A DNA stretch of 30,372 nucleotides from a virus. The stretch covers positions 38,781-69,152 of the IMG/VR virus record IMGVR_UViG_3300002350_000002, one strand, 5' to 3'. The notes under the pieces were generated by a model that was given only the letters and a program-made list of their open reading frames with translations, was not told where the DNA came from and did not search any database. Positions 1 to 30,372 of the stretch are shown here, in pieces. Numbering within the stretch: the first letter of the stretch is position 1; the number at the start of each line of letters is the position of its first letter. The position numbers and the translations under genes are program-made.

Positions 1-25
1 ACCTATTTCTTTATGGAGGACTATT

Positions 26-400
26 ATGAGCAAGTTTTTTGGTTCTATTGCGTTAGTTTTTTTAGGATATTCAATTTATGTTAGCCATATGTATGTGGTA
101 GAAACTAATAAAAATATAACAGTTAAAGAACTTTTTGCTGCTGAAAACAGGCTGTTGAAAGATGAAATTTATGCAGAAAGAGGCAAACCAACTTATGAAA
201 ATGGCTATAGAGATGCTATTTTAAGGGCTGGTTCACCAACTGGATCTGGTTCATATCGTGATGGTTGGGAGGCTTGTGCAAAGCTTTACGCAGATGGTTC
301 ATGGACAAGTGGATATCATACTGCATTAGAACAATTTGGGTGGAAGAATGAATCAACGGCATTCAAAAACTCAAATCCTCAAGCTGTTTCCATGAAATAA
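26..400 (+). CDS. Small membrane-anchored protein with repeated Y-x-x-G-Y motifs
   Basis: 124 residues, family not recognised. A single hydrophobic segment at about residues 5-22 followed by a polar region suggests an N-terminal membrane anchor or uncleaved signal. The C-terminal half carries three imperfect copies of an aromatic-x-x-G-aromatic-x-x-A unit, starting at Y57, Y77 and W93, so the soluble part may be a small repeat fold. The start is supported by a GGAGG Shine-Dalgarno at about bases 16-20. The gene is followed by a short gap that holds a strong hairpin. Membrane attachment is inferred from hydrophobicity; nothing indicates a specific role. Confidence 0.75.
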   Translation: MSKFFGSIALVFLGYSIYVSHMYVVETNKNITVKELFAAENRLLKDEIYAERGKPTYENGYRDAILRAGSPTGSGSYRDGWEACAKLYADGSWTSGYHTALEQFGWKNESTAFKNSNPQAVSMK

Positions 401-412
401 TATTCAATGTTT

Positions 413-443
413 TACCCTCATACTGTGTATTAGTATGGGGGTA
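413..443 (+). promoter_or_regulatory. Hairpin masking the ribosome site of the HNH gene
   Basis: Bases 413-424 can pair with 432-443 over 12 positions (11 Watson-Crick, one G-U at 418/438), leaving a 7-base loop. The 3' arm contains the G-run (437-441) that serves as the Shine-Dalgarno of the gene starting at 447. No T-run follows, so a translational switch is more likely than an intrinsic terminator. The pairing is seen directly; regulation is inferred. Confidence 0.6.
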
Positions 444-446
444 GTC

Positions 447-821
447 ATGAAAAAAAAGTCTCACAATAATAGAACAGTTGGAAAAATATCTGGAAGATAT
501 TGGTGTTCTTTAATAAAGAATGCAAAAAAAAGAAATATAGAAATAACAGCAACAATGCAAGATGCTTGGGAAATTTTCTTAAAACAAAATAAAAGATGTT
601 TCTATACTGGATTAAAAATAACGCATACAAAATATTTAAAAAGAATTAGTAATAAAAACATATATTCTTTAGGAACTGCTTCAATAGACAGAAAAAATAG
701 TGACCTTGGGTACACTAAAGAAAATATACAATGGGTTCATAAAGATGTTAATTACATGAAGATGAATTTGAGCGAAAAGTATTTTATAAAACTTTGTAAG
801 CTTATAGCTAGGAGATTCTAA
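447..821 (+). CDS. Free-standing HNH-type homing endonuclease
   Basis: 124 residues from the ATG at 447, chosen over the in-frame ATG at 435 because a GGGGG ribosome site lies just upstream and 435 falls inside the hairpin stem. The C-terminal half has the signature of phage HNH (His-Me finger) endonucleases: C-x-Y-T-G, then A-S-I-D-R-K-N-S, G-Y-T-K-E-N-I-Q-W-V-H and N-x-M-K. The N-terminal part is very basic, as in DNA-binding nucleases. Such genes are usually selfish mobile elements inserted between phage genes, cutting homologous sites in competing phages. Its stop overlaps the next ATG by one base. The exact family is not certain, but the nuclease type is fairly clear. Confidence 0.7.
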   Translation: MKKKSHNNRTVGKISGRYWCSLIKNAKKRNIEITATMQDAWEIFLKQNKRCFYTGLKITHTKYLKRISNKNIYSLGTASIDRKNSDLGYTKENIQWVHKDVNYMKMNLSEKYFIKLCKLIARRF

Positions 822-1306
822 TGCCTTTAAAAAATTGTTCTGAAAATGGTAAAGATGGTTGGAAATGGGGCGATCAAGGTAAATGTTATCTTGGAAAAGA
901 TGCTAAAAAACAAGCTATTAGGCAAGGTATTTCTATTGAGGGTCCAGAAAAATTTGCTAAAATAATGAAGTCTCAATCGTATGAAGATCTTTATTTACAA
1001 CTTTCAAATGACGAAAAAGAATTAGCTAATTCACTTATTTCATTGTCTCAAAAAGTTGGTCCACTTGATAAATCTAATGGCATTTGGGTTGGGTATGAAA
1101 ACGCAGAGAATAACCCAACTAAAAATATTGGTGTTAAATGCGGAAATTGTGCATTACATAAATCAGAAAACGCATGTATTATACTTGATCAACAAATAGA
1201 ACTGGATGGCGTTTGCAGATTTGCGGTAATACCAGACGGTTATGTTAATGCTATTCAAGTAGAAAAGGACATAGAAGAATACTTTAATGAAAATAATAAT
1301 AAATAA
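821..1306 (+). CDS. Conserved phage protein with N- and C-terminal Cys clusters
   Basis: 161 residues. The N-terminus (N-C-S-E-N-G-K-D-G-W-K-W-G, then G-K-C-Y) resembles a short module often seen at the start of phage proteins, followed by an A-x-x-Q-G-x-x-I stretch. The C-terminal part has a four-cysteine pattern at about residues 107-132 (C-x2-C, then two more Cys, ending G-V-C-R-F-A-V-I-P) that could bind a metal. The middle is helical and charged. Function is unknown; a virion or head-associated role is possible but not shown. It overlaps the deformylase gene by 20 bases. Confidence 0.7.
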   Translation: MPLKNCSENGKDGWKWGDQGKCYLGKDAKKQAIRQGISIEGPEKFAKIMKSQSYEDLYLQLSNDEKELANSLISLSQKVGPLDKSNGIWVGYENAENNPTKNIGVKCGNCALHKSENACIILDQQIELDGVCRFAVIPDGYVNAIQVEKDIEEYFNENNNK

Positions 1307-1772
1307 CCCTGTTTTAAAAACAAAATGCAAAGAAGTAGATTTAAAAAAAGGAAAAACTATTGCTAAAAGAATGTGGCAATTTTTGAACCTTTACAATAAA
1401 AAAAACGAAGTAAAAGCTGTTGGTTTAGCAGCAAATCAATTTGGCATAGATGCTTCGGTTGCCATAGTTCTTAAAAACAATAAGCCATTTATTTTAATAA
1501 ATCCTAAAATAATAAATTTTTCTCAAGTAAAGATTTGTAAAAAAGAAGGTTGTTTAAGTTTTCCAGATGAGCAACTTGATGTTTATAGACATATGTGGAT
1601 TGAAGTTGCATGTTTAAATCATGATGGATCAATTTTTTTTGGAAGTAGACCAGAAGAAAGCAATGATAATTTTTTAGAGAGTTGTGTTGCTCAACATGAA
1701 ATAGCACACTTAAACGGTTTGACTTTTCATGATTTTCAATGGAATAATTCAATAACACCTAACGATTGGTAA
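1287..1772 (+). CDS. def: Peptide deformylase
   Basis: 161 residues; removes the N-terminal formyl group from nascent proteins at the ribosome. All three family motifs are present: G-L-A-A-N-Q (46-51), E-G-C-L-S (88-92) and Q-H-E-I-A-H (136-141). Metal ligands are therefore C90, H137 and H141, with E138 as general base. Length is typical of the short phage-encoded forms, which lack C-terminal extensions. The third motif reads H-E-I-A-H instead of the usual H-E-x-D-H, a conservative departure. Phage deformylases are known from marine phages, where they are thought to help processing of abundant phage proteins. The start overlaps the previous gene by 20 bases and follows AGAAG. Confidence 0.93.
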   Translation: MKIIINNPVLKTKCKEVDLKKGKTIAKRMWQFLNLYNKKNEVKAVGLAANQFGIDASVAIVLKNNKPFILINPKIINFSQVKICKKEGCLSFPDEQLDVYRHMWIEVACLNHDGSIFFGSRPEESNDNFLESCVAQHEIAHLNGLTFHDFQWNNSITPNDW

Positions 1773-1773
1773 A

Positions 1774-2040
1774 ATGAAAAATCACTATACAAAAGTAAAA
1801 AACGCTGTAGATTTTAAAATATACAATGAGCTTGAGAGTTTTATTTATAACTCTTTAGTTGAAGATGAATTAACATCTGAAGAAAATTTGCGTTCCTTAG
1901 TTGTTTCTCAAGTAAAAAAGGAACACGGTAGCCTTATTTATTCAAGTATAGAAATAGAAGATACTATAAAAAATCTAATAATTAGAAAAATTATCAAGGA
2001 AGTGATTGGTCTAAAGCTATCCAAGTTTATATATAGCTAA
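1774..2040 (+). CDS. Hypothetical protein, 88 residues
   Basis: Not recognised. A small, mainly helical, mixed-charge protein with no cysteines or membrane segment. It starts two bases after the deformylase stop, so it is probably translated from the same message. The C-terminal half is rich in Ile, Lys and Leu (I-I-R-K-I-I-K-E-V-I-G-L-K-L), consistent with an amphipathic helix. Nothing in the context indicates a job. Confidence 0.65.
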   Translation: MKNHYTKVKNAVDFKIYNELESFIYNSLVEDELTSEENLRSLVVSQVKKEHGSLIYSSIEIEDTIKNLIIRKIIKEVIGLKLSKFIYS

Positions 2041-2049
2041 TAGTTAGGG

Positions 2050-2057
2050 GTATTTAT
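2050..2057 (+). promoter_or_regulatory. GTATTTAT motif, copy 1 of 3 (possible promoter element)
   Basis: The same octamer occurs in three of the few intergenic gaps (here, at 5435 and at 10641). Here it lies 42 bases before the next ATG. A phage-specific promoter element is a guess; the motif is AT-rich and also occurs once inside a coding region near 19007. Confidence 0.25.
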
Positions 2058-2058
2058 A

Positions 2059-2094
2059 CATGGGCTTTATCCTTTTTAAAGGAGGTATCCCATG
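2059..2094 (+). promoter_or_regulatory. Possible hairpin enclosing the ribosome site and start codon
   Basis: CATGGG at 2059-2064 is complementary to CCCATG at 2089-2094, which includes the start codon of the next gene. Inside, CCTT (2071-2074) can pair with AAGG (2079-2082), overlapping the GGAGG ribosome site at 2081-2085. Stems are short (6 and 4 pairs), so the structure is only plausible. Confidence 0.35.
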
Positions 2095-2265
2095 CAAACT
2101 TATTTTGAAGTTTGGGCAACAGAGCCTAATGGCAAAACAAGAATAAAAATAGCAGAGTACGAAGAAATTTATTGGCAAAGAGCAGAAAAAAAAGCTTTAT
2201 CATTAGAGTTACAAGGATATACTAAGATAGTTGTTTTTGAAAAAATGAGGACTACAAACAAATAA
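2092..2265 (+). CDS. Small hypothetical protein, 57 residues
   Basis: Begins M-Q-T-Y-F-E-V-W-A-T and ends K-M-R-T-T-N-K before TAA at 2263-2265. It has a very strong GGAGG Shine-Dalgarno at 2081-2085 with good spacing, which is the main reason to call it a gene. The pattern of a beta strand (Y-F-E-V-W), a turn (N-G-K), a second strand (R-I-K-I-A), a helix rich in A/K/E, and a final strand (K-I-V-V-F) suggests a compact alpha/beta mini-fold. Function unknown. It fills the gap before the glycosyltransferase gene. Confidence 0.7.
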   Translation: MQTYFEVWATEPNGKTRIKIAEYEEIYWQRAEKKALSLELQGYTKIVVFEKMRTTNK

Positions 2266-2290
2266 GTTTGATTTGCATAAGGAGGATACT

Positions 2291-3355
2291 ATGGATATAA
2301 ATCTCAGTTGCCCAATAAATCAGCTTGGGTATGGTGTCGTTGGTTTAAATGTTTTTTTAAATTTACAAAAAAATCATAATGTAGCACTATGGCCAATTGG
2401 GCCAGTAGATTGCGAAGAATCAAAACATGATATCTTAAGGTCTTCTATTGAAAAAACAAAAACATTTAACTACACAGCACCAAGTTTAAAAATATGGCAT
2501 CAGTTTGATATGGCATCCCATGTTGGAAATGGTAAAAAGTTTGGTTTAACATTTTTTGAAACTAATAAAATAAAAGAAAATGAAGTTCACCACTTAAAAT
2601 TTTTAGAAAAAGTTTTTGTTACATCCTCTTGGGCAAAAGATGTTCTTATAAATTCTGGTTTGGAAAGTTCAAAAATAGTAGTTGTAAAACTTGGTGTAGA
2701 TAAAGTAGTTTTTCCAGAATCTAAAATAGATGATAAAAAAACAACCAAAATAGTTTGTGTTGGTAAGTGGGAAATAAGGAAAGGCCATGATCTCATCATA
2801 GATATTATAGAAAAAACTTTTGATAAAGATGATGATTTCAAACTTATAATGTGTTGCTCTAATCCATTTTTGTCACAAGAAGAACAAAATCACTGGATTT
2901 CATTTTTTGAAAAAAGTAAATATTTTGATAAGATAATTGTTTTAAAAGAAAGATTAAAATCTCAAGCAGATGTTAATAGGCTTATGCATGGTTCTGATGT
3001 TGGCATATTTCCATATCGTGCAGAAGCTTGGAACTTAGAACTTTCTGAGATGTTGTCAATGGGCAAACATTGTATTGCTACAAATTATTCTGGTCCAACA
3101 GAATTTGCTAATGATGCTGGTGCGATTTTAATTAATCCAGAAGGTATGGAAAGTGCTTACGATGGAAAATGGTTTGATGGTTCAGCAGAATGGGCTAAAC
3201 TTGGAAAAAAATATGTAGAAGAATTTTCTTCTGCACTAAGAAGCATCCATGAGAAAAAACAAAAGGGTGATTTAAAAATAAACTCTAAAGGCATAAATTA
3301 CTTTAGCGAAAACACTTGGGAAAAATCTTGTGAAACAATAATTGGTGAATTATGA
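2291..3355 (+). CDS. GT4-type glycosyltransferase
   Basis: 354 residues from the ATG at 2291, chosen because GGAGG lies at 2281-2285; an in-frame upstream start at 2273 lacks such a site. It is a GT-B-fold transferase of the group 1/GT4 kind: the C-terminal domain begins with V-C-V-G-K-W-E-I-R-K-G-H-D and carries the E-x7-E nucleotide-sugar signature (E245 to E253, within Y-R-A-E-A-W-N-L-E-L-S-E-M-L), followed by G-P-T-E-F. The likely reaction is transfer of a sugar from an NDP or UDP donor; the acceptor cannot be read from the sequence (virion protein, DNA base or host glycan are options). The stop overlaps the next ATG by four bases. One of four glycosyltransferases in the window. Confidence 0.85.
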   Translation: MDINLSCPINQLGYGVVGLNVFLNLQKNHNVALWPIGPVDCEESKHDILRSSIEKTKTFNYTAPSLKIWHQFDMASHVGNGKKFGLTFFETNKIKENEVHHLKFLEKVFVTSSWAKDVLINSGLESSKIVVVKLGVDKVVFPESKIDDKKTTKIVCVGKWEIRKGHDLIIDIIEKTFDKDDDFKLIMCCSNPFLSQEEQNHWISFFEKSKYFDKIIVLKERLKSQADVNRLMHGSDVGIFPYRAEAWNLELSEMLSMGKHCIATNYSGPTEFANDAGAILINPEGMESAYDGKWFDGSAEWAKLGKKYVEEFSSALRSIHEKKQKGDLKINSKGINYFSENTWEKSCETIIGEL

Positions 3356-3750
3356 ATTTAACAATATCATTTTTAATGTGCAAAACAGAAGACGAAAAAG
3401 AGCCATCAATTCTATTTTCAAAAAACGAAAATGGAAATTATGAATTGCCAAGTTTTCAAATGAAAGACGATGATTATGATGTTGATAAATTTGTTAATGC
3501 ATCATTTAAATCAATTACTGGTGTTCAACCAATAGACAAAAGAGGTTTTGGTTGGATCAATTTATTTTTATCTGGAACCATAGTATCAAATAAAAAATAC
3601 AGCTTTGTTTATATGTGTAAGCTTCCAGACAATATAGTTGTTAAAACTTATGAAGCTGTAAAAATGAGTTCTATTCTTGAATCAGAAAATTTTGAAGAGG
3701 ACTATATATCTCAGGTTATTCACTGTTTTAACAACCTATACAACAGATAA
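3352..3750 (+). CDS. Hypothetical protein, possibly a degenerate Nudix fold
   Basis: 132 residues. The layout resembles a Nudix domain: strand (L-T-I-S-F-L-M-C), a second strand, N-G-N-Y-E-L-P in the place of the usual W-x-L-P-G-G, and a helix ending S-I-T-G-V where Nudix proteins have R-E-x-x-E-E-x-G. The catalytic Glu and Arg residues of the Nudix box are absent (N-A-S-F-K-S-I-T-G-V), so if related it would bind rather than hydrolyse nucleotides. It is translationally coupled to the glycosyltransferase through an ATGA overlap. The fold assignment is tentative; a true Nudix enzyme lies at 23994. Confidence 0.6.
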   Translation: MNLTISFLMCKTEDEKEPSILFSKNENGNYELPSFQMKDDDYDVDKFVNASFKSITGVQPIDKRGFGWINLFLSGTIVSNKKYSFVYMCKLPDNIVVKTYEAVKMSSILESENFEEDYISQVIHCFNNLYNR

Positions 3751-3751
3751 T

Positions 3752-4060
3752 ATGAAAAATATAAAAATAATTTTTGATGTAAATTCAAGTGATATTATAA
3801 CAACTTTTATATTTCCAGAAGCAATAGACAAAGAAGAAAAGTCTGTTTTATCTGAAAAAACAGCATCTTTTCTTTCTTCTTTACAAACTGGAAGTATGAT
3901 GACATCAATAATACATGGTGTTGTTGAAGGTGGAATTATTGCTGACGATAAAGGCTTATCTGATTTAATAATTAAAAAAATGCTTTCTAATTTTTTAGTT
4001 ACATCAGATGAAAAGCCATTGGTTCTTCCAAGCGAGGCATTTGTTTTTAAGGAAAAATAA
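3752..4060 (+). CDS. Hypothetical protein, 102 residues
   Basis: Not recognised. The ATG at 3752 is preferred to an upstream in-frame start at 3677 because the latter would overlap the previous gene by 74 bases. The sequence begins with a strand (K-I-I-F-D-V), contains a helix-rich middle and a Gly-rich G-V-V-E-G-G stretch near residue 58, and ends basic. No cysteines and no membrane segment. It sits between a glycosyltransferase operon and thyX, sharing one base with thyX. Confidence 0.6.
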   Translation: MKNIKIIFDVNSSDIITTFIFPEAIDKEEKSVLSEKTASFLSSLQTGSMMTSIIHGVVEGGIIADDKGLSDLIIKKMLSNFLVTSDEKPLVLPSEAFVFKEK

Positions 4061-4863
4061 TGACGATAGAAGCAAAAATAATTTCAGATTCCATATCTAT
4101 TCACGATAGAAGAATAACCACTATGGTTATTAAATATCCAAGATTTATACATTCTGAGTTTATGACACATAGAATCTTTTCTAGAAATGCCAGTAGTAGC
4201 CGAGCTATACCAGTTGATAAAATGATTGATGATATTAAAGAAGATATGGCAAAACCAAGTGTTTGGGCAAAAAACCAAAAGGGAATGTCATCTGGCGAAA
4301 GATTAGATCATAACAAAGAAGTCATGTGTAATCATGTTTGGGAAGAAGCAGCAGAGTTTGTTATTAAAAAATGTGCATTACTAAAAGAACTTGGTGTTCA
4401 CAAAAGCATAGCCAATAGAATATTAGAGCCATTTTCGCACATAACAACAATTGTTACTTCTACAGAATGGGATAATTTTTTTAAATTAAGAATAAGTCCT
4501 GATGCACAACCAGAAATATGTGAATTAGCAACAAAAATGAAAACCGTATTAGATGAATCAACTCCCAAGATTAAAAATTTTGGCGATTGGCACATTCCAT
4601 TTGGCGATGCTTATGTAGATGATGGTATACCAATAGAAAAAATGCTTAAAATAAGTGTGGCTCGTTGTGCTAGAGTTAGCTATCTTAATTTTGAAGGCAA
4701 AATAGATAATGAAAAAGATTATGATCTTCATGACAGATTAATGAATGAAGGTCATTGGAGTCCTTTTGAGCATTGTGCTACTCCTACATCGTCTGATACC
4801 TATAGCGGTAATTTCTTAGGGTGGCTACAATACAGAAAATTTGCGGACAGAAAGAATGATTAA
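4060..4863 (+). CDS. thyX: Flavin-dependent thymidylate synthase ThyX
   Basis: 267 residues. ThyX makes dTMP from dUMP using methylene-tetrahydrofolate, FAD and NADPH. The signature region reads M-T-H-R-I-F-S-R-N-A-S-S-S-R at residues 35-48, matching the ThyX R-H-R-x-x-S-x-N-x-x-S-x-R motif with Thr in place of the first Arg, as in a longer ThyX subfamily that continues S-S-S-R-A-I-P-V. The C-terminal part (A-R-C-A-R-V-S-Y, then G-H-W-S-P-F-E-H-C-A-T-P and G-N-F-x-G-W-x-Q-Y-R-K) fits that subfamily. The gene works with the ribonucleotide reductase at 10729 and the dNMP kinase at 22351 to build dNTP pools. It starts on the last base of the previous stop. Confidence 0.88.
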   Translation: MTIEAKIISDSISIHDRRITTMVIKYPRFIHSEFMTHRIFSRNASSSRAIPVDKMIDDIKEDMAKPSVWAKNQKGMSSGERLDHNKEVMCNHVWEEAAEFVIKKCALLKELGVHKSIANRILEPFSHITTIVTSTEWDNFFKLRISPDAQPEICELATKMKTVLDESTPKIKNFGDWHIPFGDAYVDDGIPIEKMLKISVARCARVSYLNFEGKIDNEKDYDLHDRLMNEGHWSPFEHCATPTSSDTYSGNFLGWLQYRKFADRKND

Positions 4864-5428
4864 AAAAATACAGTGGTTAAAGTGGGAAGATCCACTTACG
4901 CCAAACAAAGAAGACATTGATCTTGAAACAAAATCTCATAAAGATAGCTTTAAAGAATTTGATGATTCTGAAGAAAGGCATGTTAGATTAGTTGTCGGTC
5001 CTTATGGTCTTTTACCATTAAATGAAAATGCTGTTACAGCAAAGCTTTATAAACTTTGGGTTGGACATTGTAACTTTGAAATAACCGATACAGTTAAAGA
5101 AAAAATAGAATCTGTTGCTGGAGTAGAAGTTTTACGAATATGGACAAGATATAGATTTTGGTTAGGTGTAGCAAATCTTTTTGACGATTCAGATGTTCAA
5201 ACTAATATAGAAAAGCTTTTAACCGAAGAGAAAGAATCAAAGAATAAAAATATTGCACTTAAAGCATTGATAAAAGTTTTAAAAAATAAATATAAATTTT
5301 GGGCAGTTCTTTTAGAAAAGAACGGTGAATTAAAAACTGTTGGCAGTGAAAATATTGAAGATGTAAAAAAAGAAACAGAATTGAATAAAAATTTAAACAT
5401 ATTGGCTTGCAGTTGGAAAAATGATTGA
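4856..5428 (+). CDS. Conserved phage hypothetical protein
   Basis: 190 residues from the ATG at 4856, which overlaps the thyX stop by eight bases; a TTG at 4841 is an alternative. Central sequence L-Y-K-L-W-V-G-H-C-N-F-E-I-T followed by G-V-E-V-L-R-I-W-T-R-Y-R-F resembles a module I recall from hypothetical proteins of T4-like phages, but no function is known for it. The N-terminal 50 residues are acidic and probably flexible, the C-terminal third is a Lys/Glu-rich helix. No catalytic motif is visible. Confidence 0.65.
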   Translation: MIKKIQWLKWEDPLTPNKEDIDLETKSHKDSFKEFDDSEERHVRLVVGPYGLLPLNENAVTAKLYKLWVGHCNFEITDTVKEKIESVAGVEVLRIWTRYRFWLGVANLFDDSDVQTNIEKLLTEEKESKNKNIALKALIKVLKNKYKFWAVLLEKNGELKTVGSENIEDVKKETELNKNLNILACSWKND

Positions 5429-5434
5429 TATATT

Positions 5435-5442
5435 GTATTTAT
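5435..5442 (+). promoter_or_regulatory. GTATTTAT motif, copy 2 of 3 (possible promoter element)
   Basis: Same octamer as at 2050 and 10641, here 33 bases before the ATG at 5468 in a 39-base gap. It precedes the first gene of the envelope/peptidase cassette, a sensible place for a promoter. Assignment rests only on recurrence. Confidence 0.25.
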
Positions 5443-5467
5443 CCATTACTCAAAAGGAGATTTTATT

Positions 5468-5728
5468 ATGTCTGATGTTGTAAAAAGTTTTAGCCCTGAT
5501 CAAGTTGCAAAATCTGTAGCTATTATTGTTTCTACTTTAAAGTGGGTTTCCACAATCATTCCTGGTGAATCAGATGATAAGGTTGTCGCTCAAATTGTTA
5601 AAATTGCTGAAGAACCTTGGTTTGTTACTGCTTTAACTTTTTTGATCAATAAATTTGATGGTGACCTTAGTCAAATTAAAGCAGAAGATTTTATCCTTGC
5701 TGCTAGGACTGCTCAAGGCAAATACTAG
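5468..5728 (+). CDS. Hypothetical protein, 86 residues
   Basis: Strong ribosome site (AAGGAGA) eight bases before the ATG. Not recognised. Contains moderately hydrophobic stretches (V-A-I-I-V-S-T-L-K-W-V-S-T-I-I-P at about 17-32 and W-F-V-T-A-L-T-F-L-I-N at about 56-66) separated by an acidic linker, so peripheral or weak membrane association is possible. It opens a short cassette whose next members are a one-span membrane peptide and a secreted protein. A holin-like role can be imagined but is not supported by any motif. Confidence 0.7.
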   Translation: MSDVVKSFSPDQVAKSVAIIVSTLKWVSTIIPGESDDKVVAQIVKIAEEPWFVTALTFLINKFDGDLSQIKAEDFILAARTAQGKY

Positions 5729-5871
5729 TGTTTAAGTTTCTAGTTAAATTTGTTTCTAATGTTGTAATAGCTATTATTTTAGCAATAATATTTGTATTGT
5801 TTTATGTTTCAGATAGTTTAAAAAAACATAAGCATAGTAAAGAATGTTTTATTGATAAAACCAATAAGTAA
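5728..5871 (+). CDS. Small single-span membrane peptide, GTG start
   Basis: 47 residues. The GTG start shares its G with the TAG stop of the preceding gene, indicating coupled translation. Residues about 8-28 form a clear transmembrane helix (V-S-N-V-V-I-A-I-I-L-A-I-I-F-V-L-F-Y-V), followed by a basic, His/Lys-rich tail with one Cys. With the secreted protein downstream and the peptidase after it, this may belong to an envelope-acting or lysis unit. Size and topology would fit a small holin, spanin component or regulator; none can be chosen. Confidence 0.6.
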   Translation: MFKFLVKFVSNVVIAIILAIIFVLFYVSDSLKKHKHSKECFIDKTNK

Positions 5872-5887
5872 ATTATAGGAAATTAAC

Positions 5888-6667
5888 ATGTTTAAGAAAT
5901 CGCTGTTTTTTTTGTTGGTGTTTTGCAATTTTACTTTTGCAGAAAACTTTATAATTCCAGAACAAAAAATTATTGGGGCAGAAGTTCCTATTCCATTAGG
6001 TGAGCTTGTAGATTTGTCTATAAGCCCAATTCAATCCGCACCAAAGTTTTTAGTTTCAACCACATACGCATGGAAAGTTTTTGATGGTTATACAGAAAAA
6101 AGAATTCGTAACTATGAAAATGGCGTTTTCTTTGGTTCTGGTATACAAGCAAAAAGACTTAAAGTTATTGTTTCAATAACGCATTTATATGTAGTTAAAG
6201 ATAATGAAAAACTTTTAGAAGCAGCCACTAGAACCAATTTTATTTCAACAGATGTTTTTATTGGCGAACCAGAACCTGATACTCCATCAGAGCCAGAAGT
6301 TGAACCAGAATTTGGAGAGTCAAAATATCAACTTTCTAAATTTGTTTATGATTCTGTTAAAAATATCAAGCTATCAAAAACAGATAAGATAAAACAATCT
6401 ACTGCTATTGCAACATCTTTTGATAGTATGGCTGCTGCTATTGCTGCTGGAACAATTGCAACACTTGAAGACATACTGAAAAAAACCGCAGAATCAAATA
6501 AATTAGCATTAACAAAATCTGGTGGAGATAGAACAAAGTGGGAACCATTATTTACAGAAATACAAGAAAAGCTTTTTGATTTATATAAAACTAGTAAAAT
6601 GCAAACCAAAGAAGATTTTGCTATTGCGTGGAGAGAAATATCATTTGGACTTAAATCAATAAAATAG
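5888..6667 (+). CDS. Secreted protein with signal peptide and acidic Pro-rich linker
   Basis: 259 residues. Residues 1-18 form a typical Sec signal peptide (basic start, hydrophobic core, F-T-F-A before the likely cut); there is no lipobox Cys at the right place. Residues about 20-122 look like a beta-rich domain. A linker of repeated E-P units at about 127-146 (E-P-E-P-D-T-P-S-E-P-E-V) joins this to a C-terminal helical domain with an Ala-rich helix (A-A-A-I-A-A-G-T-I-A). The product would be exported to the periplasm or outside of the infected cell. Family not recognised. AGGA ribosome site precedes the ATG, and the peptidase gene follows by eight bases. Confidence 0.75.
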   Translation: MFKKSLFFLLVFCNFTFAENFIIPEQKIIGAEVPIPLGELVDLSISPIQSAPKFLVSTTYAWKVFDGYTEKRIRNYENGVFFGSGIQAKRLKVIVSITHLYVVKDNEKLLEAATRTNFISTDVFIGEPEPDTPSEPEVEPEFGESKYQLSKFVYDSVKNIKLSKTDKIKQSTAIATSFDSMAAAIAAGTIATLEDILKKTAESNKLALTKSGGDRTKWEPLFTEIQEKLFDLYKTSKMQTKEDFAIAWREISFGLKSIK

Positions 6668-6674
6668 GTGAAAC

Positions 6675-8675
6675 ATGTTTGAACTATCAAAGATTAATGG
6701 TTGGGCAGGAAAAGACAATCCTTCGCTTGTTGAAAGTGAATTTAATTTAATCAAAGATAATGGATCATTTAGAGACTTTAATGTTTATGGCAAAAGCCAA
6801 GACACTAAAGGCAAAAAGATGATGTTGTACGATGTTGTTCGTAAAGTGCTTGGTAATGATACGCCTAATTACGCTCAAGAGATTGGTGATTGTTATGTGG
6901 CTGGTACTAAAGTTTGCATGGCTGATGGTACAGAGAAGAGCGTAGAAGATATATCTGAAGGCGAGTATGTACTAAATCATATAAACCAGCCTAGAAAAGT
7001 TATAGGACTAGTTCGCAAACGATTTACTGGCGATCTAGTTACCTTAAAGGTTAAGGGTTGGAATCGCACTATAACCGCAACAGAAACGCATGATGCTTTA
7101 TTTATGCCATATAATGGATATAGATTTAAATTTGATGGTTTTGGAAAAAAGAAATTTAAAGACTATTCTAAAGGTGACTATCTTCTTTTGCCTTTTGGTG
7201 TTCAATCTTCTGAATATCAACACATAGGTTTTAATGGAAAATCTATAAAGGTAGACGAAAATCTTGCAAGATTTATAGGTTTATATTTAGCAGAAGGTGG
7301 TTGTTCTAAGACTAAAACAGCTATTAATGGCAAATACAATAAAATAACATTTAATTTTAACATTAATGAAGAACTTTTTGCGGAAGAAATTATAGCTATA
7401 ACTAAAAATGTATTTGGATTAGAAGCTAAAAAATATTACCACAAGAAAAAACAAAATGTTTTGTTAGTAGAAATACATAACACAAAATTAGCTACTTTTA
7501 TTAAGCAGTTAATTCCCAATAATACTTACTCTAAAACAGTTCCATCTTTTATATTTAATAGCCCATTAACTGTAAAGATATCTTGCATTAGAGGATGGAT
7601 AGATGGAGATGGTCATTTTAGTAAAAGAGCAACAAGAATTATTGGGGTAACAGCATCTGATTCTTTGTTGAATGATTTATCTAGATTATGCTTGTCTTGT
7701 AATCTTAACCCTATGACATTAAAAAGAAAGAAAGCTTCTCATCAAACTGTTGCTGCTGGTCAAATGGATCTATATGGTTTTGATGCATTATCTTTAGGTG
7801 CATATGAAGTAACCAAACCCAAAGCATTAAAGATCCATAAAACACCATTTGGTTTTGCCAGAAAGATAACTAACATATCTAGAAAACAAGTTTCAGACTT
7901 TCCAGTTTTTTGTATTACTGTTGAAGGAGAGCATACTTTAATAGCTAATGGTATTGCTCAACATAACTGTGTAAGTTTTGGTGCTAAAAATGCTGTTGAA
8001 TACTTAATGGCTACTGAAAAACTTATGAAAGGCGATCACGAAAAATTTGAACCTGTCTTTCCTCCATATCTTTATGGAACAGGAAGAGTTCTTGTTGGTC
8101 GTGGACAATTGAATGGTGAAGATGGTTCTCTTGGGAGTTGGATGGCAGATGCTGTTATTAAATATGGGGTTTTGCGTAGTGGTTTTGATGGTGTTCCTAA
8201 GTATGCTGGAAGCGTAGCTAAAAAATGGGGTGATACGCCAGGACCAGATAAAAAGTTTATTGAAGAAGGAACTAAACACCCAGTAAAGTCTGCTGCGAAA
8301 ATTAAAAGTTGGGATCAATTGGTTGAGGCTATTGTTAATGGATATCCTTGCACCACTGCTAGTGATGTAGGATATGAAATGGAACCAGAATCTGATGGGT
8401 TTCATAGCCAGACAGATAATTGGGGCCATCAAATGTGCTTCATAGGCGTTGATGATAGGGCTAAAGACCCATATGCAATTATTGTTAATAGTTGGGGCGA
8501 TGCTCATGGTCACCTTAAAGACTTTGATACTGGCGATAATCTTCCTATAGGTGTTCTCAGGGTTAGGAAGAAAGATGCTGAAAAACATATTAGGGCTGGC
8601 GAAACTTTTGCATATAGTAATTTTGATGGATTTCCAGAACAGCTAATTGACAAAAAACTATTCATGCTTATATAG
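6675..8675 (+). CDS. Papain-like (C1) cysteine peptidase precursor with intein
   Basis: 666-residue precursor; removal of a 359-residue intein (residues 73-431) would give a 307-residue peptidase. In the spliced protein A-Q-E-I-G-D joins C-V-S-F-G-A, giving the oxyanion Gln and catalytic Cys of a papain-type enzyme. The other catalytic residues are visible downstream: His585 in W-G-H-Q-M-C-F-I-G and Asn605 in I-V-N-S-W-G-D (mature H226 and N246). No signal peptide is seen, although the preceding gene encodes a secreted protein. Likely role is cleavage of a phage or host protein late in infection; the substrate is unknown. The catalytic Cys is also the +1 residue of the intein, so the enzyme cannot be active before splicing. 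Confidence 0.88.
   Translation: MFELSKINGWAGKDNPSLVESEFNLIKDNGSFRDFNVYGKSQDTKGKKMMLYDVVRKVLGNDTPNYAQEIGDCYVAGTKVCMADGTEKSVEDISEGEYVLNHINQPRKVIGLVRKRFTGDLVTLKVKGWNRTITATETHDALFMPYNGYRFKFDGFGKKKFKDYSKGDYLLLPFGVQSSEYQHIGFNGKSIKVDENLARFIGLYLAEGGCSKTKTAINGKYNKITFNFNINEELFAEEIIAITKNVFGLEAKKYYHKKKQNVLLVEIHNTKLATFIKQLIPNNTYSKTVPSFIFNSPLTVKISCIRGWIDGDGHFSKRATRIIGVTASDSLLNDLSRLCLSCNLNPMTLKRKKASHQTVAAGQMDLYGFDALSLGAYEVTKPKALKIHKTPFGFARKITNISRKQVSDFPVFCITVEGEHTLIANGIAQHNCVSFGAKNAVEYLMATEKLMKGDHEKFEPVFPPYLYGTGRVLVGRGQLNGEDGSLGSWMADAVIKYGVLRSGFDGVPKYAGSVAKKWGDTPGPDKKFIEEGTKHPVKSAAKIKSWDQLVEAIVNGYPCTTASDVGYEMEPESDGFHSQTDNWGHQMCFIGVDDRAKDPYAIIVNSWGDAHGHLKDFDTGDNLPIGVLRVRKKDAEKHIRAGETFAYSNFDGFPEQLIDKKLFMLI
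6891..7967 (+). mobile_element. Class 1 intein with LAGLIDADG endonuclease (peptidase host)
   Basis: Encodes 359 residues. It begins C-Y-V-A-G-T-K-V-C-M-A-D-G-T (block A, Cys1), has T-A-T-E-T-H-D-A-L as block B (T136, H139 of the precursor) and ends with I-T-V-E-G-E-H-T-L-I-A-N-G-I-A-Q-H-N before Cys+1 (blocks F and G). These are all residues of a standard class 1 intein. Between them lie two LAGLIDADG motifs, F-I-G-L-Y-L-A-E-G-G and I-R-G-W-I-D-G-D-G-H, with acidic residues E207 and D310/D312 retained, so the homing endonuclease could be active. Insertion is immediately before the peptidase's catalytic Cys codon. Confidence 0.92.
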
Positions 8676-8684
8676 GATTTAAAA

Positions 8685-9155
8685 ATGTCTAAAAAAAAAG
8701 ATGATGAACATTTAAAACAACAAATAGATTACAATGAATTTTTAAATTCAATTAAAGATTTAATCTTAAGCACTAATGCTTATAAAAATCAAAAATTAAA
8801 ACAATTTTCTATAGGAAAAGAATCTTATGATGCCCCACAATCAGCAAGAAATAACGCAAGAAAAGTTTTAGAGTGGAAAGATAAATACGGCAAAGAGTGC
8901 AAAGGCATGACCGCTGTTGGTTGGGCTAGGGCAAGAGACTTAGCTGGAAATGCTATGTTGTCTGCTGACACAGTAAAAAGAATGGCTCAATTTAATAGAC
9001 ACGGATCTAATTATAAAAAAGCAAAATCTAAACCAGAATATAAAACTAAGCCTTGGACTATTCCAGCAGTAGTTGCATGGCTAGGTTGGGGTGGAACATC
9101 TGGTATTGAATGGGCAATGAGAACAAGTCAATCCATTATAAAAAACAAAAAGTAA
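8685..9155 (+). CDS. Conserved phage protein with R-H and W-G-G motifs
   Basis: 156 residues. From about residue 49 it has a compact motif set: A-R-N-N-A-R-K-V-L-E-W-K, then G-M-T-A-V-G-W-A-R-A-R-D-L-A, L-S-A-D-T-V-K-R-M-A-Q-F-N-R-H, and near the end W-L-G-W-G-G-T-S-G-I-E-W-A. I recognise this arrangement from phage proteins where it occurs alone or as a domain beside head or modification functions, but its biochemical role is not known to me. It follows the peptidase gene by nine bases, so it could be a substrate or partner of the peptidase; that is only inference from position. Confidence 0.65.
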   Translation: MSKKKDDEHLKQQIDYNEFLNSIKDLILSTNAYKNQKLKQFSIGKESYDAPQSARNNARKVLEWKDKYGKECKGMTAVGWARARDLAGNAMLSADTVKRMAQFNRHGSNYKKAKSKPEYKTKPWTIPAVVAWLGWGGTSGIEWAMRTSQSIIKNKK

Positions 9156-9158
9156 ATC

Positions 9159-9302
9159 ATGTTAAACTCAGTGCTTTTTTTATTGTTTAATCAAACTATA
9201 AGCAAAGAGCAATTTATATTAATAGAAAAAGACCCAATTTCATTTTCTAAACTAATAGAAGAAATTAAAAAAACAGTAAAACAACAACACTGTTTAACCT
9301 GA
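9159..9302 (+). CDS. Small hypothetical protein, 47 residues
   Basis: Open frame starting M-L-N-S-V-L-F-L-L-F with TGA at 9300-9302; the final A is shared with an ATG of the next reading frame. It starts three bases after the preceding stop and fills the otherwise empty stretch between two genes. The N-terminus is hydrophobic but too short for a sure membrane span; the C-terminal half is Lys-rich. No good Shine-Dalgarno is seen, so it would depend on re-initiation. Support is spacing and coupling only. Confidence 0.45.
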   Translation: MLNSVLFLLFNQTISKEQFILIEKDPISFSKLIEEIKKTVKQQHCLT

Positions 9303-9316
9303 TGGAGAAAAAAATA

Positions 9317-9664
9317 ATGCGGTCGCATGATAAAATAAAATCAATTTTACAAAAATCAGAAAAAATAAAAAATTACGATGCTATTGGAATCATAACAATC
9401 ATTATGTTGGTTGGATTTATTGTTGATGGAATTAGCATACTTAAGTTTTGCACTTCTAAAAAAGGTGTTGCTTTAATAATTAAAAATGGCGGTCCTTTAG
9501 TAAGAATGTTTATAAGAAGAAATTTATACAATAAAATAATAAAAGCAAATGTTTCAGAAGAACATGCTAAGATCATATCTGATACAATAGTCGAGTTGAT
9601 GCAATCTTTGTCTGTTGATGAAATAGTTTCGCTTTTAGATATGGTTTACAATGAAAATAGTTAA
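9317..9664 (+). CDS. Small membrane protein
   Basis: 115 residues from the ATG at 9317, chosen because GGAGA lies at 9304-9308 with good spacing; a second in-frame ATG at 9302 overlaps the previous stop and would add five residues. A hydrophobic helix at about residues 22-42 (I-G-I-I-T-I-I-M-L-V-G-F-I-V) predicts one membrane span. A basic segment (I-R-R-N-L-Y-N-K-I-I-K) and an amphipathic acidic C-terminus follow. Function unknown; it closes the putative envelope cassette and overlaps the next gene by 14 bases. Confidence 0.65.
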   Translation: MRSHDKIKSILQKSEKIKNYDAIGIITIIMLVGFIVDGISILKFCTSKKGVALIIKNGGPLVRMFIRRNLYNKIIKANVSEEHAKIISDTIVELMQSLSVDEIVSLLDMVYNENS

Positions 9665-10541
9665 GGCTACATATGGCCCAAAAGATGTAACGGAGTATGT
9701 CGCAAGTGTTTTCAAAGACGATAGTTTAAATATTTATGTTTCCAACGCCATTTTTGGCGACACAAATCATGGCGTATTAAAAAAGTTAATTGTTGAATTT
9801 GACGATGGCTCTAAACTAGAAACAAATGAAAATGAATTTTTAATTTATCCAAAAATTTTTGATGAAAGAATTGGTATTTTTTATACAAACAACAATGATA
9901 CAAGAAAAGAAAAAGCTTTATATGCCAGTTTAAAAAGTTTGGCTATTTCATCAGAAAAAAAAGCCAGAATAATTACATCTGTATGGAATAAAATACCAGA
10001 AAATCCATTTTGCGAAATAATTTCTCAAACCAAGAATAGTAATCATTTAAATCAAGTTTTACAAATATTGCATTTGCTTTATTTTGTAAGAAAAAATTCA
10101 ACAAATGTCAAATATGTTAGTTTTTTAGAACATGATTGCCTTTATCCAGAAGGATATTTTGAATATGATGATTTTGAATGCGATTCTATATCAAACACTA
10201 ATTATATAGGATTGTGTTCTTCTGGTTGGCAACCTAAAAATGGTGCAGCAAGGGCAACATCTCAAGTGACCATGAAGTTTACTAGTGCCATTAAACATTT
10301 TGAAAACATATTTCCAAATGCGTTATTGAAAAACTCTGGAAGTTTAGAGCCTTGGTATTCAAAAGAAGCTGCTTTTACACCATTAAACTGGAAAAACAAA
10401 GATTGGTTCTGTAAAAACCCATCAGTTCACATAAATCACGGTTATGCATTCACATCACATTTTCAAACTTTTCAAAAAGTTTTTTCTGAATCAAATGAAT
10501 ATTGGGGTGATTATTCAGAATATGCTTATCTTTTTTCTTAA
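9651..10541 (+). CDS. Putative GT-A-like glycosyltransferase with beta N-domain
   Basis: 296 residues. Residues about 1-68 (Y-G-P-K-D-V-T-E-Y-V, then V-S-N-A-I-F-G-D, V-L-K-K-L-I-V-E-F) resemble the small beta domain of the DUF3395 type found attached to various proteins. The remainder looks like a glycosyltransferase: a nucleotide-binding first strand region (I-G-I-F-Y-T-N-N-N), and F-L-E-H-D-C-L-Y-P-E-G-Y-F at about 162-174, where E-H-D may stand in for the metal-binding D-x-D of GT-A enzymes. Late His residues (H-I-N-H-G-Y) could complete the site. Donor and acceptor unknown. Moderately sure of the transferase class, less of the N-domain name. Confidence 0.55.
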   Translation: MKIVKATYGPKDVTEYVASVFKDDSLNIYVSNAIFGDTNHGVLKKLIVEFDDGSKLETNENEFLIYPKIFDERIGIFYTNNNDTRKEKALYASLKSLAISSEKKARIITSVWNKIPENPFCEIISQTKNSNHLNQVLQILHLLYFVRKNSTNVKYVSFLEHDCLYPEGYFEYDDFECDSISNTNYIGLCSSGWQPKNGAARATSQVTMKFTSAIKHFENIFPNALLKNSGSLEPWYSKEAAFTPLNWKNKDWFCKNPSVHINHGYAFTSHFQTFQKVFSESNEYWGDYSEYAYLFS

Positions 10542-10728
10542 TTTTTCTACAAAAAACATTTGATTAAAAGTCACAAAATAGTCTTGCCACAATAAAAAAA
10601 ATAAGTAAGATTTTGATCTGTCTTACCTACAATCATGGGTGTATTTATTTCCGCTGGTAATCGCCAGCATTACATTCCTTTAGAGTTCCGCTTATCCTTG
10701 CGATAGCAGGGCAGATGGAGTTTTTTTC
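10542..10728 (+). promoter_or_regulatory. Structured leader of the ribonucleotide reductase gene
   Basis: The longest non-coding stretch of the window, 187 bases. Stem 1: 10605-10610 with 10621-10626 (6 pairs, 10-base loop). Stem 2: 10653-10657 with 10664-10668 (5 G-C-rich pairs, 6-base loop). Stem 3: 10690-10696 with 10702-10707 (6 pairs, one bulged T, 5-base loop). The loop of stem 1 (ATCTG, 10616-10620) is complementary to CAGAT at 10712-10716, immediately before the GGAG ribosome site at 10717-10720, so a pseudoknot could control translation. A structured RNA named for its place before nrdJ genes has been described from comparative genomics; whether this is that motif I cannot test. It lacks a cobalamin-riboswitch B12 box. 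Confidence 0.5.
10641..10648 (+). promoter_or_regulatory. GTATTTAT motif, copy 3 of 3 (possible promoter element)
   Basis: Third intergenic copy of the octamer, 88 bases before the reductase ATG and between stems 1 and 2 of the leader. If it is a promoter, transcripts from it would lack stem 1; this conflicts with a role for stem 1 in the same transcript. Confidence 0.2.
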
Positions 10729-13020
10729 ATGTCTATTAAAGAATTACAAAAATATACGGCTGTTTCCAAATACGCTAGATGGATTGAATCTGAAAAAAGA
10801 AGGGAAACTTGGGATGAAAGCGTACAAAGAATAAAAGATATGATGATAGAAGTTCATCCATCTTTGCGTAAAGATATTGAAGAACATTATGAAATGATCA
10901 GAGATCAAAAAATATTGGGTTCACAAAGAGCATTACAGTTTGGCGGTAAGCCAATTATTAAACATAATGCAAGAATATTTAATTGTTCTGCTAGTTATTG
11001 CGACAGATTACGATTTTTCCAAGAATGTTTTTATTTATTGCTTTGCGGGTCTGGAACTGGGTTTAGTGTACAAAAACATCATGTTGAATTGTTGCCAAAG
11101 TTCTCATCTACTAGATTAAACACAGAAACATGTTGTTATGAGCATCATATATATAGGGTTGAAGATTCAATCGAAGGTTGGGCAGATGCTCTTGGTGTTC
11201 TTCTTTCTTCATATTTTGAAACTCCAATAAAAGGATTTGAAAGATACAAAGATATTGCGGTTGGATTTAGTTATCAAGACATAAGAGAAAAGGGTGCTCC
11301 TTTAAGTTGTGGCATAGGCAATGCCCCAGGTTATCAACCACTAGAAAAAGCTTTAGAAAAGACTAGGGAATTACTCGATAGATGTATTGCAAATGGGCAA
11401 ACACAATTAAGAACAATAGATGCATTCGATATAGTTATGTTTGCTGCTGATGCTGTTATTTCTGGCGGTGTTCGTAGATCTGCAACTATAGCCTTATTCT
11501 CTGCCGATGATGAATTAATGATCAATGCAAAGACTGGCGATTGGTATTTCACTAACCCTCAAAGAGCTAGGGCAAACATCTCTGCATTACTTCATAGAAA
11601 ATATACTTCCAAAGAAGTATTTGAAAATCTATTTAAAGCAACAAAAGAATTTGGTGAACCAGGATTTTTCTTTGCCGATTTTTATGATGCATTATGTAAT
11701 CCATGTTGTGAAATATCATGGATAACTAAACATTTCTTCAAGAAAAACAGTCCAGAACTAGCTGAGGCTTTGTCATTATATGAAGGACCAATAACAACAA
11801 AAGAGTCATGCAAAGATGACATGCCAGAAGATGAGGTCGGTCTTTCTGGTTGGGGATTCTGCAATTTATCAACTATTAATGGAAAAACAATAACTTCAGA
11901 AGAAGACTTCTACCAAAGGTGTGCTGCTGCTGCCTTTATTGGTACATTACAAGCATCTTTTACCAATTTCCCATACTTGGGTCATGTTACAGAACTTATT
12001 GCTCGTAAAGAGGCATTATTGGGCGTTTCAATTAATGGTATGCAACATCATCCTAAAATACTATTAAACCCAACAATTCAACAAAATGGAGCAAAAATAG
12101 TTAAAGATACAAACAAAAAGTACGCAGAAATATTAAACATAAGTCCTGCTGCAAGAACAACTTGCGTAAAGCCAGAGGGTAATTCTGCTGCTTTATTAGG
12201 GTCTGCTTCTGGTATTCATCCAGATCATTCTAAAAGATATTTTAGAATTGTTCAAGCTAATCAGATGGAATCTCCTTACCAGCACTTTAAAAGCATTAAT
12301 CCTCAAGCATGTGAAGAATCAGTATGGTCATCAAATAAAACGGATGATTGCATAAGGTTTTGTGTACAAAGCCAAGATGGAACAGTGCTTAAGGAAAACA
12401 TAGATGCTATATCTATGCTTGATGATGTTTTATCAACCTATAAAAATTGGGTTGTTGCTGGAAAAAATGAACATCTTTGCGTTAGAAAAGAGTTAAATCA
12501 CAATGTTTCTAATACAATACATGTAAAAGATGATGAGTGGGATAAGGTAAAAGAGTACATTTACAATCATCGTGCAGAGCTTGCTGGAATATCTCTCATA
12601 GCTTCAACTGGAGATAAAGACTATAATCAAGCTCCATTTACAGCAGTTTATTCAATTGAAGAACAAATAGCTAATTGGGGTTATGAAGCCACATCTAAGG
12701 CATATGAAACTTACCCAAAATTTTCTGAATATAATTTTAATTCTTTGTGGGATGCTTGTTCATGTGTTCTTGGTTATTTTGAACCAAAAGATGAAAAACA
12801 AAAAACTTGGAAAATTATGGTGCAAAAATATGCAGATGAATTTTTTTCTTCTGATGTTAAGTACGCTACTTATGCACTTAAAGATGCTTATAATTTAGAT
12901 TTATGGAACAAGCTAATAAATAATTATTCTGATGTTAATTATTTAAATGCTGTTGAAGTTAATTCTACAATAGATATTCAAGGAGAACTTGCTTGTGCTG
13001 GTGGAGCTTGTTTAATATAA
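10729..13020 (+). CDS. nrdJ: Adenosylcobalamin-dependent ribonucleoside-triphosphate reductase
   Basis: 763 residues, the monomeric class II type. It reduces NTPs to dNTPs with a thiyl radical generated from adenosylcobalamin, without needing oxygen. Visible sites: N-C-S with C86 (first redox Cys), Y-L-L-L-C-G-S-G-T-G-F-S-V-Q, I-S-G-G-V-R-R-S-A-T, N-P-C-C-E-I with C326 as thiyl Cys and E328 as catalytic Glu, C378 in G-F-C-N-L as second redox Cys, and the C-terminal pair C756/C761 in C-A-G-G-A-C. Thiyl and redox Cys are 52 residues apart, far more than in the Lactobacillus enzyme (11), a loop extension I believe is common in phage-type members. GGAG at 10717 sets the start. Expression is probably governed by the structured leader. 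Confidence 0.93.
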   Translation: MSIKELQKYTAVSKYARWIESEKRRETWDESVQRIKDMMIEVHPSLRKDIEEHYEMIRDQKILGSQRALQFGGKPIIKHNARIFNCSASYCDRLRFFQECFYLLLCGSGTGFSVQKHHVELLPKFSSTRLNTETCCYEHHIYRVEDSIEGWADALGVLLSSYFETPIKGFERYKDIAVGFSYQDIREKGAPLSCGIGNAPGYQPLEKALEKTRELLDRCIANGQTQLRTIDAFDIVMFAADAVISGGVRRSATIALFSADDELMINAKTGDWYFTNPQRARANISALLHRKYTSKEVFENLFKATKEFGEPGFFFADFYDALCNPCCEISWITKHFFKKNSPELAEALSLYEGPITTKESCKDDMPEDEVGLSGWGFCNLSTINGKTITSEEDFYQRCAAAAFIGTLQASFTNFPYLGHVTELIARKEALLGVSINGMQHHPKILLNPTIQQNGAKIVKDTNKKYAEILNISPAARTTCVKPEGNSAALLGSASGIHPDHSKRYFRIVQANQMESPYQHFKSINPQACEESVWSSNKTDDCIRFCVQSQDGTVLKENIDAISMLDDVLSTYKNWVVAGKNEHLCVRKELNHNVSNTIHVKDDEWDKVKEYIYNHRAELAGISLIASTGDKDYNQAPFTAVYSIEEQIANWGYEATSKAYETYPKFSEYNFNSLWDACSCVLGYFEPKDEKQKTWKIMVQKYADEFFSSDVKYATYALKDAYNLDLWNKLINNYSDVNYLNAVEVNSTIDIQGELACAGGACLI

Positions 13021-13121
13021 TGTCAAAAAGAATTGCAAAGATTTCAAAAACTAAAAAAGCAAAATTGGTGAAAAAAAATGCCGAAAAAAGGAAAAGTAAA
13101 AGGCATAGGTTCCCCTTTTAA
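13020..13121 (+). CDS. Possible tiny basic peptide, 33 residues
   Basis: Open frame whose ATG shares a base with the reductase stop (TAATG) and which ends at TAA 13119-13121, overlapping the next gene by 44 bases. 15 of 33 residues are Lys or Arg, and one is His. A GGAG lies rather far upstream (about 13 bases). It may be a real nucleic-acid-binding peptide, or just an AT-rich open frame that aids ribosome passage to the next start. Weak call. Confidence 0.25.
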   Translation: MSKRIAKISKTKKAKLVKKNAEKRKSKRHRFPF

Positions 13122-13941
13122 TCTTAGTTTTTCAAGTTGTTCAAACAACAGTCCAAAACTTTTTGATTGGTCTAATGAAGATTCAGATTTTTCTGTTTTC
13201 ATGGATTATTCAATTCTTGATTGTTACAAATATCCAAAAGTTAAAAATGTTCCTAGATTTGGGTGGTTGTGTGAATCCATAACAATATTTCAAAACTTGT
13301 ATGATAAAATAAAATATGATTACAAAAAAATATTTAACGATATAGATTACATATTTACTTCTGACGAATACTTGCTTTCTTTAGATTCAAGATTTAAGTT
13401 TTGTTATTCATGCAGCAATATTCCTTGGTCAAAAAAAGAAAATTGGAACATTTATAAAAAAACAAAAATGTGTTCAATGATATGTTCAAATAAGTTGAGT
13501 TGTAATTTTCATGCTATTAGGCAAAGTATAGCAAAAAATAATGTTGAAAAATTTGATTTGTTTGGCGGTTTTTTAAATTCTCCTTACACTGGTGAAAAAT
13601 ATGATGGTTTCTATAAAAAAGATAATGCACTAAAAGACTATATGTTTACTGTTGTTATTCAGAATAATAATCAGCCATATTTTTTTGCTGAAATGTTGAC
13701 AGACTGTTTTTCATTTGGAACAGTGCCAATTTATTTGGGTAATCCTAAAATAGACTTGTTTTTTGATTCAAATGGAATAATATCTATAAATTCAGAAGAG
13801 GACATTGATAAAATTGTTCTTAGTAAAGACTTATATGAAACTAAGTTTGATGCTATAAAAAACAATTTTGAAAAATTGCACACAATGGAAATGAGCGATG
13901 ATTATCTTTATCAGCAATGTTTAAAACTTATGGAGGTTTAA
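13078..13941 (+). CDS. GT10 (fucosyltransferase-like) glycosyltransferase
   Basis: 287 residues. The C-terminal half shows the hallmark of alpha-1,3-fucosyltransferases of family GT10: Y-M-F-T-V-V-I-Q-N at about 188-196, then Y-F-F-A-E-M-L-T-D-C-F, G-T-V-P-I-Y-L-G-N-P and F-F-D-S-N-G up to about 233. These residues bind GDP-fucose in characterised members. The N-terminal half is the acceptor-side domain and is Cys-rich (C109, C112, C132, C136, C142). Fucose transfer to a glycan is the family activity; donor identity here is inferred. It follows nrdJ closely, with only a GGTG-type weak ribosome site before the ATG. Confidence 0.75.
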   Translation: MPKKGKVKGIGSPFNLSFSSCSNNSPKLFDWSNEDSDFSVFMDYSILDCYKYPKVKNVPRFGWLCESITIFQNLYDKIKYDYKKIFNDIDYIFTSDEYLLSLDSRFKFCYSCSNIPWSKKENWNIYKKTKMCSMICSNKLSCNFHAIRQSIAKNNVEKFDLFGGFLNSPYTGEKYDGFYKKDNALKDYMFTVVIQNNNQPYFFAEMLTDCFSFGTVPIYLGNPKIDLFFDSNGIISINSEEDIDKIVLSKDLYETKFDAIKNNFEKLHTMEMSDDYLYQQCLKLMEV

Positions 13942-13942
13942 C

Positions 13943-14179
13943 ATGTCTCTATTTAATATTGGTGATATAGTTGCTTTAAAATCTGGTGGAATGCCAATGA
14001 CAGTTGTAGCTTTTGGCGAAGAAACAAAAGAAGTTTTAGTTGTTTATTTTGATTTGGATGCTAATGTTATGCGAGATGGTTTTCCAGCAGAATCATTAGA
14101 GTTTACAGAAAATAGATGGAAGATGAAATATTGTGTTGATATAAACGAAGAGGATTATACAGATGATGAGGAATTTTAA
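13943..14179 (+). CDS. YodC/DUF2158-like small protein
   Basis: 78 residues. The start F-N-I-G-D-I-V-A-L-K-S-G-G-M-P-M-T-V matches the small DUF2158 family (E. coli YodC-like), a short SH3-like beta barrel whose molecular role is not established. The C-terminus is strongly acidic (E-E-D-Y-T-D-D-E-E-F). It has a GGAGG ribosome site at the end of the previous gene and shares its last base with the next ATG. Confidence 0.75.
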   Translation: MSLFNIGDIVALKSGGMPMTVVAFGEETKEVLVVYFDLDANVMRDGFPAESLEFTENRWKMKYCVDINEEDYTDDEEF

Positions 14180-14541
14180 TGCCATACTATGAATTTTCTT
14201 GTGGGTCATGCGAATACAGTTTTGAGATTAAGCTTTCTTTTTCTGAAAGTCATCCCAAAGATTGTCCAAAGTGCAAAAAAGGAAAAGTAAATCAGGTTTA
14301 TGATGGAAACACCATTGTCTGTATCAAAGGTGGAGATACAATAGGTCAAGTAGGTGAAGCTAATTATAAGAAAGCTGGTGGAAAAATTAAAGAACATATG
14401 GCTAAAAAACAAGAATTGAAAGATTCAAAGTTGCCTTGGTGGAGATCAGGAAAGGTTACTGGGTTAAGCAAAAAGGATAAACCTTTAAACCTATCTAAAA
14501 TTAAAGATGTTAAAAATTACATAGAAACAGGAGAAGAATAA
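14179..14541 (+). CDS. FmdB-type zinc-ribbon protein
   Basis: 120 residues. The first 35 residues follow the FmdB/CxxC_CXXC zinc-ribbon pattern: M-P-Y-Y-E-F-S-C-G-S-C then C-P-K-C, giving four Cys ligands for one zinc. The remainder is basic and probably disordered or helical, with a K-x-K-E-H-M-A-K-K-Q-E segment. Such proteins are common and poorly understood in phages; single-strand nucleic acid or protein binding is likely. Its ATG shares a base with the stop before it, and its stop overlaps the next ATG in the same way. Confidence 0.75.
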   Translation: MPYYEFSCGSCEYSFEIKLSFSESHPKDCPKCKKGKVNQVYDGNTIVCIKGGDTIGQVGEANYKKAGGKIKEHMAKKQELKDSKLPWWRSGKVTGLSKKDKPLNLSKIKDVKNYIETGEE

Positions 14542-14789
14542 TGGCTTTAATTCCTAAAGCTGGAGAAGAATCACCTCATACAGCTATAGTTAGAATACAT
14601 TGGGAGGTTCTTCCAATAAGTTCTGATGGCTCATATGGATCAAATCAACCAGTTGATATTGGTTTGATATTGTTGAGAGCAGATGGAACTTCTTTTCAAG
14701 AAGCTAAAATTAAACTTGAATCTTTTTTAAATAATTCTATTAGCGACAAAAATTTTGGACACATTTGGAAAAGAGGGCAGTCATCATGA
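14541..14789 (+). CDS. Hypothetical protein, 82 residues
   Basis: Not recognised. The sequence alternates strands and turns (I-V-R-I-H-W-E-V-L-P-I, then V-D-I-G-L-I-L-L-R) and ends in a helix with R-G-Q-S-S. No cysteines. Coupled at both ends by overlaps of 1 and 4 bases with its neighbours, so it belongs to the run of small genes from 13943 to 16538. Confidence 0.65.
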   Translation: MALIPKAGEESPHTAIVRIHWEVLPISSDGSYGSNQPVDIGLILLRADGTSFQEAKIKLESFLNNSISDKNFGHIWKRGQSS

Positions 14790-15079
14790 AAATTGAAGAT
14801 CATGGAAATCTTATTATAAGTTGCAGCAATTGTAATAAGCCACTTGTTGATTTGTTTATAACTAATACAGATGCAGACATTTATTGGAAATGCGTTGCAG
14901 AATGTTGTTATTGTGGCGATAAAAGCTTTGTAAAAGATGTTAAAGGTATTTTTAGACCAGGTGGATGCGTTACTGTAGATAGAGAAAATCCAGATTTTTT
15001 TACACAAGACACTCTTTTAACAGATATTGTTACTGAAGAAAATAAAATCATATTCAAAACACAGAAAGGAAAAAAATAA
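14786..15079 (+). CDS. Small zinc-ribbon-like protein
   Basis: 97 residues from the ATG at 14786, which overlaps the previous TGA as ATGA and follows an AGAGGG site; an upstream in-frame start at 14765 is less likely. Cysteines at residues 13, 16, 36, 40, 41 and 43 (C-S-N-C, then W-K-C-V-A-E-C-C-Y-C-G-D) form a probable zinc ribbon in the N-terminal half. The C-terminal half is a beta-rich tail. Function unknown. Confidence 0.7.
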   Translation: MKIEDHGNLIISCSNCNKPLVDLFITNTDADIYWKCVAECCYCGDKSFVKDVKGIFRPGGCVTVDRENPDFFTQDTLLTDIVTEENKIIFKTQKGKK

Positions 15080-15399
15080 TGTTTTCTGTAATTGGGTTTG
15101 ATAAAAATGGTAAAGAATGCGATCATGAAAACTTCCTGTCTCTTGCTAAAAAAAGCACTGATACAGAGTTGAAGAGTGAAAAATTTTGGGTTAAAGTTTG
15201 CACCAATGGAATAGATTCTGGAAAACTTTTTGATCCATCTTCAAACTTGCTAGAAGACTTAAAGCGTTTTGATAACCACACAGATAAACATAGATACTCA
15301 TACAAAAGTGTAAATAGGGAATGTTTTAACTTTTACATTTCTTATTTATCAACCAACAACTCTTCTTTTTTAAAAAATGCTGAAAGGAATATATCATGA
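15079..15399 (+). CDS. Hypothetical protein, 106 residues
   Basis: Not recognised. Begins with a strand (F-S-V-I-G-F-D-K-N-G-K-E), then a helical polar body containing K-F-W-V-K-V-C-T-N-G and an aromatic stretch F-N-F-Y-I-S-Y-L-S near the C-terminus. It shares one base with the preceding gene and overlaps the next by four bases, preceded in turn by an AAAGGAA site for that next gene. Confidence 0.65.
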   Translation: MFSVIGFDKNGKECDHENFLSLAKKSTDTELKSEKFWVKVCTNGIDSGKLFDPSSNLLEDLKRFDNHTDKHRYSYKSVNRECFNFYISYLSTNNSSFLKNAERNIS

Positions 15400-15686
15400 C
15401 CAAAAAATCTAAAAATGCTCCTTTGAATGAAATTGAAATATATTTTATTGAGGGCAATTGTTCGTCTATGTCCTTGGGCGATATTGCAGAAAAGCTTAGT
15501 AGAGATGTTGAATTTATTAAAGATGTTTATGATAAGGCTAGAACAAAAAAATCTTTAACATTTCAAACGAAGCTTGGAAGCGTGGCTATGACAGCAGCAC
15601 AATCTAGCAAAGGCGATGATATTGTTAGATCAAGTGAGAATGCTGCTTATATGAAAAAATTTAAAAACAGTATTCATAAAATATGA
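15396..15686 (+). CDS. Small protein with a helix-turn-helix-like segment
   Basis: 96 residues. Residues about 25-47 (M-S-L-G-D-I-A-E-K-L-S-R-D-V-E-F-I-K-D-V-Y-D-K) fit a helix-turn-helix pattern as found in sigma-like or recruiting factors. A later segment (G-S-V-A-M-T-A-A-Q-S-S-K-G-D-D) resembles a motif I have seen in small phage proteins of unknown role. It may be a DNA-binding regulator; the evidence is a sequence pattern only. It overlaps neighbours by four bases on each side. Confidence 0.6.
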   Translation: MTKKSKNAPLNEIEIYFIEGNCSSMSLGDIAEKLSRDVEFIKDVYDKARTKKSLTFQTKLGSVAMTAAQSSKGDDIVRSSENAAYMKKFKNSIHKI

Positions 15687-16135
15687 TTTGCAAAACATAC
15701 GACAAAGAATATTTTGAAGATAAGACTTGTTGGGCAGTAGAATTGTCCAATGGTGAAACCGTTTATCAAAACGATGGTTTTGATCAATCTGTTGAGTTTT
15801 CTGCTTGGATTAGACTTAAAAAGTATTTGCACGAAAACAATTTGAAAATAGAAAAAATGTATGTGAGATTTAGATCGAATATTTTTTATCCTTTAGAAGA
15901 TTATTGTGAAGGATACTTTTTCTCTATGGGCATCATTGGTATGATGTCATCTACTGAAAATATAAATTTTTATATATTGGGTTCTATCAAGAAAGATGTT
16001 GTTAGTTTAAAAAAGATAAAAGTTCCAGAACTAATAATTTTTGATGAAGAAGAAAGAAACATTTCTGATTGTACTGAGCAACAAGTAATTTTAAATACGA
16101 AAGAAAATTATGGCAAAGGAAAGATCTTCAAATAG
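15683..16135 (+). CDS. Conserved phage hypothetical protein, 150 residues
   Basis: The N-terminal half (C-W-A-V-E-L-S-N-G-E-T-V-Y-Q-N-D-G, then A-W-I-R-L-K-K-Y-L, and M-Y-V-R-F-R-S) looks like a conserved phage family near replication genes; no function is known to me. The middle has a glycine- and methionine-rich stretch (F-F-S-M-G-I-I-G-M-M). Overlaps the next gene by 26 bases. Confidence 0.65.
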   Translation: MICKTYDKEYFEDKTCWAVELSNGETVYQNDGFDQSVEFSAWIRLKKYLHENNLKIEKMYVRFRSNIFYPLEDYCEGYFFSMGIIGMMSSTENINFYILGSIKKDVVSLKKIKVPELIIFDEEERNISDCTEQQVILNTKENYGKGKIFK

Positions 16136-16538
16136 TAGATATGAATCTAGGCATGGTGGTGGTTGGATAACTCCAGCACAATTTTTGGCTGAGTTAATGT
16201 GTGAGCGTTTTGCCAAACAAAATCGTCAAGATATACCTCCAAAATTTTGGGATAAACAACCTTGGAAAAAAGAGTTTTTTAAACAGCTTTCTTTAGCAAA
16301 TAAGCTTTTAGAAAAATATGATCCAGCACTAGTTTCTAAGGCTTTAAGATCACAAGAAGGTAAAAAAATATTCTCTTTAGGTGCTCCTTGGTTGATAAAG
16401 CTCATAGAGTATGAAGAATATAAATTTAAGGAAGCAGATGAGAAAAAGGTTGAGAAAGTAGAATCTTTGCCAATTAAAAAGTCTTTTGTTTCAAAGAAAT
16501 CAACACTAAGTAAATTAAAGGATATTGAAAATGAGTGA
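16110..16538 (+). CDS. Conserved phage protein preceding UvsX
   Basis: 142 residues. Begins basic, then W-I-T-P-A-Q-F-L-A-E-L-M-C-E-R-F-A, K-F-W-D-K-Q-P-W-K-K-E-F-F and an all-helical body, ending in a Lys/Ser-rich tail. I recognise this as a family occurring next to recombination genes in several phages, with no assigned activity. Its stop overlaps the recombinase start by eight bases, and the AAAGGA near its end acts as the ribosome site for uvsX, so the two are probably made together. Confidence 0.65.
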   Translation: MAKERSSNSRYESRHGGGWITPAQFLAELMCERFAKQNRQDIPPKFWDKQPWKKEFFKQLSLANKLLEKYDPALVSKALRSQEGKKIFSLGAPWLIKLIEYEEYKFKEADEKKVEKVESLPIKKSFVSKKSTLSKLKDIENE

Positions 16539-18516
16539 TGAAGTAGAAAAAATAATCAAAGAAGTATCAAAGCAATATGGTAATGGTATTGCAATAAACG
16601 CAAGCGATTTGCTAGATGAAGAAAAGCATGTTATACCGCTTTCTCCAGCTTTAAATCTTGGTTTACATGGTGGTATACCAGAAGGTTCTTGGGTTACATG
16701 TTCTGGTCATCCAAAAAGCGGAAAAGAACAGCCTGTTTCTGCTCTTGTTTATACTCCAAATGGTCCTAAACCAATTGGTGAATTGATGTTGGGCGAGCAT
16801 GTATGTACACATGATGGTAATTCAGCAGAAATTCTCGCTATCTATCCACAAGGAATTAAAGATGTTTATCGAATAAGTTTTTCTGATGGAACATTTGCAG
16901 AGTGCGGATTAGATCATCTTTGGTCAATTAAAACAAAAGATCATAAGGATTTTGTTGTTAGACAACTTAAAGATTTTATTAATGATATTTATTACAAGTC
17001 TGGAAAAGTAGCAAAATATTCTATACCAATTTCTACTCCTGCATTGTTTAATGAAACAACCAAAGAGATTTCCCCATACATAATGGGCATTTTTCTTGGT
17101 GCTGGAATTTTTGGAAAAAATTCAACATATGTAACTCTTGAAAAAGATTTAGATATTGTGAATGAAATGTCTGATAGCGATAAAAAATATATAGTTTATG
17201 ACAATGAATCCAAAAAGATATCTGCTAAAAATTCCAATCCTTTTATAAAGCTTGGGCTTTTTAATATTGCAAATAACCAAAAGTTTATTCCCCCAAAATA
17301 TTTGTTTGATGGCGTTTACAATCGAACAAGGTTAATAACTGGTATTTTAAAAGTTGCTGGATATTTAACTAAAGATAAAAGCTTAACTATTACAGTATCA
17401 AGTCAAAGGCTTGCAGAAGATATCGTTACATTGGTGCAATCTTTGGGAGGAATAGGCAACTATTCTGTTCATAAGAACAAAGACTCAAAAAGATATGTCT
17501 GTATATTAAAACTTAACATTTTACAAAAAAGAAAAAATAAATTTGAAAGAAAAATAATATCTGTAAAAAAAGTAAGAAAAGAAGAGTGTGTTTGTATTAC
17601 CATAAACACAAAAGATGGTTTGTACTTAACCAATAACTTTATAGTTACACATAACACATTAACCTCACTTTCTTTTGCTGCACAATGTCAAAAACCTGAG
17701 AATGGTGGTAGACATGTGTATTATCTGAACATTGAAGGTCGATTGAAGCCTATGAATCTAAAGGGCATAGCTGGCTTAAATTTAGACAAGATGACAATCT
17801 ATAGGTCTACTCAAGATAAGATTCTTTCTGCAAAGGACTACCTAAATTTGGCTTTTAAAGCCATCAATACGCATCCAGGAAGTTTGATCATCATAGATAG
17901 TGTTTCTGCCCTATGTGATGAAAAAGAAATGGATGAGGGTATTGGGTATGAAAATAGAGGGGCTGGTAATAAGCTCTTTGCTGGTTTTTGCAGACAAGCA
18001 GCTAATATAGTGCCAGTACAAAACTGTATTGTTTGGGCGATTATGCACTTAACCCAATCTCAGGGTATGTATGGTGGTTATACAGAAAAAGGTTCTAGAA
18101 CATTGCAGTATCAAGCAGATGTTCAAATGAGAGTTAAATTTGATAAAGCTTGGAATGTTGGCATAGAAGGCAAAGAAAAACAAATTGGACAACAGGTTCA
18201 TTGGTTAATTGAATCTTGTGCTTTAGGTTCACCAGGAATGGAAATTGACAGCTATATTCGTTACGGCATTGGTATTGATAATACATATGAAGCCATAAAT
18301 CTTGGTTGTCAACTTGGTCTTATAGCTAAAGCTGGTGCTTGGATGACACTTGATTTTATGCAAAGGCACTTAAAATTGTTAGATTCAAAAGAATGGGATG
18401 ATGCAACAATAAGAAAAGTTAAAACCCAAGGTGCAGAAAAGCTTTATAGGCTACTGCTTGAAAATCCTTTATGGGTAAAAGTTCTTGAGCAAGAAATAAA
18501 AGGTCTTTTATCATGA
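16531..18516 (+). CDS. uvsX: UvsX/RecA-type recombinase precursor with intein
   Basis: 661-residue precursor from the ATG at 16531 (AAAGGA just upstream); splicing out 310 residues leaves a 351-residue recombinase. It would coat single-stranded DNA and drive ATP-dependent strand exchange. The Walker A loop G-H-P-K-S-G-K is broken by the intein after the Lys and is completed as G-K-T-L by the downstream extein. Walker B is L-I-I-I-D-S-V-S-A-L. The L1/L2-type region and Q-G-M-Y-G-G-Y-T-E-K-G-S follow, as in phage UvsX proteins, and an acidic-to-basic C-terminus. Adjacent genes for a nuclease and a possible mediator fit a recombination-dependent replication unit. Confidence 0.88.
   Translation: MSDEVEKIIKEVSKQYGNGIAINASDLLDEEKHVIPLSPALNLGLHGGIPEGSWVTCSGHPKSGKEQPVSALVYTPNGPKPIGELMLGEHVCTHDGNSAEILAIYPQGIKDVYRISFSDGTFAECGLDHLWSIKTKDHKDFVVRQLKDFINDIYYKSGKVAKYSIPISTPALFNETTKEISPYIMGIFLGAGIFGKNSTYVTLEKDLDIVNEMSDSDKKYIVYDNESKKISAKNSNPFIKLGLFNIANNQKFIPPKYLFDGVYNRTRLITGILKVAGYLTKDKSLTITVSSQRLAEDIVTLVQSLGGIGNYSVHKNKDSKRYVCILKLNILQKRKNKFERKIISVKKVRKEECVCITINTKDGLYLTNNFIVTHNTLTSLSFAAQCQKPENGGRHVYYLNIEGRLKPMNLKGIAGLNLDKMTIYRSTQDKILSAKDYLNLAFKAINTHPGSLIIIDSVSALCDEKEMDEGIGYENRGAGNKLFAGFCRQAANIVPVQNCIVWAIMHLTQSQGMYGGYTEKGSRTLQYQADVQMRVKFDKAWNVGIEGKEKQIGQQVHWLIESCALGSPGMEIDSYIRYGIGIDNTYEAINLGCQLGLIAKAGAWMTLDFMQRHLKLLDSKEWDDATIRKVKTQGAEKLYRLLLENPLWVKVLEQEIKGLLS
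16726..17655 (+). mobile_element. Class 3 intein with degenerate endonuclease (UvsX host)
   Basis: Encodes 310 residues from E66 to N375. It has no Cys, Ser or Thr at its N-terminus; the sequence reads G-K then E-Q-P-V-S-A-L-V-Y-T-P-N-G. The class 3 'WCT' residues are present: Trp131 after the block B His (D-H-L-W), Cys355 in block F (C-V-C-I) and Thr373 in block G (V-T-H-N), with Thr+1. Starting at E66 restores a perfect Walker A Thr; starting at Q67 would leave Glu there. The LAGLIDADG motifs are decayed (I-F-L-G-A-G-I-F and I-T-G-I-L-K-V-A-G), so homing is probably lost. Confidence 0.85.
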
Positions 18517-18917
18517 AAATAAAAGGTTTAGATGGAAGAATGCACTCTTGGTCATTTTATGGTCAAATGCCAGACATAAGCGATGAAAGAAAAAGATCGG
18601 AGTTACACATAAGAACTAGGGTGTTGCTTAAATCTTTATATCCAGTAGATAGAATACTTGAAGAAGTTCATTTGCCTGGATCTGGAAATTTGTACGCAGA
18701 TTTTTGGTTGCCATTAAGGAATAAAATCATAGAAGTTCATGGGGAACAGCATTACAAATTTGTTCCTTTCTTTCATGGAACACAGCTAAACTTTTTGGCA
18801 TCAAAGGCGAATGACAATAAGAAGAAAGAATGGTGTTTAATCAACGGAATAGTTCTTGTGGAGTTACCATTTAATGAATCAACCGAGCAGTGGCAATCAA
18901 GAATTGAACTTGACTGA
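18513..18917 (+). CDS. PD-(D/E)xK-fold nuclease
   Basis: 134 residues. The core reads L-Y-A-D-F-W-L-P-L-R-N-K-I-I-E-V-H-G-E-Q-H-Y: a candidate metal-binding Asp on one strand, then E-V-H-G-E-Q on the next, as in PD-(D/E)xK nucleases of the Vsr/DUF559 kind. Upstream R-T-R-V-L-L-K-S-L-Y-P and downstream K-K-K-E-W-C-L-I-N-G-I-V-L-V-E-L-P also fit that fold. It overlaps uvsX by four bases (ATGA), so a role in recombination or in nicking DNA is possible; a free-standing homing nuclease is the alternative. The fold call is moderately secure, the job is not. Confidence 0.6.
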   Translation: MKIKGLDGRMHSWSFYGQMPDISDERKRSELHIRTRVLLKSLYPVDRILEEVHLPGSGNLYADFWLPLRNKIIEVHGEQHYKFVPFFHGTQLNFLASKANDNKKKEWCLINGIVLVELPFNESTEQWQSRIELD

Positions 18918-19383
18918 AGAACAAAAGATCGATATTGCTTTAGAAAAATATGAATTGACCATTGGCTTAACACCAATTCCTTCTGATAAAGAATTTACAT
19001 GCATAAAGTATTTATACTTATCGCAGGATGATTTATCAAAAATGAGCAGCGAACAATGTTCAGAGTCATGCGTTTTACTTAATAGTTTTTCTTTCCATAT
19101 AAGCAGGGTTATAAACAAAGAAAAAACAAAATTAAGATGGTGCAATGAAAAGATTTTAAGTGTTGTAGCAAATAATCTTTCAGACTACAGATATTTTTCA
19201 GCAGAAGAAAGAATGGCTTTGTGTATAAAAGATAATGATTATGCAAAAAAAATAAAAAAGCTTTCTACTTTAATACAAGCAAGAATAGATAGAATTGAAT
19301 ATTTACCGATTAGACTTGAAAAAGTTGCTGAATCTTTGTCAAATTTAGCTTATTCAAAAAGGAGAAATAATGAATCTCGTTAA
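18874..19383 (+). CDS. Helical protein, possible UvsY-like mediator
   Basis: 169 residues from the ATG at 18874, which has GGAG about ten bases upstream and overlaps the nuclease gene by 44 bases; a TTG at 18856 is an alternative. The product is all-helical and charged. The C-terminal part (I-K-D-N-D-Y-A-K-K-I-K-K-L-S-T-L-I-Q-A-R followed by an L-x-x-V-A-E-S-L-S-N-L helix) resembles in pattern, not identity, the end of T4 UvsY, and the gene is close to uvsX. UvsY loads the recombinase on SSB-coated DNA. This is inference from size, helical pattern and place only. Confidence 0.5.
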   Translation: MNQPSSGNQELNLTEEQKIDIALEKYELTIGLTPIPSDKEFTCIKYLYLSQDDLSKMSSEQCSESCVLLNSFSFHISRVINKEKTKLRWCNEKILSVVANNLSDYRYFSAEERMALCIKDNDYAKKIKKLSTLIQARIDRIEYLPIRLEKVAESLSNLAYSKRRNNESR

Positions 19384-19798
19384 TATGTTGAAAACAGCAG
19401 TTGGAAACAAAGATTGGGCATTAGTGTCAAAAGCATTAAATATTTTATCTGGTGATGAAGAATTTGTTGTTTTAACGCATCAACCATCTACTCCAGCTAA
19501 ACAAGTTAATTTTTCATCTAACAAAGCTTCTGTCAGCAGTAAGTCTTTAGTTCCACCAACAGTCAATAAGTTTGTTGATGATTTAACACTTGAATCGGGC
19601 TTCATAGAAAAGGAGCAAAAAACCTCTAACAAAAGCTATAGGCAACCATTCAAAGAAGGCGATCATTTTTGTGATGTAAAATGTTCTAGGTGTGGATGCG
19701 GTATGAAGGTAACAAAAGAAGAACATAAGTTTAGAACAATTGATTCTGAATCAGCACCATTTACATGCATTAAGTGCATTAGAAATTCGAGTAGATAA
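19370..19798 (+). CDS. Hypothetical protein with C-terminal zinc ribbon
   Basis: 142 residues. A short helical N-terminus (M-L-K-T-A-V-G-N-K-D-W-A-L-V) is followed by a Ser/Lys-rich, probably disordered linker at about residues 40-90, and a C-terminal ribbon with C-S-R-C-G-C-G and C-I-K-C spaced by about 25 residues. AAGGAG lies before its ATG, inside the previous gene. Such short zinc proteins in replication modules often contact DNA or partner enzymes, but none is identified here. It shares its last base with the helicase ATG. Confidence 0.65.
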   Translation: MNLVNMLKTAVGNKDWALVSKALNILSGDEEFVVLTHQPSTPAKQVNFSSNKASVSSKSLVPPTVNKFVDDLTLESGFIEKEQKTSNKSYRQPFKEGDHFCDVKCSRCGCGMKVTKEEHKFRTIDSESAPFTCIKCIRNSSR

Positions 19799-21261
19799 TG
19801 AACGATGTTGCATCTGAAAGAGTTATATTGGCTGCTCTTTTTCAAAAGGGTTATGATTGCTATATTGAAATTTGCGATATTGTTGATGAGAACAGTTTTA
19901 GTTCTGATGAAACATCCGCAATATATAAGTGTTTGGTAAAAATAGTAAATGAAAAAGATTCAAAAGCTGATATACCATCAATTATAGCTGTAGCAAACTC
20001 TTTAAAAATACAGCAGTTTTTTCAAAAAGATGATCAGGCTAAGTATCTTAGATCTTTAACATTGTTGCCAGTTGAAATAGTTAATGCTAAAAAAGCAGCA
20101 GCAAAATTAAAAAAGATGCAAATTGCTAAGACCTTAGCATACAACTTATCTAATTGTGCAACTGAATTATTGGGTATGACAGGTGATGAGCCTATTTCAC
20201 AAATAGTTTCTCTTGCAGAAGCAACTGTATTAGATCAAACTTTTAAAATTTCAAATGCAGAAGACCCAAGTCCAAAAGAAATATCTGAAGGTTTAGATGA
20301 TTATGTAAAGTTTTTAGAAGATAATCCAATATCTCAACTTGGTATTTCATCGGGTTTTAAAGTTTACGATAGGGCTATTGGAGGCGGTCTTAGGCCAGGC
20401 ACAGTTAATTTAATTGGTGCAAGAATGAAAACAGGCAAATCATTTTTTGCAGATAATGTTGCAATGAATGTTGCTAAACAAGGTATACCTGTCTTAATGT
20501 TTGATACTGAAATGACAGCGAAAGATCATTGGCATAGACTATTGGCTTGTATGGGTAACATTAAAATCGAAGATATTGAAAATGGATCTTTTTCAAAAGA
20601 TTCCTCAAAAAAGAAAAGGGTCTACGATGCCTCAAATGCATTAAAAGATATGCCATTTAAATATAAGTCTATTGCTGGAAAAAGCTTTGATGAAGTTTTA
20701 AGTCTTGCTAGAAGATGGGTTATAAAAGATGTTGGATTAGATGATTTTGGCAAAGCAAAACCATGTTTGATAATACTTGACTATATAAAATTGATGGATG
20801 ATGGAACAATATCAAAAAATATTGCTGAATATCAAGCACTAGGTTTTTTAATGACGAGTCTTCACAATTTCATGGTTCAATATGGGGTTGCTTGTTTGGC
20901 CTTTACTCAATTAAACAGAGATGGCATAACAAGAGAAGACACAGATGTTGCATCAGGCTCTGATAGAATTTTGTGGTTGTGTAGTAATTTTTCAATCTAT
21001 AAGCGTAAAACAGAAGAGGAAATGGCAGATGAAAGCGTTTCAGACAATAATATTTCATACAACTTAAAACTCATACCAGTTGTTGCAAGGCATGGCAAGG
21101 GTATTGATGCTGGTGATTACATCAATATATCTGGAAATTATGAATATGGAAGAATAACAGAAGGTCCAACTAGAAATGAGTTTTATAAACTTAGATCAAC
21201 AAGAATTAATAATGGTTTTCAAATAGAGGAACTACCAGATGAAATCTCAGGAACAAATTGA
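19798..21261 (+). CDS. Replicative DNA helicase, DnaB/gp41 type
   Basis: 487 residues. A hexameric 5'-3' helicase of the RecA-fold SF4 class. Residues about 1-110 form the helical N-terminal domain (A-S-E-R-V-I-L-A-A-L-F at the start is typical of DnaB). The motor domain has G-I-S-S-G-F-K-V-Y-D, Walker A G-A-R-M-K-T-G-K-S (207-215), F-D-T-E-M as H1a/acidic motif, Walker B L-I-I-L-D-Y (324-329) and A-F-T-Q-L-N-R. An Arg-finger segment can be expected in V-V-A-R-H-G-K-G. Unlike the recombinase, its P-loop is not interrupted. The downstream primase overlaps by 23 bases, consistent with a helicase-primase pair. Confidence 0.9.
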   Translation: MNDVASERVILAALFQKGYDCYIEICDIVDENSFSSDETSAIYKCLVKIVNEKDSKADIPSIIAVANSLKIQQFFQKDDQAKYLRSLTLLPVEIVNAKKAAAKLKKMQIAKTLAYNLSNCATELLGMTGDEPISQIVSLAEATVLDQTFKISNAEDPSPKEISEGLDDYVKFLEDNPISQLGISSGFKVYDRAIGGGLRPGTVNLIGARMKTGKSFFADNVAMNVAKQGIPVLMFDTEMTAKDHWHRLLACMGNIKIEDIENGSFSKDSSKKKRVYDASNALKDMPFKYKSIAGKSFDEVLSLARRWVIKDVGLDDFGKAKPCLIILDYIKLMDDGTISKNIAEYQALGFLMTSLHNFMVQYGVACLAFTQLNRDGITREDTDVASGSDRILWLCSNFSIYKRKTEEEMADESVSDNNISYNLKLIPVVARHGKGIDAGDYINISGNYEYGRITEGPTRNEFYKLRSTRINNGFQIEELPDEISGTN

Positions 21262-22354
21262 TTTTAAATTAGCAAATAAAATAATTTCAAAAAATATAGA
21301 TGTTGTTTTAAACCACTTCGATATTGAATTAAATTACACTGATGCTTATCTTTCTGGCCCATGTCCAATACATGGTGGAGATAATAAAACCGCATTCAAT
21401 ATTTTTACATCTGGCAATACACATGTAGGAAACTGGATATGCTACACGCACCATTGTGAAAAAAACTTTATCAATAACAGCATTGGTTTTATTAGAGGTT
21501 TAATAAGTCACAGTAAATATAACTGGTCAAAAGCTGGAGATAAAATAGCATCATTTGCAGAAACATTGTACTTAATAAAAAGCTTGTACGATTTTTCAAT
21601 TGATGATAAATTATCTACAAATAAAACTAAAAATATATTAGAGTCTTCGGCATTTACAAAGACCACAAAAGAAAAACAAGATAAGTGGAGTAAGACTTCT
21701 GTAAGATCAAGCTTATCAATACCATCTAAATATTATCTTTCTAGGGGTTATACTGAAGAATGTTTAAATAATTATGATATAGGGGAATCTAATTCTTCTG
21801 TTGGCATATTTAAAGACAGAGTAGTTGTTCCAGTATATGATGCCGATGGAAAATTTATAGTTGGTTTCACAGGAAGAACAAAATATAAAAAGTGTGAAGC
21901 ATGTAAACATTATCATGAACAAGAAGCGAGTTGCAATGGTTATGTTCATATGTCTAAGTGGTGTCACAATAAAGGTTTTTCTAAAAAAGATTATTTATAC
22001 AATTATAATTTTGCAATTGAGGCTATTAAAAAAACTGGCGTTGCCATATTGGTGGAAGGACCAGGAGATGTTTGGAGAATTGCTGAATCTGGAATTAAAA
22101 ATTCATTAGCTGTATTTGGGTCATCTTTAACAGATGCACAACAGATTTTACTAGAGTCATCTGGAGCTTTGTATTTAATCCTATTGTTTGATTCAGATGA
22201 GGCTGGTTTAAAAGCTGGAAATAGCATAGAATCTTCTCTTGGTAGAATGTTCAAAATAATTAAGCCAAAATTGCCGAATGGTTTTAAAGATATTGGTGAG
22301 ATGAGTGTGGATGATGTTAAAAGTTTTTTACTCCCCATTATGGAAAAGCTGTGA
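21239..22354 (+). CDS. DnaG-type DNA primase
   Basis: 371 residues. It synthesises RNA primers with the helicase. An N-terminal zinc-binding domain has C42 and H45 (G-P-C-P-I-H-G-G-D-N), then C68 and C73 (W-I-C-Y-T-H-H-C). The TOPRIM core is clear: A-I-L-V-E-G-P-G-D with E273, and L-L-F-D-S-D-E-A-G with D318 and D320 for metal ions. Between these, residues 219-242 carry four more cysteines (C219, C222, C232, C242) that may form a second metal site. It is short compared with bacterial DnaG and lacks an obvious helicase-binding C-terminal domain, as in T4 gp61. The last base region overlaps the next start as GTGA. Confidence 0.88.
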   Translation: MKSQEQIDFKLANKIISKNIDVVLNHFDIELNYTDAYLSGPCPIHGGDNKTAFNIFTSGNTHVGNWICYTHHCEKNFINNSIGFIRGLISHSKYNWSKAGDKIASFAETLYLIKSLYDFSIDDKLSTNKTKNILESSAFTKTTKEKQDKWSKTSVRSSLSIPSKYYLSRGYTEECLNNYDIGESNSSVGIFKDRVVVPVYDADGKFIVGFTGRTKYKKCEACKHYHEQEASCNGYVHMSKWCHNKGFSKKDYLYNYNFAIEAIKKTGVAILVEGPGDVWRIAESGIKNSLAVFGSSLTDAQQILLESSGALYLILLFDSDEAGLKAGNSIESSLGRMFKIIKPKLPNGFKDIGEMSVDDVKSFLLPIMEKL

Positions 22355-22998
22355 TACAAAAAATAATTGGGTTTTCTGGAAAAAAGGGTTCTGGCAAAGA
22401 TACTATTGCTGGATTTCTTTCATTTAATTCTGTGGCTCTTTTTGGTTGTAGATCAGCCATTTATTCTTTTGCACAACCAATGAAAAAAATAGCCATTGAC
22501 TTTTTTGGCTTAAGACACAAACAAGTCTTTGGATCATTTGAAGATAAAAAAACTTTGACAAATTATTTATGGGAAGATCTTCCACACTACGAAGAAATCA
22601 AAATTGGAAAAGAAGTAGCCCCAACAGGTAAAATGACAGCTAGAGAATTTTTGCAGGAATTTGGAACTGGTATAGCCAGAAGAATGTGCAAAGACATACA
22701 TATAAATGCTTGTTTTAATGAAATAAGAAATGGTCATTGTCCATTAAATTTCATTACTGATGCAAGATTTGAAAATGAAATAGATAGCATTAAAGCAAAA
22801 GGTGGAATTGTTATAAGATTAACAAAAAGCACTGAAGATGATTACCATATAAGCGAAAATGAATTGGACAACAGTGAAAAATTTGATATTGTTTTAGACA
22901 ATCAAAAAATGACAAAAGAAGAACAAAAAGCAGAAATTTTAAAAATTCTTAAGAAATTAGATTGGATAAAGAGTGATTATAACTTACTTAAGGTCTAG
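22351..22998 (+). CDS. Deoxynucleoside monophosphate kinase
   Basis: 215 residues, GTG start overlapping the primase TGA. The N-terminus carries a P-loop G-F-S-G-K-K-G-S-G-K-D-T, and the body has the pattern of phage dNMP kinases (R-E-F-L-Q-E-F-G-T-G, then F-I-T-D-A-R-F-E-N-E-I-D-S-I, followed by V-I-R-L). T4 gp1 is the best-known relative. It would phosphorylate dNMPs recycled from degraded host DNA or made by ThyX, on the way to dNTPs. No close relation to thymidylate kinase is apparent. It overlaps the next gene by 26 bases. Confidence 0.85.
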   Translation: MIQKIIGFSGKKGSGKDTIAGFLSFNSVALFGCRSAIYSFAQPMKKIAIDFFGLRHKQVFGSFEDKKTLTNYLWEDLPHYEEIKIGKEVAPTGKMTAREFLQEFGTGIARRMCKDIHINACFNEIRNGHCPLNFITDARFENEIDSIKAKGGIVIRLTKSTEDDYHISENELDNSEKFDIVLDNQKMTKEEQKAEILKILKKLDWIKSDYNLLKV

Positions 22999-24001
22999 TT
23001 CTGTATCATCATACTCTTGGTGTCAGCACAAGTATTGGTTGACCTATAATCTTGGCTTTAAAGATGACTCCAATAAAAAGGCAGAAAAAGGTAATGTCGT
23101 ACATAAAGGTTTAGAATTGTTGGCAAATAAAAAACTTTGCCTACAAAATGGAACAATTTCGTTCTCTGATTCTGAATTAGGTATGGAGTTTATAACATCA
23201 GAAATGTCACCAGAAACAGCAATATTGGCTGGTTTCAATCATTATAAAAACAAAAGTACACATGAATGGACAGATCTTGATTTTAAAGAATGCACTAAGT
23301 GGTTGTGGGATGTTCTATTATTTAATAATGGCATGTTTTCACCACTAACTAGAAATATTGTGATGCCAGAACAGTATTTTGACATTGAAATTGATAAACC
23401 TTGGGCAAATTATGATTATTTTCTTCCAGATGGGCAAATAATTTCTGGAAAGTTGCGAATAAAAGGAACTATGGACTTAATAACAAGGGTTGATTCAAAA
23501 ACAGTAGAATATGTTGATTGGAAAACAGGAGAAAGAAAAAATTGGTCAACAGGAAAAGAGAAGGGTTATGATGATTTGTACAATGATTTTCAGCTTAGAT
23601 TGTATCATTATGCCTTAAATGAATTGTATCCAAATGAAAACATGATAATTATGACAATATTTTTTGTTAAAGCTGGTGGACCATTTTCTTTGTGTTTTCA
23701 AAAAGATGATATAAAAACAACTGAAGAAATGATAAAAAAAGAGTTTGAAAAAATTAAGAATTGCAATAGGCCATCAAGAATAATAGACTATGGAAAAGAC
23801 AAATGGAAATGCATTAGACTTTGCAGTTTCTATAAAGAAAAACATAAAGATTCCGAAAATGAATCAATATGTGATCATATGCATCAAGAGTTAATACAGC
23901 TTGGTATTAATAATGCGTATGTTAAACATGCCAAAAAAGATACCGTAAAATCTTATGGCGATGGTGGTGGTCAATCTAATAGGGAGAATCAAAATGGCTG
24001 A
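22973..24001 (+). CDS. RecB/Cas4-type Fe-S nuclease
   Basis: 342 residues, GTG start (no ATG is near; the opening S-S-S-V-S-S-Y-S-W-C is the usual N-terminus of this family). PD-(D/E)xK motifs in order: G-N-V-V-H-K-G with H44, G-T-M-D-L-I with D168, E-Y-V-D-W-K-T-G with D182 and K184, and Q-L-R-L-Y-H-Y-A-L with Q207. Four cysteines outside the core, C17 near the start and C280, C284, C300 near the end, match the layout that holds a 4Fe-4S cluster in Cas4 and AddB. It could resect DNA ends for UvsX. There is no helicase domain, and no CRISPR genes are near, so a replication or recombination role is more likely than spacer acquisition. Confidence 0.8.
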   Translation: MIITYLRSSSVSSYSWCQHKYWLTYNLGFKDDSNKKAEKGNVVHKGLELLANKKLCLQNGTISFSDSELGMEFITSEMSPETAILAGFNHYKNKSTHEWTDLDFKECTKWLWDVLLFNNGMFSPLTRNIVMPEQYFDIEIDKPWANYDYFLPDGQIISGKLRIKGTMDLITRVDSKTVEYVDWKTGERKNWSTGKEKGYDDLYNDFQLRLYHYALNELYPNENMIIMTIFFVKAGGPFSLCFQKDDIKTTEEMIKKEFEKIKNCNRPSRIIDYGKDKWKCIRLCSFYKEKHKDSENESICDHMHQELIQLGINNAYVKHAKKDTVKSYGDGGGQSNRENQNG

Positions 24002-24692
24002 TTGGAGATGGGAAGACATTGTTTTTACTAACAAAAAAGAAGAAGTTGGAACAACACCAACTCCTGCACCAGAAATTGTTAAATATGAACCTAAATACAA
24101 TGGTGAAAAGGTTCTTGTTTTTAAAAATGAATTATTGGAAAATGATTCGTTTCAAGGATTCATTACTGGAGTTGAAGCGAAAAATTTGAGAGATAAAATT
24201 CTTTCGACAGACAATATGTTTTATATTGATCGTGATATTGCAGAAAACGACAAATCTTATAAACAAGTTATACCATATTGTTTGATCAATCGTGGAGATT
24301 CAACATTTTGTTATCAAAGATCTAAAAAAGGATCTGAAAATAGATTGCATGATTTATGGTCATTGGGTGTTGGTGGACATGTTAATCCATGCGATGGACT
24401 AAATGGTGAAACTATCACTAATGCATGTAAAAGAGAAATTGAAGAAGAAGTTGAGTTTTCCAATTTGAGAAATGCACACTTTATCGGATTAATAAACGAT
24501 GACTCAAATGATGTAAGCTCTGTTCATTTTGGGGTTGTGTATAGTGTCAATCTTCAAGATCATTCAACTTTTAAAGTTAAAGAAGAAGCATTGGCAGAAG
24601 GTTCTTTTGTTAAAAAAGAAATTATTAAAGTTGAAGAAAAGAACTGGGAAAATTGGTCTAGTTTAATTGTAAAAGAATATTTAAGAAAGTAA
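23994..24692 (+). CDS. Nudix hydrolase
   Basis: 232 residues from the ATG at 23994, chosen because GGGAG lies at 23982-23986 and an upstream start at 23955 would overlap the nuclease gene more. The Nudix box is present as G-G-H-V-N ... G-E-T-I-T-N-A-C-K-R-E-I-E-E-E-V (127-153), with about ten residues instead of five between the Gly and the first Glu. Catalytic R147, E148, E151 and E152 are kept. The preceding strand-rich part (V-I-P-Y-C-L-I-N-R, F-C-Y-Q-R-S-K-K-G-S-E-N-R-L) resembles a family of predicted phosphohydrolases. Substrate (nucleotide diphosphate derivative) cannot be told. Confidence 0.85.
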   Translation: MADWRWEDIVFTNKKEEVGTTPTPAPEIVKYEPKYNGEKVLVFKNELLENDSFQGFITGVEAKNLRDKILSTDNMFYIDRDIAENDKSYKQVIPYCLINRGDSTFCYQRSKKGSENRLHDLWSLGVGGHVNPCDGLNGETITNACKREIEEEVEFSNLRNAHFIGLINDDSNDVSSVHFGVVYSVNLQDHSTFKVKEEALAEGSFVKKEIIKVEEKNWENWSSLIVKEYLRK

Positions 24693-24709
24693 AATTTTAG
24701 GAACAGCAC

Positions 24710-26623
24710 ATGAATAATTGGACAGCATTACATTGTCATTCTCACTATAGTCTTTTAGATGGTTTAACAAAGCCAGAATCTATGGCAAAAAGAGCTAAAA
24801 GTCTTGGGCACAAGTCTATAGCTCTTACTGATCATGGAACTATTTCTGGCTCTATTTCTTTTAATAAAGCATGTGTTGCAGAAGAAATAAAACCAATACT
24901 AGGTTGTGAGTTTTACATATGTAGTCAAAGTGCTTTGATTCATGATAAAACTAATTCTAAAAATTCTCACTTGTGTGTTCTTGCTAAAAATATTTCTGGC
25001 TGGTCTGAGCTTATAAAGCTATCATCTTTATCAAACAATAAAGATTATTTTTATTATAAGCCTAGACTAAGCTTGGAAGATTTTGCACCATATTCAAAAA
25101 ACTTAATAGCATTCTCTGGACACCCAGGAACACAATTGGCCAGATGCATTTTTCCAGATGAGGCATACAAGTGTGCCAGTCCAGAAGAAGCAAGAGCTTT
25201 AATTAAAGACGATTGGTTTGAAGAATCTAAAAAATTATGTTCTAAGCATCAAGACATTTTTGGCAAAGAAAACTTTTTTATTGAAATACAGCTTTTCGAT
25301 AAAGACAATCTACATTGTTCTGTAGTCCTTGCTGAATGTCTTAGAAAACTATCTAAAGAAACAGGCATTAAGGCAATAGCTACTCCTGATGCTCATTACG
25401 CTAAACAAGAGGATGCTTCTGATCAAAGAATAATCTTGTGTGCATCTATGGAAACAACTCTTTCTAAAGTAAGGTCATCTTTAGATAAACACGAAGATTT
25501 TGGATTATCTAGCTTCTTTAAATCAAATAGATATTACATTCCATCTACTGAAGAGATTTTAGCCCTTCATGAACCAGAAGAATTAAAAAACTGTTTGTTG
25601 ATTGAAGAGATGTGCGAGAATTATTCTTTAACAAAAAAATCGGTTCTTCCAAGTTTTGAATGTCCAGAAAGCAAAAATGAACACGATTATTTAAGAGAGC
25701 TTTGTAGAAACGGTTGGAAAGAAAAGTTTTCAGATTTAGAAAAAGATTCATCAAAGTTTGAAAATTATGTTGGAAGAATTAAAAATGAGCTTTCTGTTAT
25801 AGGTGATGCTGGTCTTGAAGGTTACTTTTTAATTGTTCAAGATTATTGTAATTGGGCTAGAAAACAAGGATGGTTAACAGGAAGAGGGCGTGGATCAGGT
25901 GCTGGTTGTATGGTTTCTTATTTGCTTGGAATAACTCAAGTAGATCCAATTGAGCACAATTTAGTTTTTGAGCGTTTTTATAACGCTGGAAGAAATGTTC
26001 CTGGTCATGTAAGTCTTCCTGATATAGATTGTGATTTTCCAATCACCAAAAGAGACAAGGTTATTGATTATATTAAATCAAAGTACAAAGAAGAAAATGT
26101 TTCGCAAATGATAACATATAGTAGGATGCAGGGCAGAGGTGCTTTAAAAGATGTATTGAGGGCACACGGTTTTTCCTTTGATGAAAGTAATGCTATTACA
26201 AAAAACATACCTGATGAAGCTGAAATATCTGAACAGCTTCAAGAAATGAAGGAAGATGGTGGAGAATCGTCAATCATTGGTTGGGCACTAGAAAATATTC
26301 CTTCAAAGCTTAAAGATTATTGTCAGATAGACGAACATGGTAATATAACAGGAAAATTGTCAAAAGAGTTTGCACAAGCAATTAGGCTTGAAGGAACCAA
26401 GCGTAGCCAAGGAAAACATGCTGCTGGAATTGTCATAAGCCATACTCCTTTAAAAGATATATGTCCTATGATTTACGATAAAAAGAATAAGCAAATGATT
26501 GCTGGTCTTGAAATGTCAGATCTTGAATCAATTGGTTTAGTTAAGTTTGATATTTTAGGGGTTGCAGTTTTAGATAAAATAATGGGGTGCATAAATTTAT
26601 TGAAAGGAAAAGAAAATGAGTGA
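24710..26623 (+). CDS. dnaE-N: DNA polymerase III alpha, N-terminal half (PHP and palm)
   Basis: 637 residues. Starts with a PHP domain (L-H-C-H-S-H-Y-S-L-L-D-G, then A-L-T-D-H-G), metal ligands apparently kept. The palm follows: T-G-R-G-R-G-S-G-A-G-C-M-V-S-Y, L-P-D-I-D-C-D-F with catalytic D438 and D440, and G-T-K-R-S-Q-G-K-H-A-A-G. The third catalytic Asp is D614 in G-L-V-K-F-D-I-L-G, only 23 residues before the stop. The chain therefore ends just after the palm; fingers and later domains are encoded at 27527. AGGA precedes the ATG. Its stop overlaps the next small gene by eight bases. The gene is not a truncation by mutation as far as I can see, since the rest is intact elsewhere. Confidence 0.9.
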   Translation: MNNWTALHCHSHYSLLDGLTKPESMAKRAKSLGHKSIALTDHGTISGSISFNKACVAEEIKPILGCEFYICSQSALIHDKTNSKNSHLCVLAKNISGWSELIKLSSLSNNKDYFYYKPRLSLEDFAPYSKNLIAFSGHPGTQLARCIFPDEAYKCASPEEARALIKDDWFEESKKLCSKHQDIFGKENFFIEIQLFDKDNLHCSVVLAECLRKLSKETGIKAIATPDAHYAKQEDASDQRIILCASMETTLSKVRSSLDKHEDFGLSSFFKSNRYYIPSTEEILALHEPEELKNCLLIEEMCENYSLTKKSVLPSFECPESKNEHDYLRELCRNGWKEKFSDLEKDSSKFENYVGRIKNELSVIGDAGLEGYFLIVQDYCNWARKQGWLTGRGRGSGAGCMVSYLLGITQVDPIEHNLVFERFYNAGRNVPGHVSLPDIDCDFPITKRDKVIDYIKSKYKEENVSQMITYSRMQGRGALKDVLRAHGFSFDESNAITKNIPDEAEISEQLQEMKEDGGESSIIGWALENIPSKLKDYCQIDEHGNITGKLSKEFAQAIRLEGTKRSQGKHAAGIVISHTPLKDICPMIYDKKNKQMIAGLEMSDLESIGLVKFDILGVAVLDKIMGCINLLKGKENE

Positions 26624-26885
26624 AAAAGAAGAAATTGAATTAATAGCAAAACTAGTATCTCAACAAATGGGATTGGTTCAAGCTCTATCAGAATGTCAAA
26701 ATTCAAAAAGTCAACTTTCTTTGCAATTTATAAAAATACTTAAAGCCATTGTGTTAAAAAACAACGGTGATTTTGTTATAGAAAAAGAATTTTTTGATTC
26801 TGCTGATGACAATAACTTTAAATTAGATATTACAACCGATGAAGAAGAATCCATTATTTTACAATTTACAGAGAATGAGGAATAA
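26616..26885 (+). CDS. Small acidic protein between polymerase halves
   Basis: 89 residues, not recognised. Helical N-terminal half (L-I-A-K-L-V-S-Q-Q-M-G-L-V-Q-A-L), then a short beta stretch and a strongly acidic C-terminus (T-D-E-E-E-S, E-N-E-E). It overlaps the polymerase N-half by eight bases and abuts the exonuclease gene, so the polymerase halves, this protein and the exonuclease are probably made from one message. It might help bring the halves together; that is only a guess from position. Confidence 0.65.
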   Translation: MSEKEEIELIAKLVSQQMGLVQALSECQNSKSQLSLQFIKILKAIVLKNNGDFVIEKEFFDSADDNNFKLDITTDEEESIILQFTENEE

Positions 26886-27524
26886 ATGTATAGTAATACA
26901 ATTATGGTTTTTGATTTTGAAACTGGATCTTTAGATATAAACAAGTGCGAAGTTATTCAAGTTGCAGCTATGGCAATAAATAGAAAAACTCTTGAACCAA
27001 TCAAAGACGGTATTTTTGAAACATTGATAAAGCCAAGAGATTTTAACAATCTTCAAGATGAAGCTCTTGCAATAAATAAAAAGACAAGAGAAGAATTGAA
27101 GCTTGCACCAAGCATTGATGCTGTTTGGAAAAAGCTTTCAGATTTTATTTCTATGTTTAATAACGGCAAAGGAAATATTTCTGCACCAATTCCAGCAGGG
27201 AAAAACATAAGACATTTTGACATGCCAATTTTTCAAAGGGTTTGCTCAGAGCTTGGTTATGTAGATAAAAACGGAAATCAAAATTTGTTAAATAGAAGAA
27301 ACATGTATGATCTTGATGAAATAATGATGTTGTGGTTTGATAACACTACAGTAGTTCCAAATTACAAGATGGATACACTTAGAGACTTTTTTGGATTATC
27401 TAAGGCTAATGCTCATGATGCTTTAACCGATGTTTTGCAGACTTCTGATATTATTTTGCACTTTTTAAAGTTGCACAGAAGCATTTTTCCAAAGATTAAA
27501 TTTAAAGATGCATTTAGAAAGTAA
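26886..27524 (+). CDS. DnaQ-type 3'-5' exonuclease (DEDDh)
   Basis: 212 residues. Exo I reads F-D-F-E-T-G-S-L-D (catalytic D10 and E12), exo II P-A-G-K-N-I-R-H-F-D-M-P-I-F, and exo III N-A-H-D-A-L-T-D-V-L with the His and Asp of the DEDDh class. It would supply proofreading for the split polymerase whose halves flank it, acting as a separate epsilon-like subunit. A TTTTAA-rich region and the acidic end of the previous gene precede it directly; the GAGGAA near 26877 is the ribosome site. No clamp-binding motif is obvious. Confidence 0.88.
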   Translation: MYSNTIMVFDFETGSLDINKCEVIQVAAMAINRKTLEPIKDGIFETLIKPRDFNNLQDEALAINKKTREELKLAPSIDAVWKKLSDFISMFNNGKGNISAPIPAGKNIRHFDMPIFQRVCSELGYVDKNGNQNLLNRRNMYDLDEIMMLWFDNTTVVPNYKMDTLRDFFGLSKANAHDALTDVLQTSDIILHFLKLHRSIFPKIKFKDAFRK

Positions 27525-27526
27525 TT

Positions 27527-29149
27527 ATGAAATATTATAAGTTTGAATGTGGTTGTTCTTGGCCAATAATTGAAGAATCTAAGATAGAAGGTGCTTTACC
27601 CTTAATGGAAGTTGATCCATTAAAATTGCCATATTGTCAGTCAACTTGGGATTTATTTGCCAGAGGTGACACAAAAGGCGTATTCCAGCTTGAATCAGAT
27701 CTTGGTAAACAATGGAGTAAACGACTAAGGCCAAAGAACGCAGAACATTTATCTGCCATTGGTGCATTGATTAGGCCAGGAACACTTCGTGCATTAGATG
27801 AAAACGGCATTAGTATGACCGCCCACTATTGCAAAAGAGCCAACTTTGAAGAACCAGTTGAGTCATATCATCCTGTTGTTGATGAAATTTTGAAGTCAAC
27901 ATATGGATCATTGGTGTTTCAAGAACAGGCTATGGAGTTATCTAAGTCTGTAGCTGGCTTTACCTTGCAAGAAGCTGATAAGCTAAGAAAGGCTATGGGT
28001 AAAAAGCTTGCTAGTGAAATGGCAAAATGTAAAAAATTATTTATTGAAGGTGCTAAAAAAGTTGAGGTTGTAAGCGAAAAACAGGCCGAAGAAATATTTA
28101 GTTGGATTGAACAAAGTCAAAGGTACTCATTTAATAAAAGTCATAGTTGTTGTTATGGTTTAACTGGATACGATACTGCTTATTTAAAAAGTCATTTTCC
28201 AGTTCAGTTTTATTGCAGTTGGTTATATTACGCAAAGGATAAGCTCGATTCTCAACTTGAGATAATGGATCTTGTTGAAGATGCAAGAAAATTTAACATC
28301 GATGTTTTAGCACCAGATGCTTTTAAACTAAATAAAAATTTTGCAACTGATGGTTTAAACATATGGTTTGGTATCACTGATATTAAAGGTATTGGTGAAT
28401 CACAATTCAATAAACTTAAAGCATCTATGGAAAAGAACAAAGATAAGCTAAATACTTGGGAAAATTTCGTAGTATTTTGTTCCGATGAAATACCAAGCTC
28501 TACTATAATAAAACTAATATCTGTTGGTGGATTTAAAAGATATAATTCATGTAGACAAAAACTTTTAGCAGAATATAATTCTTGGGTACAGTTAACAGAT
28601 AAAGAAAGAGAATGGATTAAAATTAATTTTACAGAATCTACTATTGCTGAATTAATATCTTCAGCAGCAAAACCAAAAAAGGAAAATGGTGGTTGCTCTA
28701 ACCAAAACAGGGTATTGTTTTTGAAGGACTTGGCCAATTTGCTTATTAATCCACCATCTCCACACATTGATCTTCCTCAATGGTTAATTTGGTCAGAAAA
28801 GGATGCTTTGGGCATTTCTTTGACTTGTAACGCAATTGATTCATGCGATACTGCACAAGCCAATACTACATGCAAAGAATTTTTAAATGGAAAAACTGGT
28901 TTTATGATTTTTGGAGTTGAAATACGAAGATGCAAAGAGGTTGTAACAAAGGCTGGTAAATCTCCAGGATCTAAAATGGCTTTTATGTCTATATCAGATT
29001 CAACTGGAAAAGTGGATGATGTAATATGTTTTCCAGACTCGTACAAAGATAGTTCGTCTTTGTTAAAAGAGGGCAATACTGTTTTAATTCATGGTGAAAA
29101 AAGCAGGGGTAGTGATTCTCTTTTAGTTAAAAAGGTTTTTCAAATTTAG
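27527..29149 (+). CDS. dnaE-C: DNA polymerase III alpha, C-terminal half (fingers to OB)
   Basis: 540 residues. After a unique opening (M-K-Y-Y-K-F-E-C-G-C-S-W-P-I) it picks up the alpha-subunit sequence where the N-half ended: G-V-F-Q-L-E-S-D-L-G, A-L-I-R-P-G-T-L, T-Y-G-S-L-V-F-Q-E-Q-A-M-E, G-F-T-L-Q-E-A-D-K-L-R-K-A-M-G-K-K and Y-S-F-N-K-S-H-S are the fingers motifs. A helix-hairpin-helix-like segment (I-K-G-I-G-E-S-Q) follows near residue 290, and residues about 450-540 form an OB-type domain (F-M-I-F-G-V-E-I, M-S-I-S-D-S-T-G-K-V-D-D-V). It must pair with the product of 24710 to make an active polymerase. I see no intein sequence at either break. Confidence 0.9.
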   Translation: MKYYKFECGCSWPIIEESKIEGALPLMEVDPLKLPYCQSTWDLFARGDTKGVFQLESDLGKQWSKRLRPKNAEHLSAIGALIRPGTLRALDENGISMTAHYCKRANFEEPVESYHPVVDEILKSTYGSLVFQEQAMELSKSVAGFTLQEADKLRKAMGKKLASEMAKCKKLFIEGAKKVEVVSEKQAEEIFSWIEQSQRYSFNKSHSCCYGLTGYDTAYLKSHFPVQFYCSWLYYAKDKLDSQLEIMDLVEDARKFNIDVLAPDAFKLNKNFATDGLNIWFGITDIKGIGESQFNKLKASMEKNKDKLNTWENFVVFCSDEIPSSTIIKLISVGGFKRYNSCRQKLLAEYNSWVQLTDKEREWIKINFTESTIAELISSAAKPKKENGGCSNQNRVLFLKDLANLLINPPSPHIDLPQWLIWSEKDALGISLTCNAIDSCDTAQANTTCKEFLNGKTGFMIFGVEIRRCKEVVTKAGKSPGSKMAFMSISDSTGKVDDVICFPDSYKDSSSLLKEGNTVLIHGEKSRGSDSLLVKKVFQI

Positions 29150-29157
29150 GAGCAGAA

Positions 29158-29529
29158 ATGAACATTTGTAGTTTTATGGGTCGTTTAACTAGAGAACCAG
29201 AATATGTACAATTACAAAATGGAAAAAATGTAATAAATTTTTCTATGGCTGTTAGAAACCCAAATACTGGCAATAAAGATAAAGCAGACACAACATTTAT
29301 TGATTGTGTAGCTTGGGAAGGAACCGCTGATTTAATAAACAAGTATTTTAAAAAAGGTTCTAGGATATTAGTACATACATCTGCAAAAACAGATAATTGG
29401 ATTGATAAAGACACCGGAAAGAATAGATATAAAATTAAATTTCTTGTACAAAAATTTTGGTATGTAGATCAAAAACAGGAAGATGCGTATTCAAACATTG
29501 AAAATGTTGACGAAGAAGAAGTAATCTAA
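29158..29529 (+). CDS. ssb: Single-stranded DNA-binding protein
   Basis: 123 residues. One OB fold with the bacterial SSB order: M-N-I-C-S-F-M-G-R-L-T-R-E-P-E (start), V-I-N-F-S-M-A-V-R-N, F-I-D-C-V-A-W-E-G-T-A-D-L-I and K-G-S-R-I-L-V-H. The tail is short and acidic (V-D-E-E-E-V-I) but lacks the usual D-D-I-P-F end, so it may recruit partners differently from host SSB. GGAG lies eight bases before the ATG. Placement right after the polymerase fits a shared replication operon. Confidence 0.9.
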   Translation: MNICSFMGRLTREPEYVQLQNGKNVINFSMAVRNPNTGNKDKADTTFIDCVAWEGTADLINKYFKKGSRILVHTSAKTDNWIDKDTGKNRYKIKFLVQKFWYVDQKQEDAYSNIENVDEEEVI

Positions 29530-29530
29530 T

Positions 29531-30372
29531 ATGCAAAAAAGAAAAGTCCTTCTTGTTAGTGAAGCCTCTTATCTTAATTCTGGATATTCCAATTATGGTT
29601 TCCAGATAATGAAGAGGCTTTATGACACCAAGGACTTTGATCTTGCTGAAATAAGTTGTCATGGAAGCGACAGTAGATCAGATGAAATACCTTGGAAAAG
29701 TTATGTTGTTCCAAAAAAGTCAAACATCTTTGGTGAAGATATATTAAATGATGTTTTAATAGATTTTAAACCAGATATAGTTTGGTCATTTAGAGATCCT
29801 TGGGTAGATGAATTTATTGGCGATTCTGTATTAAGAAACAACTTTAAATGGGTCTACATGCCAACTGTTGATGCTTTGCCATTAGATGTTGATTGGGTTG
29901 ACACTATAAGCAGAGCAGATCATGTTTTAACATACTCTGATTGGGCAGCAGAAGAACTTGCAAGTCTATATCCTAGTATAAACATTTTAGGTTCAGCATC
30001 TCCAGGATTTGACACCAACTTTAAACCTGTTGAAGATAAAATTAAATTTAAGAAACAACATGGAATAAATGAAGAATCATTAATTATTGGCTCTGTAATG
30101 AGGAACCAAAAAAGAAAACTTATTCCAGATCTTCTTGATGCATTTTCTGAGTTTTTAGATAAAGCACCAAAAGAAATTTCTGAAAAATGTTTTTTGTATC
30201 TTCATACAACTTATCCAGATGTTGGTTGGAATATACCTAGACTTATTGCAGAAAGACCAAAAATATCCAACAAGGTTCTTTTTTCTTATAACTGCAACAA
30301 CTGTTTTAAACTTTCAATCTCTTCTTTTTGTGGTGCGATTATACAATGTAATAATTGTAAACAGGTCAATTG
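29531..30372 (+). CDS. GT4-type glycosyltransferase, 3' end outside window
   Basis: Partial: 280 residues visible, running off the right end. It starts M-Q-K-R-K-V-L-L-V-S-E-A-S-Y-L-N-S-G-Y-S, followed by S-Y-D/N-type GT-B N-domain elements (V-W-S-F-R-D-P-W, Y-M-P-T-V-D, L-T-Y-S-D-W-A-A-E-E-L), and a C-domain beginning I-I-G-S-V-M-R-N-Q-K-R-K. Residues 255-276 hold two C-x-x-C pairs (C255/C258, C273/C276) plus C267, a probable zinc ribbon inserted in the transferase domain. The catalytic E-x7-E would lie beyond the window. Two bases separate it from ssb. Donor and acceptor unknown. Confidence 0.75.
   Translation, partial: MQKRKVLLVSEASYLNSGYSNYGFQIMKRLYDTKDFDLAEISCHGSDSRSDEIPWKSYVVPKKSNIFGEDILNDVLIDFKPDIVWSFRDPWVDEFIGDSVLRNNFKWVYMPTVDALPLDVDWVDTISRADHVLTYSDWAAEELASLYPSINILGSASPGFDTNFKPVEDKIKFKKQHGINEESLIIGSVMRNQKRKLIPDLLDAFSEFLDKAPKEISEKCFLYLHTTYPDVGWNIPRLIAERPKISNKVLFSYNCNNCFKLSISSFCGAIIQCNNCKQVN

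Follow-up and report, generated by a model that had tools for sequence, protein, structure and literature searches.

The window analysed here, a stretch of 30,372 nucleotides, lies within a 111.6-kb virus record (IMGVR_UViG_3300002350_000002). On its plus strand, at positions 10729-13020, it carries nrdJ, the predicted gene of a 763-residue ribonucleotide reductase of the class II type. The product matched the ribonucleotide reductase family phrog_367 with an E value of 3.7e-91, and its score with the Pfam model RNR_Alpha was 22.4 bits, below the cut-off of 26.4. The assignment to class II is taken from similarity to phage relatives annotated as nrdJ or adenosylcobalamin-dependent reductase, which are at best 40-42% identical. 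Reductases of this class require a B12 cofactor, which many bacteria are unable to make.

A preliminary description of this DNA had reported a structured leader in a 187-base gap before the gene. The gap was confirmed between the preceding reading frame and the nrdJ start (10542-10728), and the foldable hairpins noted in it were recovered by single-strand folding. In comparison with dinucleotide shuffles, the fold of 10600-10725 gave z = -2.39 (3 of 200 shuffles as stable), and that of the whole gap with the first codons (10542-10740) gave z = -1.75 (10 of 200). A Shine-Dalgarno-like GGAG precedes the start at 10717-10720 on the plus strand, and the 14 aligned leaders described below have GGAG or GGGG. 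As far as the leader is conserved and has a predicted structure the earlier proposal stood; the pseudoknot that it contained, the identity with the RNA family RF03034 and the role of hairpin 1 in a switch did not.

Distribution and conservation of the nrdJ leader

The scan of viral contigs for NrdJ yielded 41 loci, of which 8 lacked the 5' end of the gene and 33 were usable. The leader was present in 26 of these and absent from 7, namely L015, with 86% NrdJ identity, L039, with 45%, and five loci with 72%; when the comparison was confined to loci with the gene's 5' end and an NrdJ at least 85% identical, it was present in 26 of 27. The NrdJ relatives in genome contigs comprised six loci with 25-26% identity. 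After removal of duplicates, and with the window counted, 14 distinct leaders were aligned; L186 was left out. Two non-overlapping exact patterns derived from the leader, one covering the dyad and the other hairpin H2 (both described below), each identified one and the same set of 27 viral contigs, and every match was at nrdJ. L186 supplies the 27th contig of the set, and there too the match precedes nrdJ.

Other leader-derived patterns were less exclusive. The H2 pattern GGTGTATTTATNNCNGCTGG matched 72 stretches, of which 24 were contigs already in the nrdJ set, one was the nrdJ leader of L186 and 47 were other sequences; 43 of these 47 are open over the translated part, in the frame reading G-V-F-I-x-A-G. 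The pattern CCGCTGGTAATCGCCAG gave 24 matches, 20 of them in nrdJ contigs and 4 in GC-rich sequence elsewhere.

Among annotated phages, searches with the leader DNA gave 12 weak matches, the best with E=0.2 and none covering 80% of the query; E. coli genomes gave none, and one exact core pattern had no match in 84,980 bacterial and archaeal species genomes. The covariance model R1 detected the window leader once in the 111.6-kb record, with no further copy. R1 was also run over 75 sources, made up of the window, L186 and 73 loci that were either more distant or leaderless (the distant ones drawn from the best 80 of 590). Apart from the window and L186 it returned a single match, at E=2.7, and none of the 73 loci rose above chance. 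The portions of the literature covered by our search contained no account of this phage leader. Judged by these sequence comparisons, the leader of nrdJ is real and clade-specific.

Conservation was assessed with 13 of the 14 leaders, L041 being omitted on account of its incomplete gene. In the segment 10635-10683, 38 of 49 columns were invariant, compared with 65 of 201 fourfold-degenerate nrdJ sites (p=9.3e-9), and in 10600-10625 the count was 20 of 26 against the same sites (p=1.6e-5); these p-values are rough, since the Fisher tests take columns as independent. The linker at 10626-10634 (2 of 9 columns invariant) and the stretch 10590-10599 (2 of 10) were not conserved. Hairpin H3 proved conserved only with L038 excluded: 29 of 37 columns were then invariant, as against 87 of 215 fourfold sites, and 13 of 37 with L038 included (p=0.44). 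When eight more distant phages were compared, the identity in H2 was 0.86-0.94, while the other gaps examined showed 0.60-0.82 or were barely alignable. The strong conservation of the leader sequence points to a function there.

In the 150 bases before nrdJ, L015 and L024 have another leader, which is partly common to both; it contains TTGCCA, a spacer of 17 bases and TAAAAA, with a GCCATC/GATGGT dyad in the spacer (spacing determined by eye). Leaders seem to be exchanged between phages, because the NrdJ of L015 is 86% identical and yet its leader differs.

A promoter-like site and its dyad

Upstream of the folded region, the plus strand carries a -35-like hexamer TTGCCA (10584-10589) and, after a spacer of 16 bases, a -10-like hexamer TAAGAT (10606-10611), the latter within the conserved block 10600-10625. 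The TTG and the spacer of 16 were found in 14 of 14 leaders; TTGNNN stands exactly 16 bases 5' of TAAGAT in six of them, of TAAGAA in six and of TAAAAA in two, and the last T of a sigma-70-type -10 element is present in 6 of 14. Ungapped alignment showed the TTG to be the sole run of at least two invariant columns among the 73 that precede the conserved block; it was reproduced by none of 20,000 random circular shifts of six group representatives, a figure that serves as a guide only, the sequences being related. A strict sigma-70-like scan reported the site in the window and not in L016. In 10400-10800 it is the only sigma-70-like site, and shuffles of the region average 1.7; over the first 16 kb such sites number 68, versus 80.6 in shuffles, and are thus no commoner than in shuffled sequence. 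Across the record, TTG-16-TAAGAW occurred 6 times, versus 6 in the control, which is the chance level. A second exact AATAAGTAAGAT, likewise preceded by a TTG at this spacing, is located at 101898-101909 (minus strand) within a long reading frame.

Other readings of these motifs were tried and rejected. The regulon reading of AATAAGTAAGAW gave 6 sites in the record and 6 in the control, and that of the dyad 7 sites against 12 in the control, the other six needing 3 mismatches. A late-promoter reading of the antisense octamer TATAAATA gave 10 forward and 17 reverse occurrences, the same as the reversed control, and the window leader has no exact copy of it.

The -10-like hexamer and the expected transcription start are overlapped by a 24-bp dyad, TAAG-TA-AGAT-TTTG-ATCT-GT-CTTA (10602-10625), which had been described as hairpin 1 of an RNA switch. 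In the form TAAG-TA-AGAW....WTCT-GT-CTTA, one symmetrical change from T-A to A-T occurs in 5 of the 14 rows, and the same pair is unpaired in 3; such a change is equally compatible with a palindrome in DNA and with a stem in RNA. No two-sided change was seen when hairpin 1 was treated as a simple stem of 6 bp. Use of this promoter would place the start of transcription near 10616-10620 and so leave the 5' arm of hairpin 1 out of the RNA. Since the -10-like hexamer falls within this arm, hairpin 1 is probably a promoter dyad and not an element of the RNA, and its part in a switch found no support, given its overlap with the conserved promoter-like site. A more general caution is that a hairpin assigned to RNA solely from its sequence can turn out to be a promoter dyad.

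The switch itself had been envisaged as a pseudoknot, in which the loop ATCTG of hairpin 1 (10616-10620) pairs with CAGAT (10712-10716), adjoining the GGAG at 10717-10720, and hides the ribosome site. Both motifs are indeed at these positions and form an exact five-base complement in the window. All five pairs can form in 7 of the 14 distinct leaders (in one via a G-U pair), that is, in the window group and in L038/L041, and 78.6% of cells pair in this register, above the 28.6-61.4% of six slid registers. However, the pairing is incomplete in the other half of the leaders (four pairs of five in one, three in four and two in two), no two-sided change was detected among the 14, and all of the 500 shuffles reached the observed covariation score. 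The match is also no more than expected by chance: a complement of at least five bases to the loop 10612-10620 arose in 26% of 2000 letter-shuffled downstream leaders, or in 6.9% with the comparison limited to the last 27 nt. Moreover, the 5' partner lies at the expected transcription start, where hairpin 1 could not form. The pseudoknot was rejected on these grounds, and we regard it as very improbable.

Predicted hairpins H2 and H3 before the nrdJ start

Downstream of the dyad, two predicted hairpins occupy the plus strand. The first, H2 (10637-10678), consists of an outer stem GGGUGUA/UACAUUCC, an asymmetric internal loop of 9 nt and 2 nt with an invariant UUUAU, and an apical hairpin GCUGGU-AAUC-GCCAGC, the loop of which is also invariant. 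Its pairs are nearly invariant, and the outer stem shows no variation except a two-base gap in L038/L041; pairs that do not vary are silent for or against an RNA structure. The second, H3 (10686-10720), is a two-part hairpin, predicted by folding, in which the outer stem pairs UUCC with the Shine-Dalgarno GGAG. Two of its five inner pairs vary by unpaired cells only and two by one-sided changes, and one changes from G-C to A-U in L038/L041, the one two-sided change in this hairpin. A scan for an intrinsic terminator or attenuator at H3 found none.

The covariation check on homologous leaders that had been suggested at the outset yielded little. The RNAalifold covariation term was -0.14, and two-sided changes were observed in 2 of 33 pairs, none of them in H2, a count that was reached by 279 of 500 shuffles. 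Taken as a whole, the 33-pair structure has 96.5% of its cells paired (0 of 500 shuffles), and its 7 two-sided cells and covariation score were reached by 1 of 500 shuffles, although shared descent can exceed this control.

The predicted accessibility of positions -16 to -6 at nrdJ was 0.21; of the 32 starts in the window, only two had lower values. The same region was unpaired with a probability of 0.07-0.33 in 11 of 11 element-bearing leaders tested; the values for the leaderless loci L024 and L015 were 0.71 and 0.32, respectively. When the upstream leader was shuffled in nine element-bearing leaders, 19-83 of 100 shuffles paired the Shine-Dalgarno sequence at least as much, and 3-24 of 100 reached as low a folding energy; in L009, L011 and L012 an upstream GGAA was taken as the Shine-Dalgarno sequence in this test. 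Sequestration of the ribosome site, as modelled, is therefore consistent across the clade, but selection for it is not established, because shuffled upstream leaders pair the Shine-Dalgarno sequence as much.

Comparison with known RNA families gave no assignment. According to PMC8079986, RF03034 is the accession of the nrdJ RNA motif, which likewise lies before nrdJ genes, as in the case of Streptomyces lividans. The present feature agrees with this motif in its location, upstream of the nrdJ gene at 10729, but fails its model, the gathering score of which is 40.3 bits. RF03034 had no match at E<=10 in the 111.6-kb record, and none over the cut-off in 14 control genomes, so that this search had no positive control; cmscan against Rfam, run on the window and on 8 related loci, found nothing at the gathering score, and no RF03034 match at E<=10 in a 301-base stretch. 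The suggestion that this might be the known nrdJ motif was thus not borne out. Regulation of a B12-linked gene from its leader would be alike in the cobalamin families, but their models were also unmatched: Cobalamin (RF00174) had no match at E<=10 in a search that exceeded the cut-off in 8 of 14 control genomes, and AdoCbl-II (RF01689) had none at E<=10, with matches over the cut-off in 1 of 14. These results agree with the earlier view that the leader is not a cobalamin riboswitch. Matches to Rfam at E<=10 in three leaders were dismissed, being chiefly eukaryotic snoRNA and lncRNA families, all far below gathering; the other sub-gathering matches in these leaders were mir-1422, rox2, Plastid-clpP and the hsp17 thermometer.

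Proposed regulation, alternatives and surrounding region

The explanation that we favour, and to which we give nearly an even chance of being right, is that nrdJ has its own promoter and a 5' UTR of about 110 nt, in which the control hairpin H2 lies upstream of an occluded ribosome site. Transcription from a putative sigma-70-type promoter (-35 at 10584-10589, -10 at 10606-10611) would start near 10616-10620. The nearly invariant bulged hairpin H2 (10637-10678), acting as RNA, would be the recognition site, and H3 may fold the ribosome-binding site away; a phage or host protein, or a small ligand, could bind H2 and, through a presumed coupling of H2 with H3, set the amount of NrdJ. This explanation is favoured by the low predicted accessibility of the ribosome site in all 11 leaders tested, by the conservation of H2 beyond that of fourfold sites, by the constant spacing from TTG to TAAGAW and by the restriction of the leader to nrdJ in the collections searched. 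Against it stand the scarce covariation, with none in H2, so that H2 as RNA is not proved; a pairing of the Shine-Dalgarno sequence no stronger than with a shuffled upstream leader; a weak -10 element, the last T of which is missing in 8 of 14 leaders, and a chance-level frequency of TTG-16-TAAGAW in the record; and L015, which manages without this leader in spite of an 86% identical NrdJ. The principal uncertainty is the level, RNA or DNA, at which H2 works.

Translational operators of phages, for example those to which T4 gp43 or RegA binds, are located near the ribosome site of a nucleotide or replication gene. The present leader can be likened to them in that it also lies by such a gene and is confined to one phage group; it differs in that H2 ends about 40 nt upstream of the Shine-Dalgarno sequence and in that the binder here is putative. 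More specifically, H2 could be the recognition element of an undescribed clade-specific RNA regulator that tunes the class II (B12-type) reductase during infection, responding to a phage protein, a host protein, a cofactor or a nucleotide, a possibility that we consider doubtful. A leader that is kept almost letter for letter and occurs nowhere else in the collections searched is a small, testable handle on the timing of dNTP supply in phages.

The same conservation could reflect a constraint on DNA, with the 24-bp dyad and the H2 palindrome serving as operators for a regulator of the promoter and the RNA folds being incidental. The dyad spans both the -10 and the expected start, the palindrome survives the symmetrical change seen in 5 of 14 rows, and the pairs of H2 are invariant instead of covarying, all of which this reading would explain. 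However, the 111.6-kb record holds no second exact copy of the dyad, its 7 sites are fewer than the 12 of the control, and H2 keeps its unpaired bases mainly on one side, unlike a symmetric operator; we therefore hold operators of this kind to be rather unlikely. A metabolite riboswitch of a class outside Rfam, sensing for example a cobamide or a dNTP, would suit the position before a class II reductase, the one-sided and nearly invariant internal loop of H2 and the hairpin over the Shine-Dalgarno sequence. The restriction to one phage clade, the absence of the exact core pattern from the 84,980 species genomes, the small core of about 42 nt and the little covariation make such a riboswitch improbable.

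A further alternative concerns translation of the leader itself. A possible upstream ORF of 23 codons, a weak candidate suggested by codon conservation, lies at 10635-10706 on the plus strand, overlapping H2 and H3, and its peptide, MGVFI[SFP]AGNRQ..., might control H3 and nrdJ. An ATG or GTG start is present in 14 of 14 aligned leaders, among the first 11 codons all but codon 6 (S, F or P) are kept, and several differences fall at third positions (Ile as ATT, ATA or ATC). Nevertheless, the frame is lost after codon 11 in L038/L041, the length varies (20, 23, 34 or 49 amino acids) and in L017 the frame is continuous with nrdJ, and the 20 bases before the start have no purine-rich site. The best tblastn match in phages had E=1, and the third positions of GGT GTA GCT GGT CGC are all invariant, which indicates more than coding. 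Control by a leader peptide accordingly appears decidedly improbable. In L017 the upstream ORF, about 96 bases before nrdJ, is in frame with it, and NrdJ could thereby gain an N-terminal extension of 32 residues.

Several features of the surrounding region were observed in addition. The nrdJ gene of L256 (4729-8109), on the contig of L038, is interrupted in frame, between NPC and CEIS, by an intein-like insert of about 364 codons, which is absent from the window nrdJ; L041 has an insert of like size, judged from a match longer than its residues need. In the window, the 666-residue frame at 6675-8675 contains intein-type domains and a LAGLIDADG domain, with PF14528 and PF05203 over the cut-off and PF14890 below it; only 884-928 of its 2001 bases could be aligned in 9 of 10 relatives, and all of them in L256. 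The stretch 5888-13020 of the window is closer to distant phages than its neighbours are, which suggests recombination. The fourfold-site identity of nrdJ to the distant phages is 0.64-0.73, versus 0.41-0.65 in those flanking genes that offer 40 or more comparable sites; the part 5888-9155 is almost as remote from the close relative L225 as from the majority of the distant phages. Another gap between frames, at 9156-9301, aligns fully in 10 of 10 relatives, with an identity of 0.71-0.83.
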